DNA of 64,000 nt from Acinetobacter cumulans (GTDB lineage: Bacteria; Pseudomonadota; Gammaproteobacteria; Pseudomonadales; Moraxellaceae): positions 248,001-312,000 of the forward strand of contig NZ_CP035934.2 in the NCBI RefSeq assembly GCF_003024525.3, in the 5' to 3' direction. Shown in pieces: positions 1 to 64,000 of this stretch (positions are counted from its first letter, which is position 1; the number at the start of each line of letters is the position of its first letter). The position numbers were made by a program, and so were the translations under genes. The notes below the pieces were generated by a model. The model was not told the origin of the DNA. It did not search any database and saw only the letters and a program-made list of their open reading frames with translations.

Positions 1-679
<679 letters not shown>

Positions 680-875
680 ACAACACCCAAACAGTTGTTG
701 TACGAACTGCGCAAGCAGTGAGCAGAGATTGATTCATTAAAGACCAAACGGTCTTGAAATACTTGATTCAGCTAACGCTAGAACATACAATTCGACTCAG
801 ATATGATCTGTTAATAACTCATTTGACGAAAGTTCGGCATCCAAGTAAGACCAAACGAGTAAGCATCCAAGTTGT
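680..875 (+). other. 23S-5S internal transcribed spacer
   Basis: About 195 bases between the 23S end and the 5S start, AT-rich and without a tRNA-like cloverleaf. It would be removed during rRNA processing. Nothing else is recognisable in it. Confidence 0.8.
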
Positions 876-990
876 GCTGGCGACAATAGCAAGAGTGAAC
901 CACCTGATCCCTTCCCGAACTCAGAAGTGAAACCTCTTAGCGCTGATGGTAGTGTGGGGTTACCCATGTGAGAGTAAGTCATCGCCAGCT
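876..990 (+). rRNA. rrf: 5S ribosomal RNA
   Basis: About 115 nt. The ends are complementary (GCTGGCGA at the 5' end, TCGCCAGC at the 3' end), forming helix I. The internal stretch with CCGAACTCAGAAGTGAAAC is the conserved 5S loop region. It lies directly downstream of 23S and upstream of a strong terminator, as expected for the distal end of an rRNA operon. Confidence 0.97.
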
Positions 991-1000
991 CATTATTCGA

Positions 1001-1034
1001 AACACCCCCTGACTAGTGCAGGGGGTGTTTTTTT
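1001..1034 (+). terminator. rRNA operon rho-independent terminator
   Basis: Stem AACACCCCCT / AGGGGGTGTT around a short loop, followed by a run of T. It closes the rRNA operon. Confidence 0.95.
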
Positions 1035-1924
1035 ATGTGTGAAATATTTTAGAAATTAGAAAAATTGGAATGTTATAAATAAAGAATATACAGAAAGAGG
1101 GCTTGGAGGCTACTAGAAGGCTGGCTCAGAAAGCGTGTAGGGCAGGGCGAGCTATCAGTGTTGAGGATATGTCCATTGCAGTGTTTTTAACGCTAAGAGG
1201 CTCAATAGTATGATCGAGTGAGCTTAGCATCTGCAAATCCATTGATCATTCAGCTTATTATAAAGCAGTTAAAATGATGGCTAATATCAATATATCTGTG
1301 TGCTCATAATAATCTTATGAGAGCTATAAGGTTAAATTTATAAGTAATATTGCTCATTTATATTTATGCTATTTGGCATTTTTTAGGCTTTCACATGGTA
1401 ATGGTATTTATTTTTTTAGGCGAAATCTAGATTTTTTCGCCAAATTTGACGATTTTAAGCTCGTTTTTTACATAAAAAAGAGCAATTTTTTGAAAGTAAT
1501 TTCATTTTTGTTGCTATCGAGGATAGATTTCAATACGACCAAAGTTATGTTTGGCGAAAAAAAACAGCAAAAATTGTAATTTTATAAAGTGCGAATCGTA
1601 TCTCATTTGTAATGTGAAAAACTATCAATTTAATAAGAAAATGTGAAATATAACCAATAAATAGACTTTATTAATACAAAATGACTATTATTTGAAATAG
1701 TATGAACTACATCATATTATTCATATTAAATTTGAATAATGATTCAAATTTATAGATATTTATGAGGGTGTTAATGTTTTTTATATTAATATAAGTTTTT
1801 GAAAAACAATAAATAAAAATATTTTTAAGCATTCATTGGTCTTCCGATGAATGGCTTTGATTTTTTAGTTCTAATTAACTTTAATATGCTTATTCCCACA
1901 GTATTTAATAGCCAAAGGTGATTT
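1035..1924. other. AT-rich gene-free gap
   Basis: About 890 bases between the rRNA terminator and the M48 protease gene. The second half is very AT-rich. The longest frame (1373-1579, plus) has Phe/Lys-rich, low-complexity content and no convincing ribosome site, so I do not call it a gene. A small hairpin (GGCGAAA / TTTCGCC, 1419-1441) is present. A stretch of about 46 open codons near 1076-1212 lacks an initial start codon and is probably chance. Confidence 0.6.
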
Positions 1925-2764
1925 ATGAGAAATCTTAATTTTTTAGCGATGACACTAGGCTGTTTGTTGTTTACTGGTTGCATGAGTACTACAAAAATGG
2001 GTACGGCTGGTGCTGAGCGTAAACAATTTATGGTGATTCCTGAAAAAGTATGGAATGCACAATCGGATAAATCTTATAAACGGTTTGTGAATCAAGCAAA
2101 AGATAAGCAAGTTTTAGTGATTGACCGTAAATTGGATCATGTACTAGAAAATCTTAAATCTGAAGCTGATGTTTTTCGTACTGGGGCGAAAGCTTGGAAT
2201 TGGGATATCAAAGGGAATTTAAATGGTGAGTTAAATGCACACTCATTACCAGGTGGCAAAATTATTGTGAATACGGGTTTGTATTGGGGATTAAAGCTGA
2301 ATGAAGATGAGCTTGCATTTGTAATTGCGCATGAAATGGCACATTCACTCCGCGATCATAACCGTGAAAAAGCATCAATTATGTTGGCAAGTAATGTTGC
2401 GCTATTAACGGCTACAGCTGGCGTTGGCGGTATTGCTTCAGCAGCGGCAAGTGCTGCGAGCCAAACAGCGATGATTCCACAAGGTTGGAACATTGAGGTT
2501 GAAGCAGATCTTATTGGTTTAGATATTATGTCACGTGCAGGATATAACCCTGATGCAGCCGTGAAATTCTGGAATAAGTTCCAAGCCGAAAGTATTCGTC
2601 GCAAAGCATATAATGTTAAACCATTAATGAATGATGATTTATTTGCAAAACGTATGGCCAATATTGAAAAAAACCTACCTGCTATGCAAGTAAAATATGA
2701 ACAAGCTTTAGCAGTGAAAGGGCAGGCAGATCGTTATACGACACAAACAATTGTAAAAAACTAA
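1925..2764 (+). CDS. M48-family metalloprotease lipoprotein
   Basis: 279 aa. The N-terminus is a lipoprotein signal peptide with lipobox LFTGC, lipidated Cys at residue 19, so the protein should be membrane-anchored on the periplasmic side. The zinc-protease motif HEMAH is at 136-140 and the third metal ligand is likely Glu193 in EADLIGLD. This pattern fits the M48 family of small periplasmic proteases (LoiP/YcaL type), which clip misassembled envelope proteins; the substrate here is unknown. AAGGTG lies about 6 bases before the ATG. It is monocistronic, with its own terminator downstream. Confidence 0.9.
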   Translation: MRNLNFLAMTLGCLLFTGCMSTTKMGTAGAERKQFMVIPEKVWNAQSDKSYKRFVNQAKDKQVLVIDRKLDHVLENLKSEADVFRTGAKAWNWDIKGNLNGELNAHSLPGGKIIVNTGLYWGLKLNEDELAFVIAHEMAHSLRDHNREKASIMLASNVALLTATAGVGGIASAAASAASQTAMIPQGWNIEVEADLIGLDIMSRAGYNPDAAVKFWNKFQAESIRRKAYNVKPLMNDDLFAKRMANIEKNLPAMQVKYEQALAVKGQADRYTTQTIVKN

Positions 2765-2784
2765 TATGTACATGTTCCAAGTTT

Positions 2785-2811
2785 AGGGCGCCTCCAGGCG
2801 CTCTTTTTTTT
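2785..2811 (+). terminator. Rho-independent terminator after M48 protease
   Basis: Stem AGGGCGCCT / AGGCGCTCT with one wobble pair, then eight T. Confidence 0.9.
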
Positions 2812-2961
2812 ATGTGCTGTCTGTATGAAATTATAATTATTAGTTAACAGGTTTTGTATAAATTATAATCAAGCAAGCTGAATGGAATTCATGGTAAAAT
2901 GATCGGCTTTCATCTTTGATCTACTTTTGATCTTCCATCTGCCAGCCGAGAATTGCTAGCC

Positions 2962-5373
2962 ATGTCTACTGCTTATACCATGCAGACAGCGCCTAAAGCG
3001 TTGTTTGATTACGACAAATATTGGGCGTCATGCTTTGAACCAGCGCCCTTTTTGCCGATGTCACGTGAGGAAATGGACCAACTCGGTTGGGATAGTTGTG
3101 ACTTCATTTTTGTTTGTGGTGATGCTTATATCGATCATCCATCATTTGTGACAGGTATTATTGGTCGTACTTTGGAAGCTCAAGGTTTTCGCGTAGGTAT
3201 TATTTCGCAACCTGATTGGACTTCTGCTGAAGCATTTAAAGTGCTGGGTAAACCGAATATTGCCTGGGGTGTATCGGCAGGCAACATGGACTCTATGATC
3301 AACCGTTATACGGCTGACCGTAAAATCCGTTCAGATGATGCTTATTCGCCAGATAATCTGCCAAATAAACGCCCAGACCGTGCCGCAACAGTATATTGCC
3401 AGCGTGTCCGTGAAGCTTATCCTGATGTTCCTGTGCTTTTAGGTGGTATTGAAGGTTCATTACGTCGTATTGCACATTATGACTATTGGTCAGATAAAGT
3501 GCGTCGCTCAATTTTGATGGATTCAAAAGCCGATTTACTCATGTATGGTAATGGTGAGCGTTCAATCATTGAGGTGATGCATCGTTTAGCCAAAGGCGAA
3601 AAAATCCACGAGATTACCGATGTTCGTGGTACTGCATTTATTATTAATAAGCATAATCGCGCGTCAAAAGCGAAGTTTGTAGAAATCGCATCCAATGATG
3701 TGGATACTATTGGTCGCGTTGATCCCATCATCAACCCTTATGTCATGACCGAAGATTTAGATGGTTGTGAGATTGAACAAGATAAAGGCAACAGCTTAGC
3801 CAATTATCAAAACTTCCAAAAAGAATTGGTTGCTAATCCAATTGTGCGTGAAGGTGATCAACTTGATAGCGACACGCAAATTGTACAGCTACAGCCCTCA
3901 TCGAAAGCAATTAAACACAAATTACCACCGCGTGAGTTAGCTGTAATTCGTTTGCCTGCTTTTGAAGAGGTGGTGAATGACCCTGTGCTTTATGCACATG
4001 CTAACCGTATTTTACATTTGGAAACCAATCCAGGTAATGCACGTGCTTTGGTACAAAAGCATGGCGAACGTGATGTTTGGTTAAACCCACCGCCAATTCC
4101 GTTAACTACGGAAGAAATGGATTATGTCTTTGATTTTCCATACGCGCGTTTACCACATCCATCTTATGGTCAAGCACGTTTTCCAGCGTTTGACATGATT
4201 AAGTTCTCTGTGAACATTATGCGTGGCTGTTTTGGTGGTTGTACCTTCTGCTCGATTACCGAACATGAAGGTCGTATCATTCAAAACCGTTCTGAAGAAT
4301 CGATTTTGCGTGAAGTTGAAAAGATTCGCGACACTGCGCCAGGCTTCACAGGGATTATTTCAGACTTAGGTGGTCCAACGGCAAATATGTACCGTTTGGC
4401 ATGTAAAGATCCTGAAATTGAAAAGAACTGTCGTAAGCCATCATGTGTATTCCCAGGGGTTTGCCAAAACTTACATACTGATCACGCACCTTTAACTCAG
4501 CTCTACCGTAAGGCACGTGCATTAAAGGGTATTAAAAAGATTTTGATCGGCTCTGGTTTGCGTTATGACCTAGCGGTGCTTAATCCTGAATATGTCAAAG
4601 AGTTGGTGACACATCATGTCGGTGGTTATTTAAAAATTGCACCTGAACATACCGAAAAAGGCCCATTATCGAAGATGATGAAACCTGGTATTGGTACTTA
4701 TGACCGCTTTAAGCAAATGTTTGATCGCTTTAGTAAAGAAGCAGGTAAAGAGCAATATCTGATTCCTTACTTCATTGCGGCGCATCCGGGTACAACCGAT
4801 TACGATATGATGAACCTTGCTGTTTGGTTGAAAAAGAACGGTTTCCGTGCCGATCAGGTACAAACCTTCTATCCATCACCAATGGCAACAGCAACGACCA
4901 TGTACTACACGGGTAAAAACCCGCTGGCGAAAGTCGCGCGTTATACTGAAGATGTAGATATTGTGAAAGGTGAGAAGCGACGTCGTTTGCATAAAGCATT
5001 CTTACGTTATCATGATCCAAATAACTGGCCATTATTACGTGAAGCTTTGAAGGAAATGGGTCGCCAAGATTTGATTGGTAATTCTAAGCAACATTTGATT
5101 CCAACCTATCAGCCTGCAAGTGTAGAAGGTGAATACAAGTCAGCACGTAAGAAAAATTCAAGCGTGGCGGGCGATTCACAAAAACGTACTGGTGAGCAAG
5201 GTAATCGCACGAAGGCTGCACAAGGTCAACGCCCTTCAAATACCAAAAAACGCCCAGAACAAGGTCAGATTTTGACGCAGCATACAGGTTTACCGCCACG
5301 TGAAACAGGTGACAAAAAACCTTTTTCTGGTAGTCAAACGAAAGGAAAGTCTAAGTCTAAATCACGTGCTTAA
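2962..5373 (+). CDS. ygiQ: YgiQ family radical SAM protein
   Basis: 803 aa from the ATG at 2962; an in-frame TTG nine bases earlier (2953) is the less likely start. The N-terminal UPF0313-type region is followed mid-protein by the radical-SAM cluster motif CFGGCTFC (CxxxCxxC), expected to hold a [4Fe-4S] cluster that cleaves S-adenosylmethionine. The last 80 or so residues are a basic, low-complexity Lys/Gln/Ser tail that may bind nucleic acid. The family is widespread but its reaction is unknown. It stands alone between two terminators. The family call is secure; the biological role is not known. Confidence 0.93.
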
Positions 5374-5390
5374 AGTTCATATTAAAATTT

Positions 5391-5420
5391 AAAAAAAGGA
5401 TGCTTCGGCATCCTTTTTTA
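5391..5420. terminator. Terminator after ygiQ
   Basis: Stem GGATGC-TTCG-GCATCC with an upstream A run and downstream T run. The tetraloop is very stable, and the symmetry allows function in both directions. Confidence 0.93.
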
Positions 5421-5544
5421 TGTGCTTGATTTAGGTGTTCGACATGAACCCTATATTGGTCTTGGTTTTTATGCATTTGGTGCTGAAAATATGGTGAGAT
5501 GGACATCTGGTATGCATTTTGTCGGAATTGTGGTTGGGTTTTAA
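5410..5544 (+). pseudogene. Possible C-terminal remnant of an outer-membrane beta-barrel gene
   Basis: This frame is open from inside the ygiQ terminator to a TAA at 5542-5544 and has no plausible start. The last 35 or so residues include PYIGLGFYAFGAE and end SGMHFVGIVVGF. Alternating hydrophobic residues with aromatic positions and a terminal Phe are the signature of the last strand of an outer-membrane barrel (BAM recognition signal). The likeliest reading is that a deletion fused the 3' end of a porin-like gene to the ygiQ terminator. I cannot name the parent family. The rest of the gap (5545-5820) shows nothing I can support. Confidence 0.4.
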
Positions 5545-5820
5545 ATCTGTGCTTGCCAGCTTTTCTGCGAATGATCTACAGTGTGAAATAGGGCAAATGA
5601 TTTGCCTTTGCTGTTCTAGTCCAATGGATTGAATATTTGAAAGTTACGCTATTTTGTAAATTTGGATATGTTTTTCGTGAGGATTGGAAGCAAATTGATG
5701 ATTTGGACAATTTAAAATAAAACAGACTGTACACTCGATAGAATATCCCAGCGTTTTGATGGTGGGTAAAGCTAGTGGTGCAGTCCGAATGATTATAAGA
5801 AATGTAAAGGATTATGTAAC

Positions 5821-6360
5821 ATGGCAATTTATATTGTAATAGGGAGTATTTTACTCCTCTGTATGCTAATGATTGCTTGGAAAAGTTTAGAAACTGGAGA
5901 AAAGCAACAGGATAGCGCGCTTAAACAACGTGCGATCTTTAATATCAATGAGCAATTGACCTATACACGGCTTAAGGAAATTTTACCGAGCCATATTGTA
6001 TTGGCACATGTTTCTTTTGATGCCTTATTAACAACCAAATATTATCGGACACGTAATAAATACCGTAATATGGTCGCTGATTTTGTTATTTTAGATCAAA
6101 ATCAACAAGTAACTGCAATTGTAGCAGTGGATGATCCTATGGTTCTCAAACGTCCACAGCTTGCACAATATCAAGATGCGCTATTGGAAATGGCGGGATA
6201 CCGTGTAGTGCGATATGACGATGTACCAGAGTATTTTCAACTTCGGGAAGATTTCTTAAATCCGAATGCTCCAATTTTAAATACGCCGACTGTCAATGGT
6301 TTAAAGAAATATCACCTTTATTCTGATTTAGAGCGCAAGAAAGTGAAGTTATTGAGTTAG
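5821..6360 (+). CDS. DUF2726 domain protein, membrane-anchored
   Basis: 179 aa. Residues 3-20 form one hydrophobic membrane segment. After a charged linker comes a soluble domain (about 45-150) with the pattern of DUF2726: a conserved start, ADFVILD, AIVAVDD, and a late GYRVVRYDD strand. This alpha/beta arrangement resembles restriction-endonuclease-like nuclease folds, and the family sometimes occurs with topoisomerase-type zinc fingers, but no activity is established. AAAGGA lies 9 bases before the ATG. It is monocistronic and convergent with ridA across a shared terminator. Confidence 0.8.
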   Translation: MAIYIVIGSILLLCMLMIAWKSLETGEKQQDSALKQRAIFNINEQLTYTRLKEILPSHIVLAHVSFDALLTTKYYRTRNKYRNMVADFVILDQNQQVTAIVAVDDPMVLKRPQLAQYQDALLEMAGYRVVRYDDVPEYFQLREDFLNPNAPILNTPTVNGLKKYHLYSDLERKKVKLLS

Positions 6361-6391
6361 CTGTTCAAGTCGGTATATCAATCATTTTTTT

Positions 6392-6420
6392 AAAAGCATG
6401 CAGAAGCATGCTTTTTTATT
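6392..6420. terminator. Bidirectional terminator between DUF2726 gene and ridA
   Basis: Stem AAAGCATGC / GCATGCTTT with A and T runs on either side, able to serve both convergent genes. Confidence 0.88.
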
Positions 6421-6434
6421 TTTAAATTAACGAT

Positions 6435-6800
6435 TTAAGCTGTTGCGACTGGCTTAATAGCCACAACGGTCATTTCAACCAATACTTCAGGTAAATACAT
6501 TTTTGCTTCTACACAGGTGCGGGGTAAGGCCTCGATGTCTGCTACCCATGCATCCCAAACTTCATTAAAAGCGGCGTAGTCTTGCTCAATATCCTTTAAA
6601 TATATGGTCACAGACATGATCTGACTTTTATCTGTGCCAGCATCTGCCAAAAACTGGTCAATAATGTCGAGGGTTTGTTGGGTTTGGCCTCGAATATCTA
6701 AGCTGGTATCTGTGGCAAGTTGACCTGCCAAATGGACTAAATTTCCAGCGATAGCAATTTCAGAAAAGCGCGAAGAGACATGAAGTCTTTGTATGGTCAT
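6435..6800 (-). CDS. RidA family protein (YjgF/YER057c/UK114)
   Basis: 121 aa, the usual length for the family. It has the N-terminal strand and the conserved segments NLVHLAGQLATDTS, QTQQTLDIIDQFLADAG, MSVTIYLKD and the late PRTCVEAKMYLPEVLVEM. The Arg in PRTCVE is the conserved active-site arginine of RidA-type imine deaminases, which hydrolyse reactive enamine/imine intermediates released by PLP enzymes. Whether this copy is the housekeeping RidA or one of the Rid2-7 subgroups cannot be settled by eye. Its ATG overlaps the TGA of an upstream frame (ATGA), which suggests translational coupling to a gene that now appears broken. Confidence 0.88.
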   Translation of the reverse strand: MTIQRLHVSSRFSEIAIAGNLVHLAGQLATDTSLDIRGQTQQTLDIIDQFLADAGTDKSQIMSVTIYLKDIEQDYAAFNEVWDAWVADIEALPRTCVEAKMYLPEVLVEMTVVAIKPVATA

Positions 6801-7075
6801 GAATTTAGTCCTGTGTTTTGTGCATTTAAGGCCTTAAACAATCTTAACGTAGCCAAATCACCAATTAAACTAGCAAATAGCACATTTCATGCTGATCCAA
6901 ACGGTTGGCAACCCAAGCAAAAAACAGAATGTTTATACAGTGTATTGCACCCATCATGAGGGATAAAGCTGTAGCAATTGACGATAATAGTGCTAAACAA
7001 TTTAAAGCGTCTTTATGCGCATATTTTTTTAAAAGCTGGTTTAGCTGAAGGGGGGAGGCAGGAGACATGCAACAT
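6799..7075 (-). pseudogene. Small membrane-protein gene with a probable frameshift, upstream of ridA
   Basis: Reading minus-strand from an ATG near 7068, one frame gives about 67 residues with two hydrophobic stretches (NCLALLSSIATALSLMMG and INILFFAWVANRL) and ends at a TAA near 6865. From about 6883 a second frame continues in protein-like sequence (LFASLIGDLATLRLFKALNA) and ends in a TGA that overlaps the ridA start as ATGA. Joining them by one frameshift near 6880-6890 gives about 90 residues, which makes better sense than either piece alone. Family unknown. It could be a sequencing error, a true pseudogene, or two chance frames. Confidence 0.38.
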
Positions 7076-7301
7076 GCAAGAGAAGTGTTCCATGAATGAC
7101 AGCAGAGATGTCCTGCAATATTCGGATTGATCGTCACGCCAACTACAGGACATTATGCTGAAAGTAAAGGTGATTTTCAGCATCTCAGCGTATACATGGA
7201 TAAATGCACCGCGCTGATAGATTACTCTATATTGTGGCAATGTGAAGTATAAATTGCTTTAATTTTATTCTTTTGTGTAAAAGTTGAGCGTTAAGAAGGA
7301 A

Positions 7302-8357
7302 CTAAAGCAGTGAAAGCTGGGCATCGGCTTGTACTTCACTCAATTGATACACGCCAATACCAATTAAACGAAATTGCAAATTTGGAGCGATATGCATTTC
7401 TTCTAATAGTTGCGTAAGGGCTTGATGCAGTTCTTGTTTACTGTGTAAGACGTGTTTAAAGCTTTTACTGTGTTGGATGACTTGGAAATTTTTCAGCTTA
7501 AGTTTGGCTGATACACCACGGGCGTGAAGTTGTTTTTTTTCGAGGGCATTCCAGACTTGATCAATCAGTTTGGGCCAATAAGGCAGGCATTGTTGTAGAT
7601 TATAATCTGCATCAAATGTGGTTTCTTTCGAGATTTGCTGCCGTTGACGTTCGCTTTGAACAGCTCGCTCATCAATGCCTTGTGCATATAAAAATAATTG
7701 TTTGCCATATTTGCCAAAGTGTTGGATCAGCAGATTTTCATCTACTTGTTGTAAATCGCCAAGTGTTTCTAAATTTAGGCTTTTAAGTTTTTCTTGCGTG
7801 ACTTTGCCTACCCCTGGAATTTTCTTGAGCGCCAAGTGCTGGATAAATTGTTGTACCTGATTGGGTTTAATTACACAAATGCCATTAGGCTTATTCCAAT
7901 CTGAGGCAATTTTGGCCAAAAATTTATTGGGCGCAACGCCAGCAGAGGCGGTGAGTCCTGTGGTATTAAAAATATCGGCACGGATCTGTTCAGCAACCGC
8001 AGTTGCACTGGGCAGGTTTTGCAAATTTTCAGTCACATCTAAATAGGCTTCATCTAGCGAGAGTGGTTCAATTTGCGTGGTATAACGCTGAAAAATTTGG
8101 TGGATTTGTGCTGATACTGCTCGGTATTTATCAAAATTTGGTTCAATAACGGTCACTTGTGGGCAGAGCTTAAGCGCTTGGCTCATCGACATGGCTGAGC
8201 GCAGGCCAAATTCACGCGCAGGATAGGAGGCCGCACAAATCACAGCCCGTGGATGGTGTGAAGATACCACCACAGGTAAATGGCTCAGCTCGGGACGCTC
8301 TCTTAACTCTACAGAGGCATAAAAAGCGTCCATATCAATATGGATAATTTTGCGCAT
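7302..8357 (-). CDS. dinB: DNA polymerase IV (Y-family translesion polymerase)
   Basis: 351 aa, normal for DinB. The start [17 protein letters not shown] holds the first metal-binding Asp (D8) and the steric-gate Phe/Tyr region. SLDEAYLD near residue 103 carries the catalytic Asp-Glu pair. The helix-hairpin-helix thumb ([12 protein letters not shown]) follows, then the little-finger domain. It copies past bulky or alkylated bases with low fidelity. It lies 28 bases downstream of the GH25 gene on the same strand and may be co-transcribed with it. I saw no LexA-type SOS box. Confidence 0.97.
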
Positions 8358-8385
8358 AGGCGGATCTTAAGTGCTTAGGTCGAAC

Positions 8386-9159
8386 TTATTTTGGAGCAGT
8401 CTTTTGTTTAAGTTGAGGTGGATAGAGGCCATTTTTGAGTAAAAAAGCCTGCCATTGTTTTTGGCTTCCCTGAAACACATTGAGGTCAACTGTGGTGGCA
8501 ATCCCGCGTATTTGACCTTGATTGGTATGCTGCCAAAATAGCCACTCAGGTTGGTCTTTTAAATCAGGCTTGCCTTTGTATTCACGTACCCAAAGTGGGG
8601 TATTGCGAAACTCACCTGCCAACACAATATTATAAAAAGACTTCGACACATAAAAAATGGGCTGCTTACCATAGTGCTGTGCCAAACGATCATGCATGTA
8701 TTGAATTTCTTGCAGCATTTGTTGTTTGCTATACGTATTTATACATTGACTGTCATATTCGAGGTCAATCACAGGGGGCAAGGCATCGTCTTTATTGGGT
8801 ACGGTTGCAATAAAGTTTTCAGCCTGAATTTTGCCATCACGACATAACCGGTAAAAGTGGTAGGCACCAACTAAAAAACCACGTTCACGGGCTTGCAACC
8901 AGTTGTCTTGGAACTTGGTGTCTTTGAAGTCGCCACCTTCGGTGGCTTTCAAGTACACAAATTGAAATTTTTCAGGGGAGATTTTATTCCACTGAATATC
9001 CTTTTGATGATGTGAAACGTCGAAGCCTTTGACTGGATACTCTTCTGCACTGGCAGGTCGATGAGGCACCAACAGCATATAAATCAGTAGGGCGATCATC
9101 GCTAGACCTGTGACACCGATATAGGGTGTGTATGATCTGAGTGCAGATGATTTTTTCAT
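8386..9159 (-). CDS. GH25-family muramidase (lysozyme), membrane-anchored
   Basis: 257 aa. A single hydrophobic helix (about 13-31) follows a short basic N-terminus; it may be a signal anchor or a signal peptide cut near ASAEE. The rest is a complete glycoside hydrolase 25 barrel: GFDVSHHQ at the start of strand 1, FVYLKATEGGDFKD, GFLVGAYHFYR and PPVIDLEYDS, whose Asp and Glu are the catalytic pair, then LWVREY and LFWQHTNQG. GH25 enzymes cleave the MurNAc-GlcNAc bond of peptidoglycan. They are commoner in phages and Gram-positives, but chromosomal copies occur in Acinetobacter. It may remodel the wall or act on competitors. Confidence 0.92.
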   Translation of the reverse strand: MKKSSALRSYTPYIGVTGLAMIALLIYMLLVPHRPASAEEYPVKGFDVSHHQKDIQWNKISPEKFQFVYLKATEGGDFKDTKFQDNWLQARERGFLVGAYHFYRLCRDGKIQAENFIATVPNKDDALPPVIDLEYDSQCINTYSKQQMLQEIQYMHDRLAQHYGKQPIFYVSKSFYNIVLAGEFRNTPLWVREYKGKPDLKDQPEWLFWQHTNQGQIRGIATTVDLNVFQGSQKQWQAFLLKNGLYPPQLKQKTAPK

Positions 9160-9260
9160 AAGAGATCAAAGTCTTTTAAAGAGATCTCTATGATAGCGCG
9201 AAGTTTCTAAGCACACTATGTACTTTCTGCATCGAGTAAGACGACAGATGATTTGTCGCA

Positions 9261-10652
9261 TTAAACCGCCGTATGTTTGGGGATTTGCCAAAAAATAAGC
9301 GCAGTAATGAGGTTGATGGCTCCTAAACACATTAGCGTGATATGGAATGCATTGAGCACATGCGAGCTGCCATAATAGGCCATAAACATATTGACCAATG
9401 TGCCTGCCAATGCCACGCCAATACTCATAGATACCATCATGATCATAGAAAGGAAGCTGTTGCCACTACTGGCATCTTGTTGTGGCAAATCTTTTAAAGT
9501 AAGTGTGTTCATAGACACAAATTGCAATGAATTGAGTAGACCAAAAATAAAGAAATGACTGACCAATATCCACGTTGGGGTCGAAGGGGTGCTTAAGGCA
9601 AAACTGGCAATACAAGCTCCGACCAGTAAAGTATTGAGCAATAAGACATTGCGATAGCCAAAGCGTTGGATGATTGGGCGAATAAGCGGTTTAGAGGCCA
9701 AAGAACCTAAAACTGTTGGAATCATGAGTAAACCCGTCATTAAAGGTTCTAGGCCAAAGGCAACTTGGAGCATTAGAGGCAACAAGAAGGGCATGGCATT
9801 ACCGCCCAAGCGCGCAAAAAAATTCCCCACAATTCCGATTGCATAAATGCGGTTTTTAAACATTTTACTGCGGAATAAGGCATTTTGGTGGGTGTGGGCA
9901 TGGACCGCATAAAGCAGTGCAGCGATGAGACCTGCAAACATCAGGCCGAGGCTCCACTGCAGTGAATTTTCCACGCTGGCAAATTGTTCAATACCTAGGG
10001 TCAGGCCAGCCATGGCAATCACGAGAAGGATGAAGCCTGCAAAATCAAAACGCTGTACCGTGGGTTCAGTCACATTAGGCATGGCCTTGAATGCAATACA
10101 ACATCCTAAAATACCCATGGGAAGATTAATCAGAAAAATCCAATGCCAACTGGTATTTTCCACCAACCAACCACCAAGTGTTGGACCTAAAAGGGGACCA
10201 ATGAGACCAGCCAGACTCATTAAACTCATGGCCGATAAAAACTGCGTACGCGGAATGACCTTCAGCATGGCTAGACGGCCTACGGGTAATAGTAATGCAC
10301 CACCAATGCCCTGAAGTACGCGAAAACATAATAATTCATTCAAAGAGCTCGACATGCCACAGCCCAATGAGGCCAAGGTAAAAATAATAATCGCGCTAAA
10401 ATAAGTATTTCGAACCCCGAAGCGATCTGCTAGCCAACCACTGAGAGGAATACAGGCCGCCACAGCAAGCACATAAGCCACCACCACGCTGTGTAATTGG
10501 AGCGGGTCTTCTTGCAAGCTACCCGCCATGGCAGGAATGGCAGTATTTACAATTGTGGTGTCGAGCCCTTGCATAAAAAAGCCAATAGACACCAGCAAAA
10601 CCAAAAGTCTAAATTCGGGTTGTAAGGCTTGATGTGTGGGCGTGGCATTCAT
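9261..10652 (-). CDS. DHA2-family multidrug efflux MFS transporter, MdtD-like
   Basis: 463 aa from the ATG at 10652 (MNATPTHQ); an in-frame start at 10727 would add 25 residues with no family match. It has about 14 membrane helices. It closely resembles E. coli MdtD as I remember it, with GFFMQGLDTTIVNTAIPAMA, SGWLADRFGVRN, FRVLQGIGGALLLPVGRL and TSWHWIFLINLPMG. DHA2 pumps are proton-driven drug exporters; the substrate here is unknown. Unlike E. coli mdtD it is not in an mdtABC-baeSR operon. Two inverted repeats lie just upstream. Confidence 0.92.
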   Translation of the reverse strand: MNATPTHQALQPEFRLLVLLVSIGFFMQGLDTTIVNTAIPAMAGSLQEDPLQLHSVVVAYVLAVAACIPLSGWLADRFGVRNTYFSAIIIFTLASLGCGMSSSLNELLCFRVLQGIGGALLLPVGRLAMLKVIPRTQFLSAMSLMSLAGLIGPLLGPTLGGWLVENTSWHWIFLINLPMGILGCCIAFKAMPNVTEPTVQRFDFAGFILLVIAMAGLTLGIEQFASVENSLQWSLGLMFAGLIAALLYAVHAHTHQNALFRSKMFKNRIYAIGIVGNFFARLGGNAMPFLLPLMLQVAFGLEPLMTGLLMIPTVLGSLASKPLIRPIIQRFGYRNVLLLNTLLVGACIASFALSTPSTPTWILVSHFFIFGLLNSLQFVSMNTLTLKDLPQQDASSGNSFLSMIMMVSMSIGVALAGTLVNMFMAYYGSSHVLNAFHITLMCLGAINLITALIFWQIPKHTAV

Positions 10653-10691
10653 AAGCAGGGCAAAAAATAACGGAGAATGATGTATAAGCAG

Positions 10692-10706
10692 TGTACGCAA
10701 TGTACA
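10692..10706. promoter_or_regulatory. Inverted repeat before the MdtD-like gene
   Basis: TGTAC-N5-GTACA, centred about 47 bases upstream of the ATG at 10652. The position and size suit an operator for a dimeric repressor, but no regulator gene is adjacent. Confidence 0.3.
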
Positions 10707-10730
10707 GGGGAATAGACAGAAAATCATGTG

Positions 10731-10753
10731 CTAAAACCGTATCTTGGTTTTAG
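10731..10753. promoter_or_regulatory. Perfect 8-bp dyad before the MdtD-like gene
   Basis: CTAAAACC-N7-GGTTTTAG, about 80 bases upstream of the MFS start and about 207 bases upstream of the PiT-like gene. Could be an operator, or a hairpin in a leader transcript. Confidence 0.35.
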
Positions 10754-10959
10754 GCTTTTTAGATCAATTCCTCAAGTTGCTTGAACAGCAGGGCATGCAG
10801 TAGATGAGCTCTTAAATACGCGATTTGGGCTACGTTTCGGTTGTAAATACATAAAATACGAGGCTGAAATTGTTTGTCTTGCTATTTAGCTGTCATAATA
10901 GCTTCGAGTCCTTCAGTGTATGAGGGGCTTTTTCTGTACGGCAAAGGTATTCTGTTTTC

Positions 10960-11925
10960 ATGACAATTGAAATCTTAATGGTGATTGGCTTTTGCTTAGC
11001 AGCCTATTCCATTGTTGGAAATGACGTTCCGCAAACTTTAGGCACGTTTATTTCTTCCAATGCACACCGCCCATGGTGGGTGTTATGGCTATATATCAGT
11101 ACGATTTTAGTGGTGGTATTGATGTATGGCTGGTATGCATCAGGTACAGGCGATGCATCATACGGACGCTTGGAAACGATTCCATTCCCGAAAGAAGGCA
11201 TTACGTGGTTATATATCGTGCCGCCGATTTTACTCATATTATTAACCAAATATGGGATTCCTGTGAGTACAACTTTCTTGGTGCTTACAATATTTTCGCC
11301 AAGTAGTTTGGGCTCGATGCTGACCAAATCGATGATGGGTTATGCGGTTGCTTTTGTGGTGGGCATTATTGTTTACCGCTTTGTGATTAAACAGATTTCG
11401 GTATATTTCAGTAAGACGCGTGATCAGGAGCCCTCACATATTTGGATTGGCTTACAGTGGATTTCTACGGCTTTTTTATGGAGCCAATGGTTAATTCAAG
11501 ATTTAGCCAATATCTTTGTTTATCTGCCACGACAAGTGCCCTTAAGTTTTATGATTTTTGCCGTGAGCTTATTTGTGGTGCTTCTCGGTGTGATTTTGTA
11601 CCAGCGGGGCGGGGCAATTCAAAAAATTATTGATACCAAAACTGGGGTTGCAGATATACGTTCTGCTACGATTATCGACTTTATTTACGCCTCAATTTTG
11701 TTGATATTTAAAGAGTGGAGCAATATTCCAATGAGTACCACATGGGTATTCTTAGGTTTACTGGCTGGTCGTGAGTTTGCGATGTCGATGCATTTACATG
11801 AGGTCAACAAGTACCGCACTTCACGTAATGTGAGTAAGGATGCGATGAAACTCATGATTGGTCTGATTATGAGTATTGTATTGGCCACCACTTTGCCTTG
11901 GTTCTATCAGCTTATTTCAGGTTGA
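10960..11925 (+). CDS. Diverged PiT-like (phosphate permease superfamily) membrane protein
   Basis: 321 aa with 8-10 predicted membrane helices. Two motifs recall the inverted repeats of the PiT inorganic phosphate permease family: GNDVPQTLGTF near residue 20 (PiT: GANDVAN-FGT) and GIPVSTTFLVL near 100, with a second copy NIPMSTTWVFLGLLAG near 255. It lacks the second canonical GANDVAN and is shorter than typical PiT proteins, so phosphate transport is an inference only. Start ATG 10960; the ribosome site is weak. Monocistronic with its own terminator. No PhoU-like pit accessory gene is adjacent. Confidence 0.65.
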   Translation: MTIEILMVIGFCLAAYSIVGNDVPQTLGTFISSNAHRPWWVLWLYISTILVVVLMYGWYASGTGDASYGRLETIPFPKEGITWLYIVPPILLILLTKYGIPVSTTFLVLTIFSPSSLGSMLTKSMMGYAVAFVVGIIVYRFVIKQISVYFSKTRDQEPSHIWIGLQWISTAFLWSQWLIQDLANIFVYLPRQVPLSFMIFAVSLFVVLLGVILYQRGGAIQKIIDTKTGVADIRSATIIDFIYASILLIFKEWSNIPMSTTWVFLGLLAGREFAMSMHLHEVNKYRTSRNVSKDAMKLMIGLIMSIVLATTLPWFYQLISG

Positions 11926-11947
11926 GTCGAATAGATTAAGTTGAATG

Positions 11948-11977
11948 AAAAAAAGCGGACATGAGGTCCGCTTTTTT
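11948..11977. terminator. Bidirectional terminator after the PiT-like gene
   Basis: Stem AAAAGCGGAC / GTCCGCTTTT with flanking A and T runs, lying between convergent genes. Confidence 0.93.
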
Positions 11978-12000
11978 GATGTTTCATCTGAGAGGTGATG

Positions 12001-12624
12001 CTACACCACAAATTGTTTTGGACAATTTAGATTTTTTAAAGCATTTAAAATTTGTTTAGAGGAATTGCACACAATCAGTTTGGCACGATGTTGCGGTGGC
12101 AAAAATCCTTCTTGTACGGCATGGTCTAATTGAGCAATCAGTGCATCATAAAAGCCATTCACATTGTAGAGCATCATGGGTTTTTGGTGCTGATTCAGCT
12201 GCCCCCAAGTGGCAATTTCCAAAATTTCTTCAAAAGTACCTAAACCACCAGGCAAAGCAATAAAGGCACTGGCACGTTCAGCCATCATGGCTTTACGTTC
12301 ATGCATGGTACGCACCACATGTAATTCGGTAAGGTTGTGGTGTGCAATTTCATAATCCAGCATAAATTCAGGGATTACGCCGACCGCTTCACCGCCATGT
12401 TGAATGACCGCATCGGCTACTTGGCCCATCAGTCCGATACTTGCACCACCATAGACCAAACCAAAGCCATGCTCTGCAATATTTTGGGCCAAAGCCACGG
12501 CTTTTTCTAAATAAATAGGGTTGTTGCCCGAGCGTGAGCCACAATACAGTGCAACAAGGGGAGTGGTTGTTTTAGGAGAGACTTCTTGTAATTGATTCGA
12601 CATATTGAATACGCTGTTCATCAT
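12001..12624 (-). CDS. LOG-family nucleotide phosphoribohydrolase (TIGR00730 Rossmann protein)
   Basis: 207 aa. It carries the two family motifs: GGASIGLMGQVADA near 65-80 and PGGLGTFEEILEIATW near 130 (PGGxGTxxE), which form the AMP-binding and catalytic site. These proteins were long annotated as lysine decarboxylases; characterised members release the base from cytokinin riboside monophosphates or AMP-like nucleotides. The N-terminal 20 or so residues are poorly conserved and the start could be 12624, 12621 or 12603; AAGG near 12640 favours the first. Confidence 0.88.
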   Translation of the reverse strand: MMNSVFNMSNQLQEVSPKTTTPLVALYCGSRSGNNPIYLEKAVALAQNIAEHGFGLVYGGASIGLMGQVADAVIQHGGEAVGVIPEFMLDYEIAHHNLTELHVVRTMHERKAMMAERASAFIALPGGLGTFEEILEIATWGQLNQHQKPMMLYNVNGFYDALIAQLDHAVQEGFLPPQHRAKLIVCNSSKQILNALKNLNCPKQFVV

Positions 12625-12940
12625 TGTTTTTATTACCTTAGCACGTTATTTTTAACGGCTCTAGCCTAACTTTTAAGGATGACGTATTTATGTCGAAGCG
12701 GGCTGTTTTGCACAAAAAAACGCAAATAGTCGTTGCATAAAAAAGATGAAATTTTGTCTCATCTTGATATACTAAAAACTTGTTTCACCAGATATGAACG
12801 AACATGGGCAGTGATAGTTGTCACTCGGCACGTATAAAATTTTTAGAAATAAATACTTCAATCGCCTCCGCGCGTCTTTTATTCCTCACACAACAGATTT
12901 CTCGTTGCGCCATTCAGGCTGAAATTCAGGAGCATCACTC
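12625..12940. promoter_or_regulatory. Divergent promoter region between the LOG gene and the terC-like gene
   Basis: 316 bases. It holds a hairpin AAGATGA / TCATCTT (12743-12765) and a -10-like TATAAAAT (12834-12841), before an AGGAGC ribosome site about 10 bases ahead of the TerC start. TerC-family genes often carry a yybP-ykoY manganese riboswitch, but I could not find its conserved core here. Confidence 0.4.
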
Positions 12941-14524
12941 ATGATCTTTGAATGGATGTCAGACCCTTCTGCATGGGTAGGCTTACTCACCTTAGTGGTT
13001 TTAGAGATTGTACTGGGTATTGATAACCTCGTCTTTATTGCTATTTTGGCGGAAAAATTACCACCAGAACAACGAGATAAAGCACGTAAAGTCGGTTTGT
13101 TGCTCGCGCTATGTATTCGCTTAGTGTTGCTGGCATCGATTGCTTGGGTCATGACGCTGATCACACCACTGTTCCATGTCTTTGAGCATCCTTTCTCGGG
13201 ACGTGATCTGATTCTGTTATTTGGTGGGGTATTTTTACTGTTTAAAGGCACGATGGAACTCCGTGAGCGCCTTGAAAACAAGCCAATGCTCAAAGAAGAA
13301 AATCCTGTGCATGCGACTTTCTGGATGGTGATTATTCAGATTGTGGTTCTTGATGCAGTGTTCTCGTTAGATAGCGTGATCACGGCAGTGGGTATGGTGA
13401 AGCAACTCCCCGTGATGATGATTGCGGTGGTCATTGCCGTTGGCATCATGCTCTTAGTTTCTAAACCGCTGATGAATTTCGTCAATCGTCATCCGACTGT
13501 GGTCATTTTGTGCCTATGTTTCTTAATGATGATTGGTTTTTCGTTATTGGTTGAAGGCTTCGGTTTCCATATTCCAAAAGGCTACTTATATGCTGCAATT
13601 GGTTTCTCTGTACTGATTGAATTCCTGAATCAGACTATGCGTCATAATCAGGAAAAAATGGTGACTACGACTGATTTACGTTACCGGACTGCTTCAGCTG
13701 TCATGCGTATGTTGGGCGGGAAAAGTGCCTCAGAAACTCAGAACGATAATCATGAAGACGTTTTGGCGACTCGTGCATTTGCCGATGAAGTCTTTGATGA
13801 AGACAATGGCGTGTACCACAGCGTGATGGTGCAGGGGGTATTGGGTCTGTCCGAGCGTCCTGTGAAATCAGTGATGACACCTCGTCCAGAGCTGGAATGG
13901 ATTGATTTAGACGAAGATGCTGAATTTATTCGTGAGCAGTTATTAAGTACAACACATTCACGTTTGATTGTGGCACATGGCGAATTAGACAATATCGCAG
14001 GTGTGGTGTTAACGCACAAAATCATGAACGAATATATTGAAACAGGTGAGGTGAACTTTGAAAAGCACCTGCGTGAACCTGTGATTGTGCATGAAAATGC
14101 ACAAGTGTTGATGGTGATGGAACAAATGCGTCAAGCACCGCTACAAATGGCGATTGTGTTAAATGAATATGGTTCAATCGAGGGGATTGCAACACCAATT
14201 GATGTGCTCGAAGCCATTGCAGGTGAGTTCCCAGATGAAGATGAACTCGATACCGTTGCAGAAAGTTTAGAAGACGGTACGTTGATGCTGGACGGTTCAA
14301 CTGATATTCGCCATGTGTCCTTATTATTGGGCTGTGATTTGGTGGATGAGTCAGAGCAATATTCGACACTTTCTGGTTATATTTTATTTCACTTAGGGCG
14401 TTTGCCTGAAAATGGTGAAAAATTAACAGCGGATGATCATATTTTTGAAGTGGTGACGATGGACGGTCATAAAATTGACAAGGTTCATGTGATTAATGTG
14501 CATAACCCGAGTGAAGAGCACTAA
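12941..14524 (+). CDS. TerC-CBS-CorC membrane protein (YoaE/YegH type)
   Basis: 527 aa in three parts. Residues 1-240 are a TerC membrane domain of about 7 helices with the acidic metal-site motifs [11 protein letters not shown] and [14 protein letters not shown]. About 300-420 is a pair of CBS domains ([20 protein letters not shown] and the second repeat ending [20 protein letters not shown]). Residues 435-520 are a CorC_HlyC domain. TerC domains are linked to Mn2+ export or metal loading of exported proteins, and CBS-CorC tails to nucleotide-sensing Mg/Co transporters, so a metal-homeostasis role is likely but unproven for this architecture. AGGAG precedes the ATG. Confidence 0.93.
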
Positions 14525-14557
14525 ACTTCAAAGTTAAATGGATCTATGCTTTTGCCC

Positions 14558-14585
14558 AAATAGCCCACTCAGTTGGGCTATTTTT
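14558..14585 (+). terminator. Terminator after the terC-like gene
   Basis: Stem AAATAGCCCA / TGGGCTATTT with a 5-base loop and T run. Confidence 0.93.
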
Positions 14586-14611
14586 AATTCAATATTTGCA
14601 GAGTAACAAAC

Positions 14612-15079
14612 ATGTCAGAAATACAGTGTCCATGTGGTTTAGGCGTGTATGCCGAGTGTTGCCAGCTTTTACATACAGGTCGTGAACAAGCCCAAACCGC
14701 TGCCCAGTTAATGCGATCTCGTTACAGTGCTTTTGCCTTACAGCAAATTGACTATATCGTTGCGACGACGGCACAAGGTCAGCAAGCCTTCTTAGATGTC
14801 CCTGCGATTACAGCTTGGAGTAAGGACAATCAATGGTTGAAGTTAGAGGTGGTACAAGCCCAAGAAAAGCTAGATAAAACGCATGCGCAAGTCGAATTTA
14901 AAGCGCATTATCATGATGGTCAGCAAGCACATATACACCATGAAATTTCACATTTTGTGAAGCACAATACGGCTTGGTATTTTCTCGATCCGACTGTAGA
15001 GATGCAAATCACCATGAAACAGCCGTGTATTTGTGGTTCAACGAAAAAATTTAAGCAATGCTGTGCGCAATTTCTGTAA
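14612..15079 (+). CDS. ychJ: YchJ family protein with two SEC-C motifs
   Basis: 155 aa. A SEC-C-type zinc motif is present at each end: CPCGLGVYAECC (5-16) and CICGSTKKFKQCC (about 139-151). Between them is the UPF0225/YchJ domain with the typical LMRSRYSAFALQQIDYIVAT segment and a cystatin/NTF2-like core. The twin SEC-C motifs suggest zinc binding and protein or ribosome association, as in SecA tails; the biochemical role is unknown. It follows the upstream terminator and is about 60 bases ahead of the TRIC gene. Confidence 0.92.
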   Translation: MSEIQCPCGLGVYAECCQLLHTGREQAQTAAQLMRSRYSAFALQQIDYIVATTAQGQQAFLDVPAITAWSKDNQWLKLEVVQAQEKLDKTHAQVEFKAHYHDGQQAHIHHEISHFVKHNTAWYFLDPTVEMQITMKQPCICGSTKKFKQCCAQFL

Positions 15080-15140
15080 CTTTTTCTAAAATTTGACTTA
15101 GAATAGCGCGCATCTTTTACCCATCAGCGGATGAAGGGCA

Positions 15141-15785
15141 ATGTTACTCACCATTATTTATATCATTGCAATTACGGCAGAGGCCATGACAGGAGCGTTG
15201 TCTGCGGGACGACGTAGTATGGACTGGTTTGGGGTGGTGCTGATTGCCTGTGTGACTGCCTTAGGTGGTGGTTCAGTGCGTGACGTATTGCTGGGACATT
15301 ATCCGCTGACATGGGTTAAACATCCTGAATACCTGATTCTGACATGCTGTGCCGCTTTTGTGACTATTTTAATTGCCAAGTGGATGCGTCACTTACGCAA
15401 TATTTTCTTGTTGCTGGATGCCCTTGGTCTGATTGGCTTTACCATTATTGGTTGCCAAATTGCATTAGAAATGGGACATGGTTTTGTGGTGTGCGCAGTT
15501 GCGGGTGTTTTGACGGGTGTCTCTGGCGGTATTTTACGTGACATTTTATGTAACGATGTGCCACTGGTATTCCGCCGTGAGCTGTATGCGTCTATTTCCT
15601 TTGTTGCAGTCATTTGTTATTGGATCTGTCTAGAACTCGGTTTATCACTAGAGCTAACCGTGATTGCTACCTTAGTCTTTGGTTTTAGCTTACGTGTGAT
15701 TGCGATCTATTTTGGCTTAGAAATGCCGAAATTTATTTATAAAGACGATGACGAACAGTCAGCATCTTCTAAAGACCTCTCTTAG
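15141..15785 (+). CDS. TRIC-type cation channel family protein (UPF0126, YicG/YadS)
   Basis: 214 aa, about 7 membrane helices, built of two UPF0126 repeats. Each has the GxxxxGxxRD signature: GGGSVRDVLLG near 42-52 and GVSGGILRDILCNDVP near 125-140. Bacterial members form trimeric potassium or cation channels. The extreme C-terminus is acidic and Ser-rich and probably cytosolic. The ATG at 15141 has GAAGGGCA just upstream. Confidence 0.92.
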   Translation: MLLTIIYIIAITAEAMTGALSAGRRSMDWFGVVLIACVTALGGGSVRDVLLGHYPLTWVKHPEYLILTCCAAFVTILIAKWMRHLRNIFLLLDALGLIGFTIIGCQIALEMGHGFVVCAVAGVLTGVSGGILRDILCNDVPLVFRRELYASISFVAVICYWICLELGLSLELTVIATLVFGFSLRVIAIYFGLEMPKFIYKDDDEQSASSKDLS

Positions 15786-15794
15786 TTTCATAGT

Positions 15795-15824
15795 AGAATG
15801 ACCGTGAGTGATCATGGTCATTCT
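15795..15824 (+). terminator. Hairpin between the TRIC gene and niaP-like gene
   Basis: AGAATGACC-N12-GGTCATTCT, a perfect 9-bp stem. It lacks a T run, so it may be a weak terminator or an operator for the transporter gene that follows. Confidence 0.45.
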
Positions 15825-15911
15825 GCATCTCACACAATACTTAAAATAGCAAAATCATAATTCCTGTTGTGAAGGCAGCATGCATTCTTTCACCCTATCA
15901 GAGATCTTGTT

Positions 15912-17231
15912 ATGGATTTAGTCTCACGCATACAGCGTCTGCCAATTGGACGCTTTCACTACACTTTATTGTTGGTCATCGGGCTAGGCTGGATGTTTGA
16001 TGCCATGGATACGGGTTTAATTTCCTTTATCTTGGCCAAAATGGCTGAAGACTGGGCCATGACACCTGCTGAAAAGGGTTGGGTGGTATCTATTGGCTTT
16101 GTGGGTATGGCAATTGGTGCAGTGTGCTCAGGCGCTTTAGCTGATCGTATTGGGCGTAAAACTGTTTTTGCTGTCACTTTGGTGATTTACAGTCTTGCGA
16201 CAGCAGCCTGTGCTTTTGCTCCCAACTTAACTTGGCTTTTGCTATTTCGTTTTGTGGTCGGTCTAGGTTTGGGTGGTCAGCTTCCGGTTGCTGTAACTTT
16301 GGTGAGTGAATATATACCTGCTCATGTGCGTGGGCGCTTTATTGTATTACTAGAAAGTTTTTGGGGCTTGGGCTGGTTGGTGGCTGCCTTGGTTTCTTAT
16401 TTTGTGATTCCAAATTTTAATTGGCATGCAGCCTTTTTAATTGGGGGCTTGCCTGCACTATATGCCATCGTTATTTGGAAGTTTGTGCCTGAGTCTATTC
16501 CGTATTTAATTAACCGTGGCCGTCATGCTGAAGCACATGCCTTGGTTAAAAAAATTGAAGCCAAGTGCGGTGTAGAGGTGATTGAAATATTTGAAGTGAA
16601 GCCTGTTGCGCAGCAGCAAAATGTGTCATTTAAACAGCTCTGGTCGGGTGTATTTGCACGCCGTACCCTGATGCTGTGGCTCATTTGGTTTGGTATTGTT
16701 TATTCGTATTATGGCATTTTTACCTGGTTGCCAAGCTTATTGGTCAAACAAGGTTATACCATTGTGCAGTCTTTCGAATATGTACTGGTCATGATTTTAG
16801 CGCAGTTGCCAGGTTATATCGTGGCAGCATGGTTGGTCGAAAAATTAGGACGCAAAGCCACGTTGGCAGGCTTTATTGGCATGTGCGCAGTATCGGCGTA
16901 TTTCTTTGGACAGGCAGAAACCGTCACGATGATTGTGGTTTGGGGCTGTTTAATGTCTTTCTTCAACCTTGGTGCATGGGGCGTACTGTATACCTATACA
17001 CCAGAACAATATCCAGCCAATATTCGCGCTTTTGGTTCGGGCTGGGCAGCCGCCATTGGCCGTATGGGGGGGATTGTCGCGCCCTTGGCAGTCACGCACA
17101 TGATGGTCATGAACAATGGCTTTAGTATGGTCTTTACCATGTTTACTGCCGTACTGTTTGCGGTTGCCTTTGTGATTTTGGTCTTGGGTGAAGAAACCAA
17201 AGGCAAAACTTTAGAGTCTTTAGGCTTATAA
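15912..17231 (+). CDS. MFS transporter, NiaP-like (niacin uptake)
   Basis: 439 aa, 12 helices, sugar-porter-like MFS. Strong resemblance by memory to Bacillus NiaP/YceI: GLGWMFDAMDTGLISFI, ADRIGRKTVF, GLGLGGQLPVAVTLVSEY, RGRFIVLLESFWGLGWL and SFFNLGAWGVLYTYTPEQYP. NiaP imports nicotinate or nicotinamide for NAD salvage. Closely related Acinetobacter paralogues take up aromatic acids, so the substrate is inferred. No NAD-biosynthesis or NadQ/NiaR regulator gene is adjacent. Confidence 0.82.
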   Translation: MDLVSRIQRLPIGRFHYTLLLVIGLGWMFDAMDTGLISFILAKMAEDWAMTPAEKGWVVSIGFVGMAIGAVCSGALADRIGRKTVFAVTLVIYSLATAACAFAPNLTWLLLFRFVVGLGLGGQLPVAVTLVSEYIPAHVRGRFIVLLESFWGLGWLVAALVSYFVIPNFNWHAAFLIGGLPALYAIVIWKFVPESIPYLINRGRHAEAHALVKKIEAKCGVEVIEIFEVKPVAQQQNVSFKQLWSGVFARRTLMLWLIWFGIVYSYYGIFTWLPSLLVKQGYTIVQSFEYVLVMILAQLPGYIVAAWLVEKLGRKATLAGFIGMCAVSAYFFGQAETVTMIVVWGCLMSFFNLGAWGVLYTYTPEQYPANIRAFGSGWAAAIGRMGGIVAPLAVTHMMVMNNGFSMVFTMFTAVLFAVAFVILVLGEETKGKTLESLGL

Positions 17232-17321
17232 GTTTGGACAAAACAATTTGTTTTGGCAGTGCATCTAAATTCAGCGGATCACTGGCGTGAAAGCATGAAT
17301 GCCCAACCTAAAGCAAACATC

Positions 17322-17362
17322 AGCAGGTGGTACAGATTAAATTCTGTGACCTGCTTTTTTTT
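17322..17362 (+). terminator. Terminator after the niaP-like gene
   Basis: Long two-part stem (AGCAGGT / ACCTGCT outside, ACAGA / TCTGT inside) and eight T. The rest of the 314-base gap before parC (17363-17545) holds nothing I can name. Confidence 0.9.
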
Positions 17363-17545
17363 GTGCTTGAAAATTCAAATTAGAAGTTGAACATTTATCA
17401 TAAAGTGGATAATTTTACGGCAATAGAGCTGTCTTAAGACAAGATTTGTCGCTGTGTGTAAGTTTCGCCACTTGTGTCCAGCACGGCAGAGACATAGCAT
17501 AAGAACCCATATACAAAAACGAATTTATTAGGATTAAAGGTTGTT

Positions 17546-19765
17546 ATGACAAGCCTTGCGCATCATGCGACAGAAAACCGTTCCGTAGCAGAATTTACCG
17601 AACAAGCTTATCTTAATTACGCCATGTACGTGATTATGGACCGTGCTTTGCCACATATTAGTGATGGTCTTAAACCTGTACAGCGCCGTATTGTCTATGC
17701 CATGAGTGAGTTAGGCCTCAAGCCCACAGGTAAGCCAAAAAAGTCTGCACGTACTGTGGGTGACGTCTTGGGTAAATATCACCCACATGGTGACTCGGCA
17801 TGTTATGAAGCAATGGTGCTTATGGCACAGCCGTTTAGCTATCGTTATCCATTTATTGAAGGTCAAGGCAACTGGGGTTCACCCGATGATCCAAAGTCCT
17901 TCGCTGCCATGCGTTATACCGAAGCAAAGCTATCGGCCTACAGTGATTTGCTGCTCTCTGAACTCGGTCAAGGCACCTGTGATTGGCAGGATAACTTTGA
18001 CGGTTCAATGAAAGAACCTGTAAATTTGCCTGCGCGCGTTCCTAATATTTTATTAAACGGGACAACGGGTATTGCAGTCGGGATGGCCACCGATATCCCG
18101 CCACATAACTTACGCGAAGTGGTCAAAGGCACGATTGCTCTTATTCGTAATCCAAATCTAACGGATGAGAAGGTTGCAGAGTATATTCCTGGGCCAGACT
18201 TACCGACCAAAGCCGAAATTATCACGGCGCCGGATGAATTACTGAAAATTCAAACGACGGGTCGTGGTAGTTACCGTACCCGCGCAGTTTATACGATCGA
18301 CAAAAATGAAATCGTGATTACTGAGCTACCTTACCAAGTTTCTGGCTCTAAAGTCATTTCGCAAATTGCAGATCAGATGCAGGCGAAAAAACTGCCGTTG
18401 GTCAGTGATTTACGTGATGAATCAGACCATGCAAATCCTACGCGTTTAGTGATTGTCTTACGTTCAAATCGTATTGATGCTGAAGCGGTCATGAGCCACT
18501 TATTCGCAACAACTGACCTTGAGTCTAGCTATCGCGTCAACATGAATATGATTGGTGCAGATGGCCGTCCACAAGTGAAATCGATTCGTCGTATTTTGTT
18601 GGAATGGATTGAAATCCGTAAGACAACGGTAACGCGTCGTTTGCAATATCATTTAAATAAAATCGAAAAGCGTTTGCATATTTTGGGTGGCTTGATTGTG
18701 GCCTACCTAAATATTGATGAAGTGATTCGAATTATTCGTGAAGAAGATCAACCTAAACCGGTATTAATGGAACGCTTTGGGATTGATGAGATTCAGGCAG
18801 AAGCCATTTTAGAACTTAAGTTACGCCATTTGGCCAAACTTGAAGAAATGGAAATGCGCCGTGAGCAAGAAGAGTTGGAAGCTCGTGCAGCCATTATTCG
18901 TGAACAATTGGCCAACCCTGAATCACTCAAATCATTAATTATTAACGAACTCAAAGACGATGCGAAAAAATTTGGTGATGATCGACGTTCGCCAATTGTG
19001 CAACGTGAAGATTCACATGCGATCAATGAGCAGGACATGATGCCAGCTGATCCTGTAACGGTTGTGTTATCGGAAGCAGGTTGGATTCGTTCAGCGAAAG
19101 GCCACGACGTTGATGCCGAAAATCTAAATTTCCGCGCTGGTGATCAATACTTAAGTCATGCACAAGGTAAGTCAAATCAACGTGTATATGTCTTGGATGA
19201 ATCTGGCCGTAGTTATGCTTTAGCGATTAATACTTTGCCATCAGCACGTGGTTTAGGTGAGCCTTTAAGTTCAAAATTATCTCCTGCAAGTGGCGTTGGC
19301 TTTAAACAGGTGTTTATGGCAGAGGATGATGCTGAGCTTTTAGCACTGAGTAATAAAGGTTATGGCTTTAAAACCCAAGCCAAAAACTTAGACACCAATG
19401 CCAAAGCTGGTAAGGCTTTCCTAACGTTATCTGACGATGCAAATCCATTGCCTTTACATGCGATTGAGCAATATACACATCTTGCACTGCTCAGTTCAGC
19501 AGGCCGTTTATTGTTAATTGACCTACAAGATTTGCCAAGTCTGAATAAAGGTAAGGGTAATAAATTGATACAACTTGAAGGCAAAGATCAAATTGTATCC
19601 ATGACAACACTTAACCTAGATGAAATAATTCAAGTGCTTGCAGGAAATCAGCAATTAAAGCTAAAAGGTGATGACTTGCAGAAGTATATTGGGAAGCGTG
19701 CCTCTAAAGGTGTGCTATTGCCTAGGGGATATCAAAAAGCAAATAAACTGTTGATTCAAAGATAA
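17546..19765 (+). CDS. parC: DNA topoisomerase IV subunit A
   Basis: 739 aa, matching Acinetobacter ParC. It pairs with ParE to decatenate daughter chromosomes. The catalytic Tyr is Y124 in AMRYTEAKL, preceded by R123. The quinolone-resistance region reads [14 protein letters not shown] with Ser84 and Glu88, both wild type. The C-terminal beta-pinwheel domain starts after about residue 490 and is the shorter ParC form. parE is not adjacent. AGGATTAAAGG-type sequence precedes the ATG. Confidence 0.98.
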
Positions 19766-19770
19766 CACTA

Positions 19771-19822
19771 GCATCCATTGATCGAAATACGTTATATATG
19801 CATATATTCGAGAAATGGATGC
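19771..19822. repeat. 52-bp nested dyad between parC and fadD
   Basis: GCATCCATT (19771-19779) pairs with AATGGATGC (19814-19822). On the same centre TCGAA (19782-19786) pairs with TTCGA (19807-19811). The loop contains the palindrome ATATATGCATATAT. There is no T run. It lies about 92 bases before the fadD ATG, so it may be an operator or a leader-RNA hairpin. Confidence 0.55.
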
Positions 19823-19913
19823 GATATTAAGCAGTAACAAGTTAAATAAAGAATGCTTAGTATTGAGAAAAACAGTTGAATTATTAAGGATTTGTACAGG
19901 AGAATTGGGCATT

Positions 19914-21590
19914 ATGGAAAAGATTTGGTTCGCAGAATACCAAAAGACAGGAATTCCAGAGACTGTAGAGTTACCGCAAGAAAATAGCTCATTGGTAGAT
20001 ATTTTTGAACGTAACTTCCAAAAATTTGGTTCACGTGATGCCTTTATCTTCATGGATAAAACCATCACTTTCGACCAGTTAGAAGAAGCAAGCCGTAAAT
20101 TTGCGACATACTTACAAAGTTTAGGTTTGGCAAAAGGCTCACGTGTTGCCGTTATGATGCCAAACGTACTGCAATACCCAGTCGTGGCTTTAGGTGTATT
20201 CCGCGCGGGCCTCGTTCTTGTTAACGTAAACCCACTTTATACCGCACGTGAATTAGAGCATCAATTAAATGACTCTGGTGCAGAAGCATTAGTGATTGTT
20301 GAAAACTTTGCTTCTGTATATCAAGCAATTATTGGTAAAACGCCAGTGAAGCATGTGGTTATTGCTTCTGTTGGTGACATGCTTGGTGTATTAAAAGGCA
20401 CATTAGTGAATTTTGTATTACGTTCTGTACGTAAGCAAATTCCAGCATGGAATATTCCAGGCCACATTCGCTTTAATGCGGCAATGGCAAAAGTGAGCGC
20501 GAGCAACTATAAACGTCCAAACTTAACCTTAAGTGATACAGCTGTATTGCAATATACAGGGGGTACAACGGGCGTTTCTAAAGGTGCTGAGCTGACTCAC
20601 CGCAACCTAGTAGCAAACATGTTGCAATGTGATGGTATTTTCCAAAGCAAATTTGGCCAACAAGATGGCCAGCCAGATGATCGTATCTTCTGTGCATTGC
20701 CGTTGTATCACATCTTTGCATTTATGGTGTGTGCACTTTACGGTATGTACAAAGGTCAAGCCAACGTACTTATTCCTAACCCGCGCGATCTTCCAGCGGT
20801 GATCAAAGAATTACGTAAGTACCAGCCTACATTCTTCCCTGCTGTAAATACCTTGTTTAACGCATTGGTGAACAATGAAGAGTTTAAGCAACTTGATCAC
20901 AGCAAAATGAAGATGGCGATGGGTGGTGGTATGGCGGTATTGCCGTCTACAGCTGAAGCATGGAAAAAAGTGACTGGTACAAACATTATTGAAGGTTATG
21001 GTCTTTCAGAAACTTCACCTGTTGCAACAGCTAACCCGCCTGCATCAATGGAATTCAGCGGTACGATTGGTATTCCATTGCCATTAACTGAAGTTGCTAT
21101 TTTAGATGATGAAGGCAATGAAGTTGCTTTGGGTGAACAAGGCGAAATCTCGATTCGTGGCCCACAAGTGATGAAAGGCTACTGGAACCGCCCAGACGAA
21201 ACTGCCAAAGTAATGTTTAATGGTTACTTCCGTACGGGTGACATCGGTGTGATGGATCCACGTGGTTATGTGAAGATTGTTGACCGTAAAAAAGACATGA
21301 TTTTGGTATCTGGTTTTAACGTGTATCCAGCCGAAATTGAAGAAGTGATTGCCAAACATCCAAAAGTGCTAGAAGTGGCGGCAATTGGTGTGGCTGATGA
21401 AAAATCAGGTGAAGTGCCAAAACTCTTTGTTGTGAAAAAAGATCCATCTTTAACGACAGAAGAGATTCTTGCATTTGCGAAAGAAAACTTAACTGGCTAT
21501 AAACGCCCTCGTTATGTTGAATTTATGGATGAATTACCAAAATCGAACGTAGGTAAAATTCTACGTAAAGATTTGCGTAAAACTGCCTAA
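19914..21590 (+). CDS. fadD: Long-chain fatty acid-CoA ligase
   Basis: 558 aa from the ATG at 19914 (MEKIWFAEYQ), close to E. coli FadD (561). AGGAG at 19898-19902 and family alignment favour this start over the in-frame ATG at 19815. The AMP-binding signature YTGGTTGVSKGAELTH is near 210-225, and the later motifs GYGLSETSP, YFRTGDIG and the C-terminal NVGKILRKDLR lysine are present. It activates imported fatty acids with ATP and CoA for beta-oxidation or lipid synthesis. Confidence 0.97.
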   Translation: MEKIWFAEYQKTGIPETVELPQENSSLVDIFERNFQKFGSRDAFIFMDKTITFDQLEEASRKFATYLQSLGLAKGSRVAVMMPNVLQYPVVALGVFRAGLVLVNVNPLYTARELEHQLNDSGAEALVIVENFASVYQAIIGKTPVKHVVIASVGDMLGVLKGTLVNFVLRSVRKQIPAWNIPGHIRFNAAMAKVSASNYKRPNLTLSDTAVLQYTGGTTGVSKGAELTHRNLVANMLQCDGIFQSKFGQQDGQPDDRIFCALPLYHIFAFMVCALYGMYKGQANVLIPNPRDLPAVIKELRKYQPTFFPAVNTLFNALVNNEEFKQLDHSKMKMAMGGGMAVLPSTAEAWKKVTGTNIIEGYGLSETSPVATANPPASMEFSGTIGIPLPLTEVAILDDEGNEVALGEQGEISIRGPQVMKGYWNRPDETAKVMFNGYFRTGDIGVMDPRGYVKIVDRKKDMILVSGFNVYPAEIEEVIAKHPKVLEVAAIGVADEKSGEVPKLFVVKKDPSLTTEEILAFAKENLTGYKRPRYVEFMDELPKSNVGKILRKDLRKTA

Positions 21591-21602
21591 TCTTTCCGAT
21601 CT

Positions 21603-21631
21603 AAAAAAAAGCGCCTAAGGGCGCTTTTTTT
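21603..21631. terminator. Terminator after fadD
   Basis: AAAAAAAGCGCC-TAAG-GGCGCTTTTTTT, symmetrical and lying between convergent genes. Confidence 0.93.
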
Positions 21632-21644
21632 ATTGCTACATGTT

Positions 21645-22031
21645 TTAAATACTTTTTTTCATTAGCCAGCGATCAAAATAGCGTCGACCTACACCAAAGA
21701 CACCTAAGAAAATAAACATGGTGCCAAATTGGCGGCTAAAGCCTGAGCTGTTAAAGGTGCCATAACTTAAAATATTATCAATTAGGCAAAACACTAAAAT
21801 TGCCAGTGCCCAATGCCAAAGTGGCCAGCGTTTAATGGCGGTGGCATAAAAGGAAATCCACATCATGACAAAGGTCAGTAGGGTAGACCATACATTGAGA
21901 TTGGCGCAAATTACACACAGTAAAAAGGCCGCAATGGGAAGAACGACTTTTAAAACACGATCAACTTGCTTCTGATGACCGCGTTGCTGCGCTAGTGCAT
22001 CATAAATTTGCTGTTGTTCTGGACTGACCAT
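21645..22031 (-). CDS. Uncharacterised small membrane protein
   Basis: 128 aa from the ATG at 22031 (MVSPEQQQ); an in-frame start at 22049 would add six residues. The first 30 residues are polar and Gln-rich. They are followed by three or four membrane helices (about 35-50, 53-70, 78-95 and 105-120) and a basic end, RRYFDRWLMKK. I do not recognise a family. It is convergent with fadD and divergent from the MAPEG gene, with about 108 bases between the two divergent starts. Confidence 0.7.
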   Translation of the reverse strand: MVSPEQQQIYDALAQQRGHQKQVDRVLKVVLPIAAFLLCVICANLNVWSTLLTFVMMWISFYATAIKRWPLWHWALAILVFCLIDNILSYGTFNSSGFSRQFGTMFIFLGVFGVGRRYFDRWLMKKSI

Positions 22032-22139
22032 GGCAGAACCTATATACACAATTTAATAAAACACTCTATTTAACAAAATTTATTCACGAAATGCCATGCT
22101 ATGATGCTTTTAAATACTTTTCATTATGAGAAAAAACAA

Positions 22140-22541
22140 ATGCAAAGCATAAGTGGGATCATTTATCTCATTTTGGGGGCTTGTCTACTCCCTTATGTTT
22201 TTACAATGATTGCAAAAAAAGCGGCAGGGTTTACAGCCAAAGATCACCAAAACCCACGTGAAGCATTGGCAAAAGCAGAAGGTTTAGCCAGTCGTGCCAA
22301 TGCTGTACAGCAAAATAGCTTTGAAAGTTTACCTTTATTTATTGCAGCCGTACTCATGGCTGAATATATGGTGATGCCACAGCGACTGATTATGACCTTT
22401 GGTATTGCCTACTTGGTCTGTCGTGTAATATACGGAATATGCTATTTAAAAAATTGGGCAGCTTTACGTACCATCATTTGGTTATTGTCGATGTTGTGCC
22501 CAGTGACCATGTTGTTGTTGATTATAAAATTGACGTCTTAA
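22140..22541 (+). CDS. MAPEG family membrane protein
   Basis: 133 aa from the ATG at 22140 (MQSISGIIY); the in-frame ATG at 22101 would add a non-conserved 13 residues. Four helices. The motif ASRANAVQQNSFESLPLFIAAVL (about 48-70) is the MAPEG family signature (RAxRAHxNxxE type). The family includes eukaryotic microsomal glutathione transferases and leukotriene C4 synthase; bacterial members such as this one mostly have unknown function. Confidence 0.85.
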   Translation: MQSISGIIYLILGACLLPYVFTMIAKKAAGFTAKDHQNPREALAKAEGLASRANAVQQNSFESLPLFIAAVLMAEYMVMPQRLIMTFGIAYLVCRVIYGICYLKNWAALRTIIWLLSMLCPVTMLLLIIKLTS

Positions 22542-22596
22542 GTTTTTTTAGATGAAATTTTAAGACGAAGATGCAAAATCAGAAAAAATGAAACAA

Positions 22597-22620
22597 AAAC
22601 CGTTATAATTATGCCGGTTT
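22597..22620. promoter_or_regulatory. Promoter for ppa with an overlapping inverted repeat
   Basis: A consensus -10 TATAAT sits at 22604-22609 within the dyad AAACCG-N12-CGGTTT. The -35 region is weak. About 43 bases separate the -10 from the ppa ATG. Confidence 0.5.
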
Positions 22621-22651
22621 AAAAGATTTAACTAGTTTAAAGAGTGATGCT

Positions 22652-23188
22652 ATGAGCTACAGCAATATCCCTGCGGGTAAAGATGCACCTAACGACATCT
22701 ATGTAATTATTGAAATTCCTGCAAATGCAGCGCCAATCAAATACGAAATCGACAAAGATTCTGACGCTTTGTTTGTAGACCGTTTCATGGGTACAGCAAT
22801 GTTCTACCCAGCGAACTACGGTTATGTACCAAATACATTGTCACTTGATGGTGACCCGCTTGACGTATTGGTTGTGACACCACACCCAGTTGAGCCAGGT
22901 TCAGTAATTCGTTGCCGTCCAGTGGGCAAATTGAACATGGAAGACGACGGTGGTGTAGATGCGAAACTTGTTGCAGTTCCACACGACAAATTGACGCCAA
23001 TCTACAAAGATATTCAAGAATATACAGATCTTCCTCCGTTGTTGATCAGCCAAATTGAACACTTCTTCCAACACTACAAAGACTTAGAACCAGGCAAATG
23101 GGTTAAGTTAAGTGGTTGGGAAGGTGCTGATGTTGCAAAACAAGAAGTATTGAGCTCAATTGCTGCATACCAAGAAGCAAATAAATAA
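22652..23188 (+). CDS. ppa: Inorganic pyrophosphatase, family I
   Basis: 178 aa, the normal length for the hexameric bacterial enzyme. The signature DGDPLDVLV with its three metal-binding Asp is near residues 66-74. [12 protein letters not shown] and [14 protein letters not shown] are also family-typical. It hydrolyses pyrophosphate to drive biosynthetic reactions forward. Monocistronic: own promoter and terminator. Confidence 0.98.
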
Positions 23189-23236
23189 TTGCTTTTTGGG
23201 AATGAGGCCCAGTCATTTTAGTTGTGACTGAGCCAT

Positions 23237-23267
23237 AAAAAAACCTGCATCAAGTGCAGGTTTTTTT
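23237..23267. terminator. Terminator between ppa and the OprD-family gene
   Basis: AAAAAACCTGCA / TGCAGGTTTTTTT, usable from both sides. Confidence 0.93.
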
Positions 23268-23293
23268 ATGGCTGTCTTAAACAGACTGAAAAC

Positions 23294-24598
23294 TTAGAAA
23301 AGTTTTACAGGGATGTCTAAGAAGATACGCCATTCATTGGTGTCAGGCATGTAAACGTTGTTATACGCTTGGTCTGCACGGTAAATCGAGTTACGTAGGC
23401 GAAGGCTGGCATCTTTAGCAAAACCAGATTGAACTGTGTATTTCACTTGGTTAAAGAATTCGCTTTCAGTTGCGCTGTTATCTGTTGGGGTTTTGATATC
23501 CCAGCCATAAACATAAGCAGATGTCCAGTTCAAGCCAGGAATGCCATAGTCAGCAAAGTTCAAATTGTATTGCACTTGTGCTGATTTTTCGTGGTTACCA
23601 ATAAAGTCTGAAAGGTATGAGTTCGCCACGTAAATTGATTGCGCGCCATCGGCATTTTCGCCGTAGTCATAACCTGTGTTGCCTGTGTTTTGTTGGTAAG
23701 CCAACATCACAGAGTGTGCACCTTGGTTCAAGGTACCAGACAAAGACCAAATGCTGTTGCTACGGCCATCAACGTCTTTATTACCAATCGTAGATGAGTA
23801 AGTTCCAGCTTGTTTGTCCCACTTTGTATGGTAGCCATTAAAGTCTAAAGTCAAAGAGCGTTGTTCAGCCAACGGTAATGTATAGTTAGCATTGATGTAA
23901 TGGCGCTCTAATTTATCTTCGCTGTCTAAGCCATAGTAAGATGCATTCAATTGATCATCAAACTTGTACTTCGCACCCCAAACGATCGCATTATCTAAAT
24001 GACGGCCATCTGTATTGATTTGGTCTGAGTATTGGTTTTTGGTAAATTTACCTGCAACCAATTCAAGGTTTTGAATTTCACGGCTTTTAATTAAAGTACC
24101 TTCAAAGTATTCAGGCACCATACGTGCAGTATTACTTGCAAGAACAGGAAGGTCTAAAACTTGAGTACCATATTCAACAGTTGTGTTTGAAACACGTGCT
24201 TTCACACTCGCACCACCACGAGCCCAGTGGTCGTAAGTATCACCAGCACCTTTCTTGAGAACGCCTTTGCTATCTAGGCCTGTTTCACGTGGAATCATGC
24301 CGTTACCTGCATGTTTGTTATCACCCAATTTGAATGATGCATCACCTGTAACATTGACACCAAAACCAACTACACCTTGAGTAAAGCCAGATTCTAATTT
24401 TACAATTGCAGATTGAGCTGTTGAACGGTTGTCTGGTTCGCCTTTTTTATCGCGATCAATAAAACCAGTACGGAACAATACAGTACCGTTAGCATCTTCT
24501 ACAAAGCCTTTCGATTCGCTTTGTTCGCTTGCATATACAGAAGAAATTAGAGCAGCGTTTACAAGTAACGCCAGTGTCAATTGTTTTGATTTAAGCAT
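23294..24598 (-). CDS. OprD-family outer membrane porin
   Basis: 434 aa. Cleavable signal peptide ending SSVYASEQ. The N-terminal region FVEDANGTVLFRTGFIDRD and the pattern of beta strands ending in a terminal Phe (DIPVKLF) fit the OprD/Occ 18-strand substrate-specific porin family, which admits basic amino acids or small carboxylates. The exact substrate cannot be told from sequence. Monocistronic; the 5' side is a long AT-rich gap. Confidence 0.9.
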   Translation of the reverse strand: MLKSKQLTLALLVNAALISSVYASEQSESKGFVEDANGTVLFRTGFIDRDKKGEPDNRSTAQSAIVKLESGFTQGVVGFGVNVTGDASFKLGDNKHAGNGMIPRETGLDSKGVLKKGAGDTYDHWARGGASVKARVSNTTVEYGTQVLDLPVLASNTARMVPEYFEGTLIKSREIQNLELVAGKFTKNQYSDQINTDGRHLDNAIVWGAKYKFDDQLNASYYGLDSEDKLERHYINANYTLPLAEQRSLTLDFNGYHTKWDKQAGTYSSTIGNKDVDGRSNSIWSLSGTLNQGAHSVMLAYQQNTGNTGYDYGENADGAQSIYVANSYLSDFIGNHEKSAQVQYNLNFADYGIPGLNWTSAYVYGWDIKTPTDNSATESEFFNQVKYTVQSGFAKDASLRLRNSIYRADQAYNNVYMPDTNEWRIFLDIPVKLF

Positions 24599-25166
24599 TG
24601 GGAGAGAGCCTCATGCGAAAAGATGTTGTGAAAAGGTATGTCGATTGTATAAGTATTCTCTAAAAATACATTACTTTTATTGAATTTATACAACTAAAGT
24701 CATGCATTTTTCAGATAAGTAGTATTTGTGATATTTCTAAGCTATTAGAGAAAACTGAAATATATTTTTAATAGTTAGTAAAAACATAAAGATAGTTGGA
24801 TCTAATCTTGATGAAGCTTTGGTGCTTGTCATTGCTAGGATGACTAAGTTGGGAGGTGACTGATGCGGTATTGAGTTTTTAGATAATTTTTATTTTTTCA
24901 AAATTAAAATTTAACTTTTAATCAAAATTAGCCCAATGATTTAAAGCATGAAGAAAGTTTAATAAAGATATATAAATAACATTAAAAAAATAATAAAAAA
25001 TATGCATGTATGTCGGCATGATGATTAAAAAATAGAGTTCCTTATAAATATCAACGTTGTTTTTGATTGGTAAACTTTACTCAATGGTAAAGTGAGACTA
25101 GAATTTGCACGAAAATTTGAACGACAAAATGCCAGAACACTTTTTAAACTTTTGGGGGATTCTATT
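24599..25166. other. AT-rich intergenic region between divergent porin genes
   Basis: 568 bases. It must hold promoters for both genes but no clear consensus stands out. A slightly GC-richer patch at about 24758-24863 reads through as roughly 33 open codons ending RMTKLGGD, without a start codon. I do not call it a gene. Confidence 0.5.
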
Positions 25167-25937
25167 ATGCCATTCATTTCACTTCGCCGTGCGCTCTGTG
25201 TCGCGCTTTCATTGTATGCACTCCCAACATGGGCTTCAGAAATAACGGATGCCGAGACTCATGCAATTTCAGGCAGTGTGTCTATCGTAAATAAATATAT
25301 TTACCGTGGTGGTGAAGAAAATGATGATGTGACTCTCCAAGGTGGTGTGCAATATGATCATCAAAGTGGTGTGTTTGCAGGATATTGGGGTTCAATGTTG
25401 GGCTATGATCCCACAGATGAAACTCAAAATAGTGGCTTTGAACATGATGTCTATATTGGTTACGGCCGTCAATTGAATGATCAATGGAGCTATAGCAGTC
25501 AAGTGACTGCCTATATTTATGAAGGTGGGGGCACTGTTTATAACGACGACCGTTCATCAAAGCGCCGTACGACAGGAATTGAGCTTAACAATACGCTCAA
25601 CTACCAAGATCTGAGTTTTGGGCTAGGTGTGTTGTTATCCGATGTAGATTATGGCAATGCTGGAGATGTATATCTCAGCGCAGCTTATCAATATGCACTA
25701 CCTTATGAGGTCACCGCAAAAGCATTAGTGGCGGCATATATTTATAATGATCATGGCGATGATGATTTTGTAGAAACACGTAAAAGCTTTCGTTTTAATG
25801 AAGCTCGCTTAGGTTTAAGCAAAGCTTTAGGCAGTACTGGTGCCGAAGTTTTTGTTGAACAAGTATGGGGTGGTAAAGACCGTATGGGTGAAAAATTTGA
25901 TAATCCAACATTGGTCGGCTTGAACTATAACTTTTAA
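25167..25937 (+). CDS. TorF-family putative porin, copy 1
   Basis: 256 aa from the ATG at 25167, preceded by GGGGGA; the in-frame ATG at 25092 gives no signal peptide. Signal peptide ends LPTWASE. The mature part is a beta-barrel repeat of GVQYDHQSGVFAGYWGS and EHDVYIGYGRQL-type strands and ends LVGLNYNF, with the terminal Phe expected of a BAM substrate. This is the TorF/Gcw_chp family: the AxISGSVSIVNKYIYRGG start is characteristic (in other members ..TDYRFRGIS..). Channel activity is inferred. Confidence 0.85.
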   Translation: MPFISLRRALCVALSLYALPTWASEITDAETHAISGSVSIVNKYIYRGGEENDDVTLQGGVQYDHQSGVFAGYWGSMLGYDPTDETQNSGFEHDVYIGYGRQLNDQWSYSSQVTAYIYEGGGTVYNDDRSSKRRTTGIELNNTLNYQDLSFGLGVLLSDVDYGNAGDVYLSAAYQYALPYEVTAKALVAAYIYNDHGDDDFVETRKSFRFNEARLGLSKALGSTGAEVFVEQVWGGKDRMGEKFDNPTLVGLNYNF

Positions 25938-25980
25938 TTTATGAGCCTCACTTGAGCAAAACAAACTGCTTTTGAGCATA

Positions 25981-26013
25981 AAGTGCATAAATACAAATTT
26001 ATGCACTTTTTTT
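25981..26013 (+). terminator. Terminator after TorF copy 1
   Basis: 12-bp perfect stem AAGTGCATAAAT / ATTTATGCACTT with T run. Confidence 0.93.
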
Positions 26014-26249
26014 ATGCATTTTTTTAGGTTGCTGATTAAAAAGTGTGCTTTAAAGGCGCTTTAATATATAAATCGTTACATGTTGAAGTGGTGCCTGCTT
26101 TCTGGCGAACTTGCCAAAATGTATGCAGCACAAAAATACTATTTTAGATTTTAATATTTAAATTTTTATAAAAATAATGATAAAAAACAATTAAATAGTA
26201 TTTAATATTAAATGATTGAGTGGTAATTTTATGCTTGTGAACTCAAAGT

Positions 26250-26265
26250 TGGCACAGCACTTGCT
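26250..26265 (+). promoter_or_regulatory. Sigma-54 promoter for TorF copy 2
   Basis: TGGCAC-N5-TTGCT matches the RpoN consensus essentially perfectly, with exactly 10 bases between the -24 GG (26251-26252) and -12 GC (26263-26264). Transcription would start near 26276, leaving about 33 bases to the ATG at 26310. An NtrC-type activator would be needed; no clear activator site was identified in the AT-rich 26020-26240 stretch. Confidence 0.8.
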
Positions 26266-26309
26266 AATCCCTGTTGAGTATTCAAAATAAAATCGGGTGG
26301 GGATTTAAA

Positions 26310-27074
26310 ATGTTAAAAAAACTATTGGCTGTATCTGTATTGGCAACAACATCTGGCGCTGTATTGGCAGAAGATAAAGCTGCAATGCCATTTGGTCTAT
26401 CTTTTAGCGGTAATGCAGCGATCACAACAGATTATCGTTTCCGCGGTATTACACAAACAGAAACAGATCCAGCATTACAAGCAGGCTTTACTTTAGCGCA
26501 TGAGTCAGGTGTTTATGTTGGCCTTTGGGGTTCAAGCGTGAACTTTGGTTCAGGTACGCCAAGCTTAGAATTAGATCCTTCTATTGGTTATGCAACAACT
26601 TTAGAAAGCTTTAGTAGCAAGCCAGTATTGGATGTAGGTGTGGTTTATTATAACTACCCAAGCGCAAGCGATTTAAATTGGGCGGAGTTATATGGAAAAT
26701 TAACTTTTGCTGATGTATTTACGTCGGGCGATAGCTTACTCACCAACATTAACTATACCAATGATTATGCTGCATTCGACACCAGTAGCTGGAATTTCAC
26801 TGCAGGTTATTCGGCACCCATTGGTGATACGGGCTTTGGCGCTGTGGCAGGTGTTGGCTATACGGTTGTAAATGATGAGAAAAAATATTCATTCAATGGC
26901 GATGATAATTACATCGATTGGAAAGTCGGTGTGAACTATGGCTTTAAGTCTATTCCAGGTGCTACGGCTGAATTGGCAGCAGTGGGCACAAACATTGATA
27001 CTAAAGGTTTCACACATGCTCAAGAGCGTGGCGTAGAAACTGGTGCAGTATTTACGCTAACGAAGACTTTCTAA
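26310..27074 (+). CDS. TorF-family putative porin, copy 2
   Basis: 254 aa from the ATG at 26310, with GTGGGGA about 7 bases before it; the TTG at 26274 in the same frame would remove the signal-peptide start. Signal peptide ends AVLAEDK. The mature N-terminus SGNAAITTDYRFRGITQTETDPALQ is the classic TorF/Gcw_chp signature, and the chain ends FTLTKTF with the terminal Phe. Related to copy 1 but clearly diverged. In other proteobacteria this family often sits near glnK-amtB; here it lies 2.2 kb from glnK and has a sigma-54 promoter, so nitrogen-regulated uptake is likely. Confidence 0.9.
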   Translation: MLKKLLAVSVLATTSGAVLAEDKAAMPFGLSFSGNAAITTDYRFRGITQTETDPALQAGFTLAHESGVYVGLWGSSVNFGSGTPSLELDPSIGYATTLESFSSKPVLDVGVVYYNYPSASDLNWAELYGKLTFADVFTSGDSLLTNINYTNDYAAFDTSSWNFTAGYSAPIGDTGFGAVAGVGYTVVNDEKKYSFNGDDNYIDWKVGVNYGFKSIPGATAELAAVGTNIDTKGFTHAQERGVETGAVFTLTKTF

Positions 27075-27112
27075 TAAAGCTCAGCGTAAACTAGCTTTTA
27101 ATAAGTTATAAC

Positions 27113-27149
27113 AAAAGCCCTGAATACATTGTGTATTCAGGGCTTTTTT
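27113..27149. terminator. Terminator between TorF copy 2 and comM
   Basis: A 13-bp stem AGCCCTGAATACA / TGTATTCAGGGCT with A and T runs on either side, between convergent genes. Confidence 0.95.
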
Positions 27150-27179
27150 AGCATTGTATTTTTGCTAAGCAAAGATTGA

Positions 27180-28664
27180 TTAGGATGGACTGCGATAGGA
27201 CAAGGCTTCTGTTAAATGCGCCGTTTGAATCTGCTCGGCCTGTGCGAGGTCTGCAATGGTACGTGCAACGCGTAGAACACGATGATACGCCCGTGCCGAT
27301 AAATTGAGTCGTTGTTGGGCCATAGCCATGATGCTTTGCGCTGCCGTATCCAGCTGGGCAAATTGTTCTAATTGCTTAGGGCTAAGTGCCATGTTCACCG
27401 TGTTTTGCCGTTGTATTTGATATTCGTAGGCTTGTAATACACGTGCGCGAACTGTGGTCGAGTTTTCTACAGCTTGTTGATTATTTAACTCATGTGCATG
27501 TAGTGGTGGTACATCAATATGCAGATCAATGCGGTCGAGTAAAGGCCCAGAAATTCGATTTTGATAGCGTTTAATTGCATCGGGTGAGCACTGGCAACGC
27601 GCATCTTGGTTAAATGCATAACCACATGGGCAAGGGTTCATGGCAGCCACCAACTGAAAGTTGGCTGGAAAGGTAATTTGGCGTGATGCCCGTGAAATGA
27701 CAATCTCTTTAGATTCCAGCGGTTGCCTTAAAACTTCCAAGACTTTGCGGTCAAACTCAGGGAGTTCATCTAAAAAAAGCACTCCTAAATGTGCCAAGGT
27801 AATTTCCCCAGGTTTTGGGTTTGAACCACCTCCCACTAAGGCAATTGCAGATGCCGTATGGTGTGGGGCTCGAAAGGGGCGTTGTCCAAAGTGATGCTGA
27901 CTATTGGCGATAGAATAAATACTGGCGACTTCAATGTTTTCCTGCATATTCAGTGGCGGTAATATACTTGCCAAACGTGAAGCCAATAAGGTTTTTCCAG
28001 TGCCTGGTGGACCTTTAAACAATAATGAATGTCCACCTGCAGCGGCAATTTCGAGGGCACGTCGTGGACGAAGTTGGCCTTTAACATCGGCCAAGTCAAA
28101 ATTGTATTGACCTATTATGGATGTACTCGGTGCGGTGTAGGCAGTAATAGGTGCTTTTTGGGCCAGATGTGCACATACTTCATTTAAATGCCCTGCAGCA
28201 AAGACTTCAAAATTAGGGAGCTGCGCAGCCTCAGTGGCATTTTGTTGGGGCACAATGAGTGGATGTCCCAGTTGTTGGCAGGCAATAGCGATACTTAAGA
28301 TGCCTGTAATTGGGCGTAAATGGCCATCAAGCGCCAACTCTCCAACAAATTCTAGCCCTTCTGCAGCCTGTTCAGGCAATTGACCAGAGGCAATCAAAAT
28401 CCCTAAAGCAATCGGAAGGTCTAAACGAGAGCCATCTTTGGGGAGATCTGCTGGGGCTAAATTAATCGTTAGTCGCTTGTTTGGAAACTGAAAACCACTA
28501 TTGATAATGGCAGAACGGACGCGGTCTTTACTCTCACGAACAGCGGCTTCTGGTAGTCCCACAATAGTTAAAGAGGGCAAGCCTTGACTCAAATGCACTT
28601 CTACTTCAATTAAAGGTGCATGTAAGCCCAAGAGCCCTCGGGTATAGATTTTGGCAAAAGACAT
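27180..28664 (-). CDS. comM: ComM (YifB) Mg-chelatase-like AAA+ ATPase
   Basis: 494 aa, full length and uninterrupted. N-terminal ChlI/Lon-like domain (1-170), Walker A GPPGTGKT at 218-225, Walker B LGVLFLDELPEF near 300, the NPCPCGY/CQCSP cysteine cluster near 350-370 and a C-terminal Mg_chelatase C domain. ComM is a hexameric helicase that drives branch migration during natural transformation. In A. baumannii the gene is the usual landing site of AbaR-type resistance islands; this copy is intact. It is convergent with the TorF gene and downstream of ubiK. Confidence 0.95.
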   Translation of the reverse strand: MSFAKIYTRGLLGLHAPLIEVEVHLSQGLPSLTIVGLPEAAVRESKDRVRSAIINSGFQFPNKRLTINLAPADLPKDGSRLDLPIALGILIASGQLPEQAAEGLEFVGELALDGHLRPITGILSIAIACQQLGHPLIVPQQNATEAAQLPNFEVFAAGHLNEVCAHLAQKAPITAYTAPSTSIIGQYNFDLADVKGQLRPRRALEIAAAGGHSLLFKGPPGTGKTLLASRLASILPPLNMQENIEVASIYSIANSQHHFGQRPFRAPHHTASAIALVGGGSNPKPGEITLAHLGVLFLDELPEFDRKVLEVLRQPLESKEIVISRASRQITFPANFQLVAAMNPCPCGYAFNQDARCQCSPDAIKRYQNRISGPLLDRIDLHIDVPPLHAHELNNQQAVENSTTVRARVLQAYEYQIQRQNTVNMALSPKQLEQFAQLDTAAQSIMAMAQQRLNLSARAYHRVLRVARTIADLAQAEQIQTAHLTEALSYRSPS

Positions 28665-28730
28665 ATTGTTGTTCCATTATAGTGCGTTTTTTTTAATCAT
28701 TATGCGTCTGTTGCTGCACCTATTTGGTGC

Positions 28731-28958
28731 TTATTTTTTGTTCTGTAATTCTTTTTCGAGTTGCTCAACGTGTGCCAAGAGGGCATCTAAGCGTGAATTT
28801 GCATGATTTAAAGCTGTACGTTGGCGTTCAATCTCTGCTTGTGAGACCAAATCCATTTTGCTGACAGTTTCATTTAATAGTGCTCGTATATTGTGTTCAA
28901 TATCTTTTTTGGGTTGTTCAATTTGCTCAAGAATAGCTTGTAATAAGGTTTCAATCAT
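28731..28958 (-). CDS. ubiK: Ubiquinone biosynthesis accessory factor UbiK (BMFP)
   Basis: 75 aa from the ATG at 28958 (MIETLLQAIL); an in-frame start at 28997 would add 13 unrelated residues. The N-terminal half is an amphipathic helix; the C-terminal half is a trimeric coiled coil (VSQAEIERQRTALNHANSRLDALLAHVEQLEKEL). UbiK binds UbiJ and lipids to support aerobic ubiquinone synthesis. It precedes comM on the same strand and is divergent from glnK. Confidence 0.92.
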   Translation of the reverse strand: MIETLLQAILEQIEQPKKDIEHNIRALLNETVSKMDLVSQAEIERQRTALNHANSRLDALLAHVEQLEKELQNKK

Positions 28959-29175
28959 TTTATGTCTAATCCAATCATAAAATAGCGAGTGTAGCATTCA
29001 CACTGGTTCGGCTATAGCCTTCGGCCGATTATATCGTATGAATCGATACTTAAAATCGTAATTCTTATGGTAAAAACGTCTAATTTTCGCGTTCAAGACG
29101 CAATTAAACGTATAAAATAGGTTATACATAAGCTTCGTGTTCAAAGTTTCTATTTTCCCCCGACCTTAGTAACTT

Positions 29176-29191
29176 TGGCATGAAAATTGAA
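29176..29191 (+). promoter_or_regulatory. Candidate sigma-54 promoter for glnK-amtB
   Basis: TGGCAT-N5-TTGAA with the right spacing between GG (-24) and the -12 dinucleotide, but GA replaces the usual GC at -12. It is 41 bases ahead of the glnK ATG. Weaker than the TorF2 site; plausible because glnK-amtB is RpoN/NtrC-driven in many bacteria. Confidence 0.45.
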
Positions 29192-29196
29192 CATAA

Positions 29197-29571
<375 letters not shown>

Positions 29572-29633
29572 TTAATTGGCACGAAGTTTGCTGAGTACCT
29601 AATAACTCACAAAAACTAGGTTGGGGGATACGA

Positions 29634-31031
29634 ATGAAAAAGATGTTGCTTGCGCTCAGTCTATCTGGCGCACTCTTAGGCGGTTCTGTTGCGTGGGCTG
29701 AAGAAGCTGCAACAGCGCCGACACCTACAGAAGAAATTTCAGTTGTAGAAACTGAGGCTACTTCAGCGGCACCAGTCGCTGAAACCGTTGCACCGGTGGA
29801 AGTTCCACCAGCACCAGCAAAAGAAGAAGTAAAACTGGACACAGGTGATACGGCTTGGATTTTAGTGTCTACTGCACTTGTTTTATTAATGACTATTCCA
29901 GGTTTAGCATTATTCTACGGTGGTATGGTTCGTAAAAAGAACGTACTCAGCACTATGGCACATAGCTTTGTAGCAGCTGGCATCGTAAGCTTAACATGGG
30001 TTGTTATTGGTTATTCGCTCGCATTTAGCTCAGGAAATGCCTTCATTGGTGGTTTAGATAAAATGATGCTTTCAGGCATTACCACTGATGCACTCACAGG
30101 CACAATCCCTGAAATTCTATTTGTTATTTTCCAAATGACGTTTGCCATCATTACCGTTGCAATTATTAGCGGTTCGATTGCAGAACGTATGAAGTTTGGT
30201 GCATTCGTTGCGTTCATTACGCTTTGGAGTGTAATCGTTTATGCCCCAATTACACACTGGGTGTGGGGTGGTGGCTGGTTAGGTAACGATGGTGCGCTTG
30301 ACTTTGCTGGTGGTACGGTCGTTCATATTAACTCGGGTGTTGCAGGCTTAGTGGCTGCATACATGCTCGGTAAACGTATGGGGCTAGGTCGTGAATCTAT
30401 GGCACCACACAACTTAACTTTAACTGTGATTGGTGCAAGCTTAGTTTGGGTGGGTTGGTTTGGTTTTAACGGTGGTTCTGCATTAGGTGCAAATGGTTCA
30501 GCTGGTTATGCACTCGTGGTGACACAAGTGGCAGCAGCTGCAGCAGCTATTGCATGGCTCATCACTGAAAAAGTGGTTCGTGGTAAATCATCGGTACTTG
30601 GTGGTGCGTCTGGTGCGGTTGCAGGTCTAGTGGTGATTACACCAGCTGCAGGTTTTGTCACTGTAGGCGGTGCCTTAGCAATGGGCTTGATTGGTGGTGT
30701 AGTATGCTTCTGGGGTATTACCGCATTAAAACGCGTATTAAAAGCCGACGATTCACTTGATGCATTTGGTTTGCACGGTGTAGGCGGTATTGTGGGTGCG
30801 ATTTTGACAGCATTCTTTGCCAGCTCTTTCATCATGGGCGATAAAGCACCAACAGACGTGATGCATCAATTATGGGTACAAGTAGAAGGTGTACTTGCAA
30901 CCGTCGCTTACTCTGCAGTATTAACATTCATTATTCTTAAAGTGATTGATCTTGTGATTGGTATCCGCGTTGAAGCTGATGACGAACGCATGGGTCTAGA
31001 CTTAAGCCAACATGGCGAACGTGTAGAATAA
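29634..31031 (+). CDS. amtB: Ammonium transporter AmtB
   Basis: 465 aa. Signal peptide ends VAWAEEA, then an unusual Ala/Pro/Glu/Thr-rich periplasmic segment of about 45 residues before helix 1 (TAWILVSTALVLLMTIPGLALFY). The Amt family markers LFYGGMVRKKNVLST and the DFAGGTVVHINSGVAGLVAA signature are present, followed by GLHGVGGIVGAILTAFFA; the His of each belongs to the central twin-His pore. It imports ammonium/ammonia and is gated by GlnK. Start supported by GGGGGATACG. Confidence 0.96.
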   Translation: MKKMLLALSLSGALLGGSVAWAEEAATAPTPTEEISVVETEATSAAPVAETVAPVEVPPAPAKEEVKLDTGDTAWILVSTALVLLMTIPGLALFYGGMVRKKNVLSTMAHSFVAAGIVSLTWVVIGYSLAFSSGNAFIGGLDKMMLSGITTDALTGTIPEILFVIFQMTFAIITVAIISGSIAERMKFGAFVAFITLWSVIVYAPITHWVWGGGWLGNDGALDFAGGTVVHINSGVAGLVAAYMLGKRMGLGRESMAPHNLTLTVIGASLVWVGWFGFNGGSALGANGSAGYALVVTQVAAAAAAIAWLITEKVVRGKSSVLGGASGAVAGLVVITPAAGFVTVGGALAMGLIGGVVCFWGITALKRVLKADDSLDAFGLHGVGGIVGAILTAFFASSFIMGDKAPTDVMHQLWVQVEGVLATVAYSAVLTFIILKVIDLVIGIRVEADDERMGLDLSQHGERVE

Positions 31032-31074
31032 TAATTCGACATTATACTGATGATCTAATATCAATATATTGTGT

Positions 31075-31102
31075 AAAACAGCCCGAAAGGGCTGTTTTTT
31101 TT
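31075..31102 (+). terminator. Terminator after amtB
   Basis: AAAACAGCCC-GAAA-GGGCTGTTTT and T run, with a GNRA-like tetraloop. Confidence 0.95.
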
Positions 31103-31183
31103 CTATATGTTGCGTAATGCTCTACAAAGCTCAGAATTTTTGCTACACTCTGAGGCCATTCAAAATTGTTCAATTAACCCGCT

Positions 31184-31642
31184 ATGCATTGTCCATTTTG
31201 CAACGCTGCAGACAGTAAAGTGATTGATTCGCGCTTGGCTGCTGAAGGCTGTCAAATTCGCCGACGCCGTGAATGTATTTGTTGTGGCGAGCGTTTTACG
31301 ACTTTTGAAAGTTATGAAGTGGTTATGCCACGTGTTATTAAGTCAGATGGTAAAAATGAGCCTTTTGATGAGGCCAAATTAAGACGCTCATTGCTACATG
31401 CTTTACAAAAACGTCCCGTGACTCAAGAACAAATTGAAACCGTATTGAGTGACATTCAACTGCAAATTCGTCGTTTAGGCGAGCGAGATGTGAAATCACG
31501 AACCATTGGTGAAATTGTCATGCAGTCTTTATTTGCCTTAGATCATGTGGCTTATGTACGATTTGCATCGGTTTATCAAGATTTCCAAGATGTGGAAGCA
31601 TTTCGTCGTCAAATCGAACAGATGCAACACCGCGATCAGTAA
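31184..31642 (+). CDS. nrdR: Transcriptional repressor NrdR
   Basis: 152 aa, normal length. N-terminal zinc ribbon with Cys3, Cys6, Cys31 and Cys34 (MHCPFC and [12 protein letters not shown]), then an ATP-cone domain from about residue 49 ([24 protein letters not shown]). NrdR senses ATP/dATP and represses ribonucleotide-reductase genes. It is first in a tight cluster with ribD, 26 bases away, a grouping common in proteobacteria. Confidence 0.97.
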
Positions 31643-31668
31643 GTGAAAGATATAGGAATACGCACAAC

Positions 31669-32751
31669 ATGTCAGAGCTGAGCCCAGACCAAATATGGAT
31701 GCAACGTGCGATTGCATTGGCACAGCTTGGGCAATACTCGACACGCCCAAATCCCAATGTTGGTTGTGTATTGGTAAAAGACGGCCAGCAGGTGGGTGCA
31801 GGTTTTCATCCTAAAGCGGGGCAACCGCATGCAGAAGTGTTTGCCATGCGTGAAGCTGGCGCTTTAGCCCAAGGTGCGACGGCTTATGTGACTTTAGAAC
31901 CTTGCGCGCATTTTGGACGTACGCCTCCATGTGCCAAAGGTTTGGTTGAAGCAGGTGTTGCAAAAGTAGTTGTGGCTTGTCCAGACCCGAATCCATTGGT
32001 TGCGGGTAAAGGCGTTCAAATTTTAAAAGATGCGGGTATTGAGGTTGAAGTTGGGGTATGTGAAGCAGAAGCCCACCAGCTTAACTTGGGCTTTTTGAAA
32101 GCCATGGCGACAGGTCAGCCTTATGTACGTTTGAAAGTTGCATCGAGTTTGGATGGTCGTACCGCGATGGCTTCGGGTGAGTCAAAGTGGATTACAGGCC
32201 CAGAAGCACGCTTAGATGTACAACATTGGCGGGCAATTTCGGGTGTGGTCATTACAGGAATTGAAACGGTATTGGCGGATGATTGCCAGTTAAATGTACG
32301 CCAATTATCAGCAGATATAGATCTCAACACAGTTGTACAACCCAAGCGTTTAGTCTTAGACCGTCAAGGTCGCTTAGCTTTAACGGCTAAACTATGTGAA
32401 CAGCCTGAAACTTTAATGGTCATGGGGCCATATCGTCAGGAACTTGCAGATTTAGGTGTAGAACAAATCGAGGTTCAACCTTTAACGGATTTAATCTCGC
32501 TTCTTGCGCAGCAGTATCAAATTTATGACGTGTTGGTAGAAGCAGGTGCAACATTATCGACTGCCTTTTTACAAGAAAAACTGGTAGATGAAATTATTAG
32601 TTATGTTGCGCCGACCTTTTTAGGGTCGTCAGCACGTGCCATGTTTAATGCTGAATTTAGTGTGATGGCAGAACAACTTCGCTTTAAGCTCAAACATGTT
32701 GCCCAATTCGGTCAAGATGTTCGCTTGAGCCTTATTCCAGAGTCAGTATGA
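31669..32751 (+). CDS. ribD: Bifunctional riboflavin deaminase/reductase RibD
   Basis: 360 aa. N-terminal cytidine-deaminase-like domain with zinc ligands His54 (HAE) and Cys79/Cys88 (PCAHFGRTPPC); C-terminal reductase domain (RLKVASSLDGRTAM onward, with a late VEAGATLSTAF). It performs the two middle steps of riboflavin synthesis, turning the diaminopyrimidine phosphate from GTP into the aminouracil ribityl compound. Its TGA overlaps the methylase ATG (ATGA), so the two are translationally coupled. Confidence 0.96.
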   Translation: MSELSPDQIWMQRAIALAQLGQYSTRPNPNVGCVLVKDGQQVGAGFHPKAGQPHAEVFAMREAGALAQGATAYVTLEPCAHFGRTPPCAKGLVEAGVAKVVVACPDPNPLVAGKGVQILKDAGIEVEVGVCEAEAHQLNLGFLKAMATGQPYVRLKVASSLDGRTAMASGESKWITGPEARLDVQHWRAISGVVITGIETVLADDCQLNVRQLSADIDLNTVVQPKRLVLDRQGRLALTAKLCEQPETLMVMGPYRQELADLGVEQIEVQPLTDLISLLAQQYQIYDVLVEAGATLSTAFLQEKLVDEIISYVAPTFLGSSARAMFNAEFSVMAEQLRFKLKHVAQFGQDVRLSLIPESV

Positions 32752-34046
32752 GTACAGAGTCTACGTCTACGGTTTATCATAAACGTCGCCATGCAGCACG
32801 TACCACAGATGAATATCTTTTTCATCAATTGGTGCCGTACTTAGGGAACAAACGTCGTTTACTGCATTTGATTTTAGAAGCCCTTGAGCAAACAGGCACA
32901 TTGAATCGTGAAGATGGTCGAGCACCTATTTTTGCCGATTTTTTTGCAGGCTCAGGTGTGGTTTCACGCTTAGCACGACAAAATGGTTATCGTGTGATTG
33001 CCAATGACTGGGAACCATATAGTCATGCATTAAATAGCGCAGTATTATCTTGCGTTGAAGCACCTACATTTAAAGAATTGGGTGGCTATCAAAAAGCCAT
33101 TGATTATCTTAATCGCCTACCTGAAGTGAAGGGTTGGGTGACGCATAATTTGTGCCCGCGTAATGATGAGATTTACGATCCTAGCCGTGACCGTTTGTTC
33201 TTTAAACGCCGTAATGGTATGCGTATTGATGCTATTCGCCAGCAAATTGCCACTTGGCAAACTCAAGGTGCAATTAATGACGTTGAAATGTCGGCACTGT
33301 TGGCGCCTTTATTATATTCGGCAAGTTTTGTATCAAATACTTCAGGGGTGTTTAAAAGCTTCCACCATGGTTGGGGCGGTAAAACACAGACTGCATTAGA
33401 GCGTATTGAGTCTTTACTGTGGTTAACGCCAAGTCGTTTTTGTGAATTGGGTGATCCGAAAAAGCCTGCCGCTGAGATGTGGTGTGTTGATGCACAACAT
33501 TTGGCAAATCAAATGAGTGGCTTTGAAGTGGATGTGGCTTATTTAGATCCACCTTATAACCAACATGCGTATAGTTCTAACTATCATGTACTTAATGCGC
33601 TGACTTTGTGGGATCAGGTAGATTTACCTACACCAGATACCAAAGGCTTTAAAAGTGGTATTGACCGTGCATGGCGTAAAGAGCGTCCGAGTCCCTATAA
33701 CTCGTCCAAGCATGCTCAAGAAGCTTATGAAAAATTAGTCGAAACAATTAATGCACGTTATATTTTGACTAGCTATTCAACGGATGGAAATATTAGTGCG
33801 ACAGACTTGTTGCAAGCCAATTTAAAACGTGGCCGTGTGACCTTATTAACACAAGATGTACCACGTTATCGTGTGAGTAAACAGCGTCAGTCTGAGCGTG
33901 CACGTGTACTGGAATTTATTGTGATTACAGATACGCATGCAAAGTCAGGCCCACCAATACGCCAATTACTTGGGCAGTTGCATCATTTTGCAGAGCTTGG
34001 TGGGGTAGATACAACCGATGTCAGCACACAATTGGCATTGTGGTAA
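32748..34046 (+). CDS. Solitary N6-adenine DNA methyltransferase (D12/Dam-like class)
   Basis: 432 aa. The motif order X-I-IV is the alpha class: VPYLGNKRRLL (29-39) aligns with the PxxGxK start of D12 methylases, FADFFAGSG (62-70) is the SAM-binding motif I with an acidic ND at 86-87, and YLDPPYNQ (265-272) is catalytic motif IV. The region between I and IV is long and probably holds the target-recognition domain. There is no restriction gene nearby, so it is an orphan modifier. An orphan Acinetobacter methylase (AamA, A1S_0222) is described as acting on GAATTC; this looks like that gene from memory, which is unverified. Same operon as ribD and ribE. Confidence 0.85.
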   Translation: MSTESTSTVYHKRRHAARTTDEYLFHQLVPYLGNKRRLLHLILEALEQTGTLNREDGRAPIFADFFAGSGVVSRLARQNGYRVIANDWEPYSHALNSAVLSCVEAPTFKELGGYQKAIDYLNRLPEVKGWVTHNLCPRNDEIYDPSRDRLFFKRRNGMRIDAIRQQIATWQTQGAINDVEMSALLAPLLYSASFVSNTSGVFKSFHHGWGGKTQTALERIESLLWLTPSRFCELGDPKKPAAEMWCVDAQHLANQMSGFEVDVAYLDPPYNQHAYSSNYHVLNALTLWDQVDLPTPDTKGFKSGIDRAWRKERPSPYNSSKHAQEAYEKLVETINARYILTSYSTDGNISATDLLQANLKRGRVTLLTQDVPRYRVSKQRQSERARVLEFIVITDTHAKSGPPIRQLLGQLHHFAELGGVDTTDVSTQLALW

Positions 34047-34070
34047 AACAAATACAATTTAGAGAAGCGT

Positions 34071-34730
34071 ATGTTTACAGGCATTATTGAAAGTTTAGGT
34101 CAGGTCGAAAGTATCCAAAATGTTGGGGGCGATGTACGTTTACGCATTCAAACTGATTTGGATATGTCGGATGTGCATTTAGGCGATTCAATCGCAACCA
34201 ATGGGATCTGCTTAACCGTCATTGATTGGGGCTCAAATTGGTATGCAGCCGACGTTTCACGTGAAAGTTTGAATCGAACAACTTTGGGTGCATGGCAAGT
34301 AGGCCAGCCTGTGAATGTTGAAAAAGCAATGCTTCCGACCACACGTTTTGGCGGGCATATTGTCTCTGGTCATGTTGATGTCGTTGGTGAAATTACCTTA
34401 GTACGCTCAGATGCACGCTCATTGTATTTTGAAGTGACTGCACCTGCTGAAGTGGCAAAATATTTAGCAGAAAAAGGTTCAATTACAGTCGATGGTATTA
34501 GCCTGACCATCAATCATCTCAATGGCAATGTATTGAGTTTAAATTTAATTCCACATACTGCTGAGCGTACCAATATTGGTACATGGAAAGCAGGCACGCG
34601 TGTGAATTTAGAAGTTGATGTGTTGGCACGTTATATTGAGCGCTTATTGCTGGGAGATAAAGCAGCAGAAGCCAAGGCAGAATCTAAAATTAGTCTCGAT
34701 TTTTTGGCTGAAAATGGTTTCCTAAGATAA
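34071..34730 (+). CDS. ribE: Riboflavin synthase alpha chain
   Basis: 219 aa made of two lumazine-binding repeats (1-97 and 98-200). The start MFTGIIESLGQVESI is diagnostic, and GDSIATNGICLTV in repeat 1 matches KGSITVDGISLTI in repeat 2. It dismutates two 6,7-dimethyl-8-ribityllumazine molecules to riboflavin. It follows the methylase by 24 bases with AGAAG before the ATG and ends the operon at a terminator. The symbol ribC is used for the same gene in some genomes. Confidence 0.96.
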   Translation: MFTGIIESLGQVESIQNVGGDVRLRIQTDLDMSDVHLGDSIATNGICLTVIDWGSNWYAADVSRESLNRTTLGAWQVGQPVNVEKAMLPTTRFGGHIVSGHVDVVGEITLVRSDARSLYFEVTAPAEVAKYLAEKGSITVDGISLTINHLNGNVLSLNLIPHTAERTNIGTWKAGTRVNLEVDVLARYIERLLLGDKAAEAKAESKISLDFLAENGFLR

Positions 34731-34750
34731 AAAAATAAAGCGGTAAAAAC

Positions 34751-34785
34751 GAACAGTTTGATTGAAAAATTGGACTGTTTTTTTT
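34751..34785 (+). terminator. Terminator after ribE
   Basis: AACAGT / ACTGTT stem with a longer loop and nine T. Weaker stem than most terminators here. Confidence 0.7.
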
Positions 34786-34841
34786 ATTTTAGGTCATAAT
34801 GCGCTCGTGATGAACGTGATTGCAGAAATTGGATTGGGTTG

Positions 34842-35390
34842 ATGATTGATTTTTTACTGAATTTAGAACAATGGTTGCCCATGCTGTTAGAGCAATACGG
34901 TTTGTGGATTTATGCCATTTTATTTTTGGTGATTTTTGCAGAAACTGGTTCAGTATTTATGTTTTTCTTGCCAGGAGACAGTTTGTTGCTGGCGATTGGT
35001 GCGCTGTGCTCAACAACAGAACTAATACATTTACATTATATGATCCTACTTTTGTTTATTGCATCGGTATTGGGATATAGCGTGAATTACTACACGGGAA
35101 GTGTATTGGGACTCAAATACTTCAATCAGCATAATCGTTACTTTAAGCCAGAATATTTAGCAAAAACCAATCGTTATTTTATGAAGCATGGTGGCAAAAC
35201 CATTTTAGTCGCACGTTTTGTTCCGTTTGTACGTTCATTTGCACCTTTTGCAGCAGGTTCGGCGCACATGAATTTTGCCATGTTTAGCTTTTATAATGTG
35301 GTAGGTGGTCTGATTTGGATTGGGTTGCTATTGGGAATTGGTTATGGCTTAGGTCATACAGTCTCGGCGGTGGCGGAGCTGATTCCCTAA
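34842..35390 (+). CDS. DedA family membrane protein
   Basis: 182 aa from the ATG at 34842; the TTG directly before it is in frame but less likely. The family pattern is present: FAETGSVFMFFLPGDSLLLAIGAL near 30-55 and the conserved KTILVARFVPFVRSFAPFAAGSAHM near 120-145. About 5-6 helices. DedA proteins are flippases for undecaprenyl phosphate or phospholipids and support envelope integrity and drug tolerance. Which lipid this one moves is not shown. Confidence 0.92.
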   Translation: MIDFLLNLEQWLPMLLEQYGLWIYAILFLVIFAETGSVFMFFLPGDSLLLAIGALCSTTELIHLHYMILLLFIASVLGYSVNYYTGSVLGLKYFNQHNRYFKPEYLAKTNRYFMKHGGKTILVARFVPFVRSFAPFAAGSAHMNFAMFSFYNVVGGLIWIGLLLGIGYGLGHTVSAVAELIP

Positions 35391-35415
35391 CGGATTGGTG
35401 ACGGATCAAAAAATT

Positions 35416-35442
35416 GAAAGCCTGCAATGTTGCAGGCTTTTT
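35416..35442. terminator. Bidirectional terminator after dedA
   Basis: AAAGCCTGCAA / TTGCAGGCTTT with T run, between convergent genes. Confidence 0.93.
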
Positions 35443-35448
35443 ACTGTA

Positions 35449-35664
35449 TTAATGTTTGATGACTTGCAGTGATGCAGTGGCATCAGACGTCATGTGGTCA
35501 ATATTTTGAATTGAAAATAACCCTTTTTCAGCTTCACGTGTTAAAAAAATACGAATGGAGTGAAAGTCGGAGTGGCTCAGCCATAGTGAGCGTGCCGAAA
35601 TTTCCCAAGTTTCCCCAGTCGGCAATGCCGAAATTTTTTGAGTAATGTCGCTTAAGATGTCCAT
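35449..35664 (-). CDS. Small uncharacterised protein
   Basis: 71 aa from the ATG at 35664, chosen because AGGAG lies about 8 bases before it; the longer in-frame start at 35727 adds unlike sequence. Content is soluble and mixed alpha/beta, with GETWEISARSLWLSHSD and IRIFLTREAE. No family recognised. It is divided from the upstream coiled-coil gene by a GGCCAG-N8-CTGGCC hairpin (35689-35708). Confidence 0.65.
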   Translation of the reverse strand: MDILSDITQKISALPTGETWEISARSLWLSHSDFHSIRIFLTREAEKGLFSIQNIDHMTSDATASLQVIKH

Positions 35665-35688
35665 TTTAGACTCCTGATGAAAGGATGT

Positions 35689-35708
35689 GGCCAGGCTTAA
35701 GGCTGGCC
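35689..35708. repeat. Near-palindrome before the small hypothetical gene
   Basis: GGCCAG-N8-CTGGCC with CTTAAG at the centre. No T run; could be an attenuator-like hairpin or an operator. Confidence 0.4.
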
Positions 35709-35782
35709 TATGAACATCTTGTTGCAATCATGTGTCAGTTTGATGACAAATAATCTATCCCAAAGAATTTTTTAAGTTGATT

Positions 35783-36412
35783 TTAAGATTCAATTTTTTT
35801 ATCTGAAAAATTTGAATTTTTTAAAATATATTCAATTTCTTCTTGGGCTGCAGCTTTGAGTTCTGCACGAAATGCATTGACTGACTTTTCAATCAGGCTG
35901 TCTGCCTCAAGCTCTAAACGAACACGAACACTTTCTAATTCTGACAACATGGCATGGTCAGGTATAGATAAGTTTTGGGCAAAATTGAAGGCAATACCTT
36001 CAGGGTTTTTATGATAGCGTGCCGTATAAGTCTGAATTTCACGGTCAATATTTTGACGAATCAGCGCGAGGGTTTGGCTCTGCTCAGCATATTGGCGAAT
36101 TTCATCTTGTTTCAGTCGTTCAACATAAGCCAATTGTTCAGCACGTTTTTTATCCAGTTTTCTTTCAAGTGCGAGCTGTTTACGCAAACGTGCTTCTTCA
36201 ATTAATTCCGCTTTGCGCTTGGCATAAGCTTCTTCAATAATCTCAAAGGACATTTGCTGTTGCTTTTGGTCGGTGATCAGCCATTCCTGAATTTGACTTT
36301 CTGGCTTCAGCACATCACAGATGCGGCTGAGGTCATCAATAAAGGTCTGACGTACAGCATCAGGCACGTTTAACCAGCGCTGTTTAAAATCGGGACCAAC
36401 ATTTAATGCCAC
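35783..36412 (-). CDS. Uncharacterised coiled-coil protein downstream of holC
   Basis: 209 aa. N-terminal 50 residues are globular; about 60-130 is a highly charged Lys/Glu/Arg helix (YAKRKAELIEEARLRKQLAL and onward) likely to be a coiled coil, then another helical segment at 155-200. No signal peptide or membrane segment. No family recognised. It lies 36 bases behind holC on the same strand, so it is probably the third gene of a pepA-holC operon. This placement is the only functional hint. Confidence 0.75.
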   Translation of the reverse strand: MALNVGPDFKQRWLNVPDAVRQTFIDDLSRICDVLKPESQIQEWLITDQKQQQMSFEIIEEAYAKRKAELIEEARLRKQLALERKLDKKRAEQLAYVERLKQDEIRQYAEQSQTLALIRQNIDREIQTYTARYHKNPEGIAFNFAQNLSIPDHAMLSELESVRVRLELEADSLIEKSVNAFRAELKAAAQEEIEYILKNSNFSDKKIES

Positions 36413-36448
36413 TGCAGCATCTCCTTGTATGAGTAATTAAAAGTCGTG

Positions 36449-38306
<1,858 letters not shown>

Positions 38307-38338
38307 TCATGCCTTTTAAAATTTGCAAACCATTAAAC

Positions 38339-38371
38339 CATTGAAACATTTTCATGAATAGAGTTTCAATG
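38339..38371. promoter_or_regulatory. 9-bp dyad between pepA and lptF
   Basis: CATTGAAAC-N15-GTTTCAATG, in the shared divergent regulatory region. It may be an operator for either gene. Confidence 0.4.
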
Positions 38372-38456
38372 TGCAACATGGGTATAGGTTTTATATTTTC
38401 AACATTCGGGTAAAATAGCGCTAGTCTTTATTACCCAATTTTCTGGAAGAATTAAT

Positions 38457-39560
38457 TTGATTATTCGGCGTTATTTGGTCAAGCAAGTTGTGTCGACGTC
38501 CTTGGTAGTGATTGCTTTACTGACCTTAATCATGATGGGCGGCCGGCTAATCAAGTATTTTGGCGTCGCAGCGCAAGGCCGTTTGGATGCGGGAATTTTA
38601 TTTAGCATTATTGGTTATCGCTTACCTGAATTTCTCACCTTAATTCTTCCACTGGGCTTTTTTATTGCGCTCATGCTGGTTTTTGGGCGTATGTATGTCG
38701 ACCATGAAATGGCCGTCATGAATAGTAGCGGTGTCAGTCGCAACCAATTGGCGCGAATTTTAGTGCCAATGACAGCGGTTTTTCTGGTAGCACAAATGTT
38801 TTTAATGATGTGGGCCTCACCTTGGGGATTACGTCAGTTCGAAGCATTGACCACCACACAAGCAGTACGTGCAGGTTTTGACTTGGTCCGTCCTAAAGAG
38901 TTTATTCCTTCGGGGCCATATACTATTTATGCAGGTGACTTATCTGAAGACCGCAAAAATTTAAAAGACATTTTCTTTTATCAGCGCTCAGCTAAACCAG
39001 ATAAACCTGACGTGATTATTTTGGCCAAAGAAGCAACTCGTGTGGATGTTGAAGATAATGATGGCGCCAATGTCGTGGATTTGGTCGAAGGGCGTCGTTA
39101 TGAAATTTACCCTGGGCGACCACGTTATTCGCAAGTGGAGTTTCAAACTTATCGTTTACGCTTAGAAAATAACAAAGAAGCGCAATTTGAAAGTACTGAA
39201 GTTGAAGCATTGCCGATGTCACAACTGTGGCATAGCCGTGATGATGCTGTAGTTGCGAGTGAGTTAGGTTGGCGTATATTCGTGCCATTTTCAATTGTGG
39301 TGGCATTGATGTTAGCAACCGCTTTATCTGAAGTGAGCCCACGCCAAGGACGCTACTTAAAACTTTTCCCCGCTTTACTAATTTTTGCCAGCTTAATTGT
39401 TGCACTTATGGCGATTAAAACGCGAATATCGAAAGGGGAGATGGGCATCTTCGCTTATCCATTGGTGCTGTTGGTGTACGCCGTGGCAGCCGCACTCTTT
39501 TCGCGTAAACAAAAATTGGCACCTAAAATTAAGAAACAGATTCAGCGAGTGAGGTCGTAA
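38457..39560 (+). CDS. lptF: LPS export permease LptF
   Basis: 367 aa starting from TTG at 38457, with TGGAAGA about 6 bases upstream; the mature pattern MIIRRYLVKQVVSTSLVV matches LptF from Acinetobacter. Three N-terminal and three C-terminal helices flank a periplasmic beta-jellyroll (about 130-260). With LptG and two LptB ATPases it extracts LPS or LOS from the inner membrane and passes it to LptC. TTG is uncommon and may limit translation. lptG starts one base after the stop. Confidence 0.96.
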   Translation: MIIRRYLVKQVVSTSLVVIALLTLIMMGGRLIKYFGVAAQGRLDAGILFSIIGYRLPEFLTLILPLGFFIALMLVFGRMYVDHEMAVMNSSGVSRNQLARILVPMTAVFLVAQMFLMMWASPWGLRQFEALTTTQAVRAGFDLVRPKEFIPSGPYTIYAGDLSEDRKNLKDIFFYQRSAKPDKPDVIILAKEATRVDVEDNDGANVVDLVEGRRYEIYPGRPRYSQVEFQTYRLRLENNKEAQFESTEVEALPMSQLWHSRDDAVVASELGWRIFVPFSIVVALMLATALSEVSPRQGRYLKLFPALLIFASLIVALMAIKTRISKGEMGIFAYPLVLLVYAVAAALFSRKQKLAPKIKKQIQRVRS

Positions 39561-39561
39561 A

Positions 39562-40632
39562 ATGTTAGCACGCCGTATTGTTGCCAAACATGTGACTAAA
39601 ACGACTGCACTTGCCATGTTAGGTGCAACCGCCGTTTTGTCGAGTTTGCAGGTTTTATTTACTTATTTAGGCGAATTAGGATCACTGCAACCGAATTATG
39701 GGGCTTGGGATGCCTTTATTTATGTGTTGTGGGGTGCGCCGTATTATTTGAATGAAATCCTCCCGATTTCTGCTCTGATTGGTGCAGTACTGGGTTTAGG
39801 TACGCTGGCATCCAATAGTGAACTGATTGTCATGCGCTCAGTTGGGGTGAGTCTTTGGCGAATTGTGGGATGGGTGATTCGTTCTGCTTTAATTTTGGTG
39901 GTGCTGTCATTTGCATTAAGTGAATGGATTATTCCTTATACCAATGAGCAAGCCAAAGGGGTGAAAAGCCACCGCTCTGTTGCAGAATTAGGCGAGGTCA
40001 ATGGTTATTGGACTCGTGAAGGCCAACGCTTTATTTATGTGGATTATGCTAACTCAAAAGGTGAGCTTAAAAATATTCAAGTCATTGATTTTGATAATGC
40101 ATATCGCTTGCGTGGCACGATTGAAGCCGAGCAAGGCCAGTTTGTGTCAAATGGCACATGGAAACTCAACACTGTGCAACAAATGGATGTGTTAAAAGAT
40201 GGCGATGCCACTTTAGCAAAAAACGCTGAACACCCTTTGTCTTTGGCTTTACAGCCGAAATATGTGCACATGGTGACCCTTGATCCAGAAGATCTTTCAC
40301 CGAGCCAATTGATTAGTTTTATGAGCTATATGCATGAATATAGTCAAGTTCCAAAAACTTATCAGCTCGCATTTTGGCAAAAAGTCGGTTCTCCATTTGC
40401 ATTAATTGCTTTGGTAGTGATTGCCTGCTCATTTATTTTTGGTCCCTTACGTCAGCAGTCAATGGGCTTTCGTTTGGTAATTGCCTTATTTACAGGCCTA
40501 GGGTTCTTCTATTTACAGGATTTCTTAGGTTATGCCAGCTTGGTGTATTCACCATCTCCAGCATGGTTCGTATTTGTTCCTATTGTATTGATCTTTATGG
40601 GTGGTGGTTATTTGCTCCACCGTGCACGTTAG
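39562..40632 (+). CDS. lptG: LPS export permease LptG
   Basis: 356 aa. The same six-helix plus jellyroll plan as LptF, beginning MLARRIVAKHVTKTTALAML and containing YYLNEILPISALIGAVLGLG, a conserved coupling-helix region. It is the partner permease of LptF; the two genes are separated by one base, so co-translation is likely. Confidence 0.96.
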   Translation: MLARRIVAKHVTKTTALAMLGATAVLSSLQVLFTYLGELGSLQPNYGAWDAFIYVLWGAPYYLNEILPISALIGAVLGLGTLASNSELIVMRSVGVSLWRIVGWVIRSALILVVLSFALSEWIIPYTNEQAKGVKSHRSVAELGEVNGYWTREGQRFIYVDYANSKGELKNIQVIDFDNAYRLRGTIEAEQGQFVSNGTWKLNTVQQMDVLKDGDATLAKNAEHPLSLALQPKYVHMVTLDPEDLSPSQLISFMSYMHEYSQVPKTYQLAFWQKVGSPFALIALVVIACSFIFGPLRQQSMGFRLVIALFTGLGFFYLQDFLGYASLVYSPSPAWFVFVPIVLIFMGGGYLLHRAR

Positions 40633-40653
40633 ATCAGGAAAAATCGGGTAAAT

Positions 40654-40692
40654 CTATGTTCATGAACAGCATTAACCATGCCTTGAACATAG
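40654..40692 (+). repeat. Inverted repeat after lptG
   Basis: CTATGTTCA-N21-TGAACATAG, a 9-bp perfect stem. No T run, so a weak terminator or regulatory hairpin upstream of gpmI. Confidence 0.45.
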
Positions 40693-40756
40693 AGTCTTGA
40701 CCGAAAATTCGGTAAGATAGCATGGTTAATTTATAGACGAAAAAGAGTGTTCAATT

Positions 40757-42304
40757 ATGACGGATGCAAGTGCTCGCAAAATCCCTCACGTTTTAGTCAT
40801 TATGGATGGTGTGGGTCATCGTGAAGCGATTGAGGACAATGCTTTTTTAGCAGCTCAACGTCCAAATTTAACCGCGATGGAAGCAAAGCATCCGCATGGT
40901 TTAATCTCTGGCTCTGGTGAAGACGTTGGCTTACCAGACGGCCAAATGGGTAACTCTGAAGTGGGTCACATGAACTTGGGTGCTGGCCGTGTGCTGTACC
41001 AAGACTTTACCCGTATTACCAAAGACATTCGTACTGGCGCCTTCTTTGAAAATGAAGTACTGGTGGATGCTGTAGAAAAAGCCAAAGCAGCCAATGGTGC
41101 AGTCCATCTGATGGGCTTGTTGTCTGAAGGTGGTGTACACTCGCATGAAGACCATATTGTGGCGATGGCTGAGCTTGCGTTAAAACGTGGTGCGAAAGTG
41201 TATTTACATGCTTTCTTAGATGGCCGTGATACACCGCCAATCAGCGCACAGCCATCTTTAGAAAAATTAGATGCATTGTTTGCTCAATATCCAGGTCAAG
41301 GTCGTATTGCGACTTTAATCGGTCGTTATTTTGCAATGGACCGTGACAACCGTTGGGATCGCGTTGAACAAGCTTACCGTTTGTTGACAGAAGGTGAAGC
41401 TGTACGTACAGCCCCTACTGCGGTTGCAGGCCTAGAGTTAGCTTATGCAGCTGATGAAAAAGACGAATTTGTGAAAGCAACGCGTATTGGTGATGCAGCT
41501 CCAGTTCAAGATGGTGATAGCGTTGTCTTCATGAACTTCCGTGCTGACCGTGCACGTGAAATTACCAAAGCCTTTGTAGAAAAAGACTTTGCAGGCTTTG
41601 AGCGTAAAGTTGTACCTGCATTGTCTAAGTATGTGATGTTGACACGTTACCAAGCGACGATTGATGCACCTGTTGCATACATGCCAGAAGCGTTGGTGAA
41701 TTCATTGGGCGAATACTTGTCGAACTTGGGTAAAACCCAGCTACGTATTGCGGAAACTGAAAAATATGCCCATGTGACTTTCTTCTTTAGTGGCGGTCGT
41801 GAAGATGAATATCCAGGTGAAAAACGTATTTTGATTCCATCTCCAAGCGTTGCTACGTATGACTTAAAACCAGAAATGAGTGCATACGAAGTTACAGATG
41901 AGTTGGTGGCTGCAATCAATTCAGGCGAATATGACTTGTTGGTGGTGAACTATGCCAATGGTGACATGGTTGGTCATACGGGTGTATTTGATGCTGCAGT
42001 AAAAGCTGTTGAAGCTGTAGATACTTGCTTAGGTCGTGTGTACGACGCAGTCATGGCGAATCAAGGTCACATGATTGTGACAGCCGATCACGGTAATGTT
42101 GAACAAATGCAGGATTATCAAAGCGGTCAGGTACATACACAGCATACAACTGAATTAGTACCATTCATCTATGCAGGCCCAACGTCAGCAACGATTGTGG
42201 AAGGTGGTGTTTTGGCCGATGTTGCGCCTACATTACTTCACTTGATGAAGCTTCCAGTTCCTGCTGAAATGCAAGGTCGCAATCTAATTCATTTAGATGC
42301 ATAA
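40757..42304 (+). CDS. gpmI: Phosphoglycerate mutase, 2,3-BPG-independent
   Basis: 515 aa, the usual length. Catalytic Ser67 in [15 protein letters not shown] and the metal site MDGVG (Asp17) are present, with the phosphatase-domain metal sites [13 protein letters not shown] and [11 protein letters not shown] near the C-terminus. It interconverts 3- and 2-phosphoglycerate using Mn2+ and belongs to the alkaline phosphatase superfamily. It probably shares a transcript with the protease gene 22 bases downstream. Confidence 0.97.
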
Positions 42305-42326
42305 ATATTGATGAAAGGGTAGATGT

Positions 42327-43499
42327 ATGGCGCAAGCACGTTGGATTTCTGGGGTAATTTTTGGCTCACTTCTAATGTGCTTTAGTCATACCACATGGGC
42401 TGTTGGCAAAAAGTCAGCAGCCCTTGATTTTGATGGCGATTATGAACAAAGTAATATGGAAGTTCCGGTGGAATCCATACAACAATTTGTTCAAATTTAT
42501 GGCATTGTTAAAGACAATTATCTCAAAGAAAAATCAGACGATGATCTGTTTCAGCAAGCGATACAAGGCTTGGTCAGTGGTCTAGACCGCTATTCACGTT
42601 ATCTTTCTCCTGAAGACTATAAACAGCTTTTACAATATACCGAAGGCGATTTGGCAGCAGTCGATTTTGACTTGCACTATGACACGATCGCGCAGCACTG
42701 GGTCATTCATAATCTCAAAAAAGATGCTGACTCTGCAAAACAGGGTTTAAGTAATGGTATGGCTGTGTACAAAATGGATGATCAAGAGCTGAAAAAGCTA
42801 AGTCATGTACAAGTTAAACAGTTATTAGATGGGGCGATTGGTTCAACATTGAGCCTACAACTGACCACACACAGTAAGCCAATTTATATTGTGCGTAATA
42901 CCAAAATTGAAACCGATATTGAATCCCGTTTACTCAATAATCAGGTTTTGGTCTTAACGGTAAAAGTATTCCAGCAAGACACGGCCAATGAGATCAAACG
43001 CATTATTGAAAGCCATAGTGGGTCGAAGGTCAAAGCAATCTTATTTGACTTAAGAAATAACCCAGGGGGCTTATTGTCGGCAGCGGTAGAAACGGCAGAT
43101 TTATTTCTCAACCAAGGCGTGATTGTTTCGACGCGAAGTCGCTCCGAAGGGGATCAGCAGTTTCAAGCTTTACCGAGCTTTGAATTTCAAAATATGAAAG
43201 TGGGCATTTTAATTAATGGTCGATCTGCCTCGGCAACGGAAGTCTTTACGGCAGCGTTAAAAGAGCATGGGCGAGCATGGGTCGTGGGTGAAAAAAGCTA
43301 CGGTAAAGGTGTAGTGCAGAAGCTTTTTCCATTATCCAACGGTGCTGCTTTACAAATGACCGTATCGCAGTATTACACGCCCAATGGTCGAATGATTGAA
43401 GGCATTGGGGTGCAACCTGATTTTAGCTACCCACAGCATGAGATGAGTGAGCAGCAATATCTTGAGCATGTGACAGAGCAACTGCTCAATAAAAAATAA
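42327..43499 (+). CDS. C-terminal processing protease, S41 family (CtpA type)
   Basis: 390 aa. Signal peptide of about 25 residues ending TTWAVG. A short PDZ-like region (about 105-180) precedes the S41 catalytic domain. NGRSASATEVFTAALKEHGR supplies the catalytic Ser, and GEKSYGKGVVQKLFPL the catalytic Lys. CtpA-type proteases process periplasmic substrates such as peptidoglycan hydrolases and need a lipoprotein activator in Pseudomonas. Linked to gpmI, as in many gamma-proteobacteria. It is convergent with pilR with three bases between. Confidence 0.93.
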   Translation: MAQARWISGVIFGSLLMCFSHTTWAVGKKSAALDFDGDYEQSNMEVPVESIQQFVQIYGIVKDNYLKEKSDDDLFQQAIQGLVSGLDRYSRYLSPEDYKQLLQYTEGDLAAVDFDLHYDTIAQHWVIHNLKKDADSAKQGLSNGMAVYKMDDQELKKLSHVQVKQLLDGAIGSTLSLQLTTHSKPIYIVRNTKIETDIESRLLNNQVLVLTVKVFQQDTANEIKRIIESHSGSKVKAILFDLRNNPGGLLSAAVETADLFLNQGVIVSTRSRSEGDQQFQALPSFEFQNMKVGILINGRSASATEVFTAALKEHGRAWVVGEKSYGKGVVQKLFPLSNGAALQMTVSQYYTPNGRMIEGIGVQPDFSYPQHEMSEQQYLEHVTEQLLNKK

Positions 43500-43502
43500 T
43501 AC

Positions 43503-44918
43503 TTATTCTTCGTCGGTATCGAGCCCAAATTTCTTTAAACGATAGCGCAAAGAGCGAAATGACATCCCCAGCTTTTTAGCAGCTAAGGTTCGATTCCAGT
43601 GCGTCAGATTGAGCGCATTTAGTAGAATTTCTTTTTCGATATTTTCTAGATAAGGCTCTAGTCCTTCTTCAGGCAGTTTCTTTAATGGCATACTGGTAAC
43701 AGAGGCCATAGCAACAGCCTGAGAGGCATCTGTGTGATCCAGCACAGGTGCACTACGGCGCAGTGGGGCACTTTGCAAATGAGGTAAATCTATGCTGTCT
43801 GTGTCGCTGAGCGTGATGGCACGTTCAATAATATTGCGTAGCTCTCGCACGTTGCCTGGATAATATTGATTGAGTAGAAAATCTTGCGCGCGCTCTGTGA
43901 GGGCCTTGGCTTTAATATCCCATTCTGAGCAAATTTTTTGAATAAAATGCTGCGCCAATAACAAGATGTCATTGCCACGTTCACGAAGCGGTGGCAATTC
44001 TAAGTCCATCACATGAATACGGAAGAATAAATCCTGACGGAAGCGACCCTGTTGCACCAGTCCATCTAGATCTTGATGACTTGCACTGATAATGCGGAAA
44101 TCGACATCAATTTCATGGTCTGCACCGACGGGACGAATCCGCTTTTCTTGCACAGCGCGGAGCAATTTTACTTGCATGCTTAGGGGTAATTCCGCAATTT
44201 CATCGAGGAATAAACTACCGCCATGTGCTGATTGAATCAGACCTTGCTTATCTTGGGTTGCACCTGTGAAGCTGCCTTTTTTATGGCCAAAAAGCTCACT
44301 TTCCATTAAGTCGCTCGGAATCGCACCGCAGTTAATGGCAATAAAGGGGCCTTCATTTCGATTACTTAGGCGGTGCACCAAATTTGCGACAACTTCTTTA
44401 CCCGTACCTGATTCACCAGTAATAAAAACAGGTGCTTGTGAGCGAGCAATTTTTTTCAAAGTGATACGAAGCTGTTGAATTGGCAAGGATTGTCCAATCA
44501 ACATTTTGTATTCTAGTGTGTCTTCTTGTGGTGTTGTAGAAGGAATTGGTTTATTGAGTGCTTTTTGTAGTAGTTGCTCTAAGTGCTTTGGATTAATGGG
44601 TTTGCTGACAAAATCGAAAGCACCTGCTTTGAGCGCTGCAATGGCAATTTCCATGTTGCCATACGCCGTTAAAACGGCTACAGGCAGGCTTGGGCAGTGC
44701 TCATTCATCCATTGTAATAGTTGTAAGCCATTACCATCAGGAAGGTTGAGGTCAGTTAAACAGGCATCGTATTGGTGTTCTGTTAAGCATTGGCGAGCTT
44801 CACTGAGTCGGTGTGCAATGTGTGTACGAATCCCCATGCGTGATAAAGACATTTGCATGAGTGTACATAAGTCTTCTTCATCATCGACCAACAGTACCAA
44901 TGGTTGCTGTTCTGCCAT
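43503..44918 (-). CDS. pilR: Sigma-54 response regulator PilR
   Basis: 471 aa from the ATG at 44918, placed after GGGGGGA; the in-frame TTG at 44930 is unlikely. Receiver domain (1-120, LVDDEED, LTDLNLP), AAA+ domain (about 140-370, GESGTGKE Walker A and GSFTGA in the sigma-54 contact loop, where most family members have GAFTGA), C-terminal Fis-type HTH (NLTHWNRTLAAKKLGMSFRSLRYRLKKFG). It activates pilA from a sigma-54 promoter when phosphorylated by PilS, controlling type IV pili and twitching. No pilA gene is in this window. Confidence 0.95.
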   Translation of the reverse strand: MAEQQPLVLLVDDEEDLCTLMQMSLSRMGIRTHIAHRLSEARQCLTEHQYDACLTDLNLPDGNGLQLLQWMNEHCPSLPVAVLTAYGNMEIAIAALKAGAFDFVSKPINPKHLEQLLQKALNKPIPSTTPQEDTLEYKMLIGQSLPIQQLRITLKKIARSQAPVFITGESGTGKEVVANLVHRLSNRNEGPFIAINCGAIPSDLMESELFGHKKGSFTGATQDKQGLIQSAHGGSLFLDEIAELPLSMQVKLLRAVQEKRIRPVGADHEIDVDFRIISASHQDLDGLVQQGRFRQDLFFRIHVMDLELPPLRERGNDILLLAQHFIQKICSEWDIKAKALTERAQDFLLNQYYPGNVRELRNIIERAITLSDTDSIDLPHLQSAPLRRSAPVLDHTDASQAVAMASVTSMPLKKLPEEGLEPYLENIEKEILLNALNLTHWNRTLAAKKLGMSFRSLRYRLKKFGLDTDEE

Positions 44919-44940
44919 ATTTCCCCCCAAATAAAATCGA

Positions 44941-46509
44941 TTAAACGGTCACGGCTAAGCAAGAAACTCTAAAACAGGCCCCTTGTTCTTTTTGTTCTAC
45001 GTAGGTGAGCTGTGCTTGATTTGCTTCGCAAAAACTGTGCGCTAGGTACAATCCTAAACCAGTTCCTGTGATTTCGGTACTGAAAAATGGTTGAAATAAT
45101 GCAGATCGATCATGTTCTGCAACACCAAGGCCGAAATCACGCACATCAATATGTATATATTTTTGATATGTATAAATATTTAATTCGATATGCGGTGTGC
45201 TGGGGTCATTATGTCGGATGGCATTGCGCACCAAATTAATCAGGACTTGGCGCAATTGACCTTCATCAAAGTGAATCGCCACAGGCTCTCGCATATTCAG
45301 TTGAATTTTATCTTGAATATCCGAAAGATCATCTTGAATGAGCTGAGGCATAAAGTGTTTTAATGGAATCAGTATTGGGCGCGTTTCTTTATTTTTCACC
45401 ATATTGAGCGTGTCTTGCACAATACGGTCAATACGCACCGATTGTTTAGCAATCATGCTATGTAATAGTTTTTGTTGTGATGGATCACTATCTAAAAATA
45501 GATCATTGGCTTGAACGATGGCCGCCAATGGATTACGGATTTCATGTGCAATACTGGCAGAAAGCTGACCAAGGGCTGCTAATTTTAGCTGTTGTACATG
45601 CTGATTAATTTTTTGTGCATCCTGCAAGACCAGTAAGGTTAAGGTCTGGTGCGGCACATTCAGTTTTTGTACCCGAACATGAATATGAAAGCGACTTTGT
45701 TGTGATTGAAATTGGAATGTATCGCCATCGGGCAGTTCTTCAAATTTCATCAGCTCAAATAAGTCGGGTTGGGTTTTATACAGTGGATGTGTTTCATAGC
45801 GATACATCGGCGCAATGCCCAATAAATGACAAGCTTCAGGATTGCTGAGTACCACATGGCAGTTTTGGTCGAGCACCAAATAGCCCGTTTGAATTTGCTC
45901 TAAAATATAACGGTTAATATTTTGCAGTTGGTTTAATTCGAGGGACTGTGAAAAGTTCAAATTTTCCATGATCTGGAAGCGACGAATCGCAATTTGTCCA
46001 CTTCCATAGACCACAAAAAATAAGAAGGCCAATAGAGCACTATTACCAATATTTTTCAGTGAGGTCAGCTCGAAAATGGAGCCAATAAATACTTGGTAAA
46101 CGACACTAATGACGGCAATCAGTGTAATGAGTAGAGCTTTTTGTGCATTGAGTAAAAGCGAAGCTGCAAAAATACAAATGACGAACAGCAAGCTGATATG
46201 TAAATTTGGACCATCAAGTGCCAAGGTTAATAAGCTAAGCGCCGTAACATCGACAGCAAAGAGGCTTACCAGTTGCTTGGGAATATAAGCACGCACGCCA
46301 CGCATTAAAAAAAACTGTAGGCTACTGATTAATGCATAAGCGCTCAGGACGTATAAATAAAAGCGCGGATACTGATATTCGACACTTAACTGCCGATAAG
46401 TCAGCATAAAAATCAGCAATAAGCCCGTACTGATAATGAAGCGATATGCGCTATACCACAGCCCGAGATGATACTGATTTAATTCCGCATGATAAGAAGG
46501 CTGGGGCAT
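44941..46509 (-). CDS. pilS: Sensor histidine kinase PilS
   Basis: 522 aa. Residues 20-175 form about 6 helices, then a PAS-like segment (190-300), a HisKA domain with the phospho-His in SIAHEIRNPLAAIVQAN, and a C-terminal ATPase domain (NLVRNAIRHND, GLGVAEHDRSALFQPFFST, GTGLGLYLAH). In Pseudomonas the PilS sensor is inhibited by PilA in the membrane. It is followed by pilR after 22 bases. Confidence 0.95.
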   Translation of the reverse strand: MPQPSYHAELNQYHLGLWYSAYRFIISTGLLLIFMLTYRQLSVEYQYPRFYLYVLSAYALISSLQFFLMRGVRAYIPKQLVSLFAVDVTALSLLTLALDGPNLHISLLFVICIFAASLLLNAQKALLITLIAVISVVYQVFIGSIFELTSLKNIGNSALLAFLFFVVYGSGQIAIRRFQIMENLNFSQSLELNQLQNINRYILEQIQTGYLVLDQNCHVVLSNPEACHLLGIAPMYRYETHPLYKTQPDLFELMKFEELPDGDTFQFQSQQSRFHIHVRVQKLNVPHQTLTLLVLQDAQKINQHVQQLKLAALGQLSASIAHEIRNPLAAIVQANDLFLDSDPSQQKLLHSMIAKQSVRIDRIVQDTLNMVKNKETRPILIPLKHFMPQLIQDDLSDIQDKIQLNMREPVAIHFDEGQLRQVLINLVRNAIRHNDPSTPHIELNIYTYQKYIHIDVRDFGLGVAEHDRSALFQPFFSTEITGTGLGLYLAHSFCEANQAQLTYVEQKEQGACFRVSCLAVTV

Positions 46510-46529
46510 AAAGGATGCACTGGTATTTT

Positions 46530-47171
46530 TTAAGGTTTAATAAGGCCGTAGCGAATGGCTAGGTGAGTTAATTTGACGTCACTGTCTAAATTTAATTTTT
46601 CAAAAATACGGTAACGGTAAGTGTTGACGGTTTTTACACTCACAAAAAGCTTATCTGCAATCTCTTGTGCGCTAATACAATTGACCACCATCATCGCCAC
46701 TTGCATTTCACGTTCTGAAAGTGCATCAAAAGGAGATTGTTGAGTGTCAGATAAATACGAGCTGGCCAATTGCTCTGCAATGTCGGCACTAAAGTATTTA
46801 CCGCCTTGCATGACTTTGTTAATGGCACGCACCATTTCTGTAACAGGCGCACCTTTGGTGATATAGCCCTTCGCACCTGCTTTTAGGAGTAGGGAAGGAT
46901 AAGGCTCTTCAGCAAGACCACTTACGGCTAACACTTTGGTGTCAGGCGCTGTTTGTAAGAGACGTCGTGTGGTTTCTACACCCCCAATACCTGGCATATT
47001 CACATCGAGAAGTACGACATTGGGGTGATGCTGACGCACCAGAGAAATCGCTTCTTCACCAGATTCGGCTTGCCCAATCACTTGTACATCGACATGGTCT
47101 TCTAGCATTCGACAAATACCTGTACGAACCAACTCATGATCGTCTACCACCAAAACTGTGATCACTGACAT
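46530..47171 (-). CDS. gacA: Response regulator, GacA/UvrY type
   Basis: 213 aa, NarL/FixJ family. Receiver domain with phospho-Asp in VVLLDVNMPGIGG and the switch Lys (KGYITKGA), then a LuxR HTH at 145-210 (LSEREMQVAMMVVNCISAQEIADKLFVSVKTVNTYRYRIFEKL). GacA activates small RNAs that titrate CsrA. The GacS sensor is not in this window. It lies just upstream of pilS (20 bases), so the three regulators may be co-transcribed. Confidence 0.93.
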   Translation of the reverse strand: MSVITVLVVDDHELVRTGICRMLEDHVDVQVIGQAESGEEAISLVRQHHPNVVLLDVNMPGIGGVETTRRLLQTAPDTKVLAVSGLAEEPYPSLLLKAGAKGYITKGAPVTEMVRAINKVMQGGKYFSADIAEQLASSYLSDTQQSPFDALSEREMQVAMMVVNCISAQEIADKLFVSVKTVNTYRYRIFEKLNLDSDVKLTHLAIRYGLIKP

Positions 47172-47390
47172 TCTCCCTCTGTTTTATACATGTCTTTTTT
47201 GTTACATAAAGCAAAATAAGCTTGCAATGAAACGACAAAATTAGCAATCCTATTCTTATCTACGATGAAAATATTTGATACACAATGTCGTGGGTAAAAA
47301 TTGTTCTGCTATGTGCCTAAATGTAAGGCATATTTATGGTAATAGGCAAATTTTTAGCTAAATTACTAAGATAGAGTTGAGTAAGTAAAA
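47172..47390. promoter_or_regulatory. Divergent promoter region, gacA / pbpG
   Basis: 219 AT-rich bases between divergent starts. No clear consensus motif visible. Confidence 0.4.
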
Positions 47391-48440
47391 GTGAAGAATT
47401 TAAATAAATCATTCGCACACGTGTTGGGCTTTTCATTTTTATTTGGCATAAGCACCGTAAGCTTTGCTGAAATTATTATGAATCCAAACACGAGTCAATC
47501 GAATTTGAGCTGGTCATCTGATGATGTCAGCCAACTTTTAAATCAAGATGTTTCATCTGCTACAGATGAGCCATCACCACAGGGTTCGACCAAAATCACC
47601 ACCAGTGTGCGTAGTTCGAATGGCGTAACGACACAAAATGCACCGTCACAAACGGTACGTATTGTGGATACCAATAATTATGCCAACCAACCGAGCATTA
47701 ATGCACGTGCGGCGATTGTGATGGATGGTCAAACAGGCGAAGTGCTGTACAGTAAAAACAGTAATGTTGCGCGTTCTATTGCATCGATTACCAAGTTGAT
47801 GACAGCCGTGGTTATTTCAGATGCCCGCTTAAACATGTCTGAAAATATTACCTTACAGCAAGGTGATTTTTCATGTTCTGGCTGTAAGAGCTCAAGTTCG
47901 ACTTTACGTGCCGGCGATAGCATGAATCGTGCAGAAGCATTGTTACTGGCGCTAATGAAGTCAGAGAACCCAGCAGCATCGGCTTTGGCACGTACTTATC
48001 CGGGTGGTCGTAGTGCATTTTATAGCGCGATGAATGCCAAAGCGCGTTCATTGGGCATGACCAGCACGCATTATGTCGAGTCTACAGGTCTACATCCGGG
48101 CAATGTCGCTTCAGCGCGTGATTTGGCGATTTTGGTGAATACAGCATCGCAATATGGTTTAATCCGTCAGTTTTCTACCACACCAAGTTATGACTTTAAC
48201 TTGGGCTACCGTGTACTCAAATCCAATAATACCAATGCCTTAGTGCGTAATGGTGGTTGGAATATTAATATTTCTAAAACAGGCTATATCAATGAAGCAG
48301 GGCGCTGTGTTGTGATGCATACAACATTAAATAATCGTCCAGCTGTTGTTGTGTTACTGGGAGCCGATACCTCTCAAGCACGTACAGATGATGCAACGCG
48401 CTTAATGACTTGGGTAACTCAGTTACCAAAACGAATTTAA
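47391..48440 (+). CDS. pbpG: D-alanyl-D-alanine endopeptidase PBP7/8
   Basis: 349 aa starting from GTG at 47391. Signal peptide (about 1-27, ending VSFAEI) and a roughly 75-residue Ser/Thr/Asn-rich spacer precede the peptidase S11 domain. Motifs: SITK at 132-135 (nucleophile Ser), SEN near 188, and KTG near 293. The enzyme cuts D,D-cross-links in peptidoglycan. PBP7/8 in A. baumannii affects serum survival. Divergent from gacA. Confidence 0.95.
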   Translation: MKNLNKSFAHVLGFSFLFGISTVSFAEIIMNPNTSQSNLSWSSDDVSQLLNQDVSSATDEPSPQGSTKITTSVRSSNGVTTQNAPSQTVRIVDTNNYANQPSINARAAIVMDGQTGEVLYSKNSNVARSIASITKLMTAVVISDARLNMSENITLQQGDFSCSGCKSSSSTLRAGDSMNRAEALLLALMKSENPAASALARTYPGGRSAFYSAMNAKARSLGMTSTHYVESTGLHPGNVASARDLAILVNTASQYGLIRQFSTTPSYDFNLGYRVLKSNNTNALVRNGGWNINISKTGYINEAGRCVVMHTTLNNRPAVVVLLGADTSQARTDDATRLMTWVTQLPKRI

Positions 48441-48495
48441 GGCTTAACTTCTTACTCAACTTGAGCTTTTTGTTTTCAGGCTAAATTTAGCCCAT

Positions 48496-48524
48496 GAAAA
48501 AACCCTGCTAGTGCAGGGTTTTCT
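48496..48524. terminator. Bidirectional terminator between pbpG and thrC
   Basis: AAAAAACCCTGC / GCAGGGTTTT, between convergent genes. Confidence 0.92.
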
Positions 48525-48544
48525 TTATTCAATCAAATATGTGA

Positions 48545-49684
48545 TTACATATTTGACAAAATTGAATCACGAACTTGATCCATTGTTGCATCGATTGACA
48601 ACATTACGGCATCAGAGCATTGTTTGATTGCAGTATCAGGGTCTTTCAAACCATTACCTGTTACGGTACATACGATCACAGAACCTTCAGGGATTTTACC
48701 TGCTTTAAGGTCGCGGATTGCACCACCAATTGATGCTGCAGATGCAGGCTCAACAAATACGCCCTCATACATCGAAAGCATACGCTGTGCATCTAAAATT
48801 TCAGCATCAGTCAGTTCATCAAACCAACCTTGAGAATCGCGTACAACTGCTTTTGCATGGTTCCAGCTTTGTGGGTTACCAATACGAATTGCTGTTGCAA
48901 TTGTTTCTGGATTTGCTACAGGTGCGCCACGTAGGAATGGTGCGGCGCCAGATGCTTGATAGCCCACCATCACTGGTAAACCTTCTGGTTTAGGGCCAGT
49001 GAAGGCGTCAGTTGCTGCATCGTAAATCACTTGTTCAAACTCACCTACAGGTTGGTTTGCAACAGCTTCTGTATAACCCATCCAGTGTGCAGTGATGTTA
49101 CCTGCGTTACCTACAGGTAAGCAGTGGTAGTCTGGTGCACGACCGAGTTCATCAACGATTTCGTAAGCAATGGTTTTTTGACCTTGCAAACGGTATGGGT
49201 TGATTGAGTTTACGATGGTTACAGGTGCTTGATCTGCAACTTCTTTCACTAGGCGCATGCCATCGTCAAAGTTACCGCGGATTTGCATGGTGATAGCACC
49301 ATACATCATTGCTTGCGCCATTTTACCCATGGCAATTTTGCCTTCAGGGATTAAAACGAATGCTTTGATGCCAGCGCGTGCAGCATAAGCGGCTGCAGCT
49401 GCTGAGGTATTACCTGTAGATGCACAGATAATTGCTTTTGAGCCTTCTTCAACAGCTTTTGTTACCGCCATGGTCATACCACGGTCTTTAAATGAACCAG
49501 TCGGGTTTAAGCCTTCGTACTTCACATAAATTTCAACATTTTTGCCAATTAAACGCGGAATATTTGCAAGTTTAATCAGTGGGGTATTACCTTCACCTAA
49601 AGAAATCGCTTTAGTAGTGGCAGACACTGGTAAACGGTCGCGATAGCGGTCAACTAAACCAGTATAACGATTGGCATTCGACAT
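48545..49684 (-). CDS. thrC: Threonine synthase
   Basis: 379 aa, the short form. The PLP Lys is in NPTGSFKDRGM (near 64) and the phosphate-binding glycine loop is near 180-190 (PVGNAGNITA). It converts homoserine phosphate to threonine. It is preceded by hom after 57 bases. thrB is not adjacent. Confidence 0.96.
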   Translation of the reverse strand: MSNANRYTGLVDRYRDRLPVSATTKAISLGEGNTPLIKLANIPRLIGKNVEIYVKYEGLNPTGSFKDRGMTMAVTKAVEEGSKAIICASTGNTSAAAAAYAARAGIKAFVLIPEGKIAMGKMAQAMMYGAITMQIRGNFDDGMRLVKEVADQAPVTIVNSINPYRLQGQKTIAYEIVDELGRAPDYHCLPVGNAGNITAHWMGYTEAVANQPVGEFEQVIYDAATDAFTGPKPEGLPVMVGYQASGAAPFLRGAPVANPETIATAIRIGNPQSWNHAKAVVRDSQGWFDELTDAEILDAQRMLSMYEGVFVEPASAASIGGAIRDLKAGKIPEGSVIVCTVTGNGLKDPDTAIKQCSDAVMLSIDATMDQVRDSILSNM

Positions 49685-49741
49685 GATGATGTTCCAATTG
49701 TGTATAGAGCTTGGTAAGGGGAGAATTTCCCCTTAACCCGA

Positions 49742-51046
49742 TTAATTATCAAGCGATTCTAAACGAATTCGTACAATTTCGCCATGAATGACAGGCAATG
49801 CTTGAATTTGTTGAAGGGCTTCATCCATTTTAGATTCTTTCACTGGATCGGTCAGAATCACGATAGGAATAAGGTCTTTTAAGCGCGATTGTTGCATGAT
49901 GGCATCAATGCTAATGCCTGCACGGCTTAAAATAGTGGTCACTTCAGCTAAAACACCAGTTTGGTCTTCAGCATTAATACGGATGTAGTAACCTGTTGTC
50001 ATTTCTTCGCGTGGCAGAATAGGTAAATCGCTTAAGCTTTCAAAAGCTAATTGCGGAATAGTCCCTGCACCATCTTCGGTATAAGAGATGTCACGTACGA
50101 TATCGACAACGTCAGCAACAACTGCAGAAGCTGTAGGGCCTGCACCAGCGCCAGCGCCATAGTAAAGTGTTGGACCAACGGCATTGGCTTGTACTAATAC
50201 AGCATTTTTCACGCCATTTACATTGGCAATCAGCTGTTCTTCTGGAATCAGCGTCGGGTGTACACGTAATTCGATACCGTTTGCTGCACGGCGTGCAATA
50301 CCCAAGTGTTTAATGCGGAAACCTAAATCTTCAGCATATTTCACATCTTGTGCAGTCACTTTGCTAATGCCTTCAGTGAAGACTTTGTCAAATTGCAATG
50401 GAATACCAAAAGCGATAGATGCAAGAAGTGTAAGCTTATGTGCAGCATCAATGCCTTCAACGTCAAAAGTTGGATCTGCTTCTGCATAACCAAGCTCTTG
50501 CGCTTCTTTGAGTACGTCGGCAAAGGCACGGCCTTTTTCGCGCATTTCAGTCAAAATGAAGTTGCCTGTACCATTGATAATGCCAGCTAACCAATCAATT
50601 TTGTTGGCAGCCAAGCCTTCACGCATGACTTTAATAATTGGAATACCGCCAGCGACTGCAGCTTCATAGGCAATTTGTACATGATGATCATCAGCCAGTT
50701 TGAACAGCTCATTACCGTGCTCTGCGAGCAGGGCTTTGTTGGCTGTCACGATTTGCTTACCGTGTAAAATAGCTTCTTTGATCACTTCATACGCAGGGTG
50801 AATACCCCCCATAACCTCAATGACAACATCGACATCAGGTTGGCGAACGATCTCTAAAAGATCTGCGCTTTGTTGAACTGATGCAGGTAAATCAAGGTCA
50901 GGACGCGGGCGACGCGTTCCCACATGGGTAATTTCAATTTCACGACCGGTGCGACGTTTAATCTCAGCAGCATTTTCTTTTAGTAGTTTAAGGGCACCAC
51001 CACCCACAGTACCAAGACCGAGGATTGCCAGACGAACTGGTTTCAC
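49742..51046 (-). CDS. hom: Homoserine dehydrogenase
   Basis: 434 aa from a GTG at 51046 (MKPVRLAILGLGTVGGG), with GGAG nine bases before it; an ATG 12 bases upstream in the same frame is the alternative. N-terminal NAD(P)-binding domain, central catalytic domain (GIINGTGNFILTEM, and AEADPTFDVEGIDAAHKLTLLA), and a C-terminal ACT domain (about 355-430) that would bind threonine for feedback inhibition. It makes homoserine for threonine and methionine. Confidence 0.96.
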   Translation of the reverse strand: MKPVRLAILGLGTVGGGALKLLKENAAEIKRRTGREIEITHVGTRRPRPDLDLPASVQQSADLLEIVRQPDVDVVIEVMGGIHPAYEVIKEAILHGKQIVTANKALLAEHGNELFKLADDHHVQIAYEAAVAGGIPIIKVMREGLAANKIDWLAGIINGTGNFILTEMREKGRAFADVLKEAQELGYAEADPTFDVEGIDAAHKLTLLASIAFGIPLQFDKVFTEGISKVTAQDVKYAEDLGFRIKHLGIARRAANGIELRVHPTLIPEEQLIANVNGVKNAVLVQANAVGPTLYYGAGAGAGPTASAVVADVVDIVRDISYTEDGAGTIPQLAFESLSDLPILPREEMTTGYYIRINAEDQTGVLAEVTTILSRAGISIDAIMQQSRLKDLIPIVILTDPVKESKMDEALQQIQALPVIHGEIVRIRLESLDN

Positions 51047-51084
51047 GTCACACTCCATTTATTTCAGCAAATTTTTTAAGTGAA

Positions 51085-51120
51085 CCTAGATCATAGCTAA
51101 AAAAAGCCTATGACTCTAGG
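51085..51120 (-). terminator. Imperfect hairpin between dsbC-like gene and hom
   Basis: On the minus strand CCTAGAGTCATAGGC pairs imperfectly with GCTATGATCTAGG around a T7 loop. It could terminate or attenuate readthrough into hom. Confidence 0.45.
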
Positions 51121-51173
51121 AGATTCACAAATTTATATCTATCTATAAAAAACAGTAATTTAATCAATAAATT

Positions 51174-51989
51174 TTATTTATTTAAGCGTCCAATTAATTC
51201 GCTAGGCTCCATGTAGCCACCCAAATAAACACCGTCGGTATTATAAATTGCAGGAGTGCCATTTACGCCAATATTCAGACCCAATTTGTACATGTCGCGG
51301 ACTGGGTTTTTGCATGATGCAGGAGGGAGTTGAACCCCTGAAATCGCTTGATTGAAGGCTTCTTGACGGTTTGCACTACACCAAACACTTTCCATTGCCG
51401 GCACAAATTGGTCACCACGTGGCCATGCAATATAGCGAACTTCGATGCCTTTGCTGGTAATCTCATCTAAATGTTCATGCAGTTTATGGCAATACGGACA
51501 GCTTGCATCGGTAAAGACGTAGATCACATGCTGTGTTTTACCTTTTGCTTTGTAAACAATGAGATCTTCAGTTTTGAGTTTTGCTAATTCTTTTTTGGTC
51601 ACTTCAGACTGCAAACTTTCGCTGACATTATGCAAAGTTTTGTCACCTAAGCGGATGACATCACCTTGAATAATGTATTTGCCGTCGGCTGTGGCATACA
51701 CAGAAGACATGCCTTCAAAGCTTACCCAGAATAAATTTGGGACTTCGGTGGCTTTTACACTGCTAATTTTGGCAGTAATGTTGGCTTTTTTCAGGCCTTC
51801 TTGCAGGGTCTGAATGAGACGTTGCTGTTGATTGCGTTCTGAAAGGGTAGAGGCTTCGCCCGTTGCTGGCGCACTTGCGGTTAAAGGCGCTTGTTTTTCT
51901 TCATCATTATTTGATTTGCTGCAAGCACTTAAAGCAAGGCCTGTAGCAAGTGTACATGCGATCACAATTTTTGAACGGGTAAATAGCAT
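51174..51989 (-). CDS. dsbC: DsbC-like periplasmic disulfide isomerase, lipoprotein
   Basis: 271 aa. Signal ends in a lipobox-like LALSACSK, so the protein is probably membrane-tethered, unlike soluble E. coli DsbC. The N-terminal dimerisation domain spans about 50-140. The thioredoxin domain has the active-site CPYC (TDASCPYCHKLHEHL) and the cis-Pro loop NGTPAIYN. It would isomerise wrong disulfides with electrons from DsbD. Linked to xerD and hom, an arrangement shared by many gamma-proteobacteria. Confidence 0.9.
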   Translation of the reverse strand: MLFTRSKIVIACTLATGLALSACSKSNNDEEKQAPLTASAPATGEASTLSERNQQQRLIQTLQEGLKKANITAKISSVKATEVPNLFWVSFEGMSSVYATADGKYIIQGDVIRLGDKTLHNVSESLQSEVTKKELAKLKTEDLIVYKAKGKTQHVIYVFTDASCPYCHKLHEHLDEITSKGIEVRYIAWPRGDQFVPAMESVWCSANRQEAFNQAISGVQLPPASCKNPVRDMYKLGLNIGVNGTPAIYNTDGVYLGGYMEPSELIGRLNK

Positions 51990-52087
51990 AAAAAACCCTT
52001 TTCTTTTCGCTTTTTAAAAAACAGGTGAGCTAGCATAGCAAAAAAATCGGGTGTGAAAAAAACTTCTTGGTCTGATATGCCATACCG

Positions 52088-53005
52088 TTAAGCGCGTGGA
52101 TGAAACTGAGCATGGAGCTGTTGCATACGGACTTGCGCCACATGGGTGTAAATTTGTGTGGTTGATAAATCACTATGACCTAATAACATTTGTACCACAC
52201 GTAGGTCTGCACCATGATTCAGTAAATGTGTCGCAAAGGCATGGCGTAATGTATGTGGTGAAAGTTCTGCTTGTATGCCTGCTTGTAAGGCGTAACGTTT
52301 AATGGCGTACCAAAAATTTTGTCGACTCATAATCCCGCCCAGTTGCGTTAAAAACACATAGTCAGTCGCAGTTTTATAGAGTTGTGGTCGTGATTCATTG
52401 AGATATTTTTCGACCCATTCACAGGCAGCCTGACCCATGGGCACCAAGCGTTCTTTATTGCCTTTACCGACAATGCGAATATAGCCTTGCTTCAGATTCA
52501 TCAACTCTAATCTTAAATTTAAGAGTTCCGTCACACGTAGGCCACAGGCATAGAGCACTTCTAACATGGCACGATCACGTAAACCTAAAGCGGTTTGAAT
52601 ATCGGGTGCCAAAATAAGTGCTTCTACATCGGCTTCAGACAAATCCTTGGGCAGAGCTCGACCGAGTTTTGGGGTTTTATGTGTGCTGACAGGGTTGTCA
52701 CTACGCAGTTTTTGCTCTCTCAGAAATTTAAAAAACGAACGCATGGCAGATAAGCAACGAGCAATTGAGCGTGGGCTTTTACCCTGTTGCGTTAGATGTA
52801 ATAAAACATCAGAAATATCGTCTGCAGACCACGTCGGCATTGGGTGAGTAAGGCATTCACTACATTGGATTAAATCCGATAAATAGGCATTTCGCGTGTG
52901 CGGGCTAACGGTCTGTGCGATTAAATCGTCTCGATAACCTTTTAAAAAACTATAGTGTTCCGGAATGCTAACAGGAGTTGGAATACGAGGTTTTTTATTT
53001 AGCAT
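52088..53005 (-). CDS. xerD: Site-specific tyrosine recombinase XerD
   Basis: 305 aa. Core-binding domain (about 15-100) then catalytic domain with the full R-K-H-R-H-Y set: ACGLRVTELLNLR, VGKGNKERLVP, PHTLRHAFATH, GHSDLSTTQIYTHV. With XerC it resolves chromosome dimers at dif and integrates some plasmids and phages. I label it XerD rather than XerC because dsbC lies directly downstream, the usual xerD-dsbC order. Confidence 0.93.
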   Translation of the reverse strand: MLNKKPRIPTPVSIPEHYSFLKGYRDDLIAQTVSPHTRNAYLSDLIQCSECLTHPMPTWSADDISDVLLHLTQQGKSPRSIARCLSAMRSFFKFLREQKLRSDNPVSTHKTPKLGRALPKDLSEADVEALILAPDIQTALGLRDRAMLEVLYACGLRVTELLNLRLELMNLKQGYIRIVGKGNKERLVPMGQAACEWVEKYLNESRPQLYKTATDYVFLTQLGGIMSRQNFWYAIKRYALQAGIQAELSPHTLRHAFATHLLNHGADLRVVQMLLGHSDLSTTQIYTHVAQVRMQQLHAQFHPRA

Positions 53006-53099
53006 GACGCACTCAGAATTAATGAATATAACCGATGGTGATGATTGATTTTATCAAATGTATTGTAACAATTCTTAGTAATCAATGTGCTATAACAGA

Positions 53100-53114
53100 T
53101 GCGAATCATTATCG
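53100..53114 (+). promoter_or_regulatory. Fur box candidate 1 before feoA
   Basis: TGCGAATCATTATCG matches 11 of 14 informative positions of the 7-1-7 Fur consensus TGATAATNATTATCA. Confidence 0.7.
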
Positions 53115-53123
53115 TATCTGATT

Positions 53124-53138
53124 TGGTAATTATTCTCA
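53124..53138 (+). promoter_or_regulatory. Fur box candidate 2 before feoA
   Basis: TGGTAATTATTCTCA, reverse complement TGAGAATAATTACCA, matches 12 of 14 informative positions of the Fur consensus. Tandem sites 24 bases apart fit cooperative Fur repression of feoAB, about 42 bases before the start codon. Confidence 0.78.
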
Positions 53139-53179
53139 TTTGTTTGTATACTGTTCAAAATATTTAAGGGTTGGATGCG

Positions 53180-53440
53180 GTGCGTTTATCTGATTTAAAA
53201 GTCAAACAAACTGCCATCATTAGCAAAGTAAATCGTACTTTGGATGGCGAAACTCAGACTGATTTAGTAGCAAGTCGCCTAGAAACGTTGGGTTTTGTTG
53301 CGGGTACGAAAGTACAAGTTATCACCAAAGGCATTTTTGGTGGTGATCCTATTTTAATTCAAGTTGGATTTACGCGTTTTGCTTTACGTAAAGTCGAAGC
53401 CGAAAAAATTGAAATTTTGCTTGAAGGGGCGTCAGCATGA
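53180..53440 (+). CDS. feoA: Ferrous iron transport protein A
   Basis: 86 aa, SH3-like FeoA domain (MRLSDLKVKQTAII, then the ETLGFVAGTKVQVI core). The GTG at 53180 is chosen: AAGGG at 53166-53170 has correct spacing for it but would abut the in-frame TTG at 53171. It supports FeoB-driven Fe2+ uptake. Its TGA overlaps the feoB ATG. Confidence 0.93.
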   Translation: MRLSDLKVKQTAIISKVNRTLDGETQTDLVASRLETLGFVAGTKVQVITKGIFGGDPILIQVGFTRFALRKVEAEKIEILLEGASA

Positions 53441-55296
53441 GTGATGCTCTTCGTATTGCTTTAGTCGGGAATCCCAACTGCGGTAAAACCTCATTATTTA
53501 ACCATTTAACGGGTACGCGCCAAAAAGTTGCGAACTATGCGGGTGTAACCGTTGAACGTAAGGTTGGTCAATTTGTATTGCCTTCAGGTAAGCCTGTACG
53601 TGTGCTGGATTTACCGGGTACTTATAGCCTAAATGCGACCAGTCCCGATGAAGCGATTACTCGTGATGTGGTGCAAGGTAAAATTGCAGAAGAAGGCCAA
53701 CAAGATGCATTTTTATGTGTGGTGGATGCCACAAACTTAAAACTGCATTTGGGCCTTGTCATGGAAATGATTGAGCTGAAACGTCCTATTCTACTGGTAT
53801 TGAATATGATGGATGAAGCACGTCGTCGTGGCATGCAGATTAATACGCAAAAACTTTCTCAGCGTTTGGGTATTCCAGTGGTAGAAACAGTGGCTGTACG
53901 TAATGCAGGCATTGAAAATCTCATGGGTGCGCTGGATGCAGGCACCTTTAGAACACCTGATGCTGCGTTGAGTGACGTGGGCAAAGCAGATTCTGTTCAT
54001 GCACAAATCGAAAACATCTTAAAAGATGTAGTGGTGTATGTAGACCAAGAAGATAAGCGTTCTGACTTTTTAGATAAAATATTTTTACATCCTGTGTTTG
54101 GCTTGATTAGCCTTGCTGTGATGATGTTTGTGGTATTCCAAGCGGTCTTTGCATGGGCTGCGCCATTTATGGATGGTATTGAAGGCTTCTTTGGTTGGTT
54201 TGGCGAAACCGTTGGTGCTTATATTTCACACCCAATGCTCAATAGTTTGGTGGTCGACGGCATTATTGCGGGTGCAGGTGGTGTTGTAGTCTTCTTGCCA
54301 CAGATTTTAATTCTTTTCTTCTTTATTTTGGTTTTAGAAGAATCGGGTTATTTACCTCGTGCCGCATTCCTTTTAGACAAGTTGATGTATAAAGCTGGCT
54401 TAAGTGGCCGTGCCTTCATTCCATTGCTATCAAGTTTTGCATGCGCCGTACCTGGCATTATGGCAACTCGAAGCATTAGCGACCCACGTGATCGTTTAAC
54501 CACGATTTTTGTTGCGCCACTGATGACCTGTTCGGCACGCTTACCTGTTTATGCGCTACTGATTTCTGCTTTTATTCCAGAAAAAATGGTTTGGGGAGTG
54601 TTCAATCTACAAGGCTTGGTACTGTTTGGCTTATATGCAGCAGGGATTGTGAGTGCTTTATTGGTTGCGACCGTACTTAAATTCTTCCAAAAAGATAAAT
54701 CACAACATGCACTTTTAATGGAATTACCAAGTTATCGTATTCCAGATTTTAAGAGTGTTTGGATTGGTCTATTGGATCGCGCCAAAATCTTCTTAAAGCG
54801 TGTGGGCGGTATTATCTTTGCGCTTTCAATTTTATTGTGGTTCTTGTGTACCTTCCCTCAACCGCCAGAAGGTGCAACGCTGCCAGATATCGATTATTCA
54901 TTTGCAGGGATGCTTGGGCATTTAATGCAACCTATTTTTGCACCACTTGGGTTTAATTGGCAGATTTGTATTGCCTTAATTCCAGCAATGGCTGCACGTG
55001 AAGTGGTTGTGGCTGCTTTAGGTACGGTATATGCCTTATCTGCAGCAGACGATGATGCTGTGGCACAAGGGCTATCAACACTCATCAGTACGGGTGACTT
55101 AAGCTGGTCATTGGCAACAGGTTTGTCACTGCTCGTTTGGTTTATTTATGCACCGCATTGCTTAGCGACATTGGCAACAGTGAAACGTGAAACAGGCTCA
55201 ATGAAAACAGTTACATTCATGACGATTTACCTGTTTGGTTTGGCATATTTCATGTCATTTTTGACCTATCAAATTGCATCGCATTATTTAGGTTAA
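53437..55296 (+). CDS. feoB: Ferrous iron transporter FeoB
   Basis: 619 aa, shorter than E. coli FeoB (773). N-terminal G domain: G1 GNPNCGKTS (11-19), G3 DLPGTYSL, G4 NMMD. Gate domains include SFACAVPGIMATR and a later AAREVVVAALGT. The shorter length probably comes from a reduced spacer and C-terminal part rather than truncation, because the domain set is complete. It imports Fe2+ across the inner membrane. Start codon overlaps feoA (ATGA). Confidence 0.95.
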   Translation: MSDALRIALVGNPNCGKTSLFNHLTGTRQKVANYAGVTVERKVGQFVLPSGKPVRVLDLPGTYSLNATSPDEAITRDVVQGKIAEEGQQDAFLCVVDATNLKLHLGLVMEMIELKRPILLVLNMMDEARRRGMQINTQKLSQRLGIPVVETVAVRNAGIENLMGALDAGTFRTPDAALSDVGKADSVHAQIENILKDVVVYVDQEDKRSDFLDKIFLHPVFGLISLAVMMFVVFQAVFAWAAPFMDGIEGFFGWFGETVGAYISHPMLNSLVVDGIIAGAGGVVVFLPQILILFFFILVLEESGYLPRAAFLLDKLMYKAGLSGRAFIPLLSSFACAVPGIMATRSISDPRDRLTTIFVAPLMTCSARLPVYALLISAFIPEKMVWGVFNLQGLVLFGLYAAGIVSALLVATVLKFFQKDKSQHALLMELPSYRIPDFKSVWIGLLDRAKIFLKRVGGIIFALSILLWFLCTFPQPPEGATLPDIDYSFAGMLGHLMQPIFAPLGFNWQICIALIPAMAAREVVVAALGTVYALSAADDDAVAQGLSTLISTGDLSWSLATGLSLLVWFIYAPHCLATLATVKRETGSMKTVTFMTIYLFGLAYFMSFLTYQIASHYLG

Positions 55297-55342
55297 AAAT
55301 TTAGATTAAAACATTTTACTTTGATGGTAAAAGGAGATTGAG

Positions 55343-55594
55343 ATGATTGAAATTCTAATTGTGGCTGCTTTGGTCATTTGGAGTGCTGTCGTGGTGTTTA
55401 AAAAGGTATTTCCTCAAACATCGAACTCAGTCTTCACGTCTATTTCAAAAGCTTGTGCACGCCGTGGTTGGTCAAAACTGGCAACATGGTTAAAACCTGC
55501 TGCGGTTGCGGGTTGTGGTGGGAGTTGTGGTTGTTCTGCTACAGAAGAAGCACGCCCTCAAAAAGAGCAAGTACAGGCGGTTAAATGGAAGTAA
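55343..55594 (+). CDS. FeoB-associated small Cys-rich membrane protein (DUF6587-like)
   Basis: 83 aa. One N-terminal helix (about 3-20), a basic amphipathic middle, and a short CGGSCGC cluster near residues 58-64 before a charged tail. It follows feoB by 46 bases with AAAGGAG well placed before the ATG and ends in its own terminator, taking the place of FeoC. Similar small Cys-rich proteins are often encoded next to feoB. A role as iron donor or [Fe-S]-sensing regulator is conjecture. Confidence 0.75.
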   Translation: MIEILIVAALVIWSAVVVFKKVFPQTSNSVFTSISKACARRGWSKLATWLKPAAVAGCGGSCGCSATEEARPQKEQVQAVKWK

Positions 55595-55627
55595 TTGCTT
55601 TAGCCATTGAAAATATGCTGTGTAAAA

Positions 55628-55657
55628 GAAAACCGTCATTTTTATGACGGTTTTTTT
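55628..55657 (+). terminator. Terminator after the feo cluster
   Basis: AAAACCGTCAT / ATGACGGTTTTTTT. Confidence 0.93.
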
Positions 55658-55754
55658 ACGCGCCGACACAAAAAAACCATCATAAAGTTAAAACAGAAAA
55701 AGCATTCAAAACAGCAAAGTGCTAACATTTCCACAGTTGTAAAATAGACCATAA

Positions 55755-57113
<1,359 letters not shown>

Positions 57114-57134
57114 AAAAATGATAAGGAAAGTTGT

Positions 57135-58331
57135 ATGGCTGGGTTAGCTCAGACGACCATAACTAAAATTACCGAGGTATATGAGCGCTGGGCACCACGT
57201 GTGCCCGCCGAAATTACCACACGTAATGTGCTCATATTTAGTGTATTGGCATTGCTGTGTATTGGTTCAATTATGGTGGCATCGGCGTCTATGCCGTATG
57301 CTGCACGTTTACATGAAAATCCATTTCACTATATCACGCGACATGGGATTTCAATTTTAGCTGCTTCTATGGCGGCTTATGCAGTATATAAAGTCCCTTT
57401 AAATGTCTGGTTTAATAATACTTTTCCATTTTGGATATTAACCATTTTACTGCTGGCCGTGGTGTTGGTCGCTGGTACAGAAGTCAATGGTTCCACCCGA
57501 TGGATTAAAATTGCAGGCTTTACCTTACAGGCTTCGGAAGTGGCGAAGGTGATGATGGCCATTTTCACCGCCGATTATGTGGTACGAAGGGCAGAGGAGG
57601 TGCGTAATAGCGTCTCTGGCTTAGTGCGCTTAGGTGGGGTCATGATTATCACGGTCGGCCTAATTTTGGCTGAGCCCGACTTAGGGGCAACCGCTGTAAT
57701 TGTCTTGATGATTTTAGGCGTATTCTTTTTGGCAGGCGCGCCTGCTGTACAGTTTATCGCGTTCATGGCCTTTATTGTGGTGGGCTTAATTGTCGCGATT
57801 GTCTTTGAGCCTTATCGTTTACAACGTGCCTTATCGTTTACCAATCCTTGGGCCGATCCGCTGGGCACAGGTTATCAGCTCTCTAATGCGTTGATGGCTT
57901 TTGGTCGTGGTGAATGGTTTGGGGTTGGTCTCGGTCATAGTATCCAAAAAATGTCCTATTTACCTGAAGCACATACTGACTTTATGTTGGCTATTTTGGG
58001 TGAAGAGTTCGGCTTTATGGGGATTACCACCGTGATGATTCTGTCATTCACACTGGTGGTCTGCAGTATTAAAATTGGTCATCGTGCCTTACGTAATCAA
58101 TACTTGCGTGCAGGCTATTTGGCTTATGGCATTAGTATTATTTTCTTACTGCAAATTTTGGTGAATGCGGGCATGAACATGGGGATGCTACCAACAAAAG
58201 GTTTAACCTTGCCTTTTATTAGTTATGGTGGTTCATCTTTAATTATGTGTGCGGTGATGATGAGTTTAATCCTTAAGATTGAAAGCACGACCAATCAAGT
58301 AAACCCAAGTAAAGAAGAATCGAGCTTCTAA
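57135..58331 (+). CDS. ftsW: Septal peptidoglycan glycosyltransferase FtsW (SEDS family)
   Basis: 398 aa, 10 membrane helices. SEDS signatures: MVASASMPYA, NGSTRWIKIAGFTLQASEVAK, YLPEAHTDFMLAILGEEFGF and the end GLTLPFISYGGSSLIMCAVMMSL. FtsW polymerises lipid II at the divisome together with PBP3 (FtsI). It has an N-terminal cytosolic segment of about 35 residues. Followed by a terminator. Confidence 0.96.
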   Translation: MAGLAQTTITKITEVYERWAPRVPAEITTRNVLIFSVLALLCIGSIMVASASMPYAARLHENPFHYITRHGISILAASMAAYAVYKVPLNVWFNNTFPFWILTILLLAVVLVAGTEVNGSTRWIKIAGFTLQASEVAKVMMAIFTADYVVRRAEEVRNSVSGLVRLGGVMIITVGLILAEPDLGATAVIVLMILGVFFLAGAPAVQFIAFMAFIVVGLIVAIVFEPYRLQRALSFTNPWADPLGTGYQLSNALMAFGRGEWFGVGLGHSIQKMSYLPEAHTDFMLAILGEEFGFMGITTVMILSFTLVVCSIKIGHRALRNQYLRAGYLAYGISIIFLLQILVNAGMNMGMLPTKGLTLPFISYGGSSLIMCAVMMSLILKIESTTNQVNPSKEESSF

Positions 58332-58354
58332 GCCGTTTAAAGTTGAATCGATCA

Positions 58355-58388
58355 GCCGAGTAGGGTGAAAACCGTACTCGGCATTTTT
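58355..58388 (+). terminator. Terminator after ftsW
   Basis: GCCGAGTA / TACTCGGC around an internal GG/CC helix, then a short T run. Confidence 0.88.
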
Positions 58389-58533
58389 ATGCCCGTGTGG
58401 GCGAATGTTCAGCTTTGCCCTAGGTGTATACACAGAATGAGCGTAATAAGCGCCGTATAAAAGATGGATACAGTTTAAAAAATCTAGGTTATAACAGTAT
58501 AGAAAGGTAATACACAGGCGTAGCGGTGTGTTT

Positions 58534-59451
58534 TTAGGTGTAAATACCTTCGAGCATAGTTTGATGTGGAATATATGTACTTGACCACTGTGCAACCGCT
58601 TGTTGGAGCATACGTGCAGGGCGGTCGAGTTCTACTTCGGGTTGATGTAAAGCTTTGAGTGCACGTTGTAGCAATTGCGAAGGTTGGCTTAAATCTAAAG
58701 CTTCGGCCATATTTTGCTTAGAAAGTTTTTGCCTTTGATCATTCATGGCAAGCGGCAAGTGCATATACTGCAGTGGCGCATAGCCCAAAAGTTGACCCAA
58801 CCAGATTTGTCGCTCGGTGTTGTCGAGTAAATCGGCACCACGCACCACATGCGTGATCCCTTGCAAATGATCGTCGACAACAACAGCCAATTGGTAATTA
58901 ATAATGCCGTCACGGCGTTTTAGCACGAAATCACCTAAATCAAATTTTAAATTCGATTGATGCGTACCTTGAATTGGGTCTGTAAATTGGATGACTTGAT
59001 CTGACACTTTAACCCGAATGGCTTGATGGGCTAAATCAAGCTGTAGGTCTCTGCACGTGCCTTGATAAATATGATTAGAACCGAGCATTTTACGTGTGCA
59101 TTGGCAAGCATAGACCAAGCCTTGAGCATGTAATTGCTGAATCACGTCTTCATAAATGTCTAAGCGGTCTTTTTGAAAAATGATGTTGCTATCTGGATCA
59201 AATTCAAAGGCATCTATGGCACGTAAAATATGCGCTTCACTGCCAGGATAAATGCGGGGGATGTCGGTATCTTCAATCCGAACCAGCCATGAACCTTGCT
59301 GAGCGCGGGCTTCGCAATAGCTTGCAACAGCAGTAATTAAAGACCCAAAATGCAAAGGGCCGGTTGGCGATGGCGCAAACCGACCCACGTAATTCACTTC
59401 TTTCCCTTCCTGATTTAAAGGAAGGGGGAGGGATGCATTACTCAATAACAT
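58534..59451 (-). CDS. gluQ: Glutamyl-Q tRNA(Asp) synthetase
   Basis: 305 aa, truncated GluRS paralogue lacking the anticodon-binding half. Class I signatures: GRFAPSPTGPLHFGSLIT (HIGH-equivalent HFGS) and KLSKQN (KMSKS equivalent). A zinc site is suggested by CQCTRK and a downstream Cys. GluQRS charges queuosine 34 of tRNA(Asp) with glutamate. It is 3 bases downstream of dksA, the typical dksA-gluQ arrangement. The exact start is uncertain; the family begins near the YVGRFAPSPTG segment. Confidence 0.95.
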   Translation of the reverse strand: MLLSNASLPLPLNQEGKEVNYVGRFAPSPTGPLHFGSLITAVASYCEARAQQGSWLVRIEDTDIPRIYPGSEAHILRAIDAFEFDPDSNIIFQKDRLDIYEDVIQQLHAQGLVYACQCTRKMLGSNHIYQGTCRDLQLDLAHQAIRVKVSDQVIQFTDPIQGTHQSNLKFDLGDFVLKRRDGIINYQLAVVVDDHLQGITHVVRGADLLDNTERQIWLGQLLGYAPLQYMHLPLAMNDQRQKLSKQNMAEALDLSQPSQLLQRALKALHQPEVELDRPARMLQQAVAQWSSTYIPHQTMLEGIYT

Positions 59452-59454
59452 GAA

Positions 59455-59982
59455 TTAACCGTTATTTTGCTTCTCTTTGATCTCTGCCAAAGTCTTACAG
59501 TCAATACAAAGAGTCGCAGTTGGGCGTGCTTCTAAACGACGCAAGCCAATTTCGATACCACAAGTTTCACAAAAACCGTAGTCATCGTTTTTAATTGCTT
59601 CAATTGATTGCTCAATTTTACGAATCAATTTGCGTTCACGGTCACGTGTACGTAATTCAATCGCAAACTCTTCTTCTTGTGTAGCACGGTCGTTAACATC
59701 AGGAAGTGCAGTGTTTTCATCCTGCATTGTATTTAGCGTACGGTCTACTTCAGACATCAACTCAGATTTCCACGCAAGTAAAATATTGCGGAAATGTTGA
59801 AGTTGGCCTTCTGACATGTATTCTTCATTTTTCTTCGGCTGATAAGGTTCAATACCAAATAAGCTTGCAGTAGAACCGCCATCAGCCGACTTTGGCTTAG
59901 TTTTGCGTACGCGTTTTACAGACTTCTCTTCTGCAACATCAGTTTGTTCGTCTAAAACTTGATTTTGGTTATCATTCGCCAT
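59455..59982 (-). CDS. dksA: RNA polymerase-binding transcription factor DksA
   Basis: 175 aa from the ATG at 59982 (MANDNQ), which has better ribosome-site spacing from GAGGA than the ATG nine bases upstream (59991). The N-terminal 35 residues are a Lys-rich extension absent from E. coli DksA. The coiled-coil tip motif DVNDRA (DxxDxA) is present. The zinc finger is CETCGIEIGLRRLEARPTATLCIDC with four cysteines. It works with ppGpp in the secondary channel of RNA polymerase. Confidence 0.96.
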   Translation of the reverse strand: MANDNQNQVLDEQTDVAEEKSVKRVRKTKPKSADGGSTASLFGIEPYQPKKNEEYMSEGQLQHFRNILLAWKSELMSEVDRTLNTMQDENTALPDVNDRATQEEEFAIELRTRDRERKLIRKIEQSIEAIKNDDYGFCETCGIEIGLRRLEARPTATLCIDCKTLAEIKEKQNNG

Positions 59983-60192
59983 ATAGGGCATTCCTCATCA
60001 TATACGTAAATGGTTATACGCAAAAAATATGGTGATATGCATGTTATATCCACCCTTTCAAGGAGTTTCCTCCTGTGGGGGTCGTCATCATATAGACTTT
60101 TTTTCCTTTTTGATAGTCCCAGATGTCTGGATGTTTTATATCACTTTTCCATTTGAGGACATAAAGTAATAGAAAAAAAACAAATTGAAAAG

Positions 60193-61017
60193 TTAATAAC
60201 CTGAAATTTCGACATTTATTTGTGGCTGCGATAAAGCAACACGATGTACTTCGGTTTCAAATTCGCCATTATTCTTTAAGCGTATCACTCTATATCCAGG
60301 TAAAACTTGATCTAAAGCAAAGGTTTGGCTATGTGGTTTAAACTGGATACTGGTCGAAGGTGTCGATAAAAATTGAATATTATTCCATGTATTCATTGAG
60401 TCTTGATGCACGTGTCCACAGATCACAATTTTGACATTACTGTGCTGTGAAATCACATCCATCAAATGCGTCGCATTTTTGAGTTTATGCTGATCAATCC
60501 ATGCAGATTCCATCGCAAAGGGGTGGTGATGGCAAGCAATCAAAATATGCTGCTGCGGATGATCACTCAGAAGCTGATGTAATTGTTGTAATTGTACTTC
60601 GCTGATCCAACCATCGACTTTGTCTTTGACCGCACTATTGAGCAAAATTAGACTCCAAGCACCATAATGTAAAATATGTGCCTGATCTTGCTGCAAATGG
60701 AATGGAAATATGTCTGTACAGTCATGATTGCCTGGAATTTGATAATGGGGAATATCTAATCCAGTCATAAATTGCAAATAACGGTTATAGGTTTCAGCAA
60801 CAGGGACTTGTGCGAGGTCACCTGTGTGAACAATCGCATCGATATGTGGCACTTGTTGCTGAATGTGATACATCACGTCGTGAAAACTTTGCTCAGGATT
60901 GACTGAGACAAAATCTAACTCGTGCTGATCCATCAGATGTGTATCTGATATTTGAATGATGGTCCAATCAAACACGGGATCGTGCTTGTGTTGATCATTA
61001 TTATTAATGAGAGGCAT
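60193..61017 (-). CDS. cpdA: Cyclic 3',5'-AMP phosphodiesterase-like metallophosphoesterase
   Basis: 274 aa from the ATG at 61017, chosen because AAGGGGAAGG lies immediately before it, whereas the in-frame ATG at 61035 falls inside nudF. Calcineurin-type metal motifs in order: ISDTHL, HTGDLAQ, PGNHDC, CHHHPF and CGHVHQD. This set with the conserved WISEVQLQQLHQLLSDHP is typical of CpdA, which degrades cAMP and so tunes Vfr/CRP-type control. It follows nudF by 10 bases, as in E. coli. Confidence 0.9.
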   Translation of the reverse strand: MPLINNNDQHKHDPVFDWTIIQISDTHLMDQHELDFVSVNPEQSFHDVMYHIQQQVPHIDAIVHTGDLAQVPVAETYNRYLQFMTGLDIPHYQIPGNHDCTDIFPFHLQQDQAHILHYGAWSLILLNSAVKDKVDGWISEVQLQQLHQLLSDHPQQHILIACHHHPFAMESAWIDQHKLKNATHLMDVISQHSNVKIVICGHVHQDSMNTWNNIQFLSTPSTSIQFKPHSQTFALDQVLPGYRVIRLKNNGEFETEVHRVALSQPQINVEISGY

Positions 61018-61027
61018 GTCCTTCCCC

Positions 61028-61648
61028 TTAGACATTCTTCATAGTATTTATCTGCATTTGTAACCATTGCAAGGCCATTATGACAGGCGCATTCTTTAAC
61101 CGACCATTGGTTAATAATGCTGGAATATCAGTGTAATCGATCAGATGAAGCTGAATATTTTCACCTTCTTCTTCTAAGCCAAAAATACCACCGTGTTCGG
61201 GTAGTTGTGTGGCTGCAGCATATAAATGAAAAATTTCAGAGCAAGCGCCCGCAGAAGGATAGAAGGTAAATAAATGCTGAAGCTGGTCGATTTCACAGCC
61301 TGATTCTTCAAGACTTTCACGGCGAATACAGCTTTCAGGTGATTCTTTTCCATCTAATACGCCTGCAATGACTTCGAGTTGCCATGCAGAATCTACATCA
61401 TCAATTGCACCGATACGAAATTGTTCAATTAAGCCAATTTTTTGTTGTGTTGGACTATACAATAACACGCCTGCGGCTTCTTTGCGTTGAATGAGTTCAC
61501 GCGCCAAAGTGCGACTATATTGTTCTTGATTAAATAAGCGGTAACGTAAGCTGACTTTTTCAACTTGAATAAATCCTTTGAAGACATGCTCACGGCTTTC
61601 TATCGTAAAATTATTCTGATTATAAGAGGCTTGTTTAATAATATTCAT
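61028..61648 (-). CDS. nudF: ADP-ribose pyrophosphatase, Nudix family
   Basis: 206 aa. Nudix box GVLDGKESPESCIRRESLEESG matches GX5EX7REUXEEXG, and LLYSPTQQKIGLIEQFRIGA precedes it as in the E. coli NudF/YqiE fold. It cleaves ADP-ribose to AMP and ribose phosphate. First gene of a nudF-cpdA pair. Confidence 0.93.
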   Translation of the reverse strand: MNIIKQASYNQNNFTIESREHVFKGFIQVEKVSLRYRLFNQEQYSRTLARELIQRKEAAGVLLYSPTQQKIGLIEQFRIGAIDDVDSAWQLEVIAGVLDGKESPESCIRRESLEESGCEIDQLQHLFTFYPSAGACSEIFHLYAAATQLPEHGGIFGLEEEGENIQLHLIDYTDIPALLTNGRLKNAPVIMALQWLQMQINTMKNV

Positions 61649-61656
61649 AAGCTTTA

Positions 61657-61688
61657 TTAGGATGAAAAACAGCTGTTTTTCATCCTAA
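61657..61688. repeat. 32-bp perfect palindrome between thiC and nudF
   Basis: A perfectly symmetrical 32-bp inverted repeat with no spacer, outer bases TTAGGATG and CATCCTAA, centre CAGCTG. It is immediately downstream of thiC and just upstream of the nudF start. It lacks a clear terminal T run on either strand, so it may be a terminator, a protein operator or a processing signal. Confidence 0.75.
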
Positions 61689-61726
61689 CTGAGAATGACT
61701 CGAAGATAAAAGATTTTTTGTGTCAA

Positions 61727-63895
<2,169 letters not shown>

Positions 63896-63904
63896 GATGC
63901 TCAA

Positions 63905-63932
63905 ATTTTAGCGGAGTTGTGCTGAAAAACAA
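63905..63932 (-). promoter_or_regulatory. Putative promoter for the thiC leader
   Basis: Minus strand: -35 TTGTTT (63932-63927), 16-base spacer, -10 TAAAAT (63910-63905), just upstream of the riboswitch. Confidence 0.45.
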
Positions 63933-64000
63933 AGCACAAAGCGACAGTAATCAGTACGATAAAAATGTTTTGCGAAGATTTAACAAGGTGATGATGTGTA

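Follow-up and report, generated by a model that had tools for sequence, protein, structure and literature searches.

An orphan adenine methylase in the riboflavin locus of Acinetobacter cumulans and arrays of its published site in the origin region

Introduction

In Acinetobacter cumulans, a gene encoding a DNA adenine methylase lies between ribD and ribE, which raises the question of what such an enzyme marks and why it is kept among riboflavin genes. The locus was analysed within a window of 64 kb (the whole stretch of DNA studied, numbered from its first letter). An earlier note on this DNA had proposed that the position of the gene ties methylation to flavin or nucleotide supply. Both the gene and the methylome of its A. 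baumannii counterpart, aamA, are already published, and the new element described here is the set of site arrays in the origin region. The literature searches gave no published account of conserved arrays of AamA sites and no work explaining how chromosome initiation is limited in Acinetobacter.

Results

Gene content of the locus

The order nrdR-ribD-methylase-ribE and the overlap of the methylase with ribD, both described in the earlier note, are confirmed by the coordinates and profile matches in Table 1. The methylase ATG lies within the ATGA at 32748–32751, the TGA of which is the ribD stop codon, and the gap between the methylase and ribE is 24 nt, as that note had stated. The gene product contains a PF02086 (MethyltransfD12) domain (E-value 1.1E-23, 84.8 bits against a cut-off of 22) together with FxGxG and DPPY motifs, and the Pfam match settles its predicted class as D12. 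A search of solved structures with the protein gave no match at E ≤ 1. A scan of 10 window proteins located from 27180 to 38297 identified no restriction gene; the ORFs at 29233–31031, which we take to encode GlnK/AmtB, and at 35449–35727 lie outside that set. The methylase is thus an orphan among its scanned neighbours, in agreement with the earlier note. Terminator-like matches total five against a shuffle mean of 3.7 (sd 1.9), which is no excess, so transcription of the four genes as a single unit is plausible at most.

Table 1. Predicted features of the A. cumulans nrdR-ribD-aamA-ribE locus, in window positions
Feature	Position	Strand	Evidence and remarks
Terminator-like stem-loop 5' of nrdR	31075–31098	+	Consensus match only; likely left operon boundary
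nrdR, transcriptional regulator of ribonucleotide reductase genes	31184–31642	+	TIGR00244, 198.5 bits (cut-off 124.65)
ribD, bifunctional deaminase/reductase of riboflavin synthesis	31669–32751	+	TIGR00326, 374 bits (cut-off 156.35)
aamA ortholog, D12-class DNA adenine-N6 methyltransferase, 432 aa	32748–34046	+	PF02086
FAGSG codons, SAM-binding FxGxG motif	32943–32957	+	Translation; role as given for AamA in the available part of PMC10483419
DPPY codons, adenine methylase catalytic motif	33546–33557	+	Translation; role as given for AamA in the available part of PMC10483419
ribE, riboflavin synthase	34071–34730	+	TIGR00187, 208.9 bits (cut-off 156.6)

Conservation of the methylase

The methylase exhibits 90% identity, at 100% query coverage, to an A. 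baumannii protein adjoining ribD, and its homology and place at the nrdR-ribD locus identify it as the ortholog of an already known gene product, AamA (A1S_0222) of A. baumannii ATCC 17978. It was found in 117 of 119 Acinetobacter genomes and, at the same locus, in 4/4 genomes of the sister genus g10 (Alkanindiges). In the two methylase-negative Acinetobacter genomes (G030 and G115) the RibD matches are weak and partial; since RibD is also missing, gene loss was rejected in favour of likely assembly gaps. Among 54 loci, taken as the closest matches from homologue searches, the ATGA overlap with ribD is kept in 53, and the ribE start lies 21–34 nt downstream in 43 and 64–92 nt downstream in three, being undetected by the motif used in the other eight. 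Between Acinetobacter and Alkanindiges the methylase is 83% identical, compared with 64–67% for the neighbouring RibD and 79–80% for DnaA. Vertical inheritance, which the earlier note had argued from the operon position, is borne out by these counts: the order of the locus is conserved across Acinetobacter, and absence from most relatives is not what is seen. The comparison supports a vertically inherited orphan methylase fixed in place across both genera, which would have settled between ribD and ribE before they split.

Other origins were considered. A methylase of a type II restriction-modification system is expected to be patchily distributed and accompanied by a nuclease, and this was rejected given the distribution (117/119), the fixed locus (53/54) and the lack of a nuclease among the neighbours scanned. 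Four AamA matches in A. baumannii records are filed as plasmids and two as ‘Acinetobacter phage MD-2021a’, at 90% identity; a phage or plasmid origin was rejected because the other listed matches (11 from among 84 further plasmid records, and 9/9 phage records) are only 25–31% identical.

Recognition site and published aamA work

The in vivo site of AamA in ATCC 17978 is the 12-bp palindrome TTTRAATTYAAA, as given in the part of PMC10483419 that was available. The earlier note had predicted GAATTC instead, and this is rejected: according to the available part of PMC10287943 none of the strains tested gave specific detection of GAATTC methylation, and the window has nine copies of GAATTC, fewer than the mean of 18 in shuffled sequence. 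The same note had named a methylase mutant that loses no 6mA motif as evidence against its proposal; loss of the motif is described for the aamA mutant (PMC10483419). Among the motifs given for the A. junii 65 methylome there is none like TTTRAATTYAAA.

According to the same part of PMC10483419, region 1 of ATCC 17978 contains 29 AamA-dependent 6mA in the first SMRT run and 28 in the second, and region 2 (dnaA/rnpA) contains nine in each, so that the two regions hold 29 + 9 of 59 and 28 + 9 of 41 methylated adenines, respectively. In the first run 2,062 6mA were called even in the aamA mutant, so its background is high. The mutant has 706 genes down and 94 up, the methylated sites being mostly extragenic, and AamA is argued there to be a general expression regulator. 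Expression of dnaA is raised, with 1.5–2.4-fold given for rnpA, dnaA and pitA, and the mutant grows more slowly and forms filamentous cells in R2A (PMC10483419). Neither growth nor dnaA recovered on complementation with aamA, and the complemented strain likewise shows filaments, so these effects may be indirect; a 1.6-fold change of the gene called ‘mltA’ in that report was rescued by the plasmid copy (PMC10483419). Neither ‘DnaA box’ nor ‘purK’ appears in the available text of PMC10483419.

Site arrays in the A. cumulans genome

The 3.71 Mb A. cumulans genome contains 37 TTTRAATTYAAA sites, compared with 19 for a reversed control motif. A neighbour within 500 bp is present for 23 of the 36 chromosomal sites, against a maximum of six in 2000 random placements. 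The arrays are located at oriC, downstream of gyrB and, foremost, upstream of mltB. The mltB array spans roughly 250–650 bp, usually between purK and mltB, and lies 19–20 kb from dnaA in both the A. cumulans genome and an A. baumannii record; in A. cumulans it features a single strict DnaA box. Another A. cumulans array (C1:3233153–3233569) falls within a coding frame and has been retained at five other loci, where the protein is only 43–52% identical. Site-to-site steps of 20, 25, 30 and 36–37 bp are preferred in the arrays; helical phasing was rejected as a reading of these peaks, which shared ancestry could explain.

Arrays across Moraxellaceae

Close pairs of sites were found in 64/66 Acinetobacter genomes, 4/4 Alkanindiges and 0/129 other Moraxellaceae, that is in 68/199 genomes compared with 1/199 for the reversed control motif. 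The arrays are nearly restricted to the two genera carrying this aamA, and as methylase and arrays go back to a single common ancestor, their co-occurrence counts as one phylogenetic event and not many. A three-site pattern search of genome contigs identified 106 stretches, the best 80 of which belong to Acinetobacter (77), Alkanindiges (2) and a Bacteroidales MAG (1). These 80 contain 83 clusters of at least three sites, some contigs being counted twice; 75 are at purK/mltB, and 71 of the 75 have a strict DnaA box. The array in the A. baylyi DSM 14961 record (locus L319) comprises 10 sites and 2 DnaA boxes. Fewer than four sites lie beside purK in 8/39 Acinetobacter genomes. Four of these eight were followed in full: in both of those in which purK is relocated (G094 and G102) the array remains upstream of mltB, and G020 and G165 have no array at all. 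Across six genomes, including A. nosocomialis and A. pittii, the sites are 91% and the DnaA boxes 89% identical, compared with 66% for the spacers; in these alignments sites and boxes are the more durable parts of the arrays.

In A. baumannii VB958, oriC contains nine adenines in the six motif variants tabulated in PMC10483419, and the array contains 27, or 29 when TTTGAATTCAAA is added, a variant consistent with the consensus and absent from the table in the available part of that report. In a second A. baumannii record the array comprises 12 sites (25 adenines) instead of 14. Motif II is present as a single copy in the array of 8/8 A. baumannii-group genomes, and its one copy in ATCC 17978 lies within region 1 (PMC10483419). 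Judged from motif content in these other A. baumannii genomes, regions 1 and 2 are most likely the mltB array and oriC.

DnaA boxes and oriC

The DnaA box and IHF counts cover 34 of the 35 arrays with at least four sites, G050 (four sites) being left out. A strict DnaA box is present in 33/34 arrays, and the 61 boxes over 22.0 kb correspond to 2.77 per kb, approximately 245 times the A. cumulans genome background of 0.0113 per kb. In 61/66 Acinetobacter genomes, and in 0/133 others including Alkanindiges, a site lies no more than 30 bp from TTATCCACA in one orientation (control 0/199). The presumed IHF consensus was found in only 5/34 arrays, which is not an enrichment, and a closely spaced inverted DnaA pair in 1/34.

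At least one site is present in the oriC regions of 36/36 Acinetobacter, 4/4 Alkanindiges and 1/19 others, and a further oriC (G077) has five. Of the 99 sites in the 36 Acinetobacter regions, 77 have a strict DnaA box no more than 60 bp away. The mean motif count at oriC is 2.75, compared with 1.31 for the reversed control, which is raised too, so part of this signal reflects the AT-rich origin sequence. SeqA was found in 0/60 Acinetobacter genomes, the E. coli control being positive, and Dam is reported absent from Acinetobacter in the available part of PMC10287943.

Discussion

AamA, an orphan methylase, probably marks the DnaA-box arrays of the origin region and does not serve flavin metabolism, resembling Dam without SeqA. 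In anatomy it is like the Dam/SeqA system of E. coli: the sites of an orphan adenine methylase are grouped at oriC, interspersed with DnaA boxes, and dnaA expression is altered in the aamA mutant (PMC10483419). Unlike in that system, the published site is not GATC, there are 37 sites in the A. cumulans genome and SeqA is absent. The mltB array is similarly like datA/DARS of E. coli in being a mostly noncoding, DnaA-box-bearing locus that lies outside oriC at a conserved position, whereas these arrays consist mainly of methylase sites, are 19–20 kb from dnaA, and generally lack both an IHF site between the boxes and the inverted pair. The alphaproteobacterial CcrM is also an adenine methylase of the orphan kind that is inherited vertically, and it has a role in the cell cycle. 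Its GANTC sites occur genome-wide, unlike those of AamA, which are few and concentrated in arrays.

The view in PMC10483419 would make AamA a conventional epigenetic regulator of transcription, in which promoter-proximal methylation tunes a set of genes that includes mltB, dnaA and the trmD operon, the arrays being no more than dense promoter elements. The breadth of the expression change, the mostly extragenic sites and the changes at site-adjacent genes agree with it, as do the place of the main array, which stays upstream of mltB when purK is elsewhere, and the plasmid-rescued change of ‘mltA’. This is nevertheless unlikely to be the main role, since the methylated adenines (29 + 9 of 59, 28 + 9 of 41) fall in just two places, one array is kept within a coding frame, and DnaA boxes occur in nearly every array. 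We consider it more doubtful still that the arrays bind another origin-region protein, of nucleoid or segregation type, with AamA only protecting or modulating them. Dense palindromes with preferred steps in AT-rich, origin-proximal DNA would suit such a protein, but the steps may reflect shared ancestry, and it is this 12-bp motif that AamA reportedly methylates in vivo. To our knowledge, no nucleoid or segregation protein of this array-binding kind has been described.

That the operon position couples the amount of methylase to the supply of flavin or nucleotides, as in the earlier note, is very improbable: the ATGA overlap and the co-location with nrdR favour it, but a tight overlap by itself yields co-expression and not flavin regulation, and the 64 kb window around aamA contains no TTTRAATTYAAA site, so the proposed tie is not upheld. 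Least probable is a CtsM-like mark of self DNA for natural transformation, for although the orphan status, the RAATTY core (the sequence that CtsM methylates) and natural competence are common to Acinetobacter and Campylobacter and AamA is 28.2% identical to a C. jejuni Dam protein (available part of PMC10483419), the 28,482 RAATTY motifs of a C. coli genome (99.74% detected as methylated; PMC8627207) stand against very few 12-bp sites, too sparse in 3.71 Mb to label random fragments, and RAATTY is not over-represented in the window (168 versus a shuffle mean of 168.6).

The marking of DnaA-box arrays by AamA suggests that the enzyme may help control the timing of chromosome copying. AamA would methylate TTTRAATTYAAA, rare in the genome and concentrated beside DnaA boxes; passage of the fork would leave the array sites hemimethylated together, and this could alter DnaA binding or recruit a putative reader, limiting re-initiation and dnaA expression. 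The role of Dam and SeqA in E. coli would thereby be filled with different parts. If the arrays are indeed how initiation is limited, origin marking by methylation evolved at least one more time, using another enzyme, another site and another reader, and the slow growth, filaments and broad expression change of the aamA mutant would share a single root in replication control.

A fuller version, to which we give slightly less than an even chance, is a Dam/SeqA-independent epigenetic replication clock in Acinetobacter and Alkanindiges, formed by the AamA-marked array, oriC and a putative reader. The fork would hemimethylate a dozen or more sites simultaneously, and the reader would sequester DnaA or the origin. 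Relatives in the genera g13 and g5 possibly work alike, with tandem RAATTY runs at oriC serving their distant AamA homologs, which are 48–57% identical.

Gene order and conservation of the methylase

The gene order nrdR-ribD-methylase-ribE claimed in the earlier note is confirmed by the coordinates in the window, as are the overlap of the methylase ATG with the ribD stop and the 24-nt spacing to ribE. The claim that no restriction enzyme is nearby also holds for the ten window proteins scanned (27180-38297), and the methylase is the sole match among the four proteins compared with the PADLOC models. On sequence comparison, the methylase is an ortholog of AamA, a D12-class adenine-N6 DNA methylase, being 90% identical in A. 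baumannii, where it also lies beside ribD. Some 1.7 kb beyond ribE, the opposite strand carries holC (36449-36856), the gene for DNA polymerase III chi, which overlaps pepA.

Operon genes in the window and clusters of AamA sites on the A. cumulans chromosome (C1)
Feature	Position	Location	AamA sites
nrdR	31184-31642	window	
ribD	31669-32751	window	
methylase (aamA ortholog)	32748-34046	window	
ribE	34071-34730	window	
AamA cluster	end of C1 (dnaA starts C1:1)	oriC	3
AamA cluster		downstream of gyrB	3
AamA cluster	C1:3408463-3408727	between purK and mltB	8
AamA cluster	C1:3233153-3233569 (L094:7154-7570)	inside methyltransferase-like coding frame	6
AamA cluster	C1:3209442-3209564		3

Across Acinetobacter, the methylase is present in 117 of 119 genomes, and the ATGA overlap is found in 53 of the 54 loci that were the closest matches of the methylase searches. 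At these loci the distance to ribE is 21-34 nt in 43 and 64-92 nt in three; ribE was not detected by the motif used in eight. The methylase adjoins ribD in all four genomes of the sister genus Alkanindiges and is 83% identical to that of A. cumulans there, versus 64-67% for RibD and 79-80% for DnaA. The motif identified ribE at 15 of 28 non-Acinetobacter ribD loci (11 of them at most 82 nt and four 307-700 nt away from the ribD match) and found none at the other 13, which include all four from Alkanindiges. Since ribE directly follows ribD in many relatives, the methylase appears to have been inserted between them. Two further genera (g5 and g13) carry AamA relatives at 48-57% identity, located in these fragmented assemblies on contigs other than that of ribD; the relative in G148 is split in two pieces.

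Two records named 'Acinetobacter phage MD-2021a' (CAKLQF020000026.1, CAKLQH020000023.1) contain ribD and aamA (annotated fokIM, 90% identity) and are probably bacterial chromosome contigs. Chromosomal DNA of A. baumannii, with ribD-aamA or with dnaA/purK, is also filed among plasmids, as CP040042.1, CP035931.1, NZ_CP077849.1, NZ_CP104448.1 and NZ_CP064203.1, the last three of which are 3.7-4.1 Mb in length.

Published target site and mutant phenotypes

GAATTC, the target predicted in the earlier note, showed no specific methylation in any strain tested according to PMC10287943, which describes partial methylation of TTTRAATTNA and TNTNAATTNAAA in all strains tested. Motif methylation depends on AamA: deletion of aamA in ATCC 17978 abolished every 6mA call at TNTNAATTNAAA, and the proposed site is TTTRAATTYAAA (PMC10483419). 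In the first run of that study, 2,062 6mA lacking a motif were also called in the mutant. The mutant exhibits dnaA, rnpA and pitA expression raised 1.5-2.4-fold, and grows slowly with filaments in R2A; complementation restored neither growth nor dnaA, and filaments were present in the complemented strain too (PMC10483419). Effects on motility and a phage-susceptibility hit, the latter needing confirmation according to its authors, are described in PMC7997844 and PMC10249906. The motif list for A. calcoaceticus (now A. junii) 65 contains no such motif (PMC5364224).

AamA-site arrays and DnaA boxes

The A. cumulans genome encodes 37 AamA sites versus 19 matches to the reversed motif, with no AamA site in the 64-kb window (C1:248001-312000). 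A neighbour within 500 bp is found for 23 of the 36 chromosomal sites, versus at most six in 2000 trials of random placement. The gene beside the main array, a lytic transglycosylase gene by its PF13406 match, is termed mltB.

Closely spaced AamA sites, with 2-32 bp between the members of a pair, were detected in 64 of 66 Acinetobacter and all four Alkanindiges genomes, and in none of the 129 genomes from the rest of the Moraxellaceae; the control with the reversed motif was positive in one of 199 Moraxellaceae genomes. A three-site pattern searched against genome contigs returned 106 stretches, the best 80 of which belong to Acinetobacter (77), Alkanindiges (two) and a Bacteroidales MAG (one). 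These 80 loci contain 83 clusters of at least three sites, a count that some contigs enter twice. No more than 1.5 kb separates purK or mltB from 75 of the clusters, which have 4-15 sites each (mean 9.8); five others adjoin gyrB, oriC accounts for two, and the last is the Bacteroidales match. Fewer than four sites are located beside purK in 8 of 39 genomes. With purK elsewhere, G094 has a 14-site array approximately 1.35 kb upstream of mltB with two DnaA boxes near, and G102 an 8-site array starting approximately 0.13 kb upstream of mltB with three. No array was found in G020, which has two AamA sites at oriC, or in G165, where the dnaA match is interrupted by the contig end; the coding-frame locus of G236 carries three AamA sites.

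Conserved AamA-site arrays with DnaA boxes are present at and near oriC. The strict DnaA box TTATCCACA is found in 33 of 34 purK-side arrays (30 Acinetobacter, four Alkanindiges; G050 left out), with 61 boxes in 22.0 kb, or 2.77/kb versus 0.0113/kb in the A. cumulans genome. Of the 40 strict boxes on its chromosome, 8 have an AamA site no more than 100 bp away (3 of 35 when oriC is set aside); 20,000 random placements never gave so high a value in either case. When TTATCCACA was searched in one orientation with an AamA site no farther than 30 bp away, 61 of 66 Acinetobacter genomes were positive and 0 of 133 others, Alkanindiges included; the reversed motif gave 0 of 199 in the same test. In the one Alkanindiges array inspected, the boxes are in opposite orientation within the array, or farther away. 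Near serC, a lone A. cumulans AamA site and a strict DnaA box are separated by 2 bp (C1:1112046-1112068, L102); the version in G048, next to serC, has two sites and a DnaA box (L362).

The origin itself contains at least one AamA site in 36 of 36 Acinetobacter (truncated G015 dropped), four of four Alkanindiges and 1 of 19 other regions. The Acinetobacter mean is 2.75 sites per oriC versus 0.01 when resampled, and G077, outside the 36, has five. At Acinetobacter oriC (loci L193-L229), matches to the reversed motif AAAYTTAARTTT are likewise common, averaging 1.31 per region, so part of the signal there is AT-rich origin sequence; AAAYTTAARTTT at oriC is possibly a DNA-unwinding element. Tandem RAATTY runs are observed at oriC in g13 and g5, the carriers of AamA relatives, clearly in two of four genomes: G130 (L243; 13 versus 2.9 expected, 0/500 first-order resamplings) and G122 (L240; 11 versus 5.2, 4/500). 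The excess is absent in G137 (264/500) and not clear in G158 (52/500). RAATTY is somewhat raised too in G125 of genus g8 (30/500), where no AamA relative was found.

Probable correspondence with methylated regions of ATCC 17978

CP040042.1 (A. baumannii VB958, filed as a plasmid) carries dnaA, purE-purK and the transglycosylase gene, and therefore looks chromosomal. Its oriC contains four palindromes and one TATGAATTTAAA, giving nine adenines of the six variants in PMC10483419, and its array contains 14 palindromes and one TATGAATTCAAA, giving 29, two of which are in TTTGAATTCAAA, a consensus-fitting variant absent from the table of PMC10483419 (27 by that table). These numbers equal the 6mA adenines of densely methylated regions 2 (nine) and 1 (29) of ATCC 17978; the second run gave nine and 28. 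TATGAATTCAAA occurs once in that chromosome, within region 1, while TATGAATTTAAA is assigned to regions 2 and 6, with rnpA and dnaA named in region 2 (PMC10483419). One copy of TATGAATTCAAA is also present in the array loci of all eight A. baumannii-group genomes examined. Judging from these other A. baumannii-group sequences, region 1 would be the purK-mltB array. In NZ_CP077849.1, also from A. baumannii, the array comprises 12 palindromes with 25 adenines and oriC again has nine adenines, so array content varies among strains.

Proposed role in replication timing

A passing fork would hemimethylate AamA sites, which could time the access of DnaA. The roles of Dam/SeqA in E. coli and of CcrM serve as comparison. 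A search for SeqA that detected it in E. coli found it in none of the 60 Acinetobacter genomes covered. Further comparisons are CtsM (PMC8468864, PMC8627207) and datA/DARS (PMC4585315, with general knowledge). PMC10483419 interprets AamA sites as switches of expression; beyond it, searches of open-licence PMC papers listed none tying aamA to DnaA boxes or arrays. Identity of the array as a datA is rejected by the test made, as the IHF consensus is present in only 5 of 34 arrays.

Conservation of sites within arrays

Array columns from six genomes, including A. nosocomialis and A. pittii, are 91% identical at AamA sites, 89% at DnaA boxes and 66% in spacers, a contrast somewhat overstated by an alignment anchored on repeats with columns picked by exact motif. 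Sites and boxes are again above spacers in the remaining four sets. For the array inside the coding frame, sites are kept in five other loci (L109, L125, L126, L129, L130) where the protein is 43-52% identical. This fast-evolving, methyltransferase-like host protein is encoded beside an amine-oxidase gene, and the array is kept in distant genomes.
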